From positions 124,001 to 188,000 of the forward strand of contig NZ_QJSP01000005.1 of assembly GCF_003217475.1 (NCBI RefSeq): a stretch of DNA of 64,000 nt, given 5' to 3'. The position numbers and the translations under genes are program-made. Position 1 is the stretch's first letter. Each line of letters begins with the position of its first letter. The notes beneath the pieces are model-generated. The model made no database searches. It had not been told where the DNA came from and worked only from the letters and a program-made list of their open reading frames with translations. Source of the DNA: Williamsia limnetica (lineage in GTDB: Bacteria; Actinomycetota; Actinomycetes; Mycobacteriales; Mycobacteriaceae). Below, piece after piece: positions 1 through 64,000 of the stretch.

Positions 1-51
1 GCACTCGACAGAGGTGTCACCGGCGTCGATCCGAAATGGCCGTTCCGACAT
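1..51 (-). CDS. gcoB: GcoB-like reductase, first 17 codons (partial)
   Basis: Only the N-terminus is in the window. The ATG at 51 lies one base after the gcoA stop codon, so the two genes are almost certainly translated together. The visible residues (MSERPFRIDAGDTSVEC) fit the start of a plant-type ferredoxin domain. In known guaiacol O-demethylase loci the gene after gcoA encodes GcoB, a one-polypeptide ferredoxin/flavin/NADH reductase that feeds electrons to the P450. Identity is inferred mainly from that gene order, because the sequence runs off the window before any cysteine cluster. Confidence 0.6.
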   Translation of the reverse strand, partial: MSERPFRIDAGDTSVEC

Positions 52-52
52 C

Positions 53-1264
53 TCACACCTCCCAGGTGGTGTGCAGCGACGTCGGGCCGCGAAAACCCCA
101 GCCCCAGAACTCGACGTCGCTGTCGGTGTCTCGTTCGAGATTGGGGATGGACTCGAACAGCTCCTCCAGACCGATCCGGCACACGTGATTCGCGAAGTAG
201 ATGCCGGCACAGGCGTGGTTGCCTGCCCCGAATGCCAAGTGCGGCAACGGCGGGCGGGTGAGGTCGTAGTCCGAAGGCGCATCGTAGACGGTGGCGTCGT
301 GATTGGCGGATCCGTAGGACATCAAGACCACCGAACCTTCCGGAAGATCGATGCCGGCCACCTCGACGTCGCGCGTGCTGATACGCGCGGTTGCTGACCA
401 GATCGGTGAGGTCCAGCGCATTCCTTCAGCGATGGCCCGTGGGATCAGTCCTGGCTCGTCGACCACCTGCTCGAGTTGATCCGGCCTGGTGAACAAACCG
501 ACCAGTGTCGATGACATCGCATGCCCGGGTTCCTGCATCGCGCCGAGGAGGTAGACGTAGAGCGTCGGGTAGATGTAGTCGCGGTCGCGGGTCTGGCCGG
601 CCGGCATCCCGTCGTGGAGCCAGTGAGAGATGGCGCTGTCGTCGGGGCTGTCGATCCAGTTGTCGATCAGCGGGTCGACGATGGACCGGATCTCGCGTTT
701 GGCATCGTCGGCTTCAGCGAACCCCTCTGGATTGGTGAACTCGCCGTCCTCGTCGACACCGGCGTTGGTGAACGAGTTCGACAGTTTGTGGAACCACTCG
801 CGGAGTTTGTCGGAGCTCACCGTCTGAAGCCCGAGGAGATCACCGAGAGCGCGGACGCTGACCGGCTCGCAATAGTCCGCCACCAGCTCTGCACGGCCGT
901 TGTCCTCGATCCCGGCTAGGTACCGGCGAGCGATGGGTCGGACGAGGTCGTCGATCCAGCGGTCCACCTCCTGCGGCTGCAGGGCCGGATCGACCATCGA
1001 CCGGAGATCGTCGTGGATCGGGCCGTTCACCCCGATGACCGCGGGATGGCCGAACGTGCGTCCACCGGCCTTGGTGATGACGGCTTCGAAGTCCGGGCTC
1101 GTCGCTATCGACCGGCAGATCTCCGCAGTGGTTGCCACGTACGACCCGAGGACGGGCAGATAGGCCAATGGCGCCTCACTGCGCAGCCGCTCGTAGACCG
1201 GGTAGGGATTGCGCTCTAGTTCGGTCATCGTGATGTCGTCTATCCAGGACAAAGTGCTGGTCAT
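53..1264 (-). CDS. gcoA: Cytochrome P450 GcoA, aromatic O-demethylase (CYP255A)
   Basis: 403-residue cytosolic P450 that should O-demethylate guaiacol (2-methoxyphenol) to catechol and formaldehyde, using electrons from GcoB. The heme loop [10 protein letters not shown] places the cysteine ligand at residue 352. The I-helix carries the CYP255 variant GAMQEPGH instead of the usual AGxxT. Phe71, Phe165 and Phe391 match, with a constant offset of four, the three active-site phenylalanines remembered from Amycolatopsis GcoA (75, 169, 395), and the C-terminal [13 protein letters not shown] is nearly the same. Start chosen at 1264 because an AAGGAGA ribosome site lies just upstream; an upstream in-frame extension has no family counterpart. 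Followed one base later by gcoB. Confidence 0.93.
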
Positions 1265-1468
1265 CGCTGTCTCCTTGGCTGATGTGGAGGGTGCTCGGTG
1301 GAGCTGGTGTGACGAGACGGTAGGGGCCGCACAGCCGCCGGGGCGACACCCGATACGCGAGGTCGGTACAAATTGCGCGACGAATGTGATCTCCATCGCA
1401 CATCTGCTGGCACGGGCTGTGAATCGCGGGTTCAATCGGAGATGCAGCCGTAGCCCCGGTACGCACGA
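1265..1468. promoter_or_regulatory. Divergent gcoA / AraC-regulator promoter region
   Basis: This 204-base gap separates the divergent gcoA and AraC-type regulator genes and must hold both promoters. An imperfect inverted repeat, ATGTG-N10-CACAT, lies around 1386-1405 and could be a regulator half-site pair. No convincing -10/-35 pair was identified by eye. Confidence 0.45.
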
Positions 1469-2425
1469 ATGGAACCGAGAGCCCAGATGTCCCGACAGAG
1501 CAGCACCCACATCAGTGATTGGGAAGCCGCGCACCTGGCGGTCGAACAGGTGTACTTCCCCCATGAACTGGAGGCGTTGTCATCGCCCGACCTGTTGGCC
1601 CTGAACTTGCGGACCGTCGACCTCGGGCCGGTGACGATCGGACGCCTGAACTGGGGCACCGACGTCTCGATCGCGTGCGACTACCCGGGGGCGTACGAGA
1701 TCAACATCCCCCTCACCGGTCACCTCGACTCGCAGTCAGGATCGGCGAGCACAGTGTCCGAACCGGGACAGGCGACCGTCTTCACCGCCGGGCGGCCGTC
1801 GACCATCACCAGGTGGTCGGCGGATTGCCAGGTGGTCGGGGTGAAGTTCGAAGCCGATTACCTCGAGCGTGAAGCCGACCGGGTGCAGGCGACGGCGCTG
1901 CGGTCCCGATTGGTGCTCCCCGATCAGCTGGATCTGACCGGACCCGACGAACGCAGTTGGTTTGCGCTTGTCCGCGCGCTCACAGCGCAGCTGCGCGAAC
2001 CCGCCGACCTGTTGGCGAATCCTCTGGTGGGACCGCAGTTGGCCAGCGCAGTCACGACGGCATTCATCGTGGCGGTCTCCCCCGACACACCAGGAACCGG
2101 CCTTCGGCCGCGAATGGTCAAGAGAGTTCTCGATGCGCTTCATGACGATCCGGCCAGGGAATGGACGCTGGCCGACATGGCCGAGTTGGGTGGGTCGAGC
2201 GTGCGGCGACTGCAAGAAGGATTCGCCGAACACGTCGGGGCCAGCCCCACCGCGACGCTGCGAGACATCCGGCTCAGCCGGGCACACGCCGACCTCACCA
2301 TGCGAGGTGGTGCGACAACGGTGGCGGAAGTTTCTGCGCGATGGGGTTTTTCGAGCCCGAGCCGGTTCGCCGCGGCGTATCGTCGGCGGTTCGGCGAACC
2401 GCCCTCGCGCATATCCCGTTCCTGA
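1469..2425 (+). CDS. AraC-family transcriptional regulator, probably of gcoAB
   Basis: 318-residue DNA-binding regulator. Roughly residues 20-190 resemble the AraC-binding-like sensor domain (motifs EINIPLTGH and [10 protein letters not shown]). Residues from about 215 form the two helix-turn-helix AraC/XylS DNA-binding domain ([21 protein letters not shown], then [25 protein letters not shown]). It is divergent from gcoA with one shared intergenic region, the arrangement seen for GcoR regulators of guaiacol loci, so an aromatic-responsive activator is the likely role (inference). The start could be the ATG at 1469 or the one at 1487; neither has a strong ribosome site. Confidence 0.85.
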
Positions 2426-2500
2426 GTCGAGTACAAGAATTCACGGGGCGATGTTCGAAACCATGGAATGTCCGGACCATCCGGCGTAGTTGTGTGAGAC

Positions 2501-3253
2501 ATGACTGATCTCTCAAGCAAGGCAAAGACGCTGCTCGAACTCCATCAGCCAGGCAACCCGGTGATCCTGCCGACGGTGTGGGACGCCTGGTCGGCAAACC
2601 TCGCCGTCTCCGCGGGCTTCACTGCGCTGACCGTCGGCAGCCATCCGGTGTCCGACTCGATCGGAAAGCCGGACAACGAAGGCATCACCTTCGACGAACT
2701 GACGACCCGCATCAAGCAGATCACCGACGCTGTCGACGTTCCGATCTCGGTCGACATCGAGGCGGGATACGGCGAAGACCCCAAGCGCCTCATCGAGGGC
2801 CTGATCACCGCGGGCGCCGTCGGCCTCAACATCGAGGACACCGTCCACAGTGAAGGTGGCCGCCTCCGCGAGGCCCAGGAGCACGCCGATTTCGTCGGTG
2901 CCCTGCGCGCGGCATCGGATGGGACCGATGTCCACGTGGTCATCAACGCCCGGACCGATCTGTTCGTCAAGCAGATCGGTGACGAATCCGATCGCGTCGA
3001 GCGGGCCATCGAGCGCCTGAAGTTGGCTGCTGCGGCCGGCGCCGACGTCCTCTACCCGGTGGGTTTCCACACTGATGAGGTCCAGAAGCGACTCACCGAC
3101 GAGCTGCCCCTACCCGTCAACGCCATCGGGCACCCGGTGAGCAACGAGAAGTCGGCCCTGGCTGCGCTCGGGGTCGCGCGCGTCAGTTTCGGCCCGCTGT
3201 TCCAGCTGGTGCTCGCCGAGCGCGCAAACGACGTCCTGGCTGCCTGGAAGTAG
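2501..3253 (+). CDS. Isocitrate lyase / PEP mutase superfamily protein
   Basis: 250-residue cytosolic TIM-barrel protein of the phosphoenolpyruvate mutase/isocitrate lyase superfamily. The metal-binding motif DIEAGYG starts at Asp85 and GLNIEDTV lies near residues 108-115. It lacks the cysteine-containing KKCGH-type loop of true isocitrate and methylisocitrate lyases, so it is more likely a phosphonomutase- or oxaloacetate-decarboxylase-like C-C lyase of unknown substrate. The gene stands alone, 75 bases after the AraC regulator and convergent with the next gene. Confidence 0.85.
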   Translation: MTDLSSKAKTLLELHQPGNPVILPTVWDAWSANLAVSAGFTALTVGSHPVSDSIGKPDNEGITFDELTTRIKQITDAVDVPISVDIEAGYGEDPKRLIEGLITAGAVGLNIEDTVHSEGGRLREAQEHADFVGALRAASDGTDVHVVINARTDLFVKQIGDESDRVERAIERLKLAAAAGADVLYPVGFHTDEVQKRLTDELPLPVNAIGHPVSNEKSALAALGVARVSFGPLFQLVLAERANDVLAAWK

Positions 3254-3335
3254 TTTCGACCTCTCACGCATCGTCCGGTGCGCCGCGCATCGGTTCAATC
3301 CGGTGCGCGACGCGCCAAGCCGTGCGCGAGGCTAC

Positions 3336-4457
3336 TTACGGCCGCGTGAGCTCGACCCGCTTGATCCTGTCGTCGCCGTCTGTCGGATCGCCGCGCCCGT
3401 CGGTGTTGTTGGTGAGGAACCACAACGACCCGTCGGGCGCGACGGCGACGTCGCGCAGCCGGCCGAACTCGCCCGCATAGAGGTCATCGCCGATAGCAGG
3501 GTCGCTGACCGGGACTGCGCGTAGGCGTTCACCCTTGAGGTTGGCGATATAGATAGTCTCCCCGGCGATCGTCATCCCGCTCGGGCTGGCGTCGTCGGGA
3601 CTCCACTGCTGGACCGGGTCGATGAAGATGTTGTCTCCGCTGACGTCTCCGTTCATCCCCTCCACCTCCGGCCAACCGTAATTTCCGCCGCGGGTGATCA
3701 CGTTCAACTCGTCCCACGTGTCCTGGCCGTACTCGGACGAGAACATCGTGCCGTCTGCCGCCCACGCCAGGCCTTGCACGTTGCGGTGGCCCGACGACCA
3801 GACGGGGTTGTTCGTAAAAGGGTTGTCGGCCGGAACCGAACCGTCCGGGTTCAGCCGCAGGATCTTTCCGGACAGACTGTTCAGATTCTGTGCGCTCGGC
3901 CGGTCCTGGGCGTCGCCGGTGGTGATGTAGAGCTTGTCGTCGGGGCCGAAGGCGATGCGTCCCCCGTTGTGCGTGCGGCCGCCGGGGATGCTCGCGATCA
4001 CCTCCTTGGGTGCGCCGAGGCCGAGGCTGCCCGCAGATCCGGTCAAGACGTAGCGTACAACCCGATTGTCACCGTCTGCGCTGGTGAAGTACACATAGAG
4101 CTCCCTGCCCTGCACCGCCAGCCCGAGAAGACCGCCCTCACCGGCGGGGGCGACGTCTGCGACCGCCCCGACGACACGGGTCGAGTTGCCGGTCACCTCG
4201 AGGATGTCGCCGGAGTCTCGTTCGCTGATCAGAGCAGTGTCATCGGCGAAGACGATCGACCAGGGTGCGTCGAGTCCCGTGACGAGATCTTCGGGAACCG
4301 CGTCGCGCTGCACCGCCGGTGGGGCAGCGGACGACGAGTAACCCGGCGGGTACGGGGTCCCAGACGTTGTCACCGGGCTGCTTCCGGAGTCGCTGCCGCA
4401 CCCGGCTATGAGGGTCGCTCCGGCTATCGACATGAGCAGTCCGGTTTTGTTTCGCAT
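3336..4457 (-). CDS. PQQ-dependent sugar (glucose/sorbosone) dehydrogenase-like lipoprotein
   Basis: 373-residue exported protein. A signal peptide ends in the lipobox LIAGC, so it should be a membrane-anchored lipoprotein. The rest is a six-bladed propeller of the GSDH family: APWSIVFADDTALISERDSG, EGGLLGLAV, GRTHNGGRIAFGPDDKLYITTGDA, GHRNVQGLAW and YGQDTWDELN are hallmark blade sequences, with the catalytic-type His in GGRTHNGG. The likely activity is oxidation of an aldose or related polyol with PQQ as cofactor; the substrate is unknown. The start at 4457 was chosen because it has AAGGCGG upstream and begins a proper signal peptide. Confidence 0.87.
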   Translation of the reverse strand: MRNKTGLLMSIAGATLIAGCGSDSGSSPVTTSGTPYPPGYSSSAAPPAVQRDAVPEDLVTGLDAPWSIVFADDTALISERDSGDILEVTGNSTRVVGAVADVAPAGEGGLLGLAVQGRELYVYFTSADGDNRVVRYVLTGSAGSLGLGAPKEVIASIPGGRTHNGGRIAFGPDDKLYITTGDAQDRPSAQNLNSLSGKILRLNPDGSVPADNPFTNNPVWSSGHRNVQGLAWAADGTMFSSEYGQDTWDELNVITRGGNYGWPEVEGMNGDVSGDNIFIDPVQQWSPDDASPSGMTIAGETIYIANLKGERLRAVPVSDPAIGDDLYAGEFGRLRDVAVAPDGSLWFLTNNTDGRGDPTDGDDRIKRVELTRP

Positions 4458-4645
4458 GGCCGCCTTAGGTAGGGGATGTCCGTTTCCGACCGTCACCGAA
4501 ACGGTACGCGAACCGCGCAAGGCACCTCTCACAGCGAATTGACGGTGGGTTCACATCTCACCGGTGGATTCGATGCAGGACGATGGGGAGCGATAGCGGA
4601 CCGGTCTCGCAGAAGAGGAGAATCGCCAGTGGTGGAGATGGCCTC

Positions 4646-6382
4646 GTGGAGTTGACGCTCGTCGGAGTGGTCGCGATCATCGCGATCGTCGCCGTGGCGG
4701 TCTTCGCCGGGCGTCTCGGTGTGGCCGCCCCGCTGCTGCTGGTGATCGTCGGCGTCGGCCTCAGTTTCGTCCCCGGGGTCCCGGACCTGGAGGTCCAGCC
4801 CGAGTTGATCCTCGCCGGGGTGCTGCCCCCGCTGCTCTATTCGGCGGCGGTGAACATGCCCGCCCAGGACTTTCGCCGCAACTTCAAACCGATCAGCGCA
4901 CTGGCTGTCGTTCTCGTCCTGGTCACGACCGTCGGGACCGGCTGGTTCTTTCACGCCCTCATCCCCGATATCGGCTGGCCGGCCGCCCTGGCGCTCGGTG
5001 CGGTGATCAGCCCTACCGACGCGGTGGCTGCAACGTCGGTCGGCAAGAAGCTCGGCCTGCCCTCCCGGGTGGTGGCGGTGCTCGAGGGTGAGGGCCTGGT
5101 CAACGACGCCTCGGCGCTGGTGTTGCTCCGCTCGGCGGTCGCCGCTCTGGGTGGCACGGTCACCCTCTGGGGGGTCGCGGGCGACTTCGTCTTCGCGGTC
5201 CTGGCGGCGGTGGTCGTCGGTGCGATCGTCGGCTACGTGAACGTGCGAATCCGTGGTCTGCTGAACGACTCGGTGCTGACCACCGCCATCTCGTTGGTCG
5301 TACCGTTCATCGCCTACATACCCGCCGAGGAGGTCGGCGCCTCGGGTGTACTCGCGGTTGTGGTCGCGGGCCTGATCACCGGGCACCTGGGATCGCGATA
5401 CCTGCGAGCGCAAGACCGGCTCGCAGAGACGACCAACTGGCGAACGCTGGCGTTCTTGCTCGAGGGCGCGGTGTTCCTGTTCATGGGGATGGAACTCAAG
5501 AAGGCCGTCGAACAAGTGCAGGAGAGCGAGTTCAGCACCTGGACCGCGGTGGCGATCGGCCTCGTCGCCTCCGCCATCGTGATCGCGCTCCGCATCGCCT
5601 TTGTCGGCCCCCTGGTCGGATTGCTCCGCCGCGACACCAGGCGTGCATCCGACGCGGTGTCGCGGCTCGACGACATCCAGGCTCGCCTCGACGCCCGAGA
5701 GCCCGACGAGCGGTTCACCCAGCGCAGGCTCGACTACATGGAGACGCGGATGGCCCGGGTCTCCGCCGATCTGGCGTTCCACCTCAACGAGACGCTCGGA
5801 TGGCGCGGCGGCGTGGTGCTCGGGTGGGCCGGGATGCGGGGCGCGATCACCGTCGCAGCCGCGCAGACCCTGCCCCAGGACACCCCACACCGGCCTCAGC
5901 TGATCCTGATCGCCTTTGTCGTCGCGGCGACCACCCTGCTGCTGCAGGGATTCACTCTGCCGAGCGTGATCAGGATGGCGAAGGTGGCCCCGGACGATCC
6001 GGAGCGGCTGCGCGACGAGTACTCGCAGCTGGTCACCGAATTGCAGGACGCCGCATCGCAGGCGCTGGCCGACCCAGCGGTGCTCGGTGGGGTGGGTGAG
6101 TCGATCCCGGACGTGGTGATCGATCTGGTGCGCGCCGACAGCATCGTCGGCCGGGTCAGATCGAGTCGCGAAGCCGCGGATGAGAAGGCCGCCGACGACA
6201 ACATGCGAGGCCGCGCGCAGTACTTCGCACTGCGGCTGCTGGTGTTGGCCGCCGAACGCGAGGCGCTGCTCAAAGCCAGAAAGCTCGGTGTCTACAGCTC
6301 GCAGTCGTTGACCCACGCGCAGAATCTGCTCGACCTCGAAGAAGCCCGACTCGAGCAACTCGACGACGACGAGTCGGACTGA
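4646..6382 (+). CDS. Na+/H+ antiporter, CPA1 family
   Basis: About 578 residues, with a membrane domain of some twelve helices followed by a hydrophilic C-terminal tail rich in charged residues. The CPA1 signatures are clear: LPPLLYSAAVNMP, the ion-binding stretch SPTDAVAATSVGKKLGLP and GEGLVNDASALVL. It should exchange Na+ (or K+) for H+ across the cytoplasmic membrane. A GTG start at 4646 is preferred because the product then begins directly at the first helix and GGAG precedes it; an in-frame ATG at 4583 would add 21 polar residues. The gene is convergent with the dehydrogenase gene, with a nested hairpin between. Confidence 0.87.
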   Translation: MELTLVGVVAIIAIVAVAVFAGRLGVAAPLLLVIVGVGLSFVPGVPDLEVQPELILAGVLPPLLYSAAVNMPAQDFRRNFKPISALAVVLVLVTTVGTGWFFHALIPDIGWPAALALGAVISPTDAVAATSVGKKLGLPSRVVAVLEGEGLVNDASALVLLRSAVAALGGTVTLWGVAGDFVFAVLAAVVVGAIVGYVNVRIRGLLNDSVLTTAISLVVPFIAYIPAEEVGASGVLAVVVAGLITGHLGSRYLRAQDRLAETTNWRTLAFLLEGAVFLFMGMELKKAVEQVQESEFSTWTAVAIGLVASAIVIALRIAFVGPLVGLLRRDTRRASDAVSRLDDIQARLDAREPDERFTQRRLDYMETRMARVSADLAFHLNETLGWRGGVVLGWAGMRGAITVAAAQTLPQDTPHRPQLILIAFVVAATTLLLQGFTLPSVIRMAKVAPDDPERLRDEYSQLVTELQDAASQALADPAVLGGVGESIPDVVIDLVRADSIVGRVRSSREAADEKAADDNMRGRAQYFALRLLVLAAEREALLKARKLGVYSSQSLTHAQNLLDLEEARLEQLDDDESD

Positions 6383-6389
6383 CCCCGTG

Positions 6390-6457
6390 CAAACCCAGTC
6401 AATGCAGGCAAACCCAGCTGCTGCAGCTACTGGTTCTGCCTGATCAGCCTGGGTTTG
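6390..6457. terminator. Nested double hairpin A (repeat family), bidirectional terminator
   Basis: Outer arms CAAACCCAG (6390-6398) and CTGGGTTTG (6449-6457) pair perfectly. Inside them GCAGGCA (6404-6410) pairs with TGCCTG (6437-6442), and AGCTG-CTG-CAGCT forms the tip. It lies between the convergent ends of the antiporter and dehydrogenase genes. The same two-storey design with the same CAAACCCA core recurs at 33596-33661 and 49541-49610. Confidence 0.75.
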
Positions 6458-6475
6458 TGGGGTGACGAACGAACG

Positions 6476-7414
6476 TCAGTAGCTGGCGTTCGGGTCGACC
6501 CGGGCGAGCATGTCATCGCCACCCGCAGCGAAGCGGCGCAGATTTTCCCCGACCCACGGTGCCAGCGTCCGGGTCAGTCCCGACGACGGATTCGCCACGT
6601 GCGGGGTGATGATCACGTTGGGCAGATCCCACAGCGGGTTGTCGGCGGCGGGCGGTTCGGGGTCGGTGACGTCGAGTGCGGCGCCCGCGATCTCGCCGTC
6701 GATCAGTGCCCGACGCAGGGCGTCTTCATCGACGAGTGGCCCGCGGGCGACGTTGATCAACCACGCGTGTGAGCGCATGGCCGCGAGCGTCTGCGCGTTG
6801 ATCAGGTGCCGGGTCTCGTCGGTCGACGGAGCCGCGAGTACGACGTGGTCGCACCGCGACCAGACCTCGTCGAGCCGATCGAACGACAACGTCTCCATCG
6901 CGCCGTCGACGTCCCTCCCGGAACGGTTCACTGCGATCACCGCGGCACCGCAGGCGGCCAGCCTCGGGATCAAGGAACGGGCGATGCCGCCCGCGCCGAT
7001 GATGGCGACCGTCGATCCGTGCAGGGAGCGCACCGATGTATCGATGGATTCTTTGTCCCAGTGCCGCAGCACAGCGGTGTTGATCTGGCGAAGGCCGGTC
7101 AACAGGAGCGCGAGTGCGTGTTCGGCGACGTTCTCCGCATAGAAGCCCGACGCGTTGGTCCAGATCCTCTTCTCGTCGAGCAAGCCGGCGTCAAGGAACG
7201 ATTCGATCCCGGCCAGGCGCAATTGCACCCACTCGATGTGATCGGGCAGTGGCTCCGGAAAGCCGGCGACGTCCCCCGTCCACACCAGCACCCGTGCGCC
7301 GTCGAGGTCCGTCAACTCGCCCCCGGCAGTGAGAACCGCTTCGGAGATGTACGGGTCGTTGTCCGGGAGCAGGGCAACCGGTATCGGTCCGCCGGATGTC
7401 GTGCCGGCAGTCAT
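6476..7414 (-). CDS. D-isomer-specific 2-hydroxyacid dehydrogenase
   Basis: 312-residue cytosolic NAD(P)-dependent enzyme that should reduce a 2-keto acid to the D-2-hydroxy acid or the reverse. The nucleotide-binding loop GAGGIARSL is followed by the basic NRSGRD stretch that often signals NADP preference. [14 protein letters not shown] and the late TPHVANPS carry the conserved Arg and His of the family. Its ATG overlaps the rnhA stop codon (ATGA at 7411-7414), so it is translated with rnhA. The substrate (glyoxylate, hydroxypyruvate or another) cannot be read from the sequence. Confidence 0.88.
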
Positions 7415-7875
7415 ACAGGCTCCTTCAAGGTGCGGGCGGCAGAGGTCGCCAGTTCATCGGCGATCTCGTTGTACTTGTCGCCGGCATGGCCCTTGACCCA
7501 CCGCCACTCGACGTCGTGCCGCTCGCACTGGGCGATCAGCTCACGCCACAACTCACTGTTCTTGACGGGCTTCTTGTCCTTCGTCTGCCAACCGTTGGCC
7601 TGCCAGCCCGCAGCCCACTTCATGATGCCGTTCCGGACATAGGTGCTGTCGGTGTAGAGGATCACCGTCGACCGCTTGGTGACGGCCTCCAGTCCCTTGA
7701 TCGCGGCCGTCAGTTCCATCCGGTTGTTGGTGGTCGCGGGTTCGGGTCCGGAGATCCGCTTCTCGTGGTTCTTGTACCGCAGAACTGCGCCCCAGCCACC
7801 GGGTCCGGGATTGCCGAGGCATGCGCCGTCCGTCGAGATCTCGACCGGAATGGTCACATCGTTGTCGTCCGCCAT
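7411..7875 (-). CDS. rnhA: Ribonuclease HI
   Basis: 154-residue cytosolic endonuclease that cuts the RNA strand of RNA:DNA hybrids. The four catalytic carboxylates are present in order: Asp16 ([16 protein letters not shown]), Glu54 ([10 protein letters not shown]), Asp76 (YTDSTYV) and Asp140, with the flexible-loop His130 in [15 protein letters not shown]. Length and the basic protrusion around [11 protein letters not shown] match the single-domain E. coli-type enzyme. It overlaps the downstream dehydrogenase by four bases and is divergent from the nitronate monooxygenase gene. Confidence 0.96.
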
Positions 7876-7921
7876 GGCGAGAAGGCTACCGTCGCCTCAG
7901 GACAAGATGAAGGAGGCCGTG

Positions 7922-8950
7922 GTGACCATGTTCGACCTACGCGAGCTCGACGCCCCGATCGTCGGCGCACCGATGGCAGGCGGTCCCAGTACACCGGCGC
8001 TCGCCGCCGCGGTCAGTGGAGCGGGCGGGCTCGGGTTCCTGGCCGGCGCCTTGCTGGGGGCGGACAAACTCGCCGCGGACATTGCCACCGCGAGGAACCT
8101 CACATCAGGCCCGATCGGTGTGAATCTCTTTGTGCCGCAGTTCGACACCGGGCGACCAGAGGAGATCGCCGGCTATGCCGAAGAACTCGCGGAGTTGGCC
8201 TCCCAGTTCGCGGTAGAACTCGGCGAGCCCCGCTACACCGACGACGACTACCCGGCGAAGATCGACGTGCTGCTCGACCTCCGACCCGATGTCGTCTCCT
8301 TCACCTTCGGCTGCGCGAGTGCCGACGACATCGGCCGGTTGCGGGCCGCAGGGATCACCACGGTGGCAACGGTCACGACTGTGGACGAAACCGAGATGGC
8401 CAAGGCCCGCGGAGTCGACGCGTTCGTCGCTCAGGGGCCGGGCGCCGGAGGTCATCGCGGCACGTTCGACCCGCTGGCCGAACCTGCGACAGACTCTCTC
8501 GAGGTCCTGCTCGCGGCGGTCCTCGAGCGCTCCGACGTGGTGATCGCGGCAGGTGGGATCGGCACCCCCGAAGACGTCGAACGGGTCGTGGGTCTCGGTG
8601 CGGTGGCCGCGCAGGTGGGAACGGCACTGCTGCTGAGCGACGAGGCCGGCACCAACCCGGTGTCGCGAGCAGCGCTGCAGGATAAGCAGTTCACAGAAAC
8701 CGCTGTCACCAAGTCGTTCTCGGGTCGCTACGCCAGAGGGCTCAAGAATCGGTTCATGGAGAACCACGAGAAGACGGCGCCGCTGGCGTACCCCCAGATC
8801 CACTACCTCACCGGTCCGTTGCGCCGAGCCGCGGTGAAGGCGGGCGATCCCCACGCGACCAACCACTGGGCGGGTACCGCCTTCGGCGAGGCTCGGCCCG
8901 GTGCCGCCGCCGCGATTGTCGAGGCACTGAGCAGCCGCATCCGTCGATGA
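7922..8950 (+). CDS. Nitronate monooxygenase (2-nitropropane dioxygenase family)
   Basis: About 342-residue FMN-binding TIM-barrel enzyme that oxidises alkyl nitronates such as propionate-3-nitronate to carbonyl compounds and nitrite. It shows IVGAPMAGGPSTPALAAAVSGAGGLGFL at the N-terminus, the family histidine in GAGGHRGTF, and the FMN-phosphate strand AAGGIGTPEDVERVVGLGA. The start is the GTG at 7922, five bases after AGGAGG; the ATG at 7928 is the alternative. The gene overlaps the following carrier gene by four bases (ATGA), so the two are probably co-expressed. Confidence 0.88.
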   Translation: MTMFDLRELDAPIVGAPMAGGPSTPALAAAVSGAGGLGFLAGALLGADKLAADIATARNLTSGPIGVNLFVPQFDTGRPEEIAGYAEELAELASQFAVELGEPRYTDDDYPAKIDVLLDLRPDVVSFTFGCASADDIGRLRAAGITTVATVTTVDETEMAKARGVDAFVAQGPGAGGHRGTFDPLAEPATDSLEVLLAAVLERSDVVIAAGGIGTPEDVERVVGLGAVAAQVGTALLLSDEAGTNPVSRAALQDKQFTETAVTKSFSGRYARGLKNRFMENHEKTAPLAYPQIHYLTGPLRRAAVKAGDPHATNHWAGTAFGEARPGAAAAIVEALSSRIRR

Positions 8951-9909
8951 GTGAGACAGCTACCGTGTCGCATCCGAAGGGATTGTCTCCCGGCATCTTC
9001 GGGGTCGGCTTCGGGCTGGCAGGGCTGTCCGGCACGTGGACGATCACCGCCGCGCACACCGGGTTGCCCGTGGGTGCGGCCGACGCGTTGTGGATCCTCG
9101 CGACGATCGTCTTCGTCGTCAACCTCGTCAGGTTCTGCGTCCGCGCGGGTAACCCTGTCCGCTACGTCGAACATTTTCGGCACCCGATCACCGGGCCGTT
9201 CGTCTCCTTGGCGCCGGCCACAGCAATGTTGTTGGGAGACCGGCTGTATGCGGAGTTGCCGGGGGTGGGGCGAGGTGTGGTGATCGCGGGCTTCATCGTG
9301 GCGGTGGTGTTGGCGCTCGGCTTCATCCACAACGTGCTGCTCGGAATGGGTTCGATCGAAGAGTTGCACTCGGGTCATCTCCTGCCGATCGTCGCGGCCG
9401 GATTCGTCGGCGCGCAGTCGCTGGCGACCATCGGAGCGCCGAACACGGCGATCGGGGTCTTCGGTGCAGCGGTCCTGGCCTGGTTCTTCGTCGGTGCAAC
9501 CCTCGTGGCCAGGCACGCCTTCTTCGCGCCCCTGCCCGATGCGCTGATACCTACGATGGCGATCTTCGCGGCCCCACCCGTGGTCGGGGGCAACGCATGG
9601 TTTGCGATCACGGCGCCGGACAGCCCGGACGACAGGGTTCAGATCGCGCTCCTGGGCATCGCGGTGCTGCTCATCGGCAGTCAGTTGATGCTGCTGCCGC
9701 GGTACCGCAGAGTTCCCTTCTCCCTGGGGTTCTGGTCGTTCACGTTCACGGCCGCTGCGGCCGCGACGTACGGAATCCACTGGCTGGCGCTGACGCACCC
9801 TCCGGGCGAGGTCGCCTGGATTTGGCTGCTCTTCTCGGCGGCGACACTGATCGTGGGCGGTGTCGCGGTACGGTCGCTGGCGCTGCTGCGGCCGAATCGT
9901 CAGACGTAG
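8947..9909 (+). CDS. SLAC1/TehA-type membrane carrier
   Basis: 320-residue polytopic membrane protein with about ten hydrophobic segments, resembling the tellurite-resistance/dicarboxylate transporter (TDT, SLAC1-like) family. LSPGIFGVGFGLAGLSGTW at the N-terminus and SLGFWSFTFTAAAAATYG near the C-terminus are typical. Members move small anions such as C4-dicarboxylates, sulfite or chloride. Translational coupling with nitronate monooxygenase makes an anion related to that pathway (nitrite, for example) conceivable, but that is inference. Its 3' end overlaps the convergent GH16-like gene by ten bases. Confidence 0.8.
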   Translation: MSETATVSHPKGLSPGIFGVGFGLAGLSGTWTITAAHTGLPVGAADALWILATIVFVVNLVRFCVRAGNPVRYVEHFRHPITGPFVSLAPATAMLLGDRLYAELPGVGRGVVIAGFIVAVVLALGFIHNVLLGMGSIEELHSGHLLPIVAAGFVGAQSLATIGAPNTAIGVFGAAVLAWFFVGATLVARHAFFAPLPDALIPTMAIFAAPPVVGGNAWFAITAPDSPDDRVQIALLGIAVLLIGSQLMLLPRYRRVPFSLGFWSFTFTAAAAATYGIHWLALTHPPGEVAWIWLLFSAATLIVGGVAVRSLALLRPNRQT

Positions 9910-10709
9910 CCGCGGAGATGGTCGACGATCAACTCGGGGACGAGATGGTCGTCCTGCCCGTTGCTCCGGTCCGGGAAGTCGAACACGGCGAGCATCATCT
10001 GCATCGGATAGGTCGGTGGGTCGGGGCAGCGTCGGATGAACTCGTCGTCGACGAAGAAGCTCACGGACTCCGGAGTCCAGTCGACCGCATACGTATGGAA
10101 CTGGGTCACGTCGATGGGAAGCGGTTGTGCGACGAAGTCGTCGAGCAGGTCCGGGTCGCGAAACGGATGCAGACCTGTACCGACCGCTGCCGATGGCTGC
10201 GAAGTGACCGTGTCCCCGAAGATTTCGGCGACGCAGATCTCGCCGCTGCGGGCTGGGATGTCTTCCAATCCGACCATCCACCAGGCGAACATCGACCTCG
10301 GGGAGATGGTCGCGCGCATCCTCATCTCGAGGTAGCCGCCCGACGGGGTCCAGCCCGCGAACTCCGGCTGCGCCTCATGGACGACTGCGCCCTCGTACGG
10401 AGGTTGCTGCCCCGCGGTGCCGCCGACAGGGCCGGAACCGTTGCCCGACTGCACACCCGAGACCCGCAGGGGCGCATGACTGTCGGCGAGCCATCTCCGT
10501 TGGTGCACAGGGATGCTGAGGCGCAGACAGGAATCGCTGATCGAGTACGTCGCCGCGGTCTCGGAGCGGGAACTCCAGGCCGGCAGGTAGTGGGGTAGCC
10601 AGATACCCGGGTCGAGCTCGGGGCCGTCGAACTCTTCGGCGAAGACCAGGGTGCGGCCATCGGTTCGTCGGGACGCGGGACGGTTGCCTGTCGATGAGTT
10701 GCCGGTCAC
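9900..10709 (-). CDS. GH16-like (laminarinase-fold) protein with altered catalytic motif
   Basis: 269-residue protein with the glycoside hydrolase family 16 fold: FAEEFDGPELDPGIWLPHYLP at the start, GGYLEMRMRA, and FHTYAVDWTPESVSFFVDDEFIRR near the end. The catalytic E-x-D-x-x-E stretch reads GEICVAEIFGD. Both glutamates are kept but the central Asp is a Cys (codon TGC), so hydrolase activity is doubtful and sugar binding or an altered chemistry is possible. No signal peptide is obvious. It starts six bases after the stop of the 49-residue acidic protein gene, so the two are probably one operon. Confidence 0.8.
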   Translation of the reverse strand: MTGNSSTGNRPASRRTDGRTLVFAEEFDGPELDPGIWLPHYLPAWSSRSETAATYSISDSCLRLSIPVHQRRWLADSHAPLRVSGVQSGNGSGPVGGTAGQQPPYEGAVVHEAQPEFAGWTPSGGYLEMRMRATISPRSMFAWWMVGLEDIPARSGEICVAEIFGDTVTSQPSAAVGTGLHPFRDPDLLDDFVAQPLPIDVTQFHTYAVDWTPESVSFFVDDEFIRRCPDPPTYPMQMMLAVFDFPDRSNGQDDHLVPELIVDHLRGYV

Positions 10710-10715
10710 GAACGA

Positions 10716-10865
10716 CTACTGTCCGTCTGTGGAACCCTCGGTTCCACCGAGTGCGTGACCGCGGTTGATCTCGTGTCCGTGCTCACCCGCCTCGTACACG
10801 GCGAGCTGCTTTCGGAGTTCCTCGGTCTCACCGATCGGTTCCGCATCTTCGAAAGGAAAAGTCAT
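10716..10865 (-). CDS. Small acidic 49-residue protein, copy A
   Basis: Unrecognised small protein beginning MTFPFEDAEPIGETEE and ending GGTEGSTDGQ, rich in Glu, Gly and His, with no hydrophobic segment. It aligns without gaps to a second 49-residue protein encoded at 15821-15970, identical at 27 of 49 positions, which strongly supports both being real genes. GAGGA lies four bases upstream of the chosen ATG. Six bases separate its stop from the GH16-like gene. A longer in-frame start at 10925 adds residues not shared with copy B. Function unknown. Confidence 0.75.
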   Translation of the reverse strand: MTFPFEDAEPIGETEELRKQLAVYEAGEHGHEINRGHALGGTEGSTDGQ

Positions 10866-11018
10866 CAGTCCTCGCAGGTGGTGAGTGCTTCTGGACTCCA
10901 CCGTACGTCTACCGACCCTGCTCATGTGCCCGACTCACAGGATGGACTGACCACCACCCGTCCGGCAGCGACTCGCTGGTGCTACTGCAAGTTGCTGCGC
11001 TCGCTCTAAGATGCAGCA

Positions 11019-11588
11019 ATGAGCCCGAGCCCCCGCCGCCCCTCCGGCGACAATGTGGGATCTCGCCGCGATCGGGCACTCAGTTTCAGTCGCCAGTGGA
11101 TCCGGGCACCGGGAGCGCTGGTGCCGTCCGCAGCGCTGGTCATCGATCACCGCATGATCAGACCGTTTGATCCCGCCGGACTGGGTTTGGCGTGTGTGAG
11201 CAGGTGGAGCGACGATGCCGCGCCGTTGCCCACCGCCAGTCACCTCGCTCTCGACCTCAGCGACGAGTCCGCGATCACGCTGACCTACCTCGCGCACAAA
11301 GATGACCACGAAGCCTCACTAGTGCACTGGGGATTCCACGACGCCCACCCGGCGGCCTGGCTATCGGCGCTGACCACTGACGATCGCGCGCTGCTGGTGG
11401 TCGGCGACAGCACCGCCATCTCCCAAGCGCAGACACCGCCGGCGACCACGCTGGCCCTGACCAACGTGTGGGCAGGCATCATCGGCTGCAGCGACACCTG
11501 CGTCATCCAAGCCGCTACCCCACACGCGGCCTGCGCGCGGCATTCCCCGCGTCGCAGCCCTCCGTGGTCAGTCGCGGCCGGACTCTGA
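11019..11588 (+). CDS. Hypothetical protein
   Basis: Possible 189-residue protein that I do not recognise. Codons between about 11130 and 11500 favour G or C at the third position as in the neighbouring genes, which supports real coding. The middle has a regular sequence (HLALDLSDESAITLTYLAHKD, then LLVVGDSTAIS). The last 30 residues are Arg/Pro/Ser-rich and look like out-of-frame sequence, so the true gene may be truncated or frameshifted near 11520. No good ribosome site precedes the ATG. No domain, signal peptide or membrane segment is evident. Confidence 0.42.
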   Translation: MSPSPRRPSGDNVGSRRDRALSFSRQWIRAPGALVPSAALVIDHRMIRPFDPAGLGLACVSRWSDDAAPLPTASHLALDLSDESAITLTYLAHKDDHEASLVHWGFHDAHPAAWLSALTTDDRALLVVGDSTAISQAQTPPATTLALTNVWAGIIGCSDTCVIQAATPHAACARHSPRRSPPWSVAAGL

Positions 11589-11783
11589 GCTGCTGTCGCA
11601 GTAACGATCTCGACGATGGTGCTCGGTGCCCCGTCTCGGGTCCTCGTCGAGCACCACGACTCGGAGATAGACCATCTCTCAGCAATTGCCGCAATTCGCC
11701 AGAGCAGAATTGCTTTGGCAGCGTGTGCTTGCCCTAGCCCGGAACGCTGACTGCGCGGCAGCTCGCGCGGCGACGCCAGGTCC
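11589..11783. other. Stretch without a recognisable gene
   Basis: No reading frame here looks like a real gene. Composition is locally more A/T-rich (around 11670-11720) than the flanks. Together with the odd 3' end of the preceding hypothetical gene this suggests decayed or newly acquired DNA. Confidence 0.4.
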
Positions 11784-12311
11784 TCACGCAACCGTGATCG
11801 AAACAGCGGATCGATCGGGTGCCTCCTCGGGGTCGGTCTGTTTTCTGGCGATGAGCGCACCGAATCGCTCGTAACTGAAGATGGTGCAGAGGTAGAACAC
11901 GATGTCGGCGACGAACTTTGCGGCAATCCAGCCGGCCATGGTGCTGCCCAGTACTATCGGACCGACGTAGAAGGCGAACGGCCGGACGGCGAGTGAGTCG
12001 ACCGCCTCCGCAGGGCCGAACTCGACCAGCAGACTGCGCATGGCGAGCACAACTGAGACCAGCCCGCGGGCTGCCCCCCGACGGGTGGAATCCGCCCGGT
12101 GGTAACACCGGGTGGCCGTACCGAATGCGATGGCGTAGTAGCCGATCGATGCCCCGACCGTCCCGGCAACTGCAGCGGCAGCCAGCGAACCGGTGGTCCA
12201 GTACGCCAATGCGGCACCGCCGAATTCGCCCACTGTTCCGGCAATTTCACAAGGAAGGTATCTGCGGATCCATTCTTTGAACTTGGCGCGGCGTCTGGGC
12301 GTGAGGTCCAT
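11784..12311 (-). CDS. Multi-pass membrane protein of unknown function
   Basis: 175-residue membrane protein with a short basic N-terminus (MDLTPRRRAKFKEWIRRYLP) and about four hydrophobic segments, the first being GGAALAYWTTGSLAAAAVAG followed by a glycine-rich ASIGYYAIAF turn. The central part is Arg-rich and presumably cytosolic. It resembles uncharacterised integral membrane proteins found across Actinobacteria, but I cannot assign a function. It stands alone on the minus strand, about 100 bases downstream of the transporter gene at 12412-13413. Confidence 0.65.
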   Translation of the reverse strand: MDLTPRRRAKFKEWIRRYLPCEIAGTVGEFGGAALAYWTTGSLAAAAVAGTVGASIGYYAIAFGTATRCYHRADSTRRGAARGLVSVVLAMRSLLVEFGPAEAVDSLAVRPFAFYVGPIVLGSTMAGWIAAKFVADIVFYLCTIFSYERFGALIARKQTDPEEAPDRSAVSITVA

Positions 12312-12411
12312 GCAGCAAACCCTGCCCGTCGCACGGGTGCCGGCACACGCGTAGTGCGCTACCTCAATCAGGCGCCGGTCAGGAGGCGCTGCGTGGGTAG
12401 AACTTCCGTGC

Positions 12412-13413
12412 TCAGGTGATCAATCGTGGGATGAGGCGGACATAGACGACCATGCCGATCACCTCGACGAGCGTCTGGGTGACCACGACGACTGCGGCGA
12501 TCTCGAAACCGGCAGGCAGGGCCAACGCCAGCGGCAACACGACCAGTGAGTTACGGGTGGCACCGCTGAAGACAAGCGCCCTCCGGCCTCCGGTGTCGAG
12601 ACGGAAGGCAGTCGCCAGAGCGGATCCGAGCAGCGCCATCACCACCAGGAACGCAACGTAAAAGGGCACCACGGACGCGACATCGGAGAGATTGCCGTCG
12701 AGTGCGGGGATCTGCGAGGCCACGACCACGAACAACACCGCTGCCATCAAGGGGACCATCGTGGTGTTCGCGGCCTCGGTGAAGCGGGAGCCGGCCCGTG
12801 TGCGCGCCGCCCACCATTGGGTGGCCCAGGCCAATGCCAGCGGGACCACGATCAAAACCACGAACGCCACCACGAACGGCCGCACCTCGACGACGTCGGC
12901 CAGCTCTGCACCGAGGAAAAGCCACAGGAACATTGGGAGCAACGCCATCTGGGCAACGAGCAACAGTGGGGTGGCCGCGATCAAGCGGGTGCTGCTACCG
13001 CCGGCCAATCCCGAGAACACGATGACGTAATCAACGCACGGGGACAGCAATACCAGCAGCACACCGACCTGAATGGCTTGCTGCGCAGGCAACAGTGCGA
13101 ACATCACCGCCACCACCAAGGGCACGGCCACGAAATTGATCACGAGCAGCGCTGAAAGAAATCTGGTGTCCCGCAGTGCTTTGCCGAGGTCGGCAACCGG
13201 CACCTGGAGAAAGGTGACGTACAACAGCGCCCCGAGAAGCGGATTGATCGCGTACTCGAGGACGGAGCCGAGATCAGCTGCCGCCCAGCCTACTGCGGCC
13301 CAATCTGCGACGGCCCAATCTGCGACGGCCAAACCTACTGCGGCGCCGGCGACGATGGAGATCAGATAGACCGCTACCTGGTGTCGTTCGAGCCGGTCGA
13401 CCACACCGTTCAC
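12412..13413 (-). CDS. Bile acid:sodium symporter / arsenite-permease-like transporter
   Basis: 333-residue protein with about ten membrane segments, resembling the BASS/ACR3 superfamily. INPLLGALLYVTFLQVP, LLSPCVDYVIVFSGLAGG (an unwound helix crossing with the cysteine typical of ACR3) and the late FSGATRNSLVVLPLALALP crossing support this. Substrate could be arsenite or an organic anion; no ars genes are near. The GTG start lies one base after the stop of the universal stress protein gene, so the two form an operon. The N-terminal segment contains an expanded five-residue repeat. Confidence 0.75.
   Translation of the reverse strand: MNGVVDRLERHQVAVYLISIVAGAAVGLAVADWAVADWAAVGWAAADLGSVLEYAINPLLGALLYVTFLQVPVADLGKALRDTRFLSALLVINFVAVPLVVAVMFALLPAQQAIQVGVLLVLLSPCVDYVIVFSGLAGGSSTRLIAATPLLLVAQMALLPMFLWLFLGAELADVVEVRPFVVAFVVLIVVPLALAWATQWWAARTRAGSRFTEAANTTMVPLMAAVLFVVVASQIPALDGNLSDVASVVPFYVAFLVVMALLGSALATAFRLDTGGRRALVFSGATRNSLVVLPLALALPAGFEIAAVVVVTQTLVEVIGMVVYVRLIPRLIT
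13291..13350 (-). repeat. Four 15-base tandem repeats inside the transporter gene
   Basis: Units at 13291-13305, 13306-13320, 13321-13335 and 13336-13350 share the core TGCGRCGGCC. They encode near-repeats of A-V-A-D-W / A-A-V-G-W at the end of the first membrane segment. The repeat keeps the reading frame, so copy-number change would only lengthen or shorten this segment. Confidence 0.75.
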
Positions 13414-13414
13414 G

Positions 13415-14305
13415 TCAGGGGGTCACCAGGACCGAGCACTCCGCATGATGGATGAGGCTCTGGCTGACCGAGCCGAGGATAGCGCCGGAGAGTTTGCCGT
13501 GGCCTTTGCTGCCGACCACCACCAACTGGGCTTCTTTCGACAAATCCTTGAGGCCCTTGGCCGGCCCGACGTCGGTGTAGACCTTGTGGACGTGGGCGCC
13601 GGGGAACTCCTTGCGTAGCGGAGCGACGATCTCGTCCAGCTTCTCTTCCTGCGTCGATTGCAGCAGGTGCAGCAGATTCCAGTCGACAGGACCTTCGCCG
13701 TAACCGAGGCCGACGGCGGGGCCGGTCTCCCACATGTGTGCGACGGTCAGTGGCGCTCCGAGAACTTCGGCCGTCGCGAACGCGGCCCGCAAAGCGCGCA
13801 AGGAGTTGTCGGATTCATCGACACCCACCACGACCGGGAGAGGCTTGCCCGTACGCGTCGCTTCGGACTCTCGCCAGACGAGTACCGGGCACGTGGCCTG
13901 GTTGACGATGCGGATGACGTGACCGCCGAGGATGAGATCACTTGCTGCACTTGACCAATGAGAACCGATGACGATGAGCCGGGCGGTGTCCGATGCCACC
14001 GCGAACGCTTTGGCCGCCGCCTCGTTGACGATCCGTCTCGTCATCGGCAGATCGGGATGGGACGCGCGGATCTCGGCTTCGGCGGCGTCGAGTTTCTTGT
14101 CGCCGTCCGTGGCGAGCTCATCGGCAAGCGCCTCCGGACTGAACACCATCGCATTGGCGAAGTACCACTCGAGGCGAGGGATGGCGTGCAGCAACTCAAG
14201 GGGTGAGCCGCTCTTGGCGGCGAAGTCCGCGGCCCAGCGTGCTGCGCCGAGCGCCGCCTCCGACCCGTCGATACCCACGATCACCGCGCGTGTGTCGGTA
14301 CTCAT
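13415..14305 (-). CDS. Universal stress protein, two UspA domains
   Basis: 296-residue cytosolic protein with two tandem Usp domains, about residues 1-145 and 150-296. Each opens with a Rossmann-like strand ending in Asp (VIVGIDGSEAA; VVVGVDESDNS). The second has an intact ATP-binding GSKGHGKLSGAILGSVSQ loop, while the equivalent in the first (GSHWSSAASDLILGGHV) is degenerate. Such tandem Usp proteins in mycolata respond to hypoxia and stationary phase. Start placed at 14305, where GAGG precedes the ATG and the product begins just before the first strand. One base before the transporter gene start. Confidence 0.9.
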   Translation of the reverse strand: MSTDTRAVIVGIDGSEAALGAARWAADFAAKSGSPLELLHAIPRLEWYFANAMVFSPEALADELATDGDKKLDAAEAEIRASHPDLPMTRRIVNEAAAKAFAVASDTARLIVIGSHWSSAASDLILGGHVIRIVNQATCPVLVWRESEATRTGKPLPVVVGVDESDNSLRALRAAFATAEVLGAPLTVAHMWETGPAVGLGYGEGPVDWNLLHLLQSTQEEKLDEIVAPLRKEFPGAHVHKVYTDVGPAKGLKDLSKEAQLVVVGSKGHGKLSGAILGSVSQSLIHHAECSVLVTP

Positions 14306-14525
14306 CTCACGTCCTCGTCTCTGGCGACCGGGTGTCGTCATCGTCTTGGCGATCCCTGGTGTTCGGCGCTCACCGAACTGGACATGACAGTACCGGTGGC
14401 CGCTCCACGCTTCGGCTCACATCACGTTAGTCCGGAGTTCACCACCCATTCACCTGCTTGATCGCTGTGACCAGAAAACGGCTATCAATGATGCGAAGTT
14501 CTCTGGACAGCTGGATAATTGAGGT

Positions 14526-14774
14526 ATGACCATCACAGGCAATGACCTACCGGCCGGGCATGCCGAGATTCTCGACTTCGCCCGACGCTGGTACCCGTAC
14601 GGCGGCGGGACCGCCGAAGACATCCTCGTCGAGTTCGGCATCGGCGAACGAGAGTACTTCCGCCGGCTCAGCGGGATCCTCGACGACGATGCCGTCGTGG
14701 ACCTGGATCGCCCGACCTTCGCGGCGATGAAACAGGTCGCCACAGATCGACTGGCGACTCAGCAACAAGCGTAG
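14526..14774 (+). CDS. DUF3263-like small protein
   Basis: 82-residue cytosolic protein. The segment ILDFARRWYPYGGGTAEDILVEFGIGEREYFRRLSGILDD matches the pattern of actinobacterial DUF3263 proteins (an aromatic-rich helix followed by a helix-turn-helix-like core), which are thought to bind DNA. GAGG lies four bases before the ATG. It is divergent from the universal stress protein and stands about 140 bases before sseA. Function unknown. Confidence 0.72.
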   Translation: MTITGNDLPAGHAEILDFARRWYPYGGGTAEDILVEFGIGEREYFRRLSGILDDDAVVDLDRPTFAAMKQVATDRLATQQQA

Positions 14775-14916
14775 GACCCGCAGTATCCGCGGGAATCCAC
14801 GCCACAAACCGGGTCGAATCGGGTCCACCGTGTCCCCCTCACCTGTGGAGTGCGAGGCGGCCGCTACCGTGCGAGCGGGGGGAATGTCCGAATCTCGAAT
14901 CGTCACGGAAGGCCCC

Positions 14917-15804
14917 ATGAGTAACAAGTCTCTGCCCGCACTGGTCGATGTCGCCTGGCTGCAGTCCCATCTCGACGACGCCGACGTGGTGGTCGTCGAC
15001 GCCACCACCCACCTGCCGATCCCGAAGGACGGCCCGTACGTTCCCGAATCCGGACGTGCCACGTACGAAGCCGAACACATCCCCGGGGCGCTCTTCGCGG
15101 AGTTGCTGACCGATTTCGCCGACCCCGACGCAGAGCAGGCCTGGACTGTACCGAACTCAGAGCGGTTCGCTGACGCGGCCGGCGCCCTGGGTATCGGACC
15201 GGGAGCGAAAGTAGTCGTTTACGACCAGTCCGCAGGCTTCTGGGCGACCAGGCTGTGGTGGCACCTGCGGCTCGAAGGTTTTGACGAAGTCGCGGTGCTC
15301 GACGGTGGGATCGCAGCATGGAAAGCGGCAGATCTACCGGTCACCGATACGCCGTCGACCGCGACGCCGCGGGAGTTCATAGCCGCACGCCGTCCGGAAC
15401 TGCTGCGGTCGACCGAGCAGATCCGCGCCGCCCTCGACGACGACTCGACCATCCTCGTCAACGTTCTGGACGAACCGACCTACCGCGGCGAAACCACCAC
15501 CTACGCACGCAACGGTCACATTCCCGGCAGCATCAACGTGCCGGTTGCGGGTGTACTCAACGCGGAGAAAGGTGGTTTCAAGTCTGTCGCAGAACTCCGC
15601 GAAACGTTCGAGGCCGCAGGCCTCCTCGACACCGAGAAGACCATTGTCACCTACTGCGGCGGGGGAATCGCGGCGACCGGTGTGGCTCAGGCGCTCTCGC
15701 TCGTCGGCCGCGACGACGTCGCAGTCTATGACGGTTCGATGACCGCCTGGGCGGCTGATCCCGAGCTACCACTGGTCACGGGTGAATCACCGCGCCCGAG
15801 CTGA
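14917..15804 (+). CDS. sseA: 3-mercaptopyruvate / thiosulfate sulfurtransferase
   Basis: 295-residue protein with two rhodanese domains. The C-terminal domain carries the active-site loop CGGGIAAT with catalytic Cys247 after the strand TIVTYC. The N-terminal domain has YDQSAGFWATRLWW in place of a cysteine loop and is structural. It transfers sulfur from mercaptopyruvate or thiosulfate to thiol acceptors or cyanide. Start at 14917, preceded by GGAAGG; upstream in-frame codons have no family match. Its end faces the small acidic protein gene at 16 bases distance. Confidence 0.9.
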   Translation: MSNKSLPALVDVAWLQSHLDDADVVVVDATTHLPIPKDGPYVPESGRATYEAEHIPGALFAELLTDFADPDAEQAWTVPNSERFADAAGALGIGPGAKVVVYDQSAGFWATRLWWHLRLEGFDEVAVLDGGIAAWKAADLPVTDTPSTATPREFIAARRPELLRSTEQIRAALDDDSTILVNVLDEPTYRGETTTYARNGHIPGSINVPVAGVLNAEKGGFKSVAELRETFEAAGLLDTEKTIVTYCGGGIAATGVAQALSLVGRDDVAVYDGSMTAWAADPELPLVTGESPRPS

Positions 15805-15820
15805 ATCTGCCCACGCACGT

Positions 15821-15970
15821 TCACTGTCCGTCGGTGGTGCCTTCGCTGCCACCGACGGCGTGATCGCGTTCGCCGCCCGCACCTTCCTGGGCCGCTTCGT
15901 AGACGTCCTTCTCCTCGTCTTTCTCAGCGGTCTCGCCGACGGGCTCTTCGTTCTCATGCGGGAAGGTCAT
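15821..15970 (-). CDS. Small acidic 49-residue protein, copy B
   Basis: Paralogue of the protein at 10716-10865. Both are exactly 49 residues, start MTFP and end DGQ. They share E-P-[IV]-G-E-T near residue 10, V-Y-E-A at 23-26 and H-A-x-G-G-x-E-G near the end. This copy has a Lys/Asp/Glu-rich middle where copy A has Leu/Gln/His. It begins 34 bases after the stop of the M23 peptidase gene on the same strand, so it may be the second gene of that transcript. No recognised domain; function unknown. Confidence 0.72.
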   Translation of the reverse strand: MTFPHENEEPVGETAEKDEEKDVYEAAQEGAGGERDHAVGGSEGTTDGQ

Positions 15971-16004
15971 TGGTGCAGCGTGCCCGGACGGGACCGTCGC
16001 CAAA

Positions 16005-16892
16005 CTAAACGGTCACGCCGCGGTTGTTCAGCCAGATCTGGGGATCGATCTTGGAGCCGTCGGTGTCCCACACCTCGTAATGCAGGTGGGGTCCGGTCGA
16101 CTCGCCTTCGTTACCGACGGTGGCGATCTGCTCGCCGGCCTTGACCTGCTGTCCGGCGGTCACGAAGCTCTGGTCGACATGGCCGAAGACGCCGATGGTG
16201 CCGTCGTCCTGCAGGACCCGGACCCACGTCCCGAAGCCGCTGGCCGGCCCGGATTCGAGGACTGTTCCGTCGGTGACCGCGTAGACCGGCGTACCGATCT
16301 CGTTGGCGATGTCCAGCCCGTAGTGGGTGGTGCCCCAGCGGGCGCCGTAGCCCGAGGTCAGCGTGCCCGATGTCGGAGCTGCCGTGGTGGGTGCGCCGGG
16401 GGTCGACAGATCCGGCGGGAGCAGATCCTGCACCAGGTCGTCGAGGGGGGCCGGCAGCGTCAGGTCGGACGGCAGGGTCAGTTCCGGCGGCAGCGCGGGC
16501 AGCGGAGGAAGTGCCGGTAGAGCGGGCAGCCCCGGGATCCCGGCGTTGACAGGGGCGGCAGGGGTGTCGGCGGAAGCCTGCGCGGCCCCGCCCACAGACA
16601 ATCCGATCACTCCGGCGACAGCGGCCACAGCGCCCGCTTTGGCCGTCGTCGGGACCACGCCGGTTCGTGCGGCGCGATGCTGTGCGCCACGACTTGCGGA
16701 TGGGGTCTGGACCAGTACTCTGCGTTGAGCGCTGCCTGGTTCCGCGACGGACTCCGTCAGACAGATGCCACGCTCCCACGGGGCCAACTGGGCGCGCGTG
16801 AGGCCTGGTATGACCTGGCGGCTCGATGACGCAGGGGCCGCGACGGGCGCCTGAAGGTAGGGGGCGGGTGCTGTCAGGCGGTGTCGAGCCAC
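16005..16892 (-). CDS. M23 (LytM) family peptidase, membrane-anchored
   Basis: 295-residue cell-wall protein. Residues 1-80 are Arg/Ala-rich with no classical signal; a hydrophobic segment near 83-107 (AGAVAAVAGVIGLSVGGAAQ) should export or anchor it. A Pro/Leu-rich spacer of PALPPLP type follows. The C-terminal domain has the zinc ligands His190 and Asp194 (HYGLDIAN) and His271 in HLHYEVW, with His238 and His269 as the other active-site histidines, so it should cut peptidoglycan cross-bridges. GTG start with AGGA seven bases upstream. Divergent from the L,D-transpeptidase gene. Confidence 0.9.
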   Translation of the reverse strand: MARHRLTAPAPYLQAPVAAPASSSRQVIPGLTRAQLAPWERGICLTESVAEPGSAQRRVLVQTPSASRGAQHRAARTGVVPTTAKAGAVAAVAGVIGLSVGGAAQASADTPAAPVNAGIPGLPALPALPPLPALPPELTLPSDLTLPAPLDDLVQDLLPPDLSTPGAPTTAAPTSGTLTSGYGARWGTTHYGLDIANEIGTPVYAVTDGTVLESGPASGFGTWVRVLQDDGTIGVFGHVDQSFVTAGQQVKAGEQIATVGNEGESTGPHLHYEVWDTDGSKIDPQIWLNNRGVTV

Positions 16893-17058
16893 AAGTAGGT
16901 CCTTTTGTCAGAGGCAACGTTTTGGTATCAGCGAGGACACGGAAAGGTTACTACGGACATTATCCGGTCCGTAGGCGGGTCTCACGGAAACCGGCATACC
17001 GGTCAACCTTCCGTAAACTACAAAGCGTCTTGGTTGTCGTGAATGAGGAGCGTGCCCG

Positions 17059-18303
17059 GTGTCCGAACGCCATCGGAGTTCAGATGGTCAGATCAGTCGG
17101 CGGGGGTTGCTCATCGCAGGCGGTGGCGCGCTGGCGGCAGCGCTGGCCGCGTGCGCAAGCGGAGGGTCCACGACGCAGAAGTCGTCGACACCGCCGCCGG
17201 TGCCCGAGGCGCGGGTGACTTTCGAACCACCGGCCGCCACCGTCGGTTTTGACCCGGTGGGGGCGGTGTTGGTCAGTGTCGTCGACGGCACGCTCGTCGA
17301 CGTGGTCATGACCAACGACGAGGGTCGGGTGATCCCCGGTGTGATGACTCCCGACACATTGGCGTGGAAGCCCGATACCCCCCTGGGCTACGCCAAGACC
17401 TATCAGTTGCAGGCGACCACGCGCGACGCTGCCGGTCGTACCCGCTCGGTGACGAGCACGTTCAGCACCGTCGAACCGAACAACCTGACGATGCCCTCGT
17501 TCGTCACCACCGGCGGGGGAGCGATGCGGGATGGTGCGACCTACGGGGTCGGGATGGTCACCGTGGTCCACTTCGACGAGCCGATCACCGATCGCGTGGC
17601 CGCACAGAAAGCACTGTCGGTGGAGACCGAACCTGCCGTCGAAGGTCAATGGAACTGGGTCGACGACCAGAATGTGCACTGGCGCCCGAGGGAGTACTTC
17701 ACACCGGGCACCAAGGTCACCGCGCGCGCGATGGTCTACGCCATCGATCTCGGTGATGGCCTCTACGGACAGGACGACGCCATGTGCTCGTTCACCATCG
17801 GCGATTCGCATGTCTCCATCGCCGACGACACCACCAAGCAGGTGGGTGTCTACATCAATGGAGAATTGGTGCGCACGATGCCGACCTCGATGGGCCGGGG
17901 CGGGACCGAGACGGTCAACGGGAAGACCATCCACTTCTGGACCCAGTCGGGTACCTACACCGTGCTCGACAAAGCCAACCCGGTGATCATGGATTCCTCC
18001 ACGTACGGTCTGCCGGTCAACTCACGTCTGGGTTACCGCGAGACCATCAACTGGGCCACCCGCATCAGCAACGACGGTATCTACCTACATCAGTTGGAAG
18101 ACACCATTCCTCAGCAGGGCAACACCAACATGTCGTCCGGATGCCTCAATCTGAACCCCGAGAACGCCAAGTGGTTCTACGACCTCGCGGTCACCGGCGA
18201 CGTCGTCGAAGTCCGCAACACCGGCGGGCCCGCGCTGGAGCTGTGGCAGAACGGCGACTGGGGCGTGCCCTGGGAGACCTGGACCGCCGGGAGCGCGCTC
18301 TGA
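17059..18303 (+). CDS. L,D-transpeptidase (LdtMt2-like) lipoprotein with SSGC active-site motif
   Basis: 414-residue exported enzyme expected to form 3-3 peptidoglycan cross-links. The N-terminus SRRGLLIAGGGALAAALAAC combines a twin-arginine motif with a lipobox. Two Ig-like domains (about 45-255) precede the YkuD domain. The catalytic region aligns with LdtMt2: His344 (IYLHQ) and Cys362 are present, and NPENAKWFYDLA follows. The usual [ST]-H-G-C motif reads S-S-G-C, with Ser360 (TCC) in place of His. GTG start, GAGGAG eight bases upstream. A strong terminator follows. Confidence 0.92.
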   Translation: MSERHRSSDGQISRRGLLIAGGGALAAALAACASGGSTTQKSSTPPPVPEARVTFEPPAATVGFDPVGAVLVSVVDGTLVDVVMTNDEGRVIPGVMTPDTLAWKPDTPLGYAKTYQLQATTRDAAGRTRSVTSTFSTVEPNNLTMPSFVTTGGGAMRDGATYGVGMVTVVHFDEPITDRVAAQKALSVETEPAVEGQWNWVDDQNVHWRPREYFTPGTKVTARAMVYAIDLGDGLYGQDDAMCSFTIGDSHVSIADDTTKQVGVYINGELVRTMPTSMGRGGTETVNGKTIHFWTQSGTYTVLDKANPVIMDSSTYGLPVNSRLGYRETINWATRISNDGIYLHQLEDTIPQQGNTNMSSGCLNLNPENAKWFYDLAVTGDVVEVRNTGGPALELWQNGDWGVPWETWTAGSAL

Positions 18304-18324
18304 CTGATCGTTCGGCGACCAGCA

Positions 18325-18356
18325 ACAGTGCCCCGACCGCGTGGTCGGGGCACTGT
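18325..18356. terminator. Bidirectional terminator hairpin
   Basis: Perfect 14-base stem, ACAGTGCCCCGACC with its complement GGTCGGGGCACTGT, around a four-base GCGT loop. It lies between the convergent ends of the L,D-transpeptidase and NCS2 permease genes and can serve both. No strong T-run follows on either side. Confidence 0.8.
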
Positions 18357-18379
18357 CACTCCTGGTACGACATGGAGGC

Positions 18380-19966
18380 CTACTCGGCCATCACGTCCGA
18401 ATCATCGTGCGTGACACTCTCTTTCCCTCCGGGCAGAAAGTAGTAGCCCAGGCAGACAATGCCGAAGAACAGGTAGCCCAGCGCCACTTCGGGCGCCGCA
18501 TTCCACGCGACCTCAGGCGCGTGGATGAGACCGATGAACGAGAGCACCGCCCCGACGGCCGACGCGATGGCTGCGTAGAGGAACTTCTTGTCGATGATGA
18601 AGGTGACCATCGTGCCGAGAACGAGTCCGACCAGAACCGCTCCCTCGCCGAACACCTTGAGACCCTCGTATACGACGCCGGCCCCGTTGAGCGACTCCAT
18701 CCCGACGTCGTTTGCAGTGGTACCTGCGGCCGCGAGGGCGTTGTCGATGAGCCCGTGTGCCCACTGCGCGAGGTTCGGCAAGATCGCCGCGACCACCGCG
18801 ATGGCGTGGATCCGTGGCACCGCCTGAAAAGCCTGCGCACCGATCAGCAGGCCTATGTACAGCAGGATCGGCACGATCGCCGGTACCGGAAGTATCGAGT
18901 CGAGAACACCGAAAAGCCCTAAGAAGCAGAGCAGTCCGATGGCGACACCGCTGGCGAGTGAGTAGCTCGCGCGGCCTCCGGCGTCTTTCCAGCCGGGATG
19001 GCCGATGTACACCGCAGGCGGGAACGGCGAACCGAAACCGGCACCGACGATTGCGCCGGCACCGTCGGCCAGCAGCACGCTGCGCAGGTTGTAGTTGTCG
19101 CCGGCCGCGGCGGCGCTCTCGACGTTGCTCATCGCTTCTGTGAAGTTGTAGACGCCCAGCGGGATCGCGGTGCCGAGAAGTGGTGCGAGGTCCTTCAATC
19201 CGTCGAACAGCATGTCGAAGCGCTGATCCGGGACGCCGACCGCGATGTCACTGACGGCGTCGCCGACAGCCGGGGCATCCATGAAGCCGCCGGCCCAGCC
19301 GATGGCCGTGCCGACGAGCAGGGCGGCCAATCCAACGGGAATGTTGCCCGGCAGGCGCACATTGGTGAAGAAGCCGACCAAGATGATGGCGAGAACCGGC
19401 AGGCCGATCCAGGCGGCCTCGTACATCTGGGCTGCGGGCCGCATCGAGATGAACGTGATCGAGATGCCGGCCAGGGTGCCGAGCATTGCTGCGCGAGGGG
19501 TGATCTTACGGATGTACGGTCCGACGAACGCGCCGATCATGACGATGACGCCGATCATGAACGCCCACGCAAGACCCGCCTGCCAGGCGGCGATCGCGTC
19601 GTCGGTGTTCAGGTAGACCGGCAGCATCACCACGAACACCACGATGAACATGTGCGGGACGCTGGGGCCGTACGGCAGTGCGGTGACGTCGGTCCGGTTC
19701 TCTTTCTGCCCCAGGCGTCGTGCCAGCCAGGTGTAATAGAGATTGCCGAGAATCAATGCGACACCGAGTGCGGGGAGCACCGTTCCCAGCACGTCGCCGG
19801 GAGACACGCTGACCACACCGATCATCAACCCGGTGAGGGTCAAGACGTTCACCAGGATGTTGAATCCCAGGCCGAAGAAAGCGTTGGTATCACCGCGGGT
19901 CCACCACGGGATCTTCACGGGCTCGGGTGTCGGGAGTGGGACTTTTTCGTTGACTTCGGTACTCAT
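18380..19966 (-). CDS. NCS2 family nucleobase-type permease
   Basis: 528-residue membrane protein with about 12-14 helices of the NCS2 fold. GDTNAFFGLGFNILVNVLTLTGLMIGV, LPYGPSVPHMFIVVFVVMLPVYL and GVYNFTEAMSNVESAAAAGDNYN are characteristic (the last includes the substrate-site glutamate). It should import a purine, pyrimidine or similar nitrogen-rich ring or urea-type compound with H+ or Na+. As last gene of the GntR-controlled operon it probably imports the compound, or a precursor of it, that the two upstream hydrolases break down (inference). Start at 19966; in-frame upstream codons are not conserved. Confidence 0.88.
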   Translation of the reverse strand: MSTEVNEKVPLPTPEPVKIPWWTRGDTNAFFGLGFNILVNVLTLTGLMIGVVSVSPGDVLGTVLPALGVALILGNLYYTWLARRLGQKENRTDVTALPYGPSVPHMFIVVFVVMLPVYLNTDDAIAAWQAGLAWAFMIGVIVMIGAFVGPYIRKITPRAAMLGTLAGISITFISMRPAAQMYEAAWIGLPVLAIILVGFFTNVRLPGNIPVGLAALLVGTAIGWAGGFMDAPAVGDAVSDIAVGVPDQRFDMLFDGLKDLAPLLGTAIPLGVYNFTEAMSNVESAAAAGDNYNLRSVLLADGAGAIVGAGFGSPFPPAVYIGHPGWKDAGGRASYSLASGVAIGLLCFLGLFGVLDSILPVPAIVPILLYIGLLIGAQAFQAVPRIHAIAVVAAILPNLAQWAHGLIDNALAAAGTTANDVGMESLNGAGVVYEGLKVFGEGAVLVGLVLGTMVTFIIDKKFLYAAIASAVGAVLSFIGLIHAPEVAWNAAPEVALGYLFFGIVCLGYYFLPGGKESVTHDDSDVMAE

Positions 19967-19979
19967 GGAGGTGTTCCTG

Positions 19980-20699
19980 TCAGCTCTGGGAGGCGGGGAC
20001 TGGGTCGACGGGTAAAGCGGCAATGGCGGGGATGACCGCCGCGGAATCGGCGACCCAGCCGAAAATTCCACCTTGCGCACTGATCATTTCCAGGCCGATG
20101 CGCTGAAACTCCGGGAAGTACGAACCGACACAGTCGGATACCACAAGGCACTCGTATCCGCGGTCGTTCGCCTCCCGGGTGGTGGTGTGCACGCACACCT
20201 CCGTTGTGACCCCGGTGACGAGCAGCTGCGTGATGCCCGCCTCGGTGAGGATCTGCTGCAGGTCGGTGGCGTAGAACGCCCCCTTCCCGGGTTTGTCGAT
20301 GACGACCTCTCCGTCGATGGGTGCGAGTTCGTCGATGATGTCGTGGCCGTACTCGCCGCGGATCAGGATGCGGCCGTATTCACCCGGGTCGCCGATCCGC
20401 TTGGATGGCGCGCCGCGTCTGAGTTTTGCTGGTGGACAGTCGGATAGATCGGGTACGTGGCCTTCCCTGGTGTGGATCACCGGCATCCCGGCCGCGCGGG
20501 CGGCGGCGATGAGGTCGGTCAGTGGAGGTACCACCTTCAGGAGCATGTTCACGTCGTTGCCGAGGCTTTCACCGAAACCGCCCGGCAGGATGAAGTCGCG
20601 CTGCATGTCGATGACGATGAGTGCTGTCTTGCCCGCGATCAGCGGGAACGGTCCAGGTGTTGCCTCGACAGGGGATGGTGCGGTGGGGGATTCGGTCAT
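19980..20699 (-). CDS. Cysteine hydrolase, biuret-hydrolase-like (isochorismatase fold)
   Basis: 239-residue cytosolic hydrolase with the triad Asp31 (VIDMQRDF), Lys136 (DKPGKGAF) and Cys169 (TTEVCVHTT). The stretches [44 protein letters not shown] and [11 protein letters not shown] closely follow biuret hydrolase (BiuH), as remembered from Rhizobium. The likely reaction is hydrolysis of biuret, triuret or a related ureide to allophanate-type products plus ammonia. The operon agrees: the gene before it is an allophanate-hydrolase-type amidase (ATGA overlap) and the one after is a permease. The exact substrate remains open. Confidence 0.85.
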
Positions 20700-22084
20700 G
20701 AATGCTCCTGGGTGAGGTTGGTTGACGCCGGATGGTGGTGCTGCGCATCGGCGGGCAGCGGGGATGGATTGCGGGGTTCGTCGAGGAATCTCGCGGCGAG
20801 CGTGAGCACCGTGTCGTCGGACAGCGCCGGCCCGAGGATCATCACGCTCAGCGGTCGGCCGTCGGCCGCATGACCGACCGGAACTGCGACCCCGGTGAGG
20901 TCGAGGAGGTTTCCGAAGTGCGTGTAATGCCCCAGCATCGTGTTGCAGTCGATGGGCCGCGCGAGCACCTCGTCGACGGTGAACGTGGTACCTATCGTCG
21001 GGACCACCAGCACGTCCATGTCCTCCCAGAGCCGGGTCACCTCGGCCTTGAGGTCCTGGAGCTTCTGCTGTGCGGCAAAGGCGTCGACGGCGGTGTACTC
21101 CTCGCCGCTGCGGAGGATGTCGCGGACCACCGGAAAAATCGAATCAGGCTCTGCTGCAAGGAAGTCGGCGAACTCGACGAGACGCTCGGCGACCCACGGT
21201 CCCGAGTAGAGCAGTGCGCCTGCGGCCAGGAACGGAGCCAGCGGCGCATCGACGATCGTCTCCGTGCGGTGGATGCGATCGCGGAAACCCAGATGGGCGG
21301 CTCGCATCTCGTCGTCGCCGAAGAAGTCGAGTTCATCGGAAGCGGGCAAGCCCACCCGGATGGTTCGGCCGTCGTGGCGGGGGCCACGGTCGCGGGACCA
21401 GGAGTCGCGGGTGTCGCGGGCGACCACCACGTCGAGTACCCGGTCGGTGTCGTCGATGGACCCGGCCATCACGGTGATGCAATCGAGTGATTTGCACGCC
21501 GGGACGAGTCCGACGGTGCTGATCAGCCCGCGGGAAGGTTTGAAACCCACGACACCGTTGAGAGCGGCGGGAACTCGGCCGGAACCCGCGGTGTCGGTGG
21601 CGACAGCGAAGGGCACCTGTCCCAGGGCCACGGTCAGTGCGGAGCCCGAACTCGAACCGCCAGAGATCATCTCGTTGCCGTACACGCTCCTCGGCACCGT
21701 GTACGGGGTTCGGGTCCCGTTGAGACCGGTAGCGAATTGGTCGAGGTTGGTCTTGCCGACGTACAGGGCACCGGCGTCGAGTAGTCGCTGCACCACCGGT
21801 GCAGTCGCCTCAGGGATGTAGGCGTAGTCGGGGCAGGAAAGCGTGGTCGGGACGCCCGCGACATCGATGCTGTCCTTGACTCCGAAGGGGATGCCGTAGA
21901 GCGGGAGGGTGCGGGCGCCCGGTCGTTGTTCGATCGCCTCGGCCGCGGCGAGGAGTTGCTCCCGCGGCACCGTTGACAGCCAGGTCCCGTCGTCGCCCCT
22001 CGCGGCGATTGCATCGGCCACCCGAGCCGCAGTCTTGGTCGGGGAGCCGCTGCCGCTCGCATGGGACTGCAGGATCTCCGCCAC
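20696..22084 (-). CDS. Allophanate-hydrolase-type amidase (AtzF amidase domain only)
   Basis: About 462-residue amidase-signature enzyme with catalytic Lys70 (GIPFGVKDS), the cis-Ser in SGGSSSGS (141-148) and nucleophile Ser168 ([11 protein letters not shown]). [19 protein letters not shown] is the allophanate hydrolase version of the C-terminal core. The second AtzF domain is absent, so allophanate would be processed only by the amidase half. The start is uncertain: in this frame the first possible codon is GTG at 22084, without a ribosome site. An ATG at 22128 begins MTFDATAPG in the next frame and would need a one-base shift near 22100 to join. Sequencing error or real frameshift is possible. 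Confidence 0.78.
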
Positions 22085-22133
22085 CGAGGGGCCGATCGAG
22101 GGCCCGGTGCCGTTGCATCGAAAGTCATAGTGT

Positions 22134-22151
22134 CGATTGTCGACAGAATCG
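22134..22151 (-). promoter_or_regulatory. Candidate GntR operator before the amidase
   Basis: Read on the minus strand, CGATTCTGTCGACAATCG. It shares the TGTCGACAA core with a site upstream of the GntR gene at 22911-22920. It lies six bases before the ATG at 22128, so a bound regulator would block the amidase promoter or start region. Confidence 0.55.
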
Positions 22152-22184
22152 TGCCAACCGCGGAACGGCTGTGTGTCGTTTGTG

Positions 22185-22865
22185 TTAGCTGTTGCTCTCC
22201 AGCCCGAGATAAGCCAGTTGTCCGTGGTTTTTGGCTGCAGCGACCGCAATTCGCGAATCGTTGGTTTCCAGTGCTTCGAGAATCCGCTGGTGCCGGCGGA
22301 TACCGTCGCTCGGGTCATGGACCCGGGCTTCGTTGCGCAGATTGATCGCCATCGGCAGCTGCAACTTGAGCAGCACGGGCTCCATGGCGATGTCCAGCTG
22401 ACGATTCCCGGCCAGACCGACGACCGCCGCGTGGAATCGACGATGCGCGTCGTCCTTTTCCAGGTCGTCGTCGCGCTCACTCGCGGTGCGCATGTCATCG
22501 AGCGCCTGGCGGACCGGATCGAGAGCGGTCTCGACGTCGGCGAGCGGGAGAGCCGACTCGATGGCGTGCCGCTCGAGGATGCTGCGCAATTCGAACAGTT
22601 GCAGAATGTCCTGCGGTGACCATTCGGTGACGCGGGAACCGCGCCGGGGTATGTGTTCGACAAGGCCTTGTTGGCCGAGGAGCCGCAGCGCCTCACGCAG
22701 CGGTGCCCGGCTGATGCCCAGACTCGCGCAGAGCTGCTCTTCGACGATCTTGTCGCCGGGTTTCAACGAGCCCGACAGAATCGCATCACGCACGCGGCGG
22801 CCGGCGACGTCGACCAGGCTGACCGGAAGTCCCTGTTCGTCGAGCGATCCTCTAGCCAAGGCCAC
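22185..22865 (-). CDS. GntR family (FCD/FadR type) repressor
   Basis: 226-residue regulator. The N-terminal winged helix-turn-helix (about 10-75) includes EEQLCASLGISRAPLREALRLLGQQGLVEHIPRRGSRV, a textbook GntR reading head. The C-terminal FCD domain (about 85-220) carries DDAHRRFHAAVVGLAGNR and RRHQRILEAL, with the Asp/His metal-ligand pattern of the FadR group. It is the first gene of the minus-strand run leading to the amidase, hydrolase and permease and probably controls them. GTG start with GAGAGGA upstream. Confidence 0.9.
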   Translation of the reverse strand: MALARGSLDEQGLPVSLVDVAGRRVRDAILSGSLKPGDKIVEEQLCASLGISRAPLREALRLLGQQGLVEHIPRRGSRVTEWSPQDILQLFELRSILERHAIESALPLADVETALDPVRQALDDMRTASERDDDLEKDDAHRRFHAAVVGLAGNRQLDIAMEPVLLKLQLPMAINLRNEARVHDPSDGIRRHQRILEALETNDSRIAVAAAKNHGQLAYLGLESNS

Positions 22866-22910
22866 GCCGATCTCGTCCTCTCTGTCAGGGCACTGACGCC
22901 GGTGGGGATT

Positions 22911-22920
22911 TTGTCGACAA
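22911..22920. promoter_or_regulatory. Candidate GntR operator upstream of its own gene
   Basis: Perfect ten-base palindrome TTGTCGACAA, 46 bases upstream of the GntR start codon. The same core occurs between the GntR and amidase genes, consistent with autoregulation plus control of the operon. Confidence 0.55.
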
Positions 22921-23047
22921 TCCTAGTCGGACGCTCGTGCCCCTCGCAGTCCACGCCTCGCTACAAACTCTTACCTCTGACGTCATCGCCGCGGGGGGCC
23001 TCCGGCGAGCACGATTGGTTGACCAACCGAGACAACAGGAGATGACG

Positions 23048-23428
23048 ATGACACAAGCGGAACTCAGCACCGTGGACACGCTGGTCGAGAGGTACCTCAC
23101 CGCGTGGAACGAGACAGACCCACAGGTTCGTCGTGAGTTGGTCGGCGCCCTGTGGGCAGCCGACGGGGTCTACACCGATCCGTTGGCATCGGTCACCGGG
23201 GCAGACGCCATCGATCAGGTGATCGCAGGCGCGCAGAAGCAATTTGCCGGTCTGTTGTTCGTCCGCGGCGACGTACTCGACGCCCACCACAACATCGCCA
23301 GGTTCACCTGGGAGCTGGTGGCAGAGGTGGGCGCCGACCCGTTGGTGGTCGGATTCGACGTCGCCGTCGTGGACGACGACGAGAAGATCACCGCCGTCTA
23401 CGGGTTCATCGACAAGATGCCGGGCTGA
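23048..23428 (+). CDS. NTF2/SnoaL-like protein
   Basis: 126-residue cytosolic protein of the SnoaL-like fold: LVERYLTAWNETDPQVRRELVGALWAADGVYTDPLASVTGADAIDQVI, followed by alternating strands such as ARFTWELVAE and VVGFDVAVVDDDEKITAVYGF. Members bind small hydrophobic ligands or catalyse isomerisation or hydrolysis of varied substrates; none can be assigned here. The ATG at 23048 is preferred, with CAGGAG at good distance; an ATG at 23042 overlaps that site. Divergent from the GntR gene, so it may share its regulatory region. Confidence 0.8.
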   Translation: MTQAELSTVDTLVERYLTAWNETDPQVRRELVGALWAADGVYTDPLASVTGADAIDQVIAGAQKQFAGLLFVRGDVLDAHHNIARFTWELVAEVGADPLVVGFDVAVVDDDEKITAVYGFIDKMPG

Positions 23429-23437
23429 GACGAAGCG

Positions 23438-24199
23438 CTAGGTGATGCTGACGCCGCCATCGACCACGATCGTCTGGCCGGTGACGTATCCGGATGCCGG
23501 CGAAGCCAGCCAGATGGCGGTGGCGGCGAGCTCCTCGGGGTCGCCGGTCCGGCTCAGCACCAGCCGCGGACCCATGGCCTGGAGGTAGCCGTCGGGGTAG
23601 GTGTCTGTCATCTCGGATTTGAAGAACCCGGGAGCGATGGCGTTGACACGGATGCCTTTACGGCTACCCCACTGCTGGGCAAGATCGCGGGTGAGGCCCG
23701 AGATGGCGGCCTTGCTGGCCGAGTAGGCGGCCTGGGGGAGACCCGCGGTGGTGATGCCGAGGATGCTCGAGATGTTGATGATCGAGCTTCCCGGTTGCAT
23801 CACCCGGCCGGCGGCCTGTGCGGCCCAGTACGAGCCGTTCAGGTTGATGTCGACAACCGCGCGGAACTCGTCCGGTGTTTCCCGGGTCGCCGGAACCGCG
23901 GTGCCCACGCCCGCGTTGTTGATGAGCACGTCCACCTGCCCGAACTCGGCCATCGCGGCTTCGACGAGTGCGGTCGCCTGATCGGGTTGGGAGATGTCGG
24001 TGACCACCGAAAGCGCAGTGCCGCCGACCGATTCGACAAGGGACGCGGTCTGCTCGAGCCGGTCGGGGCGGCGTGCTGCCAGCACGACGCGGGCGCCTGC
24101 CTCGGCGAAACCCTTGGCGAAGGCGACGCCCAGTCCGGACGAGGCGCCGGTGACGATCACCACCTTGTCGTCGATCCGAAAACGGTCGAGCACACTCAT
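23438..24199 (-). CDS. Short-chain dehydrogenase/reductase (classical SDR)
   Basis: 253-residue cytosolic NAD(P)-dependent oxidoreductase. The cofactor loop TGASSGLG covers residues 17-24, NNAG lies at 94-97, and the catalytic triad is Ser144 or Ser145 with Tyr159 and Lys163 (YSASK). Arg43-Arg44 after the second strand (AARRPDR) suggests NADP(H). The C-terminal PASGYVTGQTIVVDGG is typical. Substrate unknown. It ends nine bases from the convergent SnoaL-like gene. Confidence 0.92.
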   Translation of the reverse strand: MSVLDRFRIDDKVVIVTGASSGLGVAFAKGFAEAGARVVLAARRPDRLEQTASLVESVGGTALSVVTDISQPDQATALVEAAMAEFGQVDVLINNAGVGTAVPATRETPDEFRAVVDINLNGSYWAAQAAGRVMQPGSSIINISSILGITTAGLPQAAYSASKAAISGLTRDLAQQWGSRKGIRVNAIAPGFFKSEMTDTYPDGYLQAMGPRLVLSRTGDPEELAATAIWLASPASGYVTGQTIVVDGGVSIT

Positions 24200-24308
24200 G
24201 TCCAGCTCCTCAGCGTTGATGATCCGGCGTTCGATGGTTCGGGGCCGATCATAGGCGCCAGGGGAACTCGTGCGGACATAATGCCGGTAGGAGCGAGAGG
24301 GAACAACG

Positions 24309-25100
24309 ATGACCGACCGACAGCGCTATCTCTTCGGTGATCTGCTGCGTCAGTGGCGGATGTCGAGGCGGGTGCCCCAGCTCGAACTGGCCTCGGCGGC
24401 CGACGTCTCGGCGCGCCATCTCAGTTTCTTGGAGACGGGTCGATCGGCGCCGAGTCGCACCATGGTGCTCAAGCTCGCCGACCATCTCGACGTGCCGTTG
24501 CGTGAACGCAACCAACTCTTGCTGGCAGCGGGTTTCGCACCTACATACGGCGAATCATCGCTGGAGGGTGAGCGGATGACGATGGTAAGGAGTGCATTAC
24601 GTCAGGTCCTCGCCGCAACCGAGCCGTATCCGGCACTCGCGGTCGATCGGCACTGGAATCTGGTGGACGCCAACGCCGCGGTTGCGGCGTTCACTCGAGA
24701 TGCGCCTGAGGACCTGCTGGTGTCGCCGTTCAACGTCCTGAAGTTCAGCCTCGATCCGCGAGGTCTCGGCGGCCGGATCATCAACCTCGGGCAGTGGCGG
24801 ACGCACCTGTTCGAGCGTCTCGACCGGCAGATCCGGGTGACGGGGGATCCACAGTTGACGTCGCTGCTTGCCGAACTCAAGGCGTTCCCGGCGCCGGATA
24901 CGGACGAAGAGGACGCTCAGATGTCGGGTGATGTTGCCGTGTACATGCGGCTTCGCGCTGATGACCAGGAGTTGTCGTTCCTCAGCACCGTCACCACCTT
25001 CGGGACGCCCCTGGATGTGACGGTGGACGAACTCAGCGTCGAGAGTTTTTATCCGGCCGACGACAAGACCGCGGAGTATCTGCGTCGACTTTTGCCGTGA
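24309..25100 (+). CDS. XRE regulator with MmyB-like ligand domain
   Basis: 263-residue regulator. Residues 1-60 form an XRE helix-turn-helix (GDLLRQWRMSRRVPQLELASAADVSARHLSFLETGRSAPSRTMVLKLADHLDVP). From about 90 on it matches the MmyB/MltR-like ligand-binding domain, with VDRHWNLVDANAAVAAF and FNVLKFSLDPRGLGGRIINL. Such proteins often repress a divergent oxidoreductase, and the SDR gene lies divergently 109 bases away, a likely target. GAGAGGGAA precedes the ATG. Confidence 0.88.
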   Translation: MTDRQRYLFGDLLRQWRMSRRVPQLELASAADVSARHLSFLETGRSAPSRTMVLKLADHLDVPLRERNQLLLAAGFAPTYGESSLEGERMTMVRSALRQVLAATEPYPALAVDRHWNLVDANAAVAAFTRDAPEDLLVSPFNVLKFSLDPRGLGGRIINLGQWRTHLFERLDRQIRVTGDPQLTSLLAELKAFPAPDTDEEDAQMSGDVAVYMRLRADDQELSFLSTVTTFGTPLDVTVDELSVESFYPADDKTAEYLRRLLP

Positions 25101-25161
25101 GAAGAGGGAATGACCGCGGTGGGACAGAGGTTATGTCGATGACACGAGAGAGGCGGATCAC

Positions 25162-25530
25162 ATGGCACAGGCCCGATTGATTCCCGACGACACGCATCCG
25201 ATCACCGTAGAAGCGAGCACCGGTCAGGTCCGGGTGCGGGCCGGCGAGACCATCGTCGTCGACACCGCGAAGTCGCTTGTCCTGCAGGAATCGACCTACC
25301 CGCCGGTGGCATATGTCCCGCTGGCGGCGATAGATCCCGCGCTGCTCCGCCCCAGCGACACCGAAACCTACTGTCCGTACAAGGGCAATGCCTCCTACTA
25401 CGACCTGATCACACCCGACGGGGTGATCGAGGACGCAGCGTGGACGTATGCAGAGCCCTACGACGCCGTCTCGGACATCGCCGGGCACCTGGCGTTCTAT
25501 CCGAGCAAGGTCGTCATCACCATTTCTTGA
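25162..25530 (+). CDS. DUF427 domain protein
   Basis: 122-residue protein matching the compact beta-barrel DUF427 family: an N-terminal RLIPDDTHPITVEASTGQVRVRAGETIVVDT, the hallmark CPYKGNASYYDL, and a C-terminal AWTYAEPYDAVSDIAGHLAFYPSKV. Biochemical function is unknown for this family. It sits 61 bases after the MmyB-like regulator and may be co-transcribed with it. Its stop codon directly abuts the stop of the convergent reductase gene. Confidence 0.88.
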   Translation: MAQARLIPDDTHPITVEASTGQVRVRAGETIVVDTAKSLVLQESTYPPVAYVPLAAIDPALLRPSDTETYCPYKGNASYYDLITPDGVIEDAAWTYAEPYDAVSDIAGHLAFYPSKVVITIS

Positions 25531-26529
25531 TCAGAAGCCGCCTGCGACCTTCACGACGGCGCGACCGGAGAACTTGCCTGCCCGCACCTGGTCGATGATC
25601 CCGACGACGTCTTTCACATCGACCTCTGTGGTGACATCGGCGAGGTGGCGGGGTACGAGCGAGGTCCCGAGCTTCTCCCACAACGCTCGCCGCGGTTCGA
25701 TGGGCATCTGCACCGAGTCCATCCCGAGGAGGGCCACCCCACGCAGGATGAAGGGCAAGACCGTCGTCGACAGTCCCGGACCGCCGGTCAACCCACTGGC
25801 CGCCACCGCTCCGCCGTACCTGACCGAGCTGAGGACGTCCGCCAGTGTCGCGCCTCCGACGCAGTCGACGGCCCCGGCCCATCGCGTCTTGCCCAGAGGT
25901 CGGGGCTTGGCATCGGGGTCTTCCGGTAGCCGCCCGATCACCTCGGCAGCCCCCAGAGCGCGCAGACGGTCGACGGCTTCAGCTTTTCCGCTGGACGCGA
26001 CGACCTCGTAGCCTGCACCCGCCAACAGGTCGATGGCGACAGAACCGACGCCGCCGGTCGCGCCCGTCACCAGGACAGGCCCGTCGCCGGGAGTGAGGCC
26101 GCGTTCGATCAGCGCCTGCACGCTCATGGCGGCAGTGAACCCTGCGGTGCCGATGGCAGCTCCATCGTGCGGGGAGATGGCCCCGAGTGCGACCACCCAT
26201 CCGGCCGGTACCCGCGCGTATTCGGCGTAACCGCCGTGGCGTCCGGTGCCGATCTCGTAGCCATGGGCCAGCACCAGATCGCCGACCGCGAAGTCAGGTG
26301 ACTGCGACTCCACCACCTCGCCGGTCAGATCGATGCCGGGGACGATCGGATAATCGCGTACCACCCCGCCCTTCGGCGTCAGAGCCAGCGCATCTTTGAA
26401 ATTCACGCTCGAATACAGAACCCGGATGGTCACGTCGCCGTCAGGAAGCTGTGCCGGGTCGAGACTTTCGACCGCCGTCACGATTCGATCGTCATCCTGC
26501 CGGGCCATCAACGCTGAGAACTTGTCCAT
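25531..26529 (-). CDS. AcuI/YhdH-type acrylyl-CoA reductase (MDR superfamily)
   Basis: 332-residue zinc-free medium-chain reductase. The family start MDKFSALMARQDDDRIV, the catalytic-fold motif LYSSVNFKDALALT, the NADPH loop VTGATGGVGSVAIDLL and the SSGKAEAVDRLRALGA segment are those of acryloyl-CoA reductases (YhdH/AcuI), which convert acryloyl-CoA to propionyl-CoA with NADPH. The start at 26529 is set by the conserved N-terminus; the ORF upstream consists of tandem repeats, which therefore lie in the leader or promoter. Confidence 0.88.
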   Translation of the reverse strand: MDKFSALMARQDDDRIVTAVESLDPAQLPDGDVTIRVLYSSVNFKDALALTPKGGVVRDYPIVPGIDLTGEVVESQSPDFAVGDLVLAHGYEIGTGRHGGYAEYARVPAGWVVALGAISPHDGAAIGTAGFTAAMSVQALIERGLTPGDGPVLVTGATGGVGSVAIDLLAGAGYEVVASSGKAEAVDRLRALGAAEVIGRLPEDPDAKPRPLGKTRWAGAVDCVGGATLADVLSSVRYGGAVAASGLTGGPGLSTTVLPFILRGVALLGMDSVQMPIEPRRALWEKLGTSLVPRHLADVTTEVDVKDVVGIIDQVRAGKFSGRAVVKVAGGF

Positions 26530-26536
26530 GGATCCA

Positions 26537-26616
26537 CGGTAGAGGACGGGCAATCGCACGGTAGAGGACGGGGAACCCGCGGCAGAGGACGGGGAATCAC
26601 AGTAGAGGGCGCGGGA
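26537..26616 (-). repeat. Four imperfect ~21-base tandem repeats before the AcuI-type gene
   Basis: Units start at 26537, 26559, 26580 and 26600 (spacings 22, 21 and 20) with the core CGGTAGAGGACGGGGAA on the plus strand. The fourth is the most divergent. They end about eight bases before the start codon of the minus-strand reductase gene and so occupy its leader or promoter. They could be an array of regulator sites or a minisatellite. Confidence 0.75.
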
Positions 26617-26738
26617 TCGACGTGCGGTTCGGCCGGATGGTCCCTTGATCGGATGAACTTTCGCCGAACGTGGGGATGGTTGGTCCCGGCAAGCGCCGGC
26701 TGGCAGCATTGCCTCTGAACCGACCCGAAAGGATCGAG

Positions 26739-27941
26739 ATGCGAGCTCCGCTCACGATCGCTCCCTCACCGGACACTGCAGATCCGCGACGTCTGAGCGC
26801 AATCGCGTCCGTGGGGGACCAGACGGTGCGGTTGGCGACCACCGCGAATGTTCCGCTGGCACAGGATTCCACCCCGTGGGTGCCCCCGGCGGCGCTGGTC
26901 GGGATGCGGACCGGACGGGATGCGGTGGTGTACGGCGACGTCAGTGAACACGCGGTGGACGGCTGCAGCGGTGCGATGTCGTTGTTGAGAAGCTGGTACC
27001 CGGAGCGCATGGTGGACGTCGACATCACAGCACCGATGTCCGTACCGTCTACCGATACCGGTGGACGCGGGGTCGGGGCGTTCTTTTCCGGTGGTGTCGA
27101 TTCGTATTACACGACCCTCAAGCACCTGGACGAGATCACACATCTGATCTTCATCCACGGCTTCGACATCGACCTGTGGAACGAGGACCTCGCCGAGCGG
27201 ACCCTTGTCGCGATGCGGAAGTCGGCGGCCGATCTGGGCAGACCACTCATCGAAGTACGAACCGATGTTCGCGTGTGGCTCGACGGTAACGGTGTCGATT
27301 GGGGGCCCGAGGGTTTCGGCCCACTTCTTGCGCATGTGGGGTTGGCGTTGTCGAATGTTGTCGCCAAAATCTACATTCCGGCGAGCAATACCTCAGCCGA
27401 CCAGAAGCCCAACGGGAGCCATCCCGATCTGGACCCGCGCTGGTCGAGCGATGCCGTCTCATTCGTGCACGACGGCCTCGAGGCGACACGCGCGGCAAAG
27501 GTCAAACTCTTCGTCGACAGTGATGCGGCGATGCGGCACTTGCGCGTGTGCTGGTGGAACGGGAAGAACGACTACAACTGTGGTGCGTGTGAGAAGTGTG
27601 TGCGGACAATGCTCAATCTCTATATCGCCGGCGGACTCGAGCGCTGCACGACGCTGCCGGACCGGATCCCGGTGCAGGCCATCGACAATCTGTATCTCAA
27701 CAAGTCCGCGAAGACCTTTGTGGCGGAGAACTTGGCAGAGCTGAAGGCGGCGGAGGTCGAAGACCCCGAGTTGGAGGCAGCGCTGCAGCGGGCGCTCGAT
27801 CGTTCCGAGTTCCGCAACCAACTCAATGCTGCTCGGACGATCCCGACAGGGTTGCGGAACATCGCCACCCCACAGTTCTTTCGGTTCTGGTTCAGCCGGA
27901 TCCGCCCACCCGCGAACGAACACCTGAAAGGAAGTCGATGA
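26739..27941 (+). CDS. QueC-like PP-loop ATPase with Cys4 zinc site, copy 1
   Basis: 400-residue cytosolic protein of unknown role. The N-terminal 110 residues have no recognised domain. A PP-loop of the ATP-pyrophosphatase type (SGGVDS, 117-122) opens a HUP domain containing HLIFIHGFDIDLWNEDL. A four-cysteine cluster, Cys271, Cys281, Cys284 and Cys287 (CWWN...NCGACEKC), mirrors the zinc site of QueC. It should adenylate a carboxylate or carbonyl substrate, but no deazaguanine genes (queD, queE, queF) are nearby. AAGGA precedes the ATG. Overlaps copy 2 by ATGA. Confidence 0.8.
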   Translation: MRAPLTIAPSPDTADPRRLSAIASVGDQTVRLATTANVPLAQDSTPWVPPAALVGMRTGRDAVVYGDVSEHAVDGCSGAMSLLRSWYPERMVDVDITAPMSVPSTDTGGRGVGAFFSGGVDSYYTTLKHLDEITHLIFIHGFDIDLWNEDLAERTLVAMRKSAADLGRPLIEVRTDVRVWLDGNGVDWGPEGFGPLLAHVGLALSNVVAKIYIPASNTSADQKPNGSHPDLDPRWSSDAVSFVHDGLEATRAAKVKLFVDSDAAMRHLRVCWWNGKNDYNCGACEKCVRTMLNLYIAGGLERCTTLPDRIPVQAIDNLYLNKSAKTFVAENLAELKAAEVEDPELEAALQRALDRSEFRNQLNAARTIPTGLRNIATPQFFRFWFSRIRPPANEHLKGSR

Positions 27942-29149
27942 CCGGCCAGACCCACGCCCCGCTGACTGTCGTTCCCTCACCCGACAGCGCGGATGCACGG
28001 AGGATCAGTGCGCTTGCGACCGTTGGTGATCGAACCGTCCGCCTGGCGACCACGGCGAACGTTCCGCTGGCGCTCGATTCGACCGCCTGGCTCGCGCCGG
28101 CGACGCTCGCCGGGATGCGCCTCGCCCGTGACGTGGTGGTGTACGGTTCCGTCGACAGTGAGGCCGTAGCGGCCGCTGCTCAGGCGAGATCGGTACTGCA
28201 CGAGTGGTTTCCTGATCAACTGCGTGAAGTCGCGGTCGACGCGCCGATGTCGACCACGAGCAGCGATGTGGCCCCGCGCGGGGTCGGTGCCTTCTTCTCC
28301 GGTGGTGTCGATTCGTACTACACGGCTCTCAAACATCTGGACGAGATCACTCACCTGATCTTCATCCACGGTTTCGACATCGACCTCACCAACGAGGATC
28401 TCGCGGAGCAGACCAGGGCAGCACTGCGCAAATCTGCGGCGGACCTGGGCAAGACATTGATCGAGGTGCGCACCGACCTCCGGGGGTGGCTGGACTCCCA
28501 CGGCCTACAGTGGGGCTACCAGAGCCACGGCGCGTTGCTTGCCCATGTCGGGCACGCCTTGTCGACGGTGGTGGGAAAGATCTATGTGCCTTCGAGTTTC
28601 ACCGTCGACGATCTACACCCGTGGGGCACCCATCCCGATCTCGACCAACACTGGTCGGGTTCGGACGTCCGCTTCGTCCACGATGGGGTCGAGGCCAGTC
28701 GGCCGGTGAAGATCAGGTTGTTCGTCGACAACGATGCCGCCATGCGAAATCTCCGAGTGTGCTGGTGGAACGGCAGCAACGAGTACAACTGCGGGGAGTG
28801 TGAGAAGTGCGTGCGCACCATGCTCAATCTCTATCTCGCCGGTGGGCTGGAACGCTGCGCAACGCTGCCGCACGTGGTGTCGCCGAAGTCGATCGAGCGC
28901 CTGCACTTCCCGCCCAGTGCGCGGCCGTTCCTCGTGGAGAATCTCGAGGACCTGCGCGCGAGCGACGTGGACAACCCTGAGCTCGAGGCCAGTCTGCAGC
29001 GGGTACTCGATCGACCCGCTCTGGAGAACAACCTCAAACTCTCTCGGAACCTCGTGGTGGGTGTGCGCAACATGTTCACTGCCCAATTCGTCCGCTACGT
29101 CGTCAGCAAGTACAGGCCGACTGCGAACACCCAGTATCTCGAGGCCTGA
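27938..29149 (+). CDS. QueC-like PP-loop ATPase with Cys4 zinc site, copy 2
   Basis: 403-residue tandem paralogue of the preceding protein, collinear over its full length. The PP-loop SGGVDS is at 121-126 and the zinc-type cysteines are 275, 285, 288 and 291 (NCGECEKC). KHLDEITHLIFIHGFDID is identical in both copies, while the regions after about residue 190 and the C-terminal tail have diverged. Both keep every putative catalytic residue, so neither looks degenerate; they may form a heterodimer or act on related substrates. Translationally coupled to copy 1 (ATGA). A terminator hairpin follows at 29171. Confidence 0.8.
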   Translation: MTGQTHAPLTVVPSPDSADARRISALATVGDRTVRLATTANVPLALDSTAWLAPATLAGMRLARDVVVYGSVDSEAVAAAAQARSVLHEWFPDQLREVAVDAPMSTTSSDVAPRGVGAFFSGGVDSYYTALKHLDEITHLIFIHGFDIDLTNEDLAEQTRAALRKSAADLGKTLIEVRTDLRGWLDSHGLQWGYQSHGALLAHVGHALSTVVGKIYVPSSFTVDDLHPWGTHPDLDQHWSGSDVRFVHDGVEASRPVKIRLFVDNDAAMRNLRVCWWNGSNEYNCGECEKCVRTMLNLYLAGGLERCATLPHVVSPKSIERLHFPPSARPFLVENLEDLRASDVDNPELEASLQRVLDRPALENNLKLSRNLVVGVRNMFTAQFVRYVVSKYRPTANTQYLEA

Positions 29150-29170
29150 GGCCTCCGGGAGCAAACAGAC

Positions 29171-29201
29171 GGCCGCGATCCGAAGTGCTCGGATCGCGGC
29201 C
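29171..29201. terminator. Bidirectional terminator hairpin
   Basis: Perfect 13-base stem GGCCGCGATCCGA with TCGGATCGCGGCC around an AGTGC loop. It lies between the convergent ends of the second PP-loop gene and the mycolyltransferase gene. Confidence 0.78.
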
Positions 29202-29234
29202 GCCTGTGATTACGCGTGGTTACTGCTGGTCTGA

Positions 29235-30197
29235 CTAGACCCCGAGAGCGGGCGCCAGGGTTCCGTACCAGGATTCCTTCAGGCGGTCCTGCCAGAACGA
29301 CCACCAGTGCACACCTTCAGGCGTGATGTGGGTCTGCGGGTTGATGCCAGCGGCCCGCAAGCTGGTGACGTAGAGCTGGCTGCTGATGCCCGCAGCTGCT
29401 TCGAGCGGAACCATCTGCGAGAACTTCACCGGATCGAACGACGCGCTGGCCGGGTTGAAGGCCGGATTGGTGCTCGGAGATCCGGCACCCGACGAGACGT
29501 AGACGCGCTTGCCACGCAGGTTTGCGGTGTGCAGCGACGGGTCGTTCTCGAGCCACGCACCGGCGGGCCAGACGCCCCACATGTTGACGGGGTTACCGCC
29601 CATTTCCAGGACCGAGGCTGCGATGCCCTGCGCGAAGCCGGGGGAGCTGACGGTCGGGTAGCCGCTGTACGAGGCGACGCCCTGGTAGAAGTTCGGGTGC
29701 TTGGACGCCAGGTTGAGCGCGGACGTGCCGCTCATCGACAGGCCGGCGATCGCGTTGCGGCGGTTGTCGCTGCCGAAGTTGGCTTTCATGTAGGCGGGCA
29801 GTTCGCGGGTCAGGAAGGTTTCCCACTTCTGCCGACCCAGAGTGGGGTCGTCTTGCTGCCAGTCGGTGTAGAAGCTGCCGCCGCCGCCGAACGGGATGGC
29901 GACGTTGACGTTCTTGCCGGCGAAGAAGCGCTGCACATCGGTCTCGAGCAACCAGCCGCTGTTGTTGTTCGGGGCGCGCAGGCCGTCGAGCAGATACAGG
30001 GTGGCGTTGCCCGAGCCACCGCCTGCGGAGGGGAGCACCTTGACCGGGATGCTCTTGCCCATCGAGGCCGAGTAGACGCGGACGGTCTGGGGTTCAGCGG
30101 AGGCGGTGGCAGGTACGGCAGCGACCGACAGGGTCACACCCGCAACCACGGCAGCGGCGCCGGCGACCAATTTCCGCCAGGCAAACTTTGCGCGCAT
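29235..30197 (-). CDS. Secreted mycolyltransferase / antigen 85-type esterase
   Basis: 320-residue exported protein. A signal peptide of about 34 residues ends ATASA-EP. The alpha/beta-hydrolase core has the oxyanion region LLDGLRAPNNNSGW, nucleophile Ser154 in GLSMSG, and catalytic His297 in GVHWWSFW; the acidic residue is probably the Glu or Asp near residue 260. It should transfer mycolic acids between trehalose monomycolates or onto arabinogalactan outside the membrane. Its presence argues for a mycolic-acid cell envelope. A strong hairpin sits in its leader region. Confidence 0.93.
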   Translation of the reverse strand: MRAKFAWRKLVAGAAAVVAGVTLSVAAVPATASAEPQTVRVYSASMGKSIPVKVLPSAGGGSGNATLYLLDGLRAPNNNSGWLLETDVQRFFAGKNVNVAIPFGGGGSFYTDWQQDDPTLGRQKWETFLTRELPAYMKANFGSDNRRNAIAGLSMSGTSALNLASKHPNFYQGVASYSGYPTVSSPGFAQGIAASVLEMGGNPVNMWGVWPAGAWLENDPSLHTANLRGKRVYVSSGAGSPSTNPAFNPASASFDPVKFSQMVPLEAAAGISSQLYVTSLRAAGINPQTHITPEGVHWWSFWQDRLKESWYGTLAPALGV

Positions 30198-30248
30198 CAG
30201 TTTCCTTCATATGCAGTGTTCAGATGGCCCGAAACGAGCCGGGAAGTC

Positions 30249-30272
30249 CTCGGGGCCACCTGTGGCCCCGAG
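30249..30272. promoter_or_regulatory. Leader hairpin upstream of the mycolyltransferase
   Basis: Perfect 11-base stem CTCGGGGCCAC with GTGGCCCCGAG and a two-base centre, 52 bases upstream of the mycolyltransferase ATG. On the minus strand it directly follows the A/T-rich TTATTTTGCTGTTATCTTTT, which holds the likely -10 region, so it would be at the very 5' end of the transcript or be a protein-binding palindrome. Confidence 0.55.
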
Positions 30273-30414
30273 AAAAGATAACAGCAAAATAACAGGCAGG
30301 CCGATGGGGCGCATCCCCGGTTCGGTGCCCGGGCAGCTGTCAGCCCGTTGACCTGCAGGTTCATCAAGGTTTTGCGTTCGCTGATTTGTGTCGCGGACGG
30401 CTTCGCCGTCGAGG

Positions 30415-30993
30415 TCAGCCCTTGGCCGGCGCCGGCACCTCGAACACCAGGAGTGAGGTGGAGGCGGTGGCCACGGTCTTGCCGAGTGAGTCGGTGATCT
30501 CCGCTTCGGCGAACGCCACCCGTCTGCCCGACTTCTTCACCCAGCCCCTGGCGATCAGATCGCCGGAATCAAGTGTGGTCCCTCGCATGAAGTTGACCTT
30601 GATCTCCACGGAGGTGTAGCCGACGCCCTGAGGAAGAGTCGTGTGGACCGCGCACCCGGCTGCGGAGTCGAGCAGCGTGCAGATGATGCCTCCGTGGACG
30701 GCGCCGATCGGGTTGAAATGGGATTCATTGGGCGTCAATGTGAACTCGGCCGCGCCCGGTGTCACCGAGGTCAGGCGTGCGTCCATCAGTCCGACGATCG
30801 GCGGTGCCGGGATCCGTCCGTCGGCGAGCGCGTGCATGTAGTCGATGCCGGACAGCTTGGTGGCGACTTGAGCGGGTATCGCCGGGTCGTGCCAGGTCAC
30901 GGTGCGGTGCCGGGCTTCGCCCCAATCGATACCTGCGGTGGCGGTGTCCACGGCATCGCCTGATACGGGCTGCGCTTGATCAATACTCGTCAT
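30415..30993 (-). CDS. PaaI-type hotdog thioesterase
   Basis: 192-residue cytosolic protein of the PaaI/YbgC-like hotdog superfamily. FNPIGAVHGGIICTLLDSAAGCAVHTTLPQGVGYTSVEIKVNFMRGT is the signature, with the HGG turn and the catalytic-type Asp in LLDSAAG. It should hydrolyse acyl-CoA or aryl-CoA thioesters. The N-terminal 50 residues are family-specific extension. It starts nine bases downstream of the MFS exporter stop, so the exporter and thioesterase genes are one operon. Confidence 0.87.
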   Translation of the reverse strand: MTSIDQAQPVSGDAVDTATAGIDWGEARHRTVTWHDPAIPAQVATKLSGIDYMHALADGRIPAPPIVGLMDARLTSVTPGAAEFTLTPNESHFNPIGAVHGGIICTLLDSAAGCAVHTTLPQGVGYTSVEIKVNFMRGTTLDSGDLIARGWVKKSGRRVAFAEAEITDSLGKTVATASTSLLVFEVPAPAKG

Positions 30994-31002
30994 CGTGATC
31001 CT

Positions 31003-32424
31003 TCAGTGTGCGGGTCGACTGTGGACAAAGAGTGCGGTGGGAATGGCCACGACGGCGAATACGACGGCTGCGACCACGGCGCAGAGGTGGAAGGCCGACT
31101 CGAAGGCCTTTGCGGGCGACTCGGTGAGCGCGGCGGCAGCGATCTGCGAGGTCAGGATGGACCCGAGGACACTCGTCCCGAGTACGCCGCCGAGCTGACG
31201 GAACATGTTGACTGTGCCGCTGGCCATTCCGGCGCGTGCGGGCTCGACACTGCTCATCGCCGCAGCGGTGGCCGGGGCGATCAACGACCCGAATCCGACG
31301 CCCAAGACCACCAGTGCGACAGTCATATCGGTCCAGCCCTGCTCCGGGTGGACCCGGAGCAGGAGCAGGGCGCCGACTGCCGTGATCAGCAGACCCGTCG
31401 TCAGCATCACCTTGAAACCGATGCGGGGCAGCAGGCGTGGTGCGATGCCACTGACGACGACATAGGTGCCCATCAGGGCCAGCATATGCAGTCCGGTCGT
31501 CCAGGCGTCGAGTTGTCCGACTCTCTCGAAGAAGAGAACGGAGATGAACGCCAAGCCGGTGAAACCGAACAGCACCGTCGCGCTGACCACCATGACCGTG
31601 GAGAACGAGGGCGACCGGAACAGGCGTATGTCGAGCATCGGGGCATCGATTGCCCGCTCGAACGCGATGAAGACCGCCAGGGCGCCGACGAACACGACGA
31701 TCGCCATTATCGCTCGGGCAGAACCGAATCCGCTGTGTGAGCCATCTATGACCCAGAAGGTGAGTGCGGCGATCACGGTGGTCGCGCTCAGCAGACCCGG
31801 CAGGTCCAGCCTGGCGCCGGGCACCTTGCTGGCCGGGACCACGAACGGCGCGATGAGGGTGACGGCGAGTGCGGCGATTGCGTTCACGCCGAAGACGGCG
31901 TTCCAGGAGAAGGCACCCAGGACGGCTCCGGCGGAGAGGGGGCCGATCGCCAGACCCAGCCCCGAGCAGGCCGCCCAGATGCTGATCGCCTCGGTGCGTT
32001 CCTTGGGGTCGCGGAAGCTGTTGCTGATGATGGACAGGCTGTTCGGCAGCACCAGTGCCGCGCCGACTCCTGTGATGGCCTGAGCCGCCAGCAGCCACCC
32101 ACTGGTGTGCGAGAGGAAGGACGTGAGGCTGCCTGCCGACATGATCGCGGATCCGATGACAAACGCCGTCCGTCGTCCGATCACGTCCCCGAGTGTTCCG
32201 GCGGAGAGCACGAGGCTGGCCACCACCAGGGCGAAGACGCTCGGGATCCAGACCATCGTCGCGCTGTCCGCGTCGAGATCGGACTGGATCGAGGGGACAG
32301 ACGAAATGGTCGCGGTGATGTTGAGGAAGGTGAGCATCATCCCGAAGCAGACTGCGGCGAGCGCTATCCATCGCGACCTGTCGGTGTGATCGGGCGCTAC
32401 GGCCGGCTGGCTTGCAGTGAGCAT
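31003..32424 (-). CDS. MFS exporter, DHA2-like drug:H+ antiporter
   Basis: 473-residue membrane protein with about 14 helices. The motif A region LGDVIGRRTAFVIGSAIMSAGSL after helix 2 and the motif C stretch ITGVGAALVLPNSLSIISNSF in helix 5 mark a proton-driven multidrug exporter. Substrates cannot be predicted. It is first in a two-gene unit with the thioesterase and is divergent from the DNA-alkylation-repair-like gene across 61 bases. Confidence 0.88.
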   Translation of the reverse strand: MLTASQPAVAPDHTDRSRWIALAAVCFGMMLTFLNITATISSVPSIQSDLDADSATMVWIPSVFALVVASLVLSAGTLGDVIGRRTAFVIGSAIMSAGSLTSFLSHTSGWLLAAQAITGVGAALVLPNSLSIISNSFRDPKERTEAISIWAACSGLGLAIGPLSAGAVLGAFSWNAVFGVNAIAALAVTLIAPFVVPASKVPGARLDLPGLLSATTVIAALTFWVIDGSHSGFGSARAIMAIVVFVGALAVFIAFERAIDAPMLDIRLFRSPSFSTVMVVSATVLFGFTGLAFISVLFFERVGQLDAWTTGLHMLALMGTYVVVSGIAPRLLPRIGFKVMLTTGLLITAVGALLLLRVHPEQGWTDMTVALVVLGVGFGSLIAPATAAAMSSVEPARAGMASGTVNMFRQLGGVLGTSVLGSILTSQIAAAALTESPAKAFESAFHLCAVVAAVVFAVVAIPTALFVHSRPAH

Positions 32425-32485
32425 AGTCAGACAGTAGGGGCTGACTACGGCATGGGCAAGTCAGATCGCTGCGTAGGCTGCCAGG

Positions 32486-33577
32486 ATGCCATTCGCCGAC
32501 GAGCTCCTTGGTGCCCCAGCGGTCAAAGCGCTTGCTGCCTGCCTGACCGTTGCCGGACAGCGATGCACCGCCACCAAGAGGTCGGCGAAGGTCTTCGACG
32601 GGATGGCCCTGAAAGAACGATCGGATCTGGTGCGCGACGCCTTGCTCGAGGATCTGCCGGACGAGTACGGCGAGTTCGTTGCCGCCATCAACGCGCTTGT
32701 GACGCAACCGGAATGTTCGGGCTGGATGGTGTGGCCGATCACTGAGGCGGTCGCGGCGCGCGCTGCCGGCGCCGGATCGGCCAAGGCGTTCGACACCGGG
32801 CTCGGGCTGCTGAGGAAACTGACCCCCAGACTCACCGCGGAGTTCGCGTTGCGGACGATGCTCCTCGCCGATCTGGATCGCACCCTGGCTGCCGCCAGGC
32901 GGTGGACCACCGCAAAGGACGAGCACGTGCGGCGACTCGCCAGTGAGGGGACGCGGCACTACCTGCCCTGGGCCCGGCGGGTCCCGGGGTTGCTCACCCG
33001 GCCCGATGCCACGCTGCCGATCATCGACGCGCTGTACCGCGACCCCAGCGACTATGTCCGGCGATCGGTGGCCAACCATCTCAATGACCTGAGCCGCCAA
33101 CATCCGGACCTCGTGGTGGACACCGCAACCCGGTGGCTGGCCGAGCCCGATGCCAACACCGACAGGCTGGTCCGGCACGCGTTGCGGACGTTGATCAAAC
33201 GGGGCGACGCGAATGCGTTGGCGCTGCTGGGTTTCGCCGCACCGACCGGCGTCAGCGTTGTCGAGTTGCGGGTTGACGACACTGTCTCCGTCGGCGAGAA
33301 ACTCGGGATCTCGGCGACCCTGCTCAATTCCTCGGACGAGCCGGTCAAGGTGGTGGTCGACTACAGCGTGGGATTTCGTAAGGCGAACGGCACCGTCGCC
33401 CACAAGGTGTTCAAGCTGGCTGCGAAGACGGTCGGCCCGGGTGAGCGCGTCGACATCGCGAAGACGCATTCCTTCGCGCCGATCACGACGCGGCGGTACT
33501 ACCCCGGAGGTCATGAACTCGCGGTGCAGGTCAATGGTCTGCGGATGGGTCTGGTGAGCTTCGAATTGCTGGAGTAG
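32486..33577 (+). CDS. DNA alkylation repair protein (AlkC/AlkD-like HEAT repeats)
   Basis: 363-residue protein built of HEAT-like helical repeats (about 1-245), with EHVRRLASEGTRHYLPWARRVPGLLTRPDATLPIIDALYRDPSDYVRRSVANHLNDLS typical of AlkC-type glycosylases that remove N3- or N7-alkyl purines without base flipping. Residues 255-363 form an Ig-like beta domain (VELRVDDTVSVGEKLGISATLLNSSDEPVKVVVDY), found in a subset of AlkC proteins. Ends before nested hairpin B. Confidence 0.88.
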   Translation: MPFADELLGAPAVKALAACLTVAGQRCTATKRSAKVFDGMALKERSDLVRDALLEDLPDEYGEFVAAINALVTQPECSGWMVWPITEAVAARAAGAGSAKAFDTGLGLLRKLTPRLTAEFALRTMLLADLDRTLAAARRWTTAKDEHVRRLASEGTRHYLPWARRVPGLLTRPDATLPIIDALYRDPSDYVRRSVANHLNDLSRQHPDLVVDTATRWLAEPDANTDRLVRHALRTLIKRGDANALALLGFAAPTGVSVVELRVDDTVSVGEKLGISATLLNSSDEPVKVVVDYSVGFRKANGTVAHKVFKLAAKTVGPGERVDIAKTHSFAPITTRRYYPGGHELAVQVNGLRMGLVSFELLE

Positions 33578-33595
33578 CCCTACCGCCCGCTTCGT

Positions 33596-33661
33596 AAACC
33601 CAGGCGGTGCAGGCAAACCCACGTGATGCAACACGTGGGTTTGCCTGAGGTGCCTGGGTTT
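33596..33661. terminator. Nested double hairpin B (repeat family), bidirectional terminator
   Basis: The best-formed member of the family. The outer stem AAACCCAGGC (33596-33605) pairs with GCCTGGGTTT (33652-33661). The inner stem CAGGCAAACCCACGTG (33610-33625) pairs perfectly over 16 bases with 33632-33647 around the loop ATGCAA. It lies between convergent genes (AlkC-like and MFS). Confidence 0.85.
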
Positions 33662-33668
33662 GTGTCCG

Positions 33669-35246
33669 CTAGGGCAAGACCTCGGTGGTCTTCTCCAGCG
33701 GCTCGTCGTGTTCGACCGTTGTCGCCAGCGGCTTTTCGATCACGAAGCACAGCAAGATCGCCCCGAGGAGGGCGAGTGGGCTGACGAACAGGAAGACCGG
33801 CATCAGGGCGTCGTTGTACGACTCGATGATGGGATCCCGGACCGGGTCGGGGAATTCGCGAACCAACTCCGGCGTCAGCGACTTGGCACCATTCGTCGAG
33901 TCTGCCGTGTCGCCGGGAACTTTTCCGACGAGTAAGTCGGCCAGACGGGATGCGAAGAGGCTGCCGACCGCAGCGGCACCCAGGGAGGCGCCGATCTGCC
34001 GGAAGTAGTTGTTCGCCGCTGTCGCGGTGCCCACCAGGCTGTACGGAAAGGTGTTCTGCACGATCAGGATCAAGATCTGGATGGAGATACCCAGCCCGGC
34101 GCCGAGAATCCCGAGGTACACACAGATCAGCCAGGTCGCGGTGGTGAGCGAGATCGTAGACAGCAGGAACAGGCTCAGGGCGAGCAGGAGCGACCCGACG
34201 ATCGGCATCGCCTTGTAGTGTCCGGTCCTGGAGACGAGCCGTCCGACGGTGATGGAGCAGACGAGCATCGTGCCCATCATCGGCACCATCAGCAGGCCGG
34301 CGTGGCTCGACGTGACCCCGAGGGCCATCTGCAGATACGTCGGCATGTACGAGATGGCGCCGAACATGCCGATGCTCGCGAACAACCCACCGGCGGTGGT
34401 CAGATTGAAGTTGCGCTGCCGAAACAGCGACATGGGCATCACGGGTTCGGCTGCGCGCCGTTCGACCGCGATGAAGACCGACCAGGCCACGACGGTGCCG
34501 ATCGCGATCCCGATGATGGTGGGCGAAGTCCATGCGTACTGTGAACCGCCCCAGCTGGCGATCAGGACGATTCCTGTGGTGGCGAACCCCAGGACGATCA
34601 TTCCGAGGATGTCGATCTTGCGTCGGAGGCGGATCTTCTTGGGCGGGTGCAGGAATGCGACGGCGGCGACGACGGCGAGCACCCCGAGCGGGAGATTCAT
34701 CCAGAATACCCAGCGCCATCCGGGGCCCTCTGTGAGCCAACCGCCGAGCAGCGGACCGGCGACCGACGAGACGGCGAAGACGGCGCCCATGATGCCGGCA
34801 TATCGGCCGCGTTCGCGAGCCGGCACGACGTCGGCGATCGTGGCCTGCGACAGGATGATCAGTCCGCCGGCGCCCAATCCCTGCATGACCCGGGCAATGA
34901 TGAGGCACAACATGTTCGGCGACAGCGCGCCGAGTACCGATCCGACGGTGAAGATGCAGATCGCGATGATCAGCAGCATCTTCCTGCCGAAGAGATCGCC
35001 CAGCTTCCCGTAGATCGGCATCCCGATGGTCGAGGCGAGAATGTACGACGTGATGACCCAGTACATCTGGTCGTTGCCGTCGAGTTCACCGACGATGGTC
35101 GGCAGCGCGGCACTCATCACCGTCATGTTCAGCGATGCCAGCAGCATGGCGACCAGCAGGCCGGCGAACAGTAGGAGGACGCCGCGGCGGGCGGGCGGCG
35201 CGGGCGCGTCGATTGCGCGGGTGTCGATCGCCAATTCAGGCCTCAT
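33669..35246 (-). CDS. MFS exporter, EmrB/QacA type (DHA2)
   Basis: 525-residue, 14-helix multidrug exporter. LNMTVMSAALPTIVGELDGNDQMYWVITSYILASTIGMPIYGKLGDLFGRK (helix 1 through motif A) and ARVMQGLGAGGLIILSQATIADVV (motif C) are diagnostic. It overlaps the end of the upstream TetR gene by 11 bases, so the two form one operon, which usually means the TetR protein senses a substrate of this pump. A 60-residue polar loop precedes the last helix. Confidence 0.92.
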   Translation of the reverse strand: MRPELAIDTRAIDAPAPPARRGVLLLFAGLLVAMLLASLNMTVMSAALPTIVGELDGNDQMYWVITSYILASTIGMPIYGKLGDLFGRKMLLIIAICIFTVGSVLGALSPNMLCLIIARVMQGLGAGGLIILSQATIADVVPARERGRYAGIMGAVFAVSSVAGPLLGGWLTEGPGWRWVFWMNLPLGVLAVVAAVAFLHPPKKIRLRRKIDILGMIVLGFATTGIVLIASWGGSQYAWTSPTIIGIAIGTVVAWSVFIAVERRAAEPVMPMSLFRQRNFNLTTAGGLFASIGMFGAISYMPTYLQMALGVTSSHAGLLMVPMMGTMLVCSITVGRLVSRTGHYKAMPIVGSLLLALSLFLLSTISLTTATWLICVYLGILGAGLGISIQILILIVQNTFPYSLVGTATAANNYFRQIGASLGAAAVGSLFASRLADLLVGKVPGDTADSTNGAKSLTPELVREFPDPVRDPIIESYNDALMPVFLFVSPLALLGAILLCFVIEKPLATTVEHDEPLEKTTEVLP

Positions 35247-35877
35247 CCAGGACGGTGGTGAACGATTGTGCGGCGCGATGCACCAGTTCGTCGAGTGGGT
35301 GGCTGCCCTCGGGTTCGGCGAGCATCCAGTCGACGGCGATGCGCACGACCGATTGCCCTGCGGCGACGAGTATCTGGGCTGACGCGCGGATGTCGACGGT
35401 GTGGGTACGGCCGCGCCAACGATCGGTGTCGGTGAGGCGGGCCTCGATGAGCGCCCGCGCCAGGTGGTGGAGTTTTTCTGTGTGGGCCAGACGGATTCGT
35501 GCCAGCTCGGGATGGCGATGCATCAACGTCATCCGGAGCTCGCGAGACCCGGACCCACCAGCGGTCTTGTCGAAGACCTCGAACAGCAACAGGGCAACCT
35601 TCTCGATCAGGTTGTCGCCCGTGCCGATCGTGAAACCCGAGGCGGTGTCATCGTCGATCGACGGTGGCCGCAGGCCGAGGATCGCGTCCTCTTTCGAGGG
35701 GAAGTAGTTGAAAAAGGTACGCGGCGAGATGTCGGCTTGCTCGGCGATGTCCTCGATCGTCACCCCGGAGAGGTCGTCGTGTTCCAGCGCGGCAGCGGCT
35801 GCCGCTTCGTGGATCGCTGCCCACGTGGCGGCACGCTTGCGCTCGCGCAGGGAGGACTTTGCCGGAGGTGCCTTCAC
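35236..35877 (-). CDS. TetR family repressor of the adjacent MFS exporter
   Basis: 213-residue regulator. The N-terminal TetR helix-turn-helix (about 15-60) reads TWAAIHEAAAAAALEHDDLSGVTIEDIAEQADISPRTFFNYFPSKEDAIL. The C-terminal part resembles the MftR-type TetR_C ligand domain (LARIRLAHTEKLHHLARALIEARL). The GTG start is preceded by GGTGGG. A palindromic candidate operator lies 13-39 bases upstream, suggesting autorepression of the regulator-exporter operon. Confidence 0.9.
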   Translation of the reverse strand: MKAPPAKSSLRERKRAATWAAIHEAAAAAALEHDDLSGVTIEDIAEQADISPRTFFNYFPSKEDAILGLRPPSIDDDTASGFTIGTGDNLIEKVALLLFEVFDKTAGGSGSRELRMTLMHRHPELARIRLAHTEKLHHLARALIEARLTDTDRWRGRTHTVDIRASAQILVAAGQSVVRIAVDWMLAEPEGSHPLDELVHRAAQSFTTVLDEA

Positions 35878-35889
35878 TCACCCACCATA

Positions 35890-35916
35890 GCAAAGTTGCA
35901 GTCATGCAAACTTGCA
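35890..35916. promoter_or_regulatory. Candidate TetR operator
   Basis: Inverted repeat with perfect inner half-sites TTGCA-GTCA-TGCAA, extended on both sides (GCAAAGTTGCA / TGCAAACTTGCA). A further TGCAAA half-site follows at 35921. It overlaps the region just upstream of the TetR start, where TATGGT could be the -10 box. Confidence 0.65.
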
Positions 35917-35935
35917 CCCCTGCAAATTCCGGAAG

Positions 35936-35986
35936 TGGTGGGTTCTGGCGGGCCCGACCTGCGGTTATTCTCGCCAGAACCCACCA
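35936..35986. terminator. Terminator hairpin after prpE
   Basis: Perfect 15-base stem TGGTGGGTTCTGGCG (35936-35950) with its complement at 35972-35986 and a 21-base loop. It starts eight bases after the prpE stop on the minus strand. The arms contain the same AACCCA/TGGGTT core as the nested hairpins but there is no second inner stem. Confidence 0.75.
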
Positions 35987-35993
35987 AGATCGG

Positions 35994-37868
35994 TCAGCCG
36001 AGCTGCGACTTCAAGGCATCGAGAACGGCAACATCCTCGATCGTCGACGGCACCGTGTAGTCCTCGTGGTCGGCGATCTGCCGCATGGTCTTACGCAGGA
36101 TCTTGCCCGACCGGGTCTTGGGCAGACCGTTGACCACAGTGACGTCGCGGAAGGTCGCCACCGCGCCGATCTCGTCGCGAACCATGGTCACCAGCTCGGA
36201 CCGCAGCGTGTCCGGGTCGATGTCGACGCCCTCCTTCAGGACCACATACCCACTCGGTCGCTGTCCCTTGAGCTCGTCGTGGATCCCGATCACGGCACAT
36301 TCGGCGACAGCGGGATGCGCCGCGACCACGGCCTCGATGCTGCCGGTCGAAAGCCGATGACCGGCAACGTTGATCACATCGTCGGAGCGGCCGAGCACGA
36401 ACACGTAGCCGTCATCGTCGATGTAGCCGGAGTCGCCGGTCAGGTAGTAGCCGGGAAAGGTCTTCAGGTACGAGGCCTTGAAGCGCTCGTCGTCGTTCCA
36501 GAGCCCGATGAGCGTGCCGGGTGGCAAGGGCAACTTGATGACGATGTTGCCTTCGGCGCCTGTCGCGACCTGCTCGCCCGCAGCGTCGACGATCTGCACC
36601 CGGAAGCCGGGAACCGGAACCGTTGCGGAACCGGGCTTGAGTGGCATCGGTTCGAGACCCAGGAGATTGGCGGCGATCGCCCAGCCGGTCTCGGTCTGCC
36701 ACCAGTGGTCGACCACGGGCACACCGAGGACCTTCGTCGCCCACGAGTACGTATCGGGGTCGAGTCGCTCACCGGCGGCGAACAGGGTCTGCAGCGACGA
36801 GATGTCGTGCTCGGCGAGAAGCGTGGCGTCGGGGTCCTTCTTGCGGATCGCCCGAATCGCGGTGGGGGCGGTGAACAGTGCCCGGACCCGGTGTTCGGCG
36901 ATCACGCGCCAGAATGCCCCGGCGTCCGGTGTGCCGACCGGTTTGCCTTCGTAGAGCACGGTCGTGGCGCCGGCGAGCAGGGGACCATAAACGATGTAGG
37001 AATGCCCGACGACCCATCCGACGTCGGATGCGGTCCACCAGACATCGCCCGCGGAGATGTTGTACAGATTGCGCATCGACCACGTCAGCGCGACCGCGTG
37101 TCCGCCGTTGTCGCGGACGACCCCCTTCGGCTTACCGGTGGTCCCCGATGTGTAGAGGATGTAGAGCGGATCGGTGGCGGCCACCGGAACGGGATCTGCG
37201 GCAACGACATCGGTCGCCAGGTCGTCCCAGTCGAACCAGCCGTCGTGGTCGGCGGAACTGCCCGCGACCTCGGCGCGGTTCTTCACGATGACCGTCGCCG
37301 GCGGGTGGGTGGAGAGTTCCAGTGCCTTCGCGACCATCGGCAGATATTCCACGGTGCGACCTGGTTCCAGTCCGCCCGAAGCGGTCACGAGGGCGACGGG
37401 CTGTGCATCGTCGATACGGGTGGCCAGCTCGCGACCGGCGAATCCGCCGAACACCACCGAGTGCACGGCGCCTATCCGGGCGCACGCAAGCATCGCGATG
37501 GCCGCCTCCGGGATCATCGGCATGTAGACGATGACCCGGTCTCCGGCCGCGATCCCGCGATCTCGCAGCACACCGGCAAAGCGGGCGACCTCGCCGAGAA
37601 GTTCGGAGTAGGTATACGTCCGGGTGGTTCCGACCATCGCCGAATCCCAGATCAGCGCCGGCCGATCGCCGTGCCCGGCCTGCACGTGGCGGTCGAGAGC
37701 GTTGTGGCTGGTGTTGAGCTCGGCGTCGGGAAACCACTGGTAGCCACCATCACCGATACCCAGCGCGATCGTCGGTGGTACATACCAGTCGACGGCGTCC
37801 GCAGCCTCCATCCAGAAGGCGTCGGGATCATCGACGCTGCGGTTGAAAGCCTCCGTGTACGACACCAT
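35994..37868 (-). CDS. prpE: Propionyl-CoA synthetase-type acyl-CoA synthetase
   Basis: 624-residue cytosolic adenylate-forming enzyme of the acetyl/propionyl-CoA synthetase group. It begins with the ACAS-type MVSYTEAFNRSVDDPDAFW, carries the ATP loop YTSGTTGKPKG, the A5-like HWWQTETGW, YYLTGDSGYIDDDGY and the catalytic lysine in KTRSGKILR. QTETGW and overall pattern favour propionate over acetate, which is inference. It starts 29 bases after the metal-transport permease gene and may be read from the same transcript; GAGAGGTGG precedes the ATG. Confidence 0.88.
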   Translation of the reverse strand: MVSYTEAFNRSVDDPDAFWMEAADAVDWYVPPTIALGIGDGGYQWFPDAELNTSHNALDRHVQAGHGDRPALIWDSAMVGTTRTYTYSELLGEVARFAGVLRDRGIAAGDRVIVYMPMIPEAAIAMLACARIGAVHSVVFGGFAGRELATRIDDAQPVALVTASGGLEPGRTVEYLPMVAKALELSTHPPATVIVKNRAEVAGSSADHDGWFDWDDLATDVVAADPVPVAATDPLYILYTSGTTGKPKGVVRDNGGHAVALTWSMRNLYNISAGDVWWTASDVGWVVGHSYIVYGPLLAGATTVLYEGKPVGTPDAGAFWRVIAEHRVRALFTAPTAIRAIRKKDPDATLLAEHDISSLQTLFAAGERLDPDTYSWATKVLGVPVVDHWWQTETGWAIAANLLGLEPMPLKPGSATVPVPGFRVQIVDAAGEQVATGAEGNIVIKLPLPPGTLIGLWNDDERFKASYLKTFPGYYLTGDSGYIDDDGYVFVLGRSDDVINVAGHRLSTGSIEAVVAAHPAVAECAVIGIHDELKGQRPSGYVVLKEGVDIDPDTLRSELVTMVRDEIGAVATFRDVTVVNGLPKTRSGKILRKTMRQIADHEDYTVPSTIEDVAVLDALKSQLG

Positions 37869-37897
37869 CGTCTGCCACCTCTCGCGACATCTGCACT

Positions 37898-38773
37898 CTA
37901 CGACGCAGCGAGGGCCGTGGAGCGTCGTCGCTGTGCCCGGTTGACCGCTTTGATCAACACACCCTGGCGCGGCGCGAACAAATAGATGACCGCGAAGGCC
38001 AGTCCCTGGGCGAGCACCACCATCGCGCCGGGCGCAACGTCCAGGTAGTACGCATAGTAGATGCCGAGGACGGCGCAGGAACAGGCCAGGATCGGCGCGA
38101 TGACGAGCATGCGGTTGAAGCGATCGGTGAGCAGGTACGCCGATGCGCCCGGGATGATCAGCATTGCGACAACGAGTACGACACCGACGATCTGCAGCGC
38201 CACAACGCAAGTCAGTGCGAGTAGACCGAGCAGGAGGGCTCCGAGGCGGCGCGGTGACAACCCGATCGCGTGAGCATGTGTGGGGTCGAACGCGAACAGG
38301 GTCAGGTCGCGACGTTTGAGGGTCAGCACGACAACTGCCACCACGGCCAGGATGATGATCTGCCACAGGTCGGCTTCGGACACGCCGAGGACGTTGCCGA
38401 ACAGGATGTGGTTGAGGTCGGTCTGGCTGGGCGTGATCGAGATCAGCACCAGACCGAAGGCGAACAGCGTGCTGAAGACGATCCCGATCGCGGCATCCTC
38501 TTTCACGCGGCTGGTGTCGCGGACAACGCCGATCAGCAGCACCGCACCGAGCCCGAATATCAACGCACCCACTGCGAACGGCGCTCCGAAGATGTAGGCG
38601 AGGACGACGCCCGGCAGCACTGCATGTGAGACGGCGTCGCCCATCAGCGACCAGCCGATCAGCACGATCCAGCAACTGATCATCGCGCAGACCGCCGCGG
38701 CAATGGTCGTCGCGAGGAGCATGTTGACCATGAAATCCTCGGCAAGAGGGTCGAGCCACCAGTCGAGGATCAT
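37898..38773 (-). CDS. Metal ABC transporter permease (Mn/Zn/Fe type)
   Basis: 291-residue permease with about eight helices of the ZnuB/MntB/TroC family. WSLMGDAVSHAVLPGVVLAYIFGAPFAVGALIFG and GVVRDTSRVKEDAAIGIVFSTLFAFGLVLIS are diagnostic; LQIVGVVLVVAMLIIPGASAYLLTDRF follows. It forms the membrane channel for the ATPase and binding protein encoded just upstream. The gap to the ATPase gene is 22 bases, so the three are one operon. Confidence 0.92.
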   Translation of the reverse strand: MILDWWLDPLAEDFMVNMLLATTIAAAVCAMISCWIVLIGWSLMGDAVSHAVLPGVVLAYIFGAPFAVGALIFGLGAVLLIGVVRDTSRVKEDAAIGIVFSTLFAFGLVLISITPSQTDLNHILFGNVLGVSEADLWQIIILAVVAVVVLTLKRRDLTLFAFDPTHAHAIGLSPRRLGALLLGLLALTCVVALQIVGVVLVVAMLIIPGASAYLLTDRFNRMLVIAPILACSCAVLGIYYAYYLDVAPGAMVVLAQGLAFAVIYLFAPRQGVLIKAVNRAQRRRSTALAAS

Positions 38774-38795
38774 GAGACGCCCTGTCGGTCGAGGA

Positions 38796-39569
38796 TCACG
38801 GGACCACCTGTCCGTCGAGCACGTCCATCCCGAAGGCTCGGGCGAGGACTCGGGGACGCAGCACCTCTCCGGGGAGATCGTGCATGAGAACCGTTCGCAT
38901 CAGCAGGACCGCCTCGTCGCAGAAGGTTCCGAGGGAACCGAGATCGTGGGTGGAGATCAAGATGGTCTTGCCTTCTGCCGCCAGTGAAATCAGCAGTCGG
39001 ATGATGGTCGCCTCCGACTTCTTGTCCACGCCGGCGAACGGTTCGTCGAGCAGCAGCACGTCCGCGTCCTGGGCTATACCTCGCGCGACGAATGCCCGTT
39101 TGCGCTGACCGCCGGATAGCCTGCCGATCTGCCGGTCCGCGAGATCGGTCAGCTCGACCTGTTCGAGCGCGTGTGCGACGGCTTCCTTGTCCGCCTTGCG
39201 GGGCCGTCGCATGAAGTTCTGGTGGCCGTATCGGCCGGTCATCGCGACCTCGCGCACCGAGATCGGGAACGTCCAGTCGACGTCCTCGGATTGGGGGACA
39301 TACGAGATGAGGCCGTTGCTGCGTGCCTGCGCGGGGGTGCCGCCGGAGATGGACACCGTGCCGGCGTCCGGCTTGACCAGGCCCATGATCGATTTGAACA
39401 GCGTGGATTTGCCCGAACCGTTCATGCCGATGAGTCCGCAGATCCGGCCCGGCGCGATGTCGAGGTCCACGTGTTCGAGGGCGTGCACGTCGCCGTAGTA
39501 GACGCTGACGTCCTTGACCGAGATGGCCGGTGGAGACAGGTCGGACGACGCGCTGGACAACGGCTTCAT
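38796..39569 (-). CDS. Metal ABC transporter ATP-binding protein
   Basis: 257-residue ATPase with Walker A GMNGSGKST, the signature LSGGQRKRAFVARGIAQDADVLLLDEPFAGVDKKSE (Walker B in the middle) and the switch His in ILISTHDLGSL. MntB/ZnuC-type importers are the closest match. Powers uptake through the downstream permease. Separated by 22 bases from the binding-protein gene. Confidence 0.94.
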   Translation of the reverse strand: MKPLSSASSDLSPPAISVKDVSVYYGDVHALEHVDLDIAPGRICGLIGMNGSGKSTLFKSIMGLVKPDAGTVSISGGTPAQARSNGLISYVPQSEDVDWTFPISVREVAMTGRYGHQNFMRRPRKADKEAVAHALEQVELTDLADRQIGRLSGGQRKRAFVARGIAQDADVLLLDEPFAGVDKKSEATIIRLLISLAAEGKTILISTHDLGSLGTFCDEAVLLMRTVLMHDLPGEVLRPRVLARAFGMDVLDGQVVP

Positions 39570-39591
39570 CGGTGTCCACCTCCGGTGAGGA

Positions 39592-40515
39592 TCATTGGGT
39601 TCCGCCTTCGGTGAGCGCCTTGACGATCGTGTCGGAATCGTGCCGGATCAGGTCGAGGTAGGTGGGTACGGGTCCGTCGGACTCCGAGAGTGAATCGACG
39701 TACAACGTGCCGCCGAACACGGCGTCGGTCGCGCGTTCGACCTGCCTCATCACGGCGTCGCTGACCGTCGATTCGCAGAACACCGCCCGGATGTTGTTGG
39801 CGCGCACGAAATCGATGGTCGATTGCAGTTGCCTCGAGGTGCCTTGCTGCTCGGCGTTCACCGGCCAGATGAACTTCTCGCTCATCCCGGTGTCGCGGGT
39901 GAGATAGGAGAACGCGCCCTCGCAGGTGACCAGCGCCCGCCGCTGCTGCGGGATGGCTGCGAGTTCGGCGACCATCCGATCGTGCACCTGCTGGAGCTCG
40001 GCCTTGTAGGTGTCGGCGTTCTTCCTGTATTCCCGGTCGTGTTCGGGATCGAGCTCACTGAGTGCGGCCTCGATGTTGTCGACGTAGATCTGAACGTTGA
40101 GAGGCGACATCCAGGCGTGGGGGTTGGGCTTGCCCGCCCCGGCGTCGTCGCTGATCGGGATCGGGGTGACGCCTTCGCTGGCAACGATGTGCTCCGCGTC
40201 GAGGCGATCGACGAACTGTTTGAACCATGCTTCGAGGTTGAGTCCGTTGTCGATGATGAGGTCTGCGTCGGCGGCGCGGCGAAGGTCGCCGGGGGTCGGC
40301 TCGTATCCGTGGATTTCCGCGCCGGCCTTCGTCACCGATTCGACCCTGACCTTGTCGCCTGCGACAGCGGCGACGATGTTTTGCAGCACTGTGAAGGTGG
40401 TAAGGACGGTCAGTCGGGAGTCGTTGCGATCGCGTTTGCCGACGCAGGCGCTCAACGTCAGTACACATACAGCGACCAGCACGATCGCGCCGCTGCGTAC
40501 AACTGCTGTTCGCAT
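39592..40515 (-). CDS. Metal-binding lipoprotein of ABC importer (ZnuA/MntA/TroA family)
   Basis: 307-residue solute-binding protein. The signal peptide ends in the lipobox LSAC, so it is tethered outside the membrane. Likely metal ligands are the His in AEIHGYEPTP, the His in PNPHAWMSP, a Glu in TCEGAFSYL and an Asp in YVDSLSESDG. There is no His-rich loop of the kind common in zinc-specific ZnuA, which favours Mn or Fe; together with the DtxR-like palindrome upstream, manganese is the best guess. Confidence 0.9.
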   Translation of the reverse strand: MRTAVVRSGAIVLVAVCVLTLSACVGKRDRNDSRLTVLTTFTVLQNIVAAVAGDKVRVESVTKAGAEIHGYEPTPGDLRRAADADLIIDNGLNLEAWFKQFVDRLDAEHIVASEGVTPIPISDDAGAGKPNPHAWMSPLNVQIYVDNIEAALSELDPEHDREYRKNADTYKAELQQVHDRMVAELAAIPQQRRALVTCEGAFSYLTRDTGMSEKFIWPVNAEQQGTSRQLQSTIDFVRANNIRAVFCESTVSDAVMRQVERATDAVFGGTLYVDSLSESDGPVPTYLDLIRHDSDTIVKALTEGGTQ

Positions 40516-40528
40516 TTGCTCATCTTAG

Positions 40529-40555
40529 AGTTCGGCTACCCGAACTTTCAAGTTC
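40529..40555. promoter_or_regulatory. Two overlapping palindromes, candidate metal-regulator operator
   Basis: AGTTCGG-CTAC-CCGAACT (40529-40546) overlaps GAACTT-TC-AAGTTC (40542-40555) by sharing the GAACT half-site. They lie 13-40 bases upstream of the metal-binding lipoprotein gene. The first has the size and GGCTA centre of DtxR/IdeR/MntR-type operators, so a metal-dependent repressor of that family is the likely ligand. Confidence 0.6.
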
Positions 40556-40566
40556 AGACACACGGA

Positions 40567-41352
40567 TCAATCACGTAGAAACGCGGCGACGACCTCGGGC
40601 CAGCGCCGCAACTGTGAAGGTGTGTCTGCGGTCTCGAGTCGGGCACCAGGAATGGTTGTCGCCAGTGACCTGGCCGTCGACAGCGGATGGCCGGGGTCGC
40701 CGGACCACGCGAGCACCAACACCGGCACATCGATGGCGGCGAGGGCATCAGCAGAAGGCAGGTCAGAGCGCGCCGCGCCGCGCAACACCGACGGCAACAG
40801 GGACTCGGAGACGGCCGGAGGAGACGGCGACTGCACGATTCCCGTCAACACCGACGGCAGCGGTCCGGCCGTGGCCTCGAACGCGGCCATGCCCTCGCGC
40901 TCGATCAGTGCAGCTCCGTCCTGATAGGCGGCGCCGTGCCGGGCGCGCGTCTGGCCTGCAGTCGGCGGGGTCGCGAGCACCAGCCGCCGGAATCGGTCCG
41001 GTTGAGCGATCGCGGCGTACAGCAGGGTCGCGGTTCCCATGGACGCCCCGATGCCGGAGACCTGCTCAGTGCCGGTCATGTCGTCGAGGAGTGCGAGCAG
41101 GTCGAGGGCGAGTTCGGGCCAGGTGTACTGCTCGGGTGCGGCATCCCCGGTCGAATTGCCGTGTGCGCGTGCGTCATAGCGCAGGATGCGGTGATCGACG
41201 TCGAGCGCGGACCAGTCGAACGGACCCGGAGGCTGTCGTCCGGTCGCGCAGGCGGTGAGGCCGTGGGCCCAGACGACGGGTGGTCCCGACCCGGACTCGG
41301 TCCACGCGAGCCGGGCGCCGCGCACGGTCGAGTGGCGAATCGCACCGCTCAT
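40567..41352 (-). CDS. Alpha/beta hydrolase
   Basis: 261-residue cytosolic hydrolase. The oxyanion motif VVWAHGLTACATG, the nucleophile elbow GIGASMGTA and late PVLVLAWSGDPGHPLSTA (acid region) fit the alpha/beta-hydrolase fold; the usual C-terminal catalytic His is not obvious, since the last stretch reads QLRRWPEVVAAFLRD. Possibly an esterase, lactonase or dienelactone-type hydrolase with an altered triad. Its ATG overlaps the stop of the LysR gene (ATGA), so they are translationally coupled. Confidence 0.8.
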   Translation of the reverse strand: MSGAIRHSTVRGARLAWTESGSGPPVVWAHGLTACATGRQPPGPFDWSALDVDHRILRYDARAHGNSTGDAAPEQYTWPELALDLLALLDDMTGTEQVSGIGASMGTATLLYAAIAQPDRFRRLVLATPPTAGQTRARHGAAYQDGAALIEREGMAAFEATAGPLPSVLTGIVQSPSPPAVSESLLPSVLRGAARSDLPSADALAAIDVPVLVLAWSGDPGHPLSTARSLATTIPGARLETADTPSQLRRWPEVVAAFLRD

Positions 41353-42254
41353 CGCTGCTGTCCGTCCTGGGTGGCCAGCTGCACCAGATCTCTTGCCGGA
41401 CCGTGTAGACCACCGCTGCGATCCCACACTGCGCGGAGTCTGCGGGGCATCCGGACGCCGGTCACCGAGATCCGCACCAGCCTGCCGTCCGCCAGTTCGG
41501 GCATCACGGACAGGCTCGACAGGACCGCCGGTGCGTCGGAACCGAGGACGGCGGCCTTGACCGCAGCGACCGAGGTCAATTCGAGGAGAGGATCGGCGAC
41601 CTCACCGAAGGCGTCTTCGAACGTGATCCGGGTACCCGAGCCCGGTTCGCGTTGCACCAGCGGGGTGCGCGCCAGTTCGTCGCCGCTGATGGCGCGTGTG
41701 CCGGTGGCCCAGGGATGCTCGGGCCGGGTGACCACCACGAGCTCGTCGCCGCCGATGGTCAGGCTGTCGAGCCGCGGCTCCACGTGGGGACCCTCGATGA
41801 AACCGAGGTCGACGGTCCGGGCCAGGACCTCGCGCGCCACGTCTGCGGAGTTCATAGGTCGCACACTGATCCGGGCCTCGGGATACAGCCGGCGCAAGTT
41901 CAGCGCCCACGACGGGATCAGGTACTCGGCGATCGTCATGGACGCCGCGACGGTGAGTGAAGCCCGTTTGTTGCCGAGTAGGGACTCGATTCCGGCCGAG
42001 AATTTTTCGGCGGCATCGAGCAGGCCCGCGGCCCACTCCAGCACGGCGACACCCTCGGTGGTCAGTTCTGTACCCGAGGGTGAGCGGCGGAAGAGCACGA
42101 CGCCGAGCTCGCGTTCGGTGGCGTGGACGCGGGAGCTGATCGCCTGCTGGCTCAGATTCTGCTCCCGGGCCGCGGCGCTCATACTCCCGCTGCGGGCCAC
42201 CGACACCACCACGTCGAGGGCGGACAGGTCGGGAACGCGTGCGGGCAACACCAT
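41349..42254 (-). CDS. LysR family regulator
   Basis: 301-residue regulator. The N-terminal helix-turn-helix reads LDVVVSVARSGSMSAAAREQNLSQQAISSRVHATERELGVVLFRRSPSGTELTTEG; the effector domain from about residue 90 includes VAASMTIAEYLIPSWALNLRRLYPEARIS. The protein start at 42254 is where the family begins. It is divergent from the TDT carrier gene with 75 bases between, the usual layout for a LysR activator and its target. Confidence 0.9.
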   Translation of the reverse strand: MVLPARVPDLSALDVVVSVARSGSMSAAAREQNLSQQAISSRVHATERELGVVLFRRSPSGTELTTEGVAVLEWAAGLLDAAEKFSAGIESLLGNKRASLTVAASMTIAEYLIPSWALNLRRLYPEARISVRPMNSADVAREVLARTVDLGFIEGPHVEPRLDSLTIGGDELVVVTRPEHPWATGTRAISGDELARTPLVQREPGSGTRITFEDAFGEVADPLLELTSVAAVKAAVLGSDAPAVLSSLSVMPELADGRLVRISVTGVRMPRRLRAVWDRSGGLHGPARDLVQLATQDGQQR

Positions 42255-42329
42255 CAGCGCAGGGTACAAGTAGCGCTTGTGACATGACAAGGACAAGTCG
42301 TCTACCGGCGGGACGTCGTCGCCCGCACG

Positions 42330-43451
42330 ATGGATCTCATGACGCCGAACTGGTTTGCCGCAATCATGGGTACGGGCATCGTTGCCACCTCCGGGGTCGC
42401 CCTGCACTCGGACCTTCCGGGACTGTCGGTTGTCACCACCGGATTCTGGCTACTCGCGTCGGTGGGATTGGTGATCACGACGATCCTGTTCCTGCGCGCA
42501 GGCCCCACCGAGCACGCAGGCGACCCGACAATGGCCCACTTCTATGGGGCGCCTGCGATGGCGCTGTTGACAGTCGGCGCCGGCACCATCGAGCTCGGTC
42601 CCCAGTTCCTCGGTGATCACATCGCGGTGTGGGTCGGCGGGCTGCTCTGGCTGGCCGGCACCGCGGTCGGTCTCTTCACCGCCGTATGGATTCCCTTCCG
42701 CATGATCACCGGCTCCCAGAGCGCGGAGTCGGGTGCGATGCCCAGTTGGCTGATGCCGGTGGTCCCGCCAATGGTCTCGGCGGCCACCGGGTCACTCCTG
42801 ATCGGACACATCTCGGCGGGGCAACTGCGCCTCGGGGTCCTGGCTACCTGTTACGGCATGTTCGGTCTGAGCCTCATCGTCGGGTTCTTGACCATCGGGA
42901 TGGTGTACTCACGCCTGGTTCACCAGGGGCTGCCGTCGGTGAACGTGGCTCCGACCGTATGGATAATGCTCGGGATGATCGGCCAATCCATCACCGCTGC
43001 AGTGCTGTTGGGTAACAATGCGGCGCTCGTGTTCGAGGGCCGGGAGGCGCCGATCGCCGCTGGACTGCACATTCTCGGGATCGGCTACGGACTCGTGATG
43101 TCGGGTTTTGCCGTCTTCGTCTTCCTGCTGGCGGTGTCGATCACTGTGCACAATGCCCGGCGTGGAATGGGTTTCACCGCCGCCTGGTGGAGCTTCACCT
43201 TCCCGGTGGGAACCTGCGTCACCGGATCTGCAGCCCTTGCATTCGCGACCGATTCCGGACTGTTGCAGGTCACCGCAGGGTCCTTGTACGTACTGCTGCT
43301 GCTGGCGTGGGGCACCGTGGCGTCACGGAGCCTGGCGATGTTGGCCGGGCGGATGAAGATGAACCCATCGGTCTGCCAGATGCGTTCCGACACTGCAGCA
43401 CCAGCGTTCGAGCGGAACACCCGCACCGAGGTGCGCGTGGTCTCGGTCTAG
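42330..43451 (+). CDS. TDT family carrier (TehA/sulfite or dicarboxylate exporter type)
   Basis: 373-residue protein with ten hydrophobic segments. LMTPNWFAAIMGTGIVATSGVAL, SWLMPVVPPMVSAATGSLL and FTAAWWSFTFPVGTCVTGS are the hallmarks of the tellurite-resistance/dicarboxylate transporter family. The PVVPPMVSA stretch is typical of TDT members near LysR regulators, some of which export sulfite; the substrate here is not known. Second SLAC1/TDT-type protein in the window (see 8947-9909). Its 3' end overlaps nadB by four bases, convergently. Confidence 0.85.
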   Translation: MDLMTPNWFAAIMGTGIVATSGVALHSDLPGLSVVTTGFWLLASVGLVITTILFLRAGPTEHAGDPTMAHFYGAPAMALLTVGAGTIELGPQFLGDHIAVWVGGLLWLAGTAVGLFTAVWIPFRMITGSQSAESGAMPSWLMPVVPPMVSAATGSLLIGHISAGQLRLGVLATCYGMFGLSLIVGFLTIGMVYSRLVHQGLPSVNVAPTVWIMLGMIGQSITAAVLLGNNAALVFEGREAPIAAGLHILGIGYGLVMSGFAVFVFLLAVSITVHNARRGMGFTAAWWSFTFPVGTCVTGSAALAFATDSGLLQVTAGSLYVLLLLAWGTVASRSLAMLAGRMKMNPSVCQMRSDTAAPAFERNTRTEVRVVSV

Positions 43452-44965
43452 GCTCCCGGCTCATCCGTCCGGTGATGGCAGCCGCGAGATTCTTTGCGGG
43501 CCAACGCCGCATGCACCACCAGCAGTGCTGTGACGGTGAGTGCGGCGTCTTCGTGATCGGTGGCCGTGCGGGGTCGACGCCGTGGTGCCGACTGCAGGTA
43601 CTCGGCCAGGCTGCTCAACCCGATGTGGTCGCGACTGAGCGCGGCGTGGTCGGACATCTGATTCTGCAGGTCACCACGCGGCGCGATGGGCAGTTCGGTG
43701 GCTGCCACGGGTCCGTTGGAGGGGGCCGCACCGCCCTTCCGGCCGATCGCCGCGTCGGCGACGCGGCGGCCCATGACCAACCCCTCGAGCAAACTGTTGG
43801 ACGCCAGGCGATTCGCGCCGTGCAGACCGGTGCGGGCCACCTCACCCGCGGCATAGAGACCCGGTATCGACGTGGCGCCCGCGGCATCGGTGACGATTCC
43901 GCCACATAGATAGTGGGCGCCGGGGACCACGGGGATGAGGTCGGTCGACGGATCGACACCGATCACGGCGACACCTGCGGTGACAGTGGGGAACCGGCGG
44001 GCGAAGTCGCTGATGTGCCGCGCGTCGAGGTACACATGCTCGGCGCCCGTCCTGGCCATCGCGGTGGTCACCGCGTGTGCGACCACGTCACGGGGAGCGA
44101 GGTCGCCGAGCGGATGGACGCCGTCGGTGACCGAATGACCGTCGACGTCGACGAGGATCGCCCCTTCGCCGCGCAGCGCCTCGGTGATCAGGGTGCGCCG
44201 CCCGCGAACCCCTGACCGGTAGAGCATCGTGGGATGGAACTGGATGAATTCCATGTCCGCCACAGCCGCTCCGGCTGAGTAAGCGAGCGCGATGCCGTCC
44301 CCGGTGGACCCCAGGGGGTTGGTGGTGGCCCGATACATGTGGCCGGCGCCGCCCGTGGCGAGAACGGTCGTCGGCGCGAGAATGTCGGAGGTGTGACCGT
44401 CGCCGGAACCGATGCGTACACCCACCGCGGTGCCGTCGGCGGACAGTAACACCTGCTGCGCATGGGACTCGTCGATCACCCGGATCCGCGCGTGTGAGAG
44501 TGCGCGGGTGGCGAGTGAGCGTTGCACTTGCGCGCCGGTGGCATCTCCGCCTGCATGGATGACCCGCCGGACGCTGTGTCCGCCTTCTCGGGTGCGCAGG
44601 AACCGGCCATCGGAGCCGCGGTCGAACCGGGCACCCCAGTCGATGAGGGTCGAGACCGCTGCGAAACCGTCCCCGAGAATCGAGGCGGTCGCCACCTCGT
44701 CGGTCAGTCCGGCGCCGGCGACCACGGTGTCGCGGGTGTGCAGCGCCACCGAATCCTCGTCGTTGTCGGGCTCGACCACCGCGATACCGCCCTGGGCGAA
44801 GTACGTCGCGGTTCCAGGGTCCAGGTCGTCCGGACGCCAACCGCGTCCCTTGTTGAGGACGACGACGGACATACCGGCCTCGGCTGCCCTCACCGCCGCG
44901 GTGAGTCCGGCGACACCGGCGCCGACCACCACGAGATCAGCACGCAGCGCGGCGTCGGCAACCAT
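43448..44965 (-). CDS. nadB: L-aspartate oxidase
   Basis: 505-residue FAD enzyme oxidising L-aspartate to iminoaspartate for NAD synthesis. The FAD loop VVGAGVAGLTAAVRAAEAG is followed by TYFAQGGIAVV, HAGGDATGAQVQRSL, the substrate-arginine region RRTLITEALRGEGA and YLCGGIVTDAAGATSIPGLYAAGEVARTGLHGANRLASNSLLEGLV, a classic NadB signature. nadA and nadC, its usual partners in Actinobacteria, are absent from both sides, so it either belongs to a split pathway or is a second copy. Confidence 0.92.
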   Translation of the reverse strand: MVADAALRADLVVVGAGVAGLTAAVRAAEAGMSVVVLNKGRGWRPDDLDPGTATYFAQGGIAVVEPDNDEDSVALHTRDTVVAGAGLTDEVATASILGDGFAAVSTLIDWGARFDRGSDGRFLRTREGGHSVRRVIHAGGDATGAQVQRSLATRALSHARIRVIDESHAQQVLLSADGTAVGVRIGSGDGHTSDILAPTTVLATGGAGHMYRATTNPLGSTGDGIALAYSAGAAVADMEFIQFHPTMLYRSGVRGRRTLITEALRGEGAILVDVDGHSVTDGVHPLGDLAPRDVVAHAVTTAMARTGAEHVYLDARHISDFARRFPTVTAGVAVIGVDPSTDLIPVVPGAHYLCGGIVTDAAGATSIPGLYAAGEVARTGLHGANRLASNSLLEGLVMGRRVADAAIGRKGGAAPSNGPVAATELPIAPRGDLQNQMSDHAALSRDHIGLSSLAEYLQSAPRRRPRTATDHEDAALTVTALLVVHAALARKESRGCHHRTDEPGA

Positions 44966-44983
44966 GGGTGGAAAGTCTATCGG

Positions 44984-45469
44984 TCAGCGTTTGACCAGTG
45001 ATATCCGTAGCTCGTCGAGCGGCACCTCGACGCCGTCGGGGGTGGACATCGTCACCTGGACCGGTGCGCCGGTCTTGTCGGACACCATGGCGAGTGGCTT
45101 GCCCGTGGGCTGGCAGTACTTGTCACCCCACTGCATCAGCCCGAACAGGACCGGGACCAGGTCGGCACCCTTCTCGGTGAGTCGATACTCGAAGCGGGTC
45201 CGCTGGCCGGGCTCCTGGTAGGGCGACTTCTCGAGCAAGCCCTCGGCGACGAGGGCCTTGAGCCTTGCGGCGGCGACGGCGTCGCTGACGCCGACCCGTC
45301 GTGCAAAGCCGTCGAAACGCGTGGTGCCGTACATCGCCTCGCGCATGATCAGCATCGCCGTCTTGGTGCCCACGACGTCGAGTGCGCGCACGATCGAACA
45401 CCGATCGCCGGGGACCCAGCGGTCGAGATCAGCCAACTTGTCGTCGAGTACTGCAACCATGCCGACCAT
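44984..45469 (-). CDS. HxlR family regulator
   Basis: 161-residue winged-helix regulator. CSIVRALDVVGTKTAMLIMREAMYGTTRFDGFARRVGVSDAVAAARLKALVAEGLLEKSPYQEPGQRTRFEYRLTEKG is the complete HxlR/MarR-like domain, with the N-terminal cysteine typical of thiol- or aldehyde-sensing members. The last 40 residues are extra. It lies 18 bases upstream of nadB on the same strand and 62 bases downstream of a VOC gene. ATG at 45469 or 45460. Confidence 0.88.
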   Translation of the reverse strand: MVGMVAVLDDKLADLDRWVPGDRCSIVRALDVVGTKTAMLIMREAMYGTTRFDGFARRVGVSDAVAAARLKALVAEGLLEKSPYQEPGQRTRFEYRLTEKGADLVPVLFGLMQWGDKYCQPTGKPLAMVSDKTGAPVQVTMSTPDGVEVPLDELRISLVKR

Positions 45470-45531
45470 CTTACCCGTCCTGGCTAGGGGTGACAGCAGT
45501 CAGACAGGGGGCCGCAGTCAGGACAGGGCGG

Positions 45532-45891
45532 TCAGCTCAGGACGAGGCAGAAGGGATGACCGACGGGATCGAGGTAGACGCGGAATTCCTCGTGCTCCTG
45601 CCCTTCGACCTTCGTCGCGCCGAGCTCGAGCACCTGGGGTTCGGCGGTCTCGAAATCGGAGACCTGGACATCGAGATGGAATTGCTGGCTGCCATGCGGA
45701 TCCGGGAACGTCGGTGGCACGTAACTGGTGGAGGGTTGGAACGTCAGTTTCGCCTTGCCCAGACCGCAGTCGAGCTCGACCCAATCGGATTGACTGGTGT
45801 CGAGTTCTCCACCGAGCAGTTGCTGGTAGAAACGGGCCAACTCCTCCGGATTCGGACCGTCAAGTGCAATTGCATTCACGAAACCGATCAT
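45532..45891 (-). CDS. VOC family (glyoxalase-like) protein
   Basis: 119-residue protein with two beta-alpha-beta-beta-beta modules of the vicinal-oxygen-chelate fold: IGFVNAIALDGPNPEELARFYQQLLGGEL, HLDVQVSDFETAEPQVLELGATKV and VYLDPVGHPFCLVLS. Dioxygenases, glyoxalases and antibiotic-binding proteins share it; no function can be chosen. Sits on the same strand ahead of the HxlR gene. Confidence 0.86.
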   Translation of the reverse strand: MIGFVNAIALDGPNPEELARFYQQLLGGELDTSQSDWVELDCGLGKAKLTFQPSTSYVPPTFPDPHGSQQFHLDVQVSDFETAEPQVLELGATKVEGQEHEEFRVYLDPVGHPFCLVLS

Positions 45892-45906
45892 CAGTACTCC
45901 TCACTC

Positions 45907-46665
45907 GTGTGTCGACTCGCCACCGGAGCCCTGCCAGGACAAGATGTACCCGTGCCAGGTGAATTCGATGCGTGTTGGTCGACGGTGATTGCTGCCGCCG
46001 ATACCCACGCAGCGTTCGGCGACGCGCCCGACAACGGCTGGGTACAGCGATGCCGGCTGGAGTCGGGTCACCGCGGGCTCCATGGCAGTGATGCCGGTGC
46101 GAAGCCGGTGACCGGGCGTCGGGCGTGGCTGCAGTGGGTCGACGAGGTGTCGGGCCACCGCCTGATCGAGCTGTCCCCCTGCCCCGGTACGGACGGCGCC
46201 GACTCCGCATGTGCGCTCTTCGCCGACCACGGCGGACCCCACAGGTTCGTACCCACCTCGTCCACACTCACGTTCGGAACCCGGTACGAACCGGAGACCA
46301 CCGTCAGTCGCAACGGGTCCGGCAGAGGTGGATCGGTCGCAACCGCCCGGGAGTCCACAGCGCCCTCGCCGCGCCGGCAACCCGCGTCCGAACCCAACCC
46401 GGTGTCCGATCCCGAGCCTGGCGGAGAACAGGTGGGCACCGGTCGACGATCGAGGCATCTCGACGACGCACAGCAGATGTCTGACGCCCGGACACCGCAG
46501 ATCGTCTCGCCGAGTGCCCCCGGGACGAGGCGCACGCGCCGACGGGCCGCCGAGAGGCCGTCCGAAGCCGTGCCCACCGTCGACGAGGCACTGCTCACGG
46601 TCGCAGAAGCCCTGGCCGAGTTGGCCCGGGCCATTCGTCATCGCGACGACACCGACCGATCCTGA
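45907..46665 (+). CDS. Hypothetical protein with two C-x5-H-x-G-x-H motifs
   Basis: About 252 residues. The first 110 hold two identical-spaced motifs, CRLESGHRGLH and CALFADHGGPH, which look like metal-binding half-sites or a duplicated small zinc fold. A low-complexity Ser/Pro/Arg region follows, then a C-terminal Ala/Glu helix (ALLTVAEALAELARAI). I do not recognise the family. The start is uncertain: GTG at 45907 or 45952; both are close to the divergent VOC gene. Third-position GC bias supports coding. Confidence 0.55.
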   Translation: MCRLATGALPGQDVPVPGEFDACWSTVIAAADTHAAFGDAPDNGWVQRCRLESGHRGLHGSDAGAKPVTGRRAWLQWVDEVSGHRLIELSPCPGTDGADSACALFADHGGPHRFVPTSSTLTFGTRYEPETTVSRNGSGRGGSVATARESTAPSPRRQPASEPNPVSDPEPGGEQVGTGRRSRHLDDAQQMSDARTPQIVSPSAPGTRRTRRRAAERPSEAVPTVDEALLTVAEALAELARAIRHRDDTDRS

Positions 46666-46714
46666 TCCCAGACCCACCGCGCGGCTCCTTGTGGCGGACG
46701 TCTCTGGCGATAAA

Positions 46715-46734
46715 TACCATAGGGGGGTATGGTA
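46715..46734. promoter_or_regulatory. CsoR operator
   Basis: Perfect inverted repeat TACCATA-GGGGGG-TATGGTA, 29 bases before the csoR start. The A-T-A-C-C ... G-G-T-A-T outer bases and the G-rich centre are those of copper-sensing CsoR sites. Copper would release the repressor and turn on csoR-copZ-copA. Confidence 0.85.
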
Positions 46735-46763
46735 AATCGCAGAAGGCCAACGAGGGAGCGATG

Positions 46764-47072
46764 ATGTCCGACGAACATTCAGAACACGAGCACCACGGTT
46801 ACATCCACCGCAAGGATGACTACCTCAAGCGTCTGCGCCGTATCGAGGGGCAGGCCCGGGGACTCCAGCGGATGGTCGAGGACGAGAAGTACTGCATCGA
46901 CATCCTCACCCAGGTGTCGGCGATGACCAAGGCGCTGCAGGCGGTCAGCCTTGGTCTTCTCGAAGAGCACATGTCCCATTGCGTGATCGACGCCGCCCGC
47001 GAGAGCGACGAGGCCGGTCAGGCGAAAGTCAAAGAGGCCACCGAGGCGATTGCCCGGCTGGTCCGTTCCTAG
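46764..47072 (+). CDS. csoR: Copper-sensing repressor CsoR
   Basis: 102-residue all-helical repressor. The Cu(I) ligands Cys44, His69 and Cys73 have exactly the spacing of M. tuberculosis CsoR (25 and 4). YLKRLRRIEGQARGLQRMVEDEKYC is the family core. A short His/Glu-rich N-terminus (EHSEHEHHGYIH) precedes it. Start at 46764, six bases after GAGGGA; the ATG at 46761 is too close. First gene of the copper operon, behind its own operator. Confidence 0.95.
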   Translation: MSDEHSEHEHHGYIHRKDDYLKRLRRIEGQARGLQRMVEDEKYCIDILTQVSAMTKALQAVSLGLLEEHMSHCVIDAARESDEAGQAKVKEATEAIARLVRS

Positions 47073-47088
47073 AAAGGGAAGTCTCCAG

Positions 47089-47292
47089 ATGAGTACAGAT
47101 ACCTACACTGTGGTGGGGATGACCTGCCAGCACTGCGTCGCGTCGGTCACCGAAGAGGTCGGCGAGCTGCCCGGAGTCGATCGGGTCGAGGTCGACCTGG
47201 CATCGGGCGGCCTGAGTGTCCACGCCACGGAACCCGTTGCGCGCGAACAGGTCGAGGCCGCGGTCGCCGAGGCCGGATACCGGTTGGCGTGA
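47089..47292 (+). CDS. copZ: Copper chaperone, single HMA domain
   Basis: 67-residue cytosolic metallochaperone with the Cu-binding loop GMTCQHC (Cys13, Cys16) and the ferredoxin-like core [21 protein letters not shown]. It hands Cu(I) to the ATPase encoded five bases downstream or to CsoR. Start at 47089, after AAAGGGAA. Confidence 0.93.
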
Positions 47293-47296
47293 CTTC

Positions 47297-49528
47297 ATGG
47301 CGACTGCAACGCCCCAGGCGCACATAGACCTCGAGATCGGCGGCATGACGTGCGCGTCGTGCGCGAACCGGATCGAACGCAAACTGAACAAACTCGACGG
47401 AGTCGAGGCGACGGTCAACTACGCGACCGAGAAGGCCAGTGTTCGATACGCCGACCCCATCGACACCGCCGACCTCATCGCCACGGTCGAGGCGGCCGGC
47501 TATTCGGCCACGCCTCCGGCGACAACCTCCGACGAAGAGTCCCCGGGCGAGAACGCGAAAGACACCGAACTGCACGCACTTCGGCACCGCACACTGGTAA
47601 GTGCGGCACTGTCGATCCCGGTGATCGCCATGGCGATGATCCCGGCGCTGCAGTTCGACAACTGGCAGTGGCTGTCTCTGACCCTTGCAGCGCCGGTGGT
47701 GGTGTGGGGCGGCTGGCAGTTCCATCGAGCCGCTGCCATCAATCTGCGGCACGGTGCCGCGACCATGGACACCCTGGTATCGGTCGGCACCATCGCCGCA
47801 CTCGGATGGTCGCTGTACGCCCTGTTCTTCGGGCCTGCGGGTGATCCGCAGACAGCCCACGGCGCAATGGATATGGGCAGCACCGATGGAACCGCCAACA
47901 TCTACCTCGAAGCGGCCGCCGGCGTCACCACCTTCATCCTCGCCGGTCGCTATTTCGAGATGCGGTCCAAGCGGCGGGCCGGTGCCGCGCTGCGGACCCT
48001 GCTGGGTCTCGGTGCGAAAGAAGTGACGCTGCTCGTCGACGGTGTCGAGAAACTGGTCCCCATCGAGAAACTCGCAGTGGGGGATCTATTCGTCGTGCGA
48101 CCGGGCGAGCGAATCGCCACCGACGGGGTGATCGAGAGCGGGAGTTCGGCGGTGGATGCCTCGATGCTGACGGGCGAATCCGTCCCGGTCGAGGTCAACC
48201 CCGGCGACAGTGTGGTCGGTGCGACGGTCAACGCGGGCGGACGAGTGGTGGTGCGGGCCGGGCGGATCGGTGCCGACACACAGCTTGCTCAGATGGCGCG
48301 TCTGGTCGAGCAGGCGCAGACGGGCAAGGCGAAAGTACAGCGCCTCGCCGACCGGATCTCCGGTGTGTTCGTACCCATCGTCATCGCGCTCGCGCTCGCC
48401 ACCCTCGCGGTCTGGCTCCTGCTCGGATACGGGGCGACGGAGGCCTTCACCGCGGCGGTCGCCGTGCTGATCATCGCCTGTCCGTGCGCGCTGGGCTTGG
48501 CCACGCCGACCGCGCTGATGGTAGGTACCGGTCGCGGCGCGACGATGGGTGTGCTGATCAAGGGCCCGGAGGTACTCGAGTCCACTCGGCAGGTCGATAC
48601 CGTCGTGCTCGACAAGACCGGCACGGTGACCACCGGCCAGATGGTTGTGAGCGGCGTGACCGTGGCCGACGGCGACAACGCCGACCACGTTCTCGCGATG
48701 GCCGGTGCCGTCGAGAATGCATCCGAACATCCCATCGCGCGGGCGATCGCCGACGGGGCTCGTAGCCGTGTCGGCACCCTGCAACCGGTGGCGGAATTCT
48801 CCAACACCGCAGGCCTCGGGGTGACTGCCACGGTCGGCGACACCGAGGTGGTGGTCGGACGACCGCAGTTGTTGATGGACGGTGGATTCGAGTTGCCGCC
48901 GGAGCTCGACGCCGCGCTGGATCGCGCGGGGGCGGCAGGCCACATCGCGGTGGTCGTGGGCTGGGACAAGCTGGTTCGGGGCGTGGTGGTTGTGTCCGAC
49001 GAGGTGAAGCCGACGTCGAAACAGGCCGTCGCCGAGCTGACAGCGCTCGGTCTGACGCCGGTGCTCCTCACCGGCGATCACGAAACGGTCGCCGCCACTG
49101 TCGCCGCGCAGGTCGGTATCGACACCGTGATCGCGGGGGTCCTGCCCACCGACAAGGTGGACGTGGTCAAACGACTGCAGTCCGAGGGCAAGACGGTCGC
49201 CATGGTCGGTGATGGCGTCAACGATGCCGCCGCTCTGGCGCAAGCCGACCTCGGACTCGCGATGGGCACCGGTACCGATGCCGCCATCGAGGCGAGCGAC
49301 ATCACGCTGGTCCGCGGGGATCTTCGTGCGGCCGGTGATGCGATCCGGCTGTCGCGAGCAACGCTCCGGACAATCAAGGGCAACTTGTTCTGGGCTTTCG
49401 GGTACAACGTGGCGGCCATCCCACTGGCGGCGGCCGGCCTGCTGAGCCCCATGATCGCCGGCGCCGCCATGGCACTGTCGTCGGTGTTCGTGGTCGGTAA
49501 CAGTCTGCGACTGCGCCGTTTTCGGTGA
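47297..49528 (+). CDS. copA: Cu(I)-exporting P1B-type ATPase
   Basis: 743-residue membrane pump. One N-terminal HMA domain binds copper (GMTCASC, Cys19/Cys22). Eight helices are expected, with the membrane copper site Cys395-Pro396-Cys397. The phosphorylated Asp439 is in DKTGT; the HP motif (SEHPIA), [10 protein letters not shown] and the late Y-N/M-x-x-S-type residues ([22 protein letters not shown]) identify the Cu+ subgroup. It exports Cu(I) and is controlled by CsoR. Ends before nested hairpin C. Confidence 0.95.
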
Positions 49529-49540
49529 CCGCTGCCACGG

Positions 49541-49610
49541 ACAAACCCACCCGTCCCAGGCACAACCAGGTGCTGCAACACCTGGCTGTGCCCGGAGCGG
49601 GTGGGTTTGT
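49541..49610. terminator. Nested double hairpin C (repeat family), bidirectional terminator
   Basis: Outer arms ACAAACCCACCCG (49541-49553) and CGGGTGGGTTTGT (49598-49610) pair over 13 bases. Inside, GGCACA-A-CCAGGTG (49559-49572) pairs with 49579-49592, with one mismatch, around the loop CTGCAA. It lies between the convergent copA and aquaporin genes. Confidence 0.82.
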
Positions 49611-49626
49611 TGAACGGCTTGGCGGT

Positions 49627-50409
49627 CTAGGTCGACACGGGTGGATTCGGAATTTGGTCGAGTTCGGGCTCGTCGGCACCCTTGCCGAACACCAGGGGAT
49701 ACAGAACGCCCGCGATCACGGCGCCGATGATCGGAGCGAGCCAGAACAGCCACAGCTGACCGGGCGCCCCGTTGCCGTTGAAGAACGCGACGGCGGTCGA
49801 TCGAGCCGGGTTCACCGACGTGTTCGTGATCGGGATGCTGATGAGGTGGATCAGGGTGAGGGTCAGGCCGATCGCGATCCCCGCGATGCCTGCGGGCGCA
49901 CGAGTGTCGGTGGCGCCGAGGATCACGACGACAAAGATTGCGGTGAGCACGACTTCGGTGATCAGAGCGGCCAGGAGTGTGTACCCGGACGGCGAATGGT
50001 CACCGAATCCGTTCGCCGCCATGTTTCCCTCGGCTTCGAATCCGTCTTTGCCTTTGGCGATGACAAGAATGACTGCGCCTGCGATCAGACCGCCGATCAC
50101 CTGCACCACAACGTAGCCGGGTACGTCTTTCCAGTCGAACCGTTTGGCCAGCGCGGCACCCACTGTGACCGCGGGATTGAAATGGCCACCGGAGATGTGG
50201 CCGAGAGCGTATACACCGGTCAGCACGGTCAGACCGAACGCAATCGACACACCGAGGAAGCCGACACCCACCTGGAAACTGGTTCCGGTGTCGTCGTCTT
50301 GGGCAATCGACTTGGCGGCGAATACGGCAGTACCGCAACCACCCAGAACCAGCCAGAATGTGCCCAGCGCCTCCGCGGCGAGCTTCTGAACAGTGGTCGG
50401 AGAGGACAT
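49627..50409 (-). CDS. aqpZ: Aquaporin (AqpZ-like water channel)
   Basis: 260-residue, six-helix channel with both half-helix motifs, Asn78-Pro-Ala (HFNPAVT) and Asn200-Pro-Ala (SVNPARS). Short loops and the narrow-filter pattern point to a water rather than glycerol channel. An insert of about 20 polar residues ([20 protein letters not shown]) precedes helix 4. Single gene, convergent with copA, divergent from pirin. Confidence 0.92.
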
Positions 50410-50622
50410 GTGGGTTATACCTCCATCAATAGGACTTGCCGGGTGCTGCCGAATAGACTCGGGGCGGCGACGGAGCGACCATGATGAACACAGGTGAATC
50501 CGCCGTTTGTTCTGTCGAAAGTTTTACCACCGTGGCCGCTGAATCGTTCGTCCGATTGCAAATTGATATGTCACGGATCGAGAAAGGTGGCCGATCGTGC
50601 CGATGAATGCGGTGTCATACCG

Positions 50623-51597
50623 ATGAGCAATATCGTCGATGGGCCCGAAGTCGAATGTCTGCCGATTCCGGGCGACCCGGATCGAGTACAGATTCTGACC
50701 TCGCGCGATGTTCCGCTCGGTGGCCCCAGGGCGATGGTTGTGCACCGCACCCTGCCGCAGCGAGCCCGTTCGCTGATCGGCGCGTGGTGCTTCGCCGATC
50801 ACTACGGTCCGGCAGACGTCAGTGAGACCGGCGGGATGGATGTACCACCGCACCCGCATACCGGTCTGCAAACAGTCAGTTGGCTTTTCGAGGGCGAGAT
50901 CGAACATCGGGACAGTCTCGGTGAGCACGCCACGGTGCGGCCCGGTGAGGTCAATCTCATGACCGCCGGCCACGGTATCTGCCATTCCGAGGTGTCGACG
51001 CCCGACACCACGGTGTTGCACGGCGTGCAGCTCTGGGTGGCGATGCCCGACGAGTCACGTGACTCGGAGCGGAAGTTCGAACACTTCGTCCCGGAACCCC
51101 TCTGGGTCGGGGGCGCCCGCATCAGTGTCTTCGTCGGGGAGCTACTCGGCAGTACATCGCCGGTGTCGACGTTCACCCCGCTGGTCGGTGCGCAGATCGA
51201 CCTCGACGCAGGGGCGTCGCTGACAATCCCGGTACAGCTCGATTTCGAGCACGGGGTCCTGGTCGATCAGGGGACGGTCACCCTCGAGGGTTCGGAGATC
51301 GCCCGCACCGAGATGGGATATGTGGGTGTGGGCCACAGTCAGATCACCGTGCAGAGTTCGGACGACACGTCGTCGCGGTTGATCCTGTTGGGTGGCACAC
51401 CTTTCGGAGAAGAATTGGTGATGTGGTGGAACTTCGTCGGACGCAGTCACGACGAGATCGTCGAATATCGGCAACAGTGGCAGGATCATTCGGAACGCTT
51501 CGGTGAGGTGTCCGGATACACGGGTGCGGTCGATCGGCTGCCGGCGCCGACCCTGCCGAATGCGAGAATCAGGCCGCGCTCGAACCCTGGCACGTGA
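50623..51597 (+). CDS. Pirin-family cupin protein
   Basis: 324-residue bicupin. The metal-site histidines His77 and His79 (PPHPHTG), His121 and Glu123 (GHGICHSE) are all present, as in pirins with quercetinase activity, so an Fe(II)- or Ni-dependent dioxygenase or redox sensor is plausible. Start at 50623 by homology; the longer ORF from 50494 has no recognisable N-terminal domain and the ribosome site is weak for both. Confidence 0.87.
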   Translation: MSNIVDGPEVECLPIPGDPDRVQILTSRDVPLGGPRAMVVHRTLPQRARSLIGAWCFADHYGPADVSETGGMDVPPHPHTGLQTVSWLFEGEIEHRDSLGEHATVRPGEVNLMTAGHGICHSEVSTPDTTVLHGVQLWVAMPDESRDSERKFEHFVPEPLWVGGARISVFVGELLGSTSPVSTFTPLVGAQIDLDAGASLTIPVQLDFEHGVLVDQGTVTLEGSEIARTEMGYVGVGHSQITVQSSDDTSSRLILLGGTPFGEELVMWWNFVGRSHDEIVEYRQQWQDHSERFGEVSGYTGAVDRLPAPTLPNARIRPRSNPGT

Positions 51598-51635
51598 GTC
51601 GGAATAGCAACACCGGAGAAAGTGGTTGAGCAGGC

Positions 51636-52001
51636 ATGACGCAAAACAGCGAGGCATTGACAGACAAGACCGGCGCGGTCGTCGGCGTGGCACCGGACCC
51701 GGCCGAGAGGCGGTACACGGTCTCGGTGGAGGGCCAGGTCGCCGGATTCACCCAATACGCCGATCGCACTGCGGGAGCGTCGACCCAGCGCGTTTTCTAC
51801 CACACAGAGGTCGACGAAGCCTTCGGTGGCCGCGGGCTGGCCACCATCTTGGTAAAGGAGGCGCTCGATGACGTTCGTGCACAGGGTAAACGGATCGTAG
51901 GGGTGTGCCCGCTGGTGGCGGCGTATCTCAAGAAGCATCCCGAGTACTCCGACATCTCCGACCCGGTCACCAAGGACATTCTCGCCTGGCTCGGGGTCTA
52001 G
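51636..52001 (+). CDS. GNAT-like N-acetyltransferase (YidJ/GtrYidJ type)
   Basis: 121-residue protein of the short GNAT group: RRYTVSVEGQVAGFTQYADR, then FYHTEVDEAFGGRGLATILVKEALDDVRAQGKRIVGVCPLVAAYLKKHPEYSD, where GGRGLA is the acetyl-CoA phosphate loop. Typical size for the family. Target unknown. 38 bases after pirin, probably in one transcript. Confidence 0.88.
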   Translation: MTQNSEALTDKTGAVVGVAPDPAERRYTVSVEGQVAGFTQYADRTAGASTQRVFYHTEVDEAFGGRGLATILVKEALDDVRAQGKRIVGVCPLVAAYLKKHPEYSDISDPVTKDILAWLGV

Positions 52002-52016
52002 GAGACCGCTGGGCTC

Positions 52017-52343
52017 TCAGGGCATACCGGCCAGCCGGAGCACCGCGGCGGTGGCGGCGGCGGCCAGCACCACCACGACGAAAGGTGCTTTTCGCCAGGC
52101 GAGTACACCGCCGACGGTGACGCCGAGAACCCTTGCAGGGCTGGCGAGGTCGCCATCGTCGATGAACGTTGCGGTGGCGACCAACGCGGCGAGCAGGACG
52201 ACAGCACCTGCGGTGGTGAGCTGTTGCAGGCGGCCGGGCAGCGTCCACCGCGCGGCAAGCACCGGCCCGGCGAACCGGAAGGCATATGTACCGACGGCCA
52301 GGGCGGCGATGCCCACGAGCAGGGCCGGGACCGATGTGGTCAT
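52017..52343 (-). CDS. azlD: AzlD family branched-chain amino acid exporter subunit
   Basis: 108-residue membrane protein with three or four helices (LLVGIAALAVGTYAFRFAGPVLAAR is typical). With AzlC it forms a two-component exporter for branched-chain amino acids or related compounds. Its ATG overlaps the azlC stop codon by four bases. Confidence 0.86.
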   Translation of the reverse strand: MTTSVPALLVGIAALAVGTYAFRFAGPVLAARWTLPGRLQQLTTAGAVVLLAALVATATFIDDGDLASPARVLGVTVGGVLAWRKAPFVVVVLAAAATAAVLRLAGMP

Positions 52344-53032
52344 GATGCGGCCACCGGTCGTGGACGCCGGAGCGGGACGGTGAGTACGAGTGCCGACAAC
52401 GCCAGCAGGATCGGGACACCGGCCGGTAGCAGGGGCGAGACCGCAACGGCGATCACCGCCCCGCCGACCGCTGCCCGGCGGATCGCGCGCTCGGTGAGCG
52501 ACGGCAGGATCAAGGCCAGCAGCACGGCTGGGAATGCGGCATCGAGGCCGAACGCGTCGGTATCGCTGATCAGCGTGCCGCCGAGCGCACCGATCAGTAC
52601 TCCGGCATTCCAGGAGATGAAGAGGCCGCCTCCGCAGAGCCAGTAGGCCGAACGTCGTTCGTCCGCGGACGTTCTCGAAAGGGTGAACGCCACGGATTCG
52701 TCGACCATCAGGTGCGATCCGATGAGTCGACTCGCGAGGGAGCTCCCGAGGACGTCTCCGAGGGAGAACCCGAAGAGGATGTGGCGGGCATTGGCGAGCA
52801 ATCCTGCGGAGACCGCTGCGAAGATCCCGCCCCCGGCCGCGATGATGGCGACGAACGCGAACTGGGATGCGCCGGCGAACACGATGATCGACATCAACAG
52901 AGGCATCCACAAGGGCAATCCGCTGCCGACGGCGATGGCGCCAAAGGAGAGGCCGACGACGGAGATCGCCGCGCAGACCAAGGCGACGTCGCGGATGAGT
53001 TGAGGGTCGAGTGTTCGCCATATCGAACGCAT
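52340..53032 (-). CDS. azlC: AzlC family branched-chain amino acid permease
   Basis: 230-residue membrane protein with about six helices, including GLPLWMPLLMSIIVFAGASQFAFVAIIAAGGGI and ANARHILFGFSLGDVLGSSL, a typical AzlC signature. Large subunit of the AzlCD exporter. The start is the ATG at 53032; the ORF extends two codons further to a TTG. It is divergent from the XRE-cupin regulator with a palindrome between, the usual layout for a regulated azl pair. Confidence 0.9.
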   Translation of the reverse strand: MRSIWRTLDPQLIRDVALVCAAISVVGLSFGAIAVGSGLPLWMPLLMSIIVFAGASQFAFVAIIAAGGGIFAAVSAGLLANARHILFGFSLGDVLGSSLASRLIGSHLMVDESVAFTLSRTSADERRSAYWLCGGGLFISWNAGVLIGALGGTLISDTDAFGLDAAFPAVLLALILPSLTERAIRRAAVGGAVIAVAVSPLLPAGVPILLALSALVLTVPLRRPRPVAAS

Positions 53033-53059
53033 GACCAAAATAATGGACCATGGTGCGAT

Positions 53060-53077
53060 CGTTCGTCAACCCGAACG
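53060..53077. promoter_or_regulatory. Inverted repeat between azlC and its probable regulator
   Basis: CGTTCG-TCAACC-CGAACG, a perfect six-base inverted repeat in the 90-base divergent gap. Additional CGAACG half-sites flank it (around 53025 and 53092). It is a plausible operator for the XRE-cupin protein. Confidence 0.5.
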
Positions 53078-53122
53078 AGCGGTAGTCTATGGCGAACGCA
53101 TCGATCCGAGAGGTCCATCGAC

Positions 53123-53674
53123 ATGAGCGGCGCACCATTGCAGGCGATCGCGACAGCTCTACAGCGCGAGCGCAAGCGCACCGGACTGTCGTTGGCGGAG
53201 GTCGCGCGGCGGGCAGGGGTCGCCAAATCCACCCTGTCGAGTCTGGAGGCCGGCAACGGGAACCCCAGCGTGGAGACCCTGTGGGCGCTCAGTACTGCGC
53301 TCGATGTCCCTTTCGCGCACCTCGTGCAGCCGCCCGTACCGCGAGTGCAGGTGATCCGTGCGGGCGAGGGTCCAGGAGTTTTCTCGGAACGGTCGGATTA
53401 CCTCGCCACCTTGCTGGCCGCATGCCCTCCCAACGCACGTCGTGACATCTACCTCATCACCGCCCAGCCCGGGGAGCCCCGCGAAGCCGATCCGCATGCG
53501 ACCGGCGTGGTGGAGCACGTGGTGCTCAGCGCCGGGCGGGCGCTGGTCGGACTGACCGGTGAACCCGTCGAACTCGAGCCCGGCGACTACATCAGCTATC
53601 CCGGCGACCTTCCACACATCTTCAAGGCGCTGGTCCCCGACTGCACTGCGGTGTTGATCTCCGAACACACCTGA
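53123..53674 (+). CDS. XRE-cupin transcriptional regulator
   Basis: 183-residue regulator. Residues 10-65 form an XRE helix-turn-helix (RKRTGLSLAEVARRAGVAKSTLSSLEAGNGNPSVETLWALSTALDVP); residues 110-180 are a cupin sensor (VEHVVLSAGRALVGLTGEPVELEPGDYISYPGDLPHIFKAL). This architecture often controls a divergent AzlC-type exporter. Start at 53123 with GAGAGG upstream. Confidence 0.9.
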   Translation: MSGAPLQAIATALQRERKRTGLSLAEVARRAGVAKSTLSSLEAGNGNPSVETLWALSTALDVPFAHLVQPPVPRVQVIRAGEGPGVFSERSDYLATLLAACPPNARRDIYLITAQPGEPREADPHATGVVEHVVLSAGRALVGLTGEPVELEPGDYISYPGDLPHIFKALVPDCTAVLISEHT

Positions 53675-53757
53675 GTGCCGCCCGGCGATGAGTTGTCTCC
53701 TGCGCCCTGGTCCATATGGGTGAACGCGACCCAACGGACCAGAAGGGGGTACCGGCG

Positions 53758-54621
53758 ATGGCGGCACCTCGCCGCGGTATCGGCCTACCGACGTTCGGTC
53801 CGCTGGCCGGCCCCGAATCGGTTTCCCTGATCTCCCGTACTGCCGATGAACTGGGACTCGACGGCGTGTCAGCCACCGATCGGCTGCTGCTGCCCGCTGA
53901 CCCGGGACCCGTCGGCAAACCCTGTCAGCTGCCGATGCCGGTCTGGGATCCGATCGAGATGCTGACGTGGGCTGCGGCGCAGACGACGCGTGTGCAGTTG
54001 GCGACGACGGTGGTTCACTCACTGTTCCAGCCCCCGGTGGCGCTCGCCCGTCGGCTCGCGACCCTCGACCGGCTCAGCGGGGGCAGGCTCCTGGTCGGCG
54101 TCGGTCAGGGGTGGACGCCGCACGAGCACGAGGCGGCGGGGGTGGCGATGTCCTCGCGGGTATCGCAGTTCGCAGAGCACCTGGAGCTGATGCGCAAATG
54201 CTGGCGGCCGGGGCCGGTGGCCCACGCCGGGAGTTTTTATGATCTGAGGTCGAGTTGGGTCGAACCCAAGCCGATCCAGGACCCGCTGCCGGTGTTCGTC
54301 GCCGCGGTGACCCCGGACGGGATCGCGCGCGCCGCCGCGGTCGCCGACGGCTTCATGTTTCCGGTGACGTGTTGGGATGCCGCGAGCGAGGCAGTCCGGA
54401 CTTACCGGGAGGCAGGCGGGAGAGGTCCGATCGCACTGCGTCTCAATCCGATTCGGGACCGGGGTGATCGTGCGCTGGAAAGATTCGCCGAGACGTTGTC
54501 CGCCGACTTCAGCCGGGCGATGGCTCTGGGCGCCGATGACGTGCACTGGGAGTTCAACCAGTCGTCGATGACTTTGGCCGATCAGTGCAAGGCCATGGCA
54601 CTCATCGCTGATATGGCCTAA
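53758..54621 (+). CDS. Luciferase-like (F420 or FMN) monooxygenase
   Basis: 287-residue LLM-family TIM-barrel oxidoreductase: GIGLPTFGPLAGPESVSLISRTADELGLDGVSATDRLL, then LATTVVHSLFQPPVALARRLATLDRLSGGRLLVGVGQGW, the most conserved family stretch. In mycolata many such enzymes use F420. Start at 53758, eight bases after AGAAGGGGG. Ends two bases before the KstR operator of the next gene. Confidence 0.87.
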   Translation: MAAPRRGIGLPTFGPLAGPESVSLISRTADELGLDGVSATDRLLLPADPGPVGKPCQLPMPVWDPIEMLTWAAAQTTRVQLATTVVHSLFQPPVALARRLATLDRLSGGRLLVGVGQGWTPHEHEAAGVAMSSRVSQFAEHLELMRKCWRPGPVAHAGSFYDLRSSWVEPKPIQDPLPVFVAAVTPDGIARAAAVADGFMFPVTCWDAASEAVRTYREAGGRGPIALRLNPIRDRGDRALERFAETLSADFSRAMALGADDVHWEFNQSSMTLADQCKAMALIADMA

Positions 54622-54623
54622 AT

Positions 54624-54637
54624 TAGAACGAGTTCTA
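54624..54637. promoter_or_regulatory. KstR operator
   Basis: Perfect 14-base palindrome TAGAAC-GA-GTTCTA, which fits the KstR consensus TNNAACNNGTTNNA of mycobacteria and rhodococci at every fixed base. It lies 27 bases upstream of the flavoprotein start. KstR represses cholesterol/steroid catabolic genes until a 3-oxo-steroid CoA derivative is present. Confidence 0.85.
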
Positions 54638-54664
54638 GTTTGGGTCGCGTCAGTGAGGAATGTG

Positions 54665-56116
54665 ATGAAGGCAGAGTTGCCCGAGGTAGTGGCCGTGGCG
54701 GACGTCGATGCGTGGACCGACGAGGTGGACGTCCTCGTGGTCGGATGCGGTGTCTCCGGTGGCAGCGCCGCCGTGGCGGCCGCGTCCGATGGGGCCAAGG
54801 TGCTCGTTCTCGAGCGTGCTGCTGTCGCGGGCGGCACCTCGTCGATGGCCGGTGGTCACTTCTATCTCGGAGGTGGGACCGCGGTGCAGAAAGCGACCGG
54901 CCACGACGACTCTGCCGAGGAGATGGAGAAGTATCTGCTCGCCGTCTCGCGCGACCCCGAACCCGAGAAGATCCACGCCTACAGTCATGGCAGCGTCGAG
55001 CACTTCGACTGGCTCGAGTCGCTGGGGTTCGAGTTCGAACGCAGCTACTACCCCGAAAAGGCCGTCATCCAGCCGGAGACCCAGGGGCTGATGTACACCG
55101 GGAACGAGAAGGTCTGGCCGTTCTGTGAGCAGGCCGTGCCGGCTCCCCGGGGACACAAGGTCCCCGTGAAAGGTGACCTCGGCGGAGCGGGCATGGTGGT
55201 TGATCTGCTCGTCAAACGCCTCGCCGAACTGGGCACCGAGATCCGGTACGAGACCGGTGCGCGCAACCTGGTCGTCGATGAACTCGGCTCCGTGGTCGGG
55301 GTGAAGTGGAAGCGTCTGCAGGAGACCGGCTTCATCAAAGCGAAGTCTGTCGTCATCGCGGCCGGCGGTTTTGTGATGAACGAAACGATGGTCGCTGAGT
55401 TCGTCCCGCAGATGGCGGAGAAGCCGTACACGCTGGGCAGCACCTACGACGACGGGCTCGGCATCCGCCTCGGCGCATCCGTCGGCGCCGCACTCAAGCA
55501 CATGGACCAGCCCTTCGTCACGGCCCCGGTTTATCCCCCGTCGATCCTGCTGACCGGTCTCGCGGTGAACAAGGACGGGAACCGCTTCGTCAACGAGGAC
55601 TCGTATCATTCCCGGACGTCGGCGTTCGTGATGGAGCAGCCGGATGCCATCGCCTACCTGATCGTCGACGAGGCGCACCTGGAGCGGCCGGAGTTCCCGC
55701 TCGCGCCATTGATCGACGGCTGGGAAACGGTGGCAGAGATGGAGGCGGCGTTGGGGATCCCGACGGGCAACCTGGAGAAGTCCCTGAACCGCTACAACGA
55801 GAACGCCGCGCGAGGGGAAGATCCCGACTTCAACAAACGACCAGAATGGCTTGCGCCGCAGGACAGCGGCCCCTGGGGTGCGTTCGACCTCTCGCTGGGC
55901 AAGGCGATGTACGCGGGATTCACGATGGGCGGTGTTGCGACGTCGGTGGACGGCGAGGTCCTCACCGAGGCTGGTGAGGTGGTGCCCGGTCTCTACGCTG
56001 CCGGCGCGGGAGCGGCGAACATCGCCCAGGACGGCAAGGGCTACGCCAGCGGCACGCAGCTGGGCGAGGGATCGTTCTTCGGCCGTAGGGCGGGTCGCCA
56101 CGCGGCGGCACGCTGA
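54665..56116 (+). CDS. FAD-dependent 3-ketosteroid dehydrogenase-like flavoprotein
   Basis: 483-residue flavoprotein of the fumarate reductase/KstD superfamily. DVLVVGCGVSGGSAAVAAASDGAKVLVLERAAVAGGTSSMAGG is the FAD loop, and GLYAAGAGAANIAQDGKGYASGTQLGEGSFFGRRAG the C-terminal FAD-binding strand. Overall it resembles mycobacterial Rv0785-type proteins. The KstR operator ahead of it suggests a role in steroid catabolism. It is not a classical KstD because the tyrosine-rich active-site signature was not found. Start at 54665 (alternative GTG 54653). Confidence 0.85.
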   Translation: MKAELPEVVAVADVDAWTDEVDVLVVGCGVSGGSAAVAAASDGAKVLVLERAAVAGGTSSMAGGHFYLGGGTAVQKATGHDDSAEEMEKYLLAVSRDPEPEKIHAYSHGSVEHFDWLESLGFEFERSYYPEKAVIQPETQGLMYTGNEKVWPFCEQAVPAPRGHKVPVKGDLGGAGMVVDLLVKRLAELGTEIRYETGARNLVVDELGSVVGVKWKRLQETGFIKAKSVVIAAGGFVMNETMVAEFVPQMAEKPYTLGSTYDDGLGIRLGASVGAALKHMDQPFVTAPVYPPSILLTGLAVNKDGNRFVNEDSYHSRTSAFVMEQPDAIAYLIVDEAHLERPEFPLAPLIDGWETVAEMEAALGIPTGNLEKSLNRYNENAARGEDPDFNKRPEWLAPQDSGPWGAFDLSLGKAMYAGFTMGGVATSVDGEVLTEAGEVVPGLYAAGAGAANIAQDGKGYASGTQLGEGSFFGRRAGRHAAAR

Positions 56117-56205
56117 GTCGCCCCTGCCATCTGCGCGGCCATGGGGAGACGCAGCGCAGCGTCGCTCGACCGGATTGGAGAGAGGGGTCTCTACAGGGAG
56201 ACGGT

Positions 56206-56739
56206 CTACATCGAGACGGGGACCTCTTCTTTGCCGATCTGACGTCGCAGGGCGCGCACGAAGACGTGGCGGAAGGTGAGAAACCTGACTGCTGTGGCGA
56301 TCAGGTTGACGGTCATCAACACGACCAGCTCGAGTCGACTCGAGGGATGTTCGGAGATCTGGTGCAGCGCCATCAGCGACAATGCGCTCAGGGCTGCGCC
56401 GAAACCGAAGACCAAGATGCCCTGCACGTGATGCACCAGCAATCGATGGCTACCGCGCAGCTGGAATGTGAATGCGCGGTTGGCCGCGGTGTTCAGGATG
56501 GCTGCGATGAGCATGGACACGAAGTTCGCGGCCTGGGCGCCCATCAGTGGGTGCAGCGACAGATACATCAAGGCGTAGGCCGATGTGCACAGGATGCCGA
56601 CAGCACAAAAACGCAAGACCTGGGTCGACAAGGGCTTGCGTAATAGATCGACGAGCGTTTGCCGCCGGGCAGGATCGTGCGCCGCCTCAGCGGTCTCGAT
56701 CTCGTCTCCGGGGACCGGGCCTACCGTCACACCCACCAC
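56206..56739 (-). CDS. GtrA-like membrane protein
   Basis: 177-residue protein with four helices in the GtrA family arrangement: VLRFCAVGILCTSAYALMYLSLHPLMGAQAANFVSMLIAAILNTAANRAFTFQLRG is characteristic (membrane flippase-associated subunits for polyprenyl-linked sugars). Start at the GTG 56739, following a G-rich run; the ORF to 56796 would run through a terminator hairpin. Confidence 0.82.
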   Translation of the reverse strand: MVGVTVGPVPGDEIETAEAAHDPARRQTLVDLLRKPLSTQVLRFCAVGILCTSAYALMYLSLHPLMGAQAANFVSMLIAAILNTAANRAFTFQLRGSHRLLVHHVQGILVFGFGAALSALSLMALHQISEHPSSRLELVVLMTVNLIATAVRFLTFRHVFVRALRRQIGKEEVPVSM

Positions 56740-56768
56740 GATATGGCAGGACCCCCCAAAATGTGTTA

Positions 56769-56793
56769 TCGCCCCGGCCGGTGGCCGGGGCGA
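56769..56793 (-). terminator. Terminator hairpin downstream of the fasciclin gene (second)
   Basis: On the minus strand, 11-base stem TCGCCCCGGCC / GGCCGGGGCGA with a three-base loop, followed by TAACACATTTT. Together with the next hairpin it should stop transcription from the fasciclin gene before the GtrA-like gene. Confidence 0.65.
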
Positions 56794-56823
56794 CAACTTC
56801 CATCTTTGTCATATCAAAGGAGC

Positions 56824-56873
56824 GACTCGAGTCGGGACGGTCGGTCGGGGGGTGTACCGCCCCGACCCGAGTC
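56824..56873 (-). terminator. Terminator hairpin downstream of the fasciclin gene (first)
   Basis: 17-base arms at 56824-56840 and 56857-56873 pair with two mismatches (GACTCGNGTCGGGNCGG type). It lies about 40 bases after the fasciclin stop codon on the minus strand. Confidence 0.65.
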
Positions 56874-56910
56874 TTGATCTACCCCAGATGCTGATTCTCG
56901 CAGTCGCGGA

Positions 56911-57582
56911 TTACGCGGCCGGAGGCGTCAGCACCGTGTCGATGAGGTAGACGGTTGCGTTGGCGGTTTTCACACCGCCACAGACGACAGAAGCGTCCTG
57001 GACCTTGAGGGTGTCGACCGGGCCGGCAACGGTGACGGTGCCACCTTCGACGGTGGCGTGGTCGCCGATGACCTGCTCAGGGGTGAGCTGGCCGGGAACA
57101 ACGTGGTAGGTCAGGATCTTCGTCAGGGTTGCGCTGTCGGTCTTGAGGGACTCGACAGTCGCCGGGGGAAGCTTGGCGAAGGCGTCGTCGGTCGGGGCGA
57201 ACACCGTGAACTCGCCACCGTTGAGGGTGTCGACCAGGTTGACGTCAGGGTTGAGTCCACCCGATACCGCTGCAGTCAGGGTCTTGAGCAGCGGGTTGTT
57301 GCCTGCGGCGGTGGCCACGGGGTCGGCTGCCATGCCGTCAACGGAGCCGGCACCACTCGGGTTTGCTTCGGCGTATGCGGCGCATCCCGGTCCGACCAGG
57401 GTGGCGGGCTCCATCGAAGCGCTTGAGTCCGAGGACATTTCAGAGGAGGTCATCGGGGCCGACGTTGCGGCGCTGGACGATGAGGAATCGGAACTGTCGT
57501 CCGAACAACCTGCCACCAGCCCGATTGCCAGGCCAACGCTCGCCACTGTCACTGCGAGACGCTGAATTCGTTTGAGAGCCAT
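56911..57582 (-). CDS. Fasciclin-domain lipoprotein (MPT70/MPT83-like)
   Basis: 223-residue exported protein. The signal peptide ends in the lipobox VAGC (Cys26), followed by a Ser/Met-rich linker, then one FAS1 domain (about 95-220) with [43 protein letters not shown] and [19 protein letters not shown]. It closely resembles mycobacterial MPT83/MPT70, which are SigK-regulated. A SigK-type promoter lies upstream at 57693-57720 on the same strand. Confidence 0.92.
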
Positions 57583-57692
57583 GTTCGCTGTCCTATCGAT
57601 TGCTGTCGGTCGTGAATACGGTGTGGCCGACGTTGCCGGTCGCTCGTCTGGGAGCTCCCTGGTTCCTGCCGATCACTTGGTCGATCACTGCA

Positions 57693-57720
57693 GGTTCGGA
57701 GCTGTGCGCCGGGCGGATGG
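57693..57720 (-). promoter_or_regulatory. SigK-type promoter for the fasciclin gene
   Basis: On the minus strand, -35 CCATCC (57720-57715), 15-base spacer, -10 CCGAACC (57699-57693). It matches the element on the other strand at 57757-57784 in both boxes and spacing. The leader would be about 105 bases. Confidence 0.78.
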
Positions 57721-57756
57721 GTCGGATCGAAAAAGAATTTTGCCGAGTCCGCCGCG

Positions 57757-57784
57757 CCATCCGAAATGCCGATGACTCCGAATC
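57757..57784 (+). promoter_or_regulatory. SigK-type promoter for the molybdopterin oxidoreductase
   Basis: -35 CCATCC (57757-57762), 15-base spacer, -10 CCGAATC (57778-57784). This agrees with the remembered mycobacterial SigK consensus. It would drive the oxidoreductase-sigK-rskA operon and hence autoregulate sigK. Confidence 0.8.
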
Positions 57785-57846
57785 CCCTTCGTTATCAACA
57801 CTTGCCAGTGCGTTACCCAATCGAGATCTTCTGAAGGGTGCAGGAC

Positions 57847-59457
57847 ATGCGAACAGCAGCGATGGCACGCAACGGGCTTGCGGGCCTGATTGCCGTAGGT
57901 GCCGGGTTGGCTGCCGGCGAGGTGACGGCTGCCGCTGTCTCCTCGTATGCCTCCCCGTTCTACGCCGTGGGTTCATTTCTTGTCGACCGTGCTCCGGCTC
58001 CGGTACGCGAATTCGCGATCGACACATTCGGTACGAATGACAAACCGGTTCTCCTGTGGGGCATCGCAGTTGCCGTAGTGGTGCTTTCGATTGTCGCCGG
58101 CATCGCCGAACGTCGAACGGTCCCAATCGGTTCTGCACTCATCGTGGCCTTCGGGGCATTCGGTGTGTTGGCTGCGTTGCATCGACCGACCTCCGACTTC
58201 TGGTATGCGGCACCGTCGTTGATTGCGGCTGTGGTTGGCATTCTCGTGCTGCGTGGCTTGCGCGGCTTTCTCTGGAGCGGGTCGATGCGGGGTGGGCGGA
58301 CGAGGGGTCCGGCCGGCCGGCGCGATCCCGATACGACAGAGAAGCCCCAGTCCGATGCCGATGGCGCCGCGACCACCAAGACGGACCGCGACCTGTCCCG
58401 TCGACAGTTCGGTATAGCTGCGGGAGTCATCGCAGCGGTGTCCGTGGCCGGCGCATTCATCGGCAGGCAGGTGTCGACGATGGGTGACGTGGTGGCAGAC
58501 CGCAAGCGGGTCCGGCTGCCGAGGCCGTCCCGACCGGCAGCACCCATCCCTGCCGGTACGGAGGTCGACATCGAAGGCATCACGCCTTTCATGACGAACA
58601 ACGCCGACTTCTACCGCATCGACACCGCCCTGCAGGTGCCGAAGCTGACGACGGGGGAGTGGCAACTCCGTATCCACGGAATGGTCGACAACGAACTGAC
58701 CCTCGACTGGGACGACCTGATGGACATGCAGGCCGAGGAACGGATCATCACGCTCACCTGTGTGTCCAACGAGGTCGGCGGCAACCTCGCAGGAACCGCC
58801 CGCTGGATCGGCTACCCGATGACGAAGATCCTCGAGCGCGCGGGTGTGCAGGGCGACGCCGACATGCTCTTCTCGACCAGTGTCGACGGCTGGACGTCCG
58901 GGACCCCATTGGCCGACATCACCGACGGCCGAGACTCCATGCTCGTCATAGGCATGAACGGAGAGCCGCTCCCACTCGAGCACGGTTATCCGGTACGTCA
59001 GGTGGTCCCGGGTCTATACGGCTACGTCTCGGCCTGCAAATGGGTTGTCGATTGGGAGATCACCCGATTCGACAAGGCCGAGGCCTACTGGACGAAGCGG
59101 AACTGGGGCGTGAAGGGGCCGATCAAGACGGCGTCGAGGATCGATCGACCGGAGGGGCTTTCCCGGCATCCCGTAGGCGACGTGGTCATCGCCGGAACCG
59201 CATGGGCGCAGCACCGCGGTATCTCCAAAGTCGAGGTACGCGTGGACAAGGGTCCGTGGAACACCGCGACGCTCGCGCCGGAGTACAACAACGACACCTG
59301 GCGGCAGTGGTTCTGGACCTGGCCCGCAACCGCAGGTCAACACACTGTCTATTGTCGCGCCACCGACGAGACGGGGCAGGTGCAACCCGAGGAGAGGGTT
59401 GCCCCGATCCCTGATGGAGCGACCGGCTGGCACAACCGAGTGTTCCGGATTGAATAG
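57847..59457 (+). CDS. Membrane-anchored molybdopterin oxidoreductase (sulfite-oxidase/YedY family)
   Basis: About 536 residues. The first 150 hold four or five membrane helices. An internal twin-arginine motif and hydrophobic segment (SRRQFGIAAGVIAAVSVAGAF) follow, then a sulfite-oxidase-type domain. The Mo-ligand Cys is in ITLTCVSNEVGG, with ARWIGYPM, CKWVVDWEITRFD and the Ig-like dimer domain (GTAWAQHRGISKVEVRVDKGPWNTATL) after it. A reductase of oxidised methionines or other S/N-oxides outside the membrane is plausible. Start at 57847 rather than GTG 57838. Confidence 0.87.
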   Translation: MRTAAMARNGLAGLIAVGAGLAAGEVTAAAVSSYASPFYAVGSFLVDRAPAPVREFAIDTFGTNDKPVLLWGIAVAVVVLSIVAGIAERRTVPIGSALIVAFGAFGVLAALHRPTSDFWYAAPSLIAAVVGILVLRGLRGFLWSGSMRGGRTRGPAGRRDPDTTEKPQSDADGAATTKTDRDLSRRQFGIAAGVIAAVSVAGAFIGRQVSTMGDVVADRKRVRLPRPSRPAAPIPAGTEVDIEGITPFMTNNADFYRIDTALQVPKLTTGEWQLRIHGMVDNELTLDWDDLMDMQAEERIITLTCVSNEVGGNLAGTARWIGYPMTKILERAGVQGDADMLFSTSVDGWTSGTPLADITDGRDSMLVIGMNGEPLPLEHGYPVRQVVPGLYGYVSACKWVVDWEITRFDKAEAYWTKRNWGVKGPIKTASRIDRPEGLSRHPVGDVVIAGTAWAQHRGISKVEVRVDKGPWNTATLAPEYNNDTWRQWFWTWPATAGQHTVYCRATDETGQVQPEERVAPIPDGATGWHNRVFRIE

Positions 59458-59465
59458 GTGATCTG

Positions 59466-60065
59466 ATGACTATGGCTAGTGTTATGGACGTGACCGACCG
59501 CATTCCCGAAGCTCGGGTAGATCTGACTGATCTGTTGATCAGAACGGCCGGCCATGATCGACAGGCCTTTGCTGAGTTGTACGACGCGACGGGTGCCCGG
59601 GTTTTCGGGCTGATCCTGCGGGTCCTACGCGATCGTGGTTACGCCGAAGAGACGCTGCAGGAGGTATATCTGCAGGTCTGGCAGAAGGCGGGTGGGTTCG
59701 ATCCGTCGGCCGGTTCCGCGCTCAGCTGGATGATGACCATCGCCCATCGCCGCGCCGTCGATCGGGTGCGGAGCGAAGAGGCCGCAGGCAAACGCTCCAA
59801 CGACTACTCGGTATCCAACTTCGAGGCTCCCGGTGACACCGTCGCAGACTCGGTGATCGCCGAGGAAGAACGTTCGGACGTGATGTTGTGCCTCGGCAGC
59901 CTCACCGACACACAGCGCCAGAGCATCGAACTGTCTTATTATGGTGGCCTGACGTATCGGCAGGTAGCGGAGCGTTTGGACGCTGCACTACCCACGATCA
60001 AATCCCGTATCCGCGACGGCCTGCGCCGCCTCAAGGCATGCTTGGAGGCGAACCCCCATGGCTGA
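59466..60065 (+). CDS. sigK: ECF sigma factor SigK
   Basis: 199-residue sigma factor. Region 2 (about 25-95) contains AFAELYDATGARVFGLILRVLRDRGYAEETLQEVYLQVWQKAGGFD and SWMMTIAHRRAVDRVRSE; region 4 (about 130-185) has QRQSIELSYYGGLTYRQVAERLDAALPTIKSRIRDGLRRLKACL. Size, sequence and the paired anti-sigma gene (eight-base overlap) match SigK of mycobacteria. It probably reads the CCATCC/CCGAAT promoters upstream. Confidence 0.93.
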   Translation: MTMASVMDVTDRIPEARVDLTDLLIRTAGHDRQAFAELYDATGARVFGLILRVLRDRGYAEETLQEVYLQVWQKAGGFDPSAGSALSWMMTIAHRRAVDRVRSEEAAGKRSNDYSVSNFEAPGDTVADSVIAEEERSDVMLCLGSLTDTQRQSIELSYYGGLTYRQVAERLDAALPTIKSRIRDGLRRLKACLEANPHG

Positions 60066-60861
60066 TCACAGCTGGCTCGACGAGCACATCGAGCTCTATG
60101 CGGTGGGCGCGCTCGACGACACCGAGATCGACCGGATCGAGGTGGAGATCGCCCGCGAGACCGTTGCCGAGCAGCGTCGGTACCGCCACGAGGTCTCGCG
60201 CACCCGCGAGGCGCTCGCGCAGATGACCGTCCAGGTCGCCACGCCGCCGCCACCGCGGATCCGTGAACAGATCATGGCCAACCTCTCGTCAGGACCGCTG
60301 GAACGGCCAGACGGGCGAGGGACGTCGCCGGATTTTGACCTGTCCACGGATGGCGTGGACACCGGTACCCCACCGAACAACGTCATCGACCTCGCTACCC
60401 GTCGCCGTCGCATCAGCCTGGCGGTCGGCTCTGTGGCAGCTGCCCTGATGCTCGTCATCGGCGGCGTGTTGGTCGGCAGGGTGACCGCACCGGACACGGG
60501 CGCGCCGGTGGCGAACCAGCTCGAGCAGGACACCAGCAAGGTGCTCAGCGCACCCGACATGCAACTCCGGCAGGACGCCGTGGGAGGCGGAAACGTCACC
60601 GTGGCGGCATCCCGCGAGGCGAACACGGCGGTGGTCTTCGCCGACGGCCTGCCGCCGACCCCGACCGGTCAGACGTATCAGATGTGGCTCCTCGGCGACG
60701 CGCACGATCCGACGTCGGTGGGCCTCATGCAGGGCGACCCCGGGCGTCAGGTGATCGCGCTCGACGACCTGACGGGGTCGAACCGGCTGGGCATCACGAT
60801 CGAGCCCGAGGGCGGATCTCCGCAGCCGACCGGCGAAGTGATCACGGCAGTCCAGTTCTGA
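60058..60861 (+). CDS. rskA: Anti-sigma-K factor RskA
   Basis: 267-residue single-pass membrane protein. The cytosolic anti-sigma domain (WLDEHIELYAVGALDDTEIDRIE) lies within residues 1-60; a membrane helix covers about 119-140; the outer domain from about 150 has TYQMWLLGDAHDPTSVGLMQGD and EPEGGSPQPTGEVITAVQF, typical of RskA. It holds SigK inactive until regulated proteolysis. Confidence 0.93.
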   Translation: MADHSWLDEHIELYAVGALDDTEIDRIEVEIARETVAEQRRYRHEVSRTREALAQMTVQVATPPPPRIREQIMANLSSGPLERPDGRGTSPDFDLSTDGVDTGTPPNNVIDLATRRRRISLAVGSVAAALMLVIGGVLVGRVTAPDTGAPVANQLEQDTSKVLSAPDMQLRQDAVGGGNVTVAASREANTAVVFADGLPPTPTGQTYQMWLLGDAHDPTSVGLMQGDPGRQVIALDDLTGSNRLGITIEPEGGSPQPTGEVITAVQF

Positions 60862-60952
60862 GCGCAGATTCGCGGTTGTACTGCGACGATGCACGCCGCC
60901 ATCTGCTTCGGCGTGGGTGTCTGTAACTACTGAGTGTGTCGAGTTCAACACC

Positions 60953-60980
60953 CTGACACCGGCACTTCGCGTGCTATGTT
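60953..60980 (+). promoter_or_regulatory. Candidate housekeeping promoter of the pnt operon
   Basis: -35-like CTGACA (60953-60958), 16-base spacer, -10-like TATGTT (60975-60980). Five of six and four of six bases match the SigA consensus TTGACA / TATAAT. A strong hairpin begins about 12 bases after it. Confidence 0.5.
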
Positions 60981-60991
60981 CCAACGCAGTG

Positions 60992-61020
60992 ATGTGGCGC
61001 ACGCGTGTCGTGCGCCACAT
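60992..61020 (+). promoter_or_regulatory. Leader hairpin of the pnt operon
   Basis: Perfect 11-base stem ATGTGGCGCAC / GTGCGCCACAT with a seven-base loop, 72 bases before pntAA. No T-run follows, so it is less likely a terminator for rskA than a 5' leader stem-loop or a protein-binding palindrome. Confidence 0.6.
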
Positions 61021-61092
61021 CAGGCTATTTAGGGGTGGGCACCGGAGCAGCTCTATCGGTTGTCCACCCATACCCATGACGAGGGAGCTTGT

Positions 61093-62208
61093 ATGAGTGT
61101 GGGTGTCGTGCGTGAAACGACAGCTGGGGAGAACCGGGTGGCGTTGGTGCCGAAGGTGGTGGCAACGCTGGTGGGCAAGGGCGTGCCGGTGATCGTGGAG
61201 TCCGGTGCGGGTGAGGCCGCGTTGATTCCGGATCAGTTGTATGCCGATGCCGGTGCGTCGGTCGGTGACGCGTGGTCGGCTGATGTGGTGGTGAAGGTCG
61301 ATGCACCCACCGATGCCGAGATCGGCAAGTTGTCGTCGGGTTCGTCGTTGATCGGTTTCCTGGCGCCGCGCAATCAGGAGAATCAGATCGGCGCATTGAA
61401 GGCCGCCGGTGTGCAGGCCTTTGCGGTGGAGGCGATCCCGCGTATTTCTCGTGCGCAGTCGATGGATGCGTTGTCGTCCCAGGGCAACGTCTCGGGCTAC
61501 AAGGCCGTGATCTTGGCAGCAGAGAAGTCCACGCGCTTTTTCCCGATGCTGACCACCGCCGCCGGTACGGTGAAGCCGGCGACGGTGCTGGTGCTCGGTG
61601 TGGGGGTGGCGGGTTTGCAGGCGTTGGCCACAGCCAAGCGTCTCGGTGCCCGCACCACGGGGTATGACGTGCGCCCGGAGGTGGCCGAGCAGGTCAAGTC
61701 CGTGGGCGGGCAGTGGCTCGATCTGGGTATCGACGCTGCCGGTGAAGGCGGTTATGCCCGTGAGTTGACCGACGATGAGCGCGCGAAGCAGCAGCAGGCC
61801 CTCGAGGACGCGATCAAGAGTTTCGATGTGGTCATCACGACCGCACTGGTGCCGGGTCGTCCGGCACCGCGGCTGGTGACCGCGGCTGCAGTCGAAGGTA
61901 TGAAGCCCGGCAGTGTGGTGGTCGATCTGGCCGGTGAGACCGGCGGCAACTGCGAGCTGACCGAGCCCGGTGAGAATGTGATCAAGCATGATGTGCTGAT
62001 CTGCAGCCCGCTGAATCTGCCCGCGGGGATGCCTGAGCATGCCAGCGAGTTGTATGCAAAGAACATTCTGGCGTTGATCGAACTCGCGCTTGATGATGAC
62101 GGTAATTTCGCGCCGGACTTTTCTGACGAGGTGTTGGCCGCGGCGTGTGTGACCCGCGAGGCCCCGACTTCTGATGTTTCTGGCACTGATGTGAAGGCTG
62201 GTGCCTGA
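61093..62208 (+). CDS. pntAA: NAD(P) transhydrogenase alpha subunit, NAD(H)-binding part
   Basis: 371-residue cytosolic subunit (domain I). It starts with the alanine-dehydrogenase-like RETTAGENRVALVPKVV and contains the Rossmann loop LVLGVGVAGLQALATAKRLGA and the mobile loop YARELTDDERAKQQQ. It binds NAD(H) for proton-coupled hydride transfer to NADP+. First gene of the three-subunit form found in many actinobacteria. GAGGGA precedes the ATG. Confidence 0.95.
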   Translation: MSVGVVRETTAGENRVALVPKVVATLVGKGVPVIVESGAGEAALIPDQLYADAGASVGDAWSADVVVKVDAPTDAEIGKLSSGSSLIGFLAPRNQENQIGALKAAGVQAFAVEAIPRISRAQSMDALSSQGNVSGYKAVILAAEKSTRFFPMLTTAAGTVKPATVLVLGVGVAGLQALATAKRLGARTTGYDVRPEVAEQVKSVGGQWLDLGIDAAGEGGYARELTDDERAKQQQALEDAIKSFDVVITTALVPGRPAPRLVTAAAVEGMKPGSVVVDLAGETGGNCELTEPGENVIKHDVLICSPLNLPAGMPEHASELYAKNILALIELALDDDGNFAPDFSDEVLAAACVTREAPTSDVSGTDVKAGA

Positions 62209-62211
62209 AAG

Positions 62212-62541
62212 ATGTATACGGGTTTACTCGCGAATATCGCGATTTTGGTGCTGGCGGGTTTTGTCGGTTTTGCGGTGATCTCCAAGGTCCCCAATACGTT
62301 GCACACGCCGTTGATGTCGGGCACGAACGCCATTCACGGCATCGTGGTGCTCGGTGCGTTGATCGTGCTGGGGCGCTTGCCTGATGATGCTCCGTGGGGT
62401 GTGCGGATCATCGCGTTCGTCGCGTTGATCTTCGGGACCCTGAACGTGGTCGGTGGGTTCTTGGTCACCGACCGGATGCTGGGCATGTTCAAGAGCAAGA
62501 AGGCCCCCGTGGCGGCGCCGGAGCAGGGAGCTGACAAGTGA
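62212..62541 (+). CDS. pntAB: NAD(P) transhydrogenase alpha subunit, membrane part
   Basis: 109-residue membrane subunit with three helices (IAILVLAGFVGFAVISKVPNTLHTPLMSGTNAIHGIVVLGAL). With pntB it forms the proton channel. Three bases after pntAA; overlaps pntB by GTGA. Confidence 0.94.
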   Translation: MYTGLLANIAILVLAGFVGFAVISKVPNTLHTPLMSGTNAIHGIVVLGALIVLGRLPDDAPWGVRIIAFVALIFGTLNVVGGFLVTDRMLGMFKSKKAPVAAPEQGADK

Positions 62542-63980
62542 ACAACTTGGTCAATATTCTTTACATCATTGCGTTTTCGATGTTCATCCTCGGTTTGTCG
62601 GGGTTGACCGGACCGAAGACAGCGGTGCGCGGCAACTGGATCGCTGCTGCCGGTATGGGTATCGCCGTGATCGCGACGTTGATCGAGATCCGCGATACCT
62701 ATGCCATCAACTGGATTCTGATCGTGGCCGGGTTGGCGATCGGTGTGATCTTGGGTGTGCCGCCGGCCAAGAGGACGAAGATGACGGCGATGCCGCAGTT
62801 GGTGGCACTGTTCAACGGTGTCGGCGGCGGTACGGTGGCGTTGATCGCCTGGACCGAGTTCATCGAGACCGCAGGTTTCTCGGAGTTCAAGCACGGCGAG
62901 GAACCGACCATCCACATCGTGATCGGGTCGCTGTTCGCGGCGATCATCGGTTCGGTGTCGTTCTGGGGCTCGCTGATCGCGTTCCTGAAGCTGCAGGAGT
63001 TGCTGAACAAGAACGTGGAGAAGGCGTTCGTCAAGAACGCGAAGATCTTCCAGGTCGCGAACATCGTGTTGCTGCTCGTCGCGCTCGCGGCGTGTGTGTT
63101 CATCGGCATCAACGCCACCCCGGGTGAGGGTTCGTCGCAGTGGTGGATCGTGCTGGTGCTCATCGCCGCGGGGATCATGGGCTTGTTCGTGGTGTTGCCG
63201 ATCGGTGGCGCCGACATGCCGGTGGTCATCTCGCTGCTCAACGCGTTGACCGGTTTGTCGGCCGCGGCAGCTGGTCTGGCGCTGAACAACACCGCGATGA
63301 TCGTGGCCGGCATGATCGTCGGCGCCTCGGGCAGCATTTTGACGAACCTGATGGCGACGGCGATGAACCGGTCCATCCCGGCGATCGTGTTCGGGTCGTT
63401 CGGCGGTGGAGGCGGCGCTGCTGCTGCGGGTCCGGCCGGCGAGCAGGGGACCGTCAAGGCCACCAGCGCTGCCGATGCCGCGATCCAGATGGCGTACGCC
63501 AGCCAGGTCATCGTCGTTCCGGGTTACGGGCTCGCGGTGGCCCAGGCTCAGCACGCGGTGAAGGACATGGCGAGCATTCTGGAGGAGAAGGGCGTCGAGG
63601 TGAAGTACGCCATCCATCCGGTCGCCGGTCGTATGCCCGGGCACATGAATGTGCTGCTCGCCGAGGCTGATGTCGAGTATGACGCGATGAAGGAAATGGA
63701 CGACATCAACGGTGAGTTCTCGCGTACCGATGTCACCCTGGTCATCGGCGCCAACGATGTCACCAACCCCGCCGCCCGCAACGACCCGTCCAGCCCGATC
63801 CACGGGATGCCGATCTTGAACGTCGACCAGTCCCGCTCGGTCATCGTCCTCAAACGCGGTATGGCTTCGGGATACGCCGGTATCGACAACCCACTGTTCA
63901 CCGCACCGGGCACTTCAATGCTCTTCGGCGACGCCAAGAAGTCCGTCGGCCTCGTCATCGAGGAGCTCAAGGCTTTGTAG
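62538..63980 (+). CDS. pntB: NAD(P) transhydrogenase beta subunit
   Basis: 480-residue subunit: nine or so helices (about 1-290) with the proton-path region NGVGGGTVALIAWTEFI, and a C-terminal NADP(H)-binding domain III with VVPGYGLAVAQAQHAV and IGANDVTNPAARNDPSSPIHGMPILNVDQSRSVIVLKRGMASGYAGIDNPLF. GTG start overlaps pntAB. The complex uses the proton gradient to make NADPH from NADH. Confidence 0.96.
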   Translation: MNNLVNILYIIAFSMFILGLSGLTGPKTAVRGNWIAAAGMGIAVIATLIEIRDTYAINWILIVAGLAIGVILGVPPAKRTKMTAMPQLVALFNGVGGGTVALIAWTEFIETAGFSEFKHGEEPTIHIVIGSLFAAIIGSVSFWGSLIAFLKLQELLNKNVEKAFVKNAKIFQVANIVLLLVALAACVFIGINATPGEGSSQWWIVLVLIAAGIMGLFVVLPIGGADMPVVISLLNALTGLSAAAAGLALNNTAMIVAGMIVGASGSILTNLMATAMNRSIPAIVFGSFGGGGGAAAAGPAGEQGTVKATSAADAAIQMAYASQVIVVPGYGLAVAQAQHAVKDMASILEEKGVEVKYAIHPVAGRMPGHMNVLLAEADVEYDAMKEMDDINGEFSRTDVTLVIGANDVTNPAARNDPSSPIHGMPILNVDQSRSVIVLKRGMASGYAGIDNPLFTAPGTSMLFGDAKKSVGLVIEELKAL

Positions 63981-63994
63981 AGAACATGCTCTAC
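63977..63994. terminator. Short inverted repeat at the end of pntB
   Basis: GTAGAG-AACATG-CTCTAC overlaps the pntB stop codon. A six-base stem is weak; possible terminator, but the window ends before any T-run can be judged. Confidence 0.3.
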
Positions 63995-64000
63995 GCAGAG

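What the first reader, a model, noticed from the sequence alone, without database searches (positions are those of the whole stretch)
57693..57784. Back-to-back SigK-type promoters between the fasciclin lipoprotein and the molybdopterin oxidoreductase
Both strands of this gap carry CCATCC, exactly 15 bases, then CCGAA[TC]C, each pointing at one of the divergent genes, and the + strand operon continues into sigK and rskA. In M. tuberculosis SigK drives mpt70/mpt83, which are unlinked to sigK. Here target, sigma and anti-sigma genes form one compact module with a molybdoenzyme as a likely co-target. That suggests the ancestral SigK response couples the fasciclin lipoprotein to extracytoplasmic redox repair or metabolism.
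Basis: partly seen in the sequence, partly recalled or inferred. Interest (0 to 1): 0.75.

Follow-up and report, generated by a model that had tools for sequence, protein, structure and literature searches.

The report
SigK promoters linking carotenoids and fasciclin
Two real back-to-back switch sites for the stress regulator SigK were confirmed in a soil bacterium, and the same kind of site sits in front of its carotenoid pigment genes, which suggests that this regulator, whose trigger has been unknown, answers light-driven oxidative damage.

Summary
CCATCC-N15-CCGAA[TC]C occurs once on each strand between fas1 and the molybdoenzyme gene, 0.05 expected in the window. In nine genomes of the genus (Williamsia) the moco site is exact in 9, the fas1 site in 8. 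Both often persist in other genera where the pair lies away from sigK (moco 10 of 15, fas1 13 of 15), so the molybdoenzyme as SigK co-target is well supported. The mpt83-sigK-rskA cassette is already in print.

The new part lies outside the window. The same motif precedes carotenoid genes crtB and crtE in this genome. Crt-locus crtE has it exactly in 22 of 23 Williamsia, Gordonia and Aldersonia genomes, against 0 of 16 housekeeping GGPP-synthase genes. In Gordonia, Tomitella and two unnamed genera a SigK-type site heads a DUF1365-containing operon ending in sigK, resembling furan-fatty-acid genes of the Rhodobacter singlet-oxygen regulon. Published light or UV effects agree.

Best reading: SigK-RskA is an actinobacterial photo-oxidative stress system. 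Promoter function is inferred; the signal is a hypothesis.

The parts
57693..57720 (-). SigK-type promoter of fas1: -35 CCATCC (57720-57715), N15, -10 CCGAACC (57699-57693)
   Evidence: exact in 8 of 9 Williamsia genomes
57757..57784 (+). SigK-type promoter of the moco-sigK-rskA operon: -35 CCATCC (57757-57762), N15, -10 CCGAATC (57778-57784)
   Evidence: exact in 9 of 9 Williamsia genomes
56911..57582 (-). fas1: fasciclin-domain lipoprotein of MPT70/MPT83 type (lipobox LVAGC read from the sequence)
   Evidence: PF02469 1.1e-27; PDB 1nyo MPT70 6.8e-63
57838..59457 (+). moco: membrane-anchored molybdoenzyme of the sulfite-oxidase family; four hydrophobic segments, then an RRQF motif at residue 188 before a fifth, then the molybdopterin domain; Cys308 invariant in 9 orthologues
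   Evidence: PF00174 1.2e-41; hydropathy; alignment A1; PDB SorA 2ca4 2.2e-27
59466..60065 (+). sigK: ECF sigma factor; Cys142 and Cys192 align with the two cysteines of M. tuberculosis SigK
   Evidence: NF007228 278 bits, cut-off 226; PDB 4nqw 1.1e-64; cysteines
60058..60861 (+). rskA: anti-SigK factor with a hydrophobic segment at 121-139 and no cysteine; overlaps sigK by 8 nt
   Evidence: PF10099 88 bits

Best explanation
The gap holds two divergent ECF promoters read by the SigK encoded in the same operon. When RskA lets go of SigK, SigK transcribes (a) the fas1 lipoprotein and (b) moco-sigK-rskA, which is autoregulated. It also transcribes, elsewhere in the genome, crtE and crtB-crtI for carotenoids. 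In related genera the regulon adds an idi-crtB-crtI operon and a fatty-acid-modifying operon (amine oxidase, DUF1365, CMAS, DUF1295) that ends in sigK-rskA. The gene set is what a cell would make against light-driven singlet oxygen: a quencher (carotenoids), sacrificial or signalling membrane lipids (furan-type fatty acids), an exported Mo-enzyme that may repair oxidised groups, and an exported FAS1 protein. Shown here: the sites, their positions, conservation and controls. Inferred: that SigK rather than a related ECF factor reads all of them. Hypothesis: that the signal is photo-oxidative stress.
For: Own genome: 41 matches to CCATCC-N14-17-CCGAA. In the full classification three lie between genes just before a start (moco, fas1, crtB). 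A fourth ends 54 nt before the conserved ATG of crtE; the script had called it coding because of an upstream TTG. Genus: 24 strict CCATCC-N15-CCGAAT hits in 9 genomes are 9 moco, 5 crtB, 8 inside ORFs (one of 60 aa), 2 intergenic with no gene after. Crt-locus crtE: 9 of 9 Williamsia exact, 53-56 nt before the start; 14 Gordonia/Aldersonia, 13 exact and 1 with one mismatch; housekeeping GGPP synthase 0 of 16, Fisher p 4.5e-10 for 22 of 23 exact against 0 of 16. Among the ten N15 sites of the Gordonia/Aldersonia set the spacers after their first base are 50% alike, so the motif stays while its surroundings drift (the likeness of the boxes themselves follows from the search). Non-target loci (46): 0 exact N15/16 matches in 356,270 strand-bases. 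idi of idi-crtB-crtI: one mismatch or less in 15 of 18 windows of 510 nt, against 16 of 1388 control windows of 250 nt. An exact site heads the lipid operon or DUF1365-sigK in 7 of the 7 such loci among the 20 fetched. None of six other SigK-like genes (five in Gordonia, one in the own genome) has an exact site in its fetched 9-16 kb. DUF1365 is the domain of UfaO, an enzyme of furan fatty acid synthesis (PMC7380195 passages); those genes are core targets of the singlet-oxygen sigma factor (PMC6852236 passages). Light induces mpk83 and mpk70, homologues of SigK targets, in M. kansasii (PMC9861118 passages); UV lowers RskA in Nesterenkonia (PMC8965627 passages); the R. capsulatus pair closer to SigK-RskA than to R. 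sphaeroides RpoE-ChrR is induced by singlet oxygen (PMC7074977 passages).
Against: There is no expression or binding data; all promoters are predicted. crtB lacks the site in 4 of 9 Williamsia, even at two mismatches within 400 nt. Dietzia crtE has an exact site in only 2 of 8 genomes, the two sites are identical and end 9 nt before the likely start. crtB of six loci of genus g30 and three of g3 (both unnamed) has none within 300 nt, though g30 genomes have a SigK-like factor. Eleven of the 36 matches called coding also have a predicted ORF start within 250 nt; their conservation was not tested one by one. DUF1365 occurs in only 2 of 9 Williamsia, without a match at two mismatches or less in the roughly 215 nt held upstream of that operon. 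Aldersonia, whose crtE has the site, has no exact site in the 16 kb around its sigK (L209). In M. kansasii the crt genes rise far more than mpk83/mpk70, dipZ does not respond, and the passages tie crt there to no SigK control. Reduction, not oxidation, frees SigK from RskA in vitro (cited in PMC7509140), so a simple thiol-oxidation switch is unlikely. Gordonia genomes hold one to three SigK-like factors, and the tree does not settle which is which. Carotenoids depend on SigF in M. smegmatis and on a MarR-type regulator in C. glutamicum (abstract starts and titles).
Confidence: 0.62

Rival explanations
1. An ordinary SigK cassette: SigK drives fas1, moco and itself; the carotenoid sites are read by another ECF factor of like taste, such as one of the SigK-like paralogues.
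For: Own genome has SigK-like factors at 45% and 41% identity; seven Gordonia genomes carry one to three at 52-64%. Promoter taste of these is unknown.
Against: None of the six paralogue loci inspected has an exact site in its fetched 9-16 kb, whereas the lipid-linked sigK operons do (7 of 7). Moco, fas1 and crt sites share the motif and the 15/16 spacing.
Confidence: 0.22
2. The SigK regulon is for extracytoplasmic redox or thiol repair: the Mo-enzyme reduces oxidised methionine or handles sulfite, and fas1 is its client.
For: Sulfite-oxidase family with invariant Cys; redox-sensitive cysteines kept in SigK.
Against: The enzyme falls far below the curated cut-offs for MsrP (63 of 207 bits), SorA, SorT and SoxC. 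Does not explain carotenoid and lipid genes carrying the same sites.
Confidence: 0.1
3. The sites are chance or composition artefacts.
For: The motif is C-rich, and 36 of the 41 matches in the genome were called coding (35 if crtE is set right).
Against: 0 of 100 shuffles gave two matches; 9 of 9 conservation of the moco site; clean controls.
Confidence: 0.03

Closest known systems
mpt83-sigK-rskA cassette (Veyrier 2008, seen only as cited in PMC7509140 passages)
   Same: fas1 lipoprotein with a SigK site beside sigK-rskA
   Different: Here a molybdoenzyme is the first gene of the sigK operon and has its own SigK-type site; carotenoid genes carry such sites too. The term 'molybd' occurs 0 times in the main text of PMC7509140; Veyrier 2008 itself could not be read.
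M. tuberculosis complex SigK regulon (mpb83/mpb70 locus and the sigK locus with ufaA1; PMC10540498 passages)
   Same: Same sigma and anti-sigma families, FAS1 targets; the lipid operon of Gordonia, g30 and Tomitella resembles its sigK locus (gene order recalled)
   Different: No moco or carotenoid gene is named in the passages seen; 7 of 9 Williamsia lack DUF1365.
RpoE-ChrR singlet-oxygen system (ECF11) of Rhodobacter sphaeroides (PMC6852236, PMC7380195 passages)
   Same: Sigma/anti-sigma pair driving furan-fatty-acid genes; RpoE is the second-best solved match to the window SigK, 1.9e-21
   Different: RskA here has no cysteine, so no zinc site like ChrR's; it is a membrane protein; other targets differ.
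MsrP/SorA molybdoenzymes
   Same: Sulfite-oxidase family; export inferred from the RR motif
   Different: Fused to a four-segment membrane part; below the curated cut-offs.
Light-induced carotenogenesis in M. kansasii (PMC9861118 passages)
   Same: crt genes and mpt83/mpt70 homologues rise together in light
   Different: No SigK link to crt is made in the passages seen.

Membership tests
SigK sigma factor | NCBIfam NF007228 above cut-off | tested here: met
   278 against 226 bits
SigK sigma factor | the two redox cysteines of M. tuberculosis SigK | tested here: met
   C142, C192 aligned with 4nqw
SigK sigma factor | adjacent RskA-family anti-sigma factor | tested here: met
   PF10099 88 bits; PF22618 just under its cut-off, 26.5 of 27
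SigK-dependent promoter | CCATCC and CCGAAT at fixed spacing (consensus recalled, from no call) | tested here: met
   N15 and N16 both occur in relatives
SigK-dependent promoter | transcription by SigK polymerase from that start | not testable with these tools
   needs 5'-end mapping or in vitro transcription
mpt83-sigK-rskA cassette | FAS1 lipoprotein next to sigK-rskA with a SigK site | tested here: met
   here moco stands between fas1 and sigK
MsrP methionine sulfoxide reductase | NF003767 above cut-off | tested here: not met
   63 against 207 bits
SorA/SorT/SoxC sulfite dehydrogenases | curated cut-offs | tested here: not met
   98/600, 69/570, 103/420 bits
ECF11 RpoE-ChrR | anti-sigma factor with zinc-binding cysteines | tested here: not met
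   window RskA has no Cys
photo-oxidative stress regulon | induction by light or singlet oxygen | not testable with these tools
   only published parallels in other species
furan fatty acid genes | UfaD/UfaO/UfaM-type trio | tested here: inconclusive
   PF01593, PF07103, PF02353 proteins in Tomitella and by tblastn in four Gordonia and one g30 genome; product not known; no DUF1365 in the own genome

The most novel reading that the evidence does not exclude
SigK-RskA is the actinobacterial counterpart of the RpoE-ChrR singlet-oxygen system. Its full regulon couples carotenoid synthesis (crtE, idi-crtB-crtI), furan-type fatty acids, a membrane-anchored Mo-enzyme, and MPT70/83-type FAS1 lipoproteins. 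The FAS1 lipoproteins may themselves carry carotenoid or oxidised lipid, as the algal FAS1 protein AstaP carries astaxanthin. The MPT70/MPT83 antigens would then be remnants of a light response.
Probability: 0.4. Interest if true: 0.87.

Novelty: new variant of a known kind. Interest (0 to 1): 0.7.

Why it matters
The signal for SigK is stated to be unknown (PMC7509140 passages), and its two best-known products are antigens without a settled function. If SigK serves photo-oxidative stress, the signal becomes testable with a lamp and a dye in harmless pigmented relatives, and colour gives a readout. It would also suggest a role for the unknown genes of the sigK operon and a reason for the Mo-enzyme. 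Eight literature searches, seen as listings of their top papers, showed none whose title or abstract start places carotenoid genes under SigK; the library lacks most subscription papers, Veyrier 2008 among them.

Tried and rejected
Considered and rejected: chance motif (controls). The Mo-enzyme as MsrP or a sulfite dehydrogenase (below cut-offs). A larger own-genome regulon: of the other 37 matches, 35 were called coding and 2 (L001, L023) are intergenic without a gene after; eleven of the coding ones precede a predicted ORF start and were not followed up one by one. A SigK tree (43 rows) left the window row unresolved. FAS1 carotenoid binding was not tested; the cyanobacterial FAS1 protein SynAstaP did not bind (PMC10147662 passages).

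Errors of mine: the Williamsia crtE query was translated one base out of frame; its places were right but its identities meaningless. One search repeats it in frame (74-85% identity over all 371 residues, 9 of 9 sites). The matrix-score p-values are not used: the background pool included loci fetched because of the motif; one search is the clean control. A first Dietzia scan started from too early a start codon; one search corrects it.

Rows left out or moved: L293 has no upstream DNA and was dropped from the moco and fas1 counts. L250 was put in the no-fas1 group there because its fas1 is not upstream. L273 counts as a miss, though one search shows an exact N16 site 37 nt inside its extrapolated start. 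L242 begins at a contig end, so absence of fas1 there is not shown. Only 6 of the 14 Gordonia moco rows away from fas1 are in genomes that also gave a row with fas1 beside moco. Two Gordonia rows with fas1 (L236, L292) lack both sites. One search kept the best 80 of 116 loci. Of the housekeeping GGPP synthase hits, 16 of 22 had loci and were scanned; 14 of its 23 genomes have a crt-type crtE. Of 24 non-Williamsia crtB hits, 20 regions were fetched. In one search four of nine Williamsia genomes were used.

Full report
WHAT IS THERE. The window reads fas1 on the - strand (56911-57582), then a divergent gap, then moco-sigK-rskA on the + strand (57838-60861). The gap carries CCATCC-N15-CCGAACC on - (57720-57693) and CCATCC-N15-CCGAATC on + (57757-57784). 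These are the only two matches to CCATCC-N14-16-CCGAAYC in the window; 0.05 expected, none of 100 shuffles gave two. SigK keeps the two cysteines of the M. tuberculosis protein. The Mo-enzyme has four hydrophobic segments, then an RRQF motif (residue 188) before a fifth, then the catalytic domain. This looks like a membrane part followed by Tat-type export (inference).

CONSERVATION. The genome belongs with Williamsia (contigs of equal length in the genus handles and the named loci). In nine genomes the + site is exact in 9 and the - site in 8. Across 80 named loci, scored: where sigK lies in the same locus, the moco site is exact in 11, one mismatch in 3 and absent in 9 of 23 (8 of the 9 are Dietzia), and the fas1 site is exact in 18 and one mismatch in 5 of 23. 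Where sigK is not near but fas1 is, moco has it at one mismatch or less in 10 of 15 and fas1 in 13 of 15. Where neither is near, Gordonia rows score 0 of 14 and the rest (mostly Rhodococcus) 16 of 27; the misses include all four Mycobacterium/Mycobacteroides rows. So the site can follow the gene away from sigK, and Gordonia copies of the same enzyme family away from fas1 lack it. The roughly 50%-identical Williamsia paralogues also lack an exact match, 0 of 9.

THE REST OF THE REGULON. The pattern CCATCC-N14-17-CCGAA has 41 matches in the 6.35-Mb genome. All 41 were classified. Three are intergenic with a gene start within 120 nt: moco, fas1 and crtB (phytoene synthase, followed by crtI). A fourth ends 54 nt before the ATG of crtE (GGPP synthase, facing crtI-crtB); the script marked it coding because an upstream TTG extends the frame, but the conserved protein starts at the later ATG in all nine Williamsia. 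The other 37 are 35 coding and 2 intergenic without a gene after; eleven of the coding ones have a predicted ORF start within 250 nt. The strict form CCATCC-N15-CCGAAT gives 24 hits in nine genomes: 9 moco, 5 crtB, 8 inside ORFs, 2 intergenic without a gene. The crtE site (N15 or N16) is exact in 9 of 9 Williamsia, 53-56 nt before the start; the crtB site in 5 of 9. A narrower pattern in four Williamsia genomes gives 33 hits, 14 of them at moco (4 of 4), crtE (4 of 4), fas1 (3 of 4) and crtB (3 of 4).

OTHER GENERA. Twenty-three genomes, Gordonia and one Aldersonia, were searched with a crt-locus crtE; 14 have the crt type. Its upstream region holds the motif in 14 of 14, 13 exact and 1 with one mismatch, beginning 77-170 nt before the matched start; 16 housekeeping GGPP synthase loci hold none. 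Spacers among the ten N15 sites agree at 50%. The idi-crtB-crtI operon of Gordonia/Aldersonia has the motif at one mismatch or less before idi in 15 of 18, 1 exact and 14 with the mismatch in the first base of CCGAA; several Gordonia fas1 promoters drift at the same base. In 46 non-target loci there is no exact N15/16 match in 356,270 strand-bases, and 16 of 1388 windows of 250 bp have one at one mismatch or less. Limits: Dietzia crtE has an exact site in 2 of 8 genomes; crtB of 6 loci of genus g30 and 3 of g3, both unnamed, has none within 300 nt. No g3 genome is among those with a SigK match; g30 genomes are.

THE LIPID OPERON. In four Gordonia genomes, one g30 genome and Tomitella biformata an exact SigK-type site heads amine oxidase-DUF1365-CMAS-DUF1295-sigK-rskA; a seventh genome (g29) has site-DUF1365-sigK-rskA (Pfam for Tomitella, where an alpha/beta hydrolase gene comes first and CMAS is double). 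The Tomitella locus also holds the moco/fas1 pair with its own sites (exact for fas1, one mismatch for moco), so both forms of the cassette meet in one place. DUF1365 is the domain of UfaO, which with UfaD (similar to phytoene desaturases) and UfaM makes furan fatty acids (PMC7380195, passages). These genes are core targets of the singlet-oxygen sigma factor of Rhodobacter, and its response to singlet oxygen needs them (PMC6852236, passages). A review calls the genes of the M. bovis sigK locus unknown apart from ufaA1, sigK and rskA (PMC10540498, passages). In Williamsia only 2 of 9 genomes have DUF1365, without a near match to the motif in the roughly 215 nt held before that operon.

PUBLISHED PARALLELS (passages only). 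Light raises mpk83 and mpk70, homologues of the best-known SigK targets, in M. kansasii, together with crt and photolyase genes (PMC9861118). UV lowers RskA in Nesterenkonia (PMC8965627). The RpoE-ChrR pair of R. capsulatus is nearer to SigK-RskA than to R. sphaeroides RpoE-ChrR and is induced by singlet oxygen (PMC7074977). The SigK signal is called unknown (PMC7509140). One result points the other way: oxidation stabilises the SigK-RskA complex and reduction frees SigK (cited in PMC7509140). A photo-oxidative signal would therefore have to act through RskA proteolysis or lipid products rather than through that disulfide (inference).

MECHANISM. Most likely: membrane photo-oxidation leads to loss of RskA; SigK transcribes its own operon and the dispersed targets; carotenoids quench, exported proteins repair or bind damaged or protective molecules. 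Steps shown here: gene set, sites, conservation, controls. Steps guessed: the signal, the Mo-enzyme substrate, the FAS1 ligand. The FAS1 lead: among solved relatives of the window protein is the carotenoid-binding AstaP (8c18, 4.1e-7), a photo-oxidative stress protein of algae (abstract starts); but a cyanobacterial homologue failed to bind (PMC10147662 passages).

VERDICT. Observation confirmed. Interpretation partly supported: co-target yes, ancestral compact module not shown, 'redox repair' too narrow. The cassette is known; the carotenoid link and the reading of SigK as a photo-oxidative system were not seen in the listings of the searches made.

Noticed in passing
L210:12967-12994 (+) and L218:9646-10236: A lipocalin-like gene follows an outward SigK-type site in one Gordonia, and another follows fas1 in an unnamed genus (g27); identified by eye.
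   Followed up: no
L218:13428-14948: A DNA photolyase gene whose end overlaps a SigK-type site that points at an epimerase gene, about 4 kb from fas1 and 5 kb from sigK.
   Followed up: partly
window 57838-59457: Membrane segments followed by an RR-type signal anchor suggest mixed Sec and Tat export of the Mo-enzyme.
   Followed up: partly
L225: A record titled Kitasatospora arboriphila NRRL B-24581 groups with Williamsia; probably mislabelled.
   Followed up: no
L234: An Acidobacteriaceae metagenome contig carries a Williamsia-like fas1-moco-sigK module; probably misbinned.
   Followed up: no
window 61060-63980: NAD(P) transhydrogenase genes follow rskA here and also in unnamed genera g16 and g18.
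   Followed up: no
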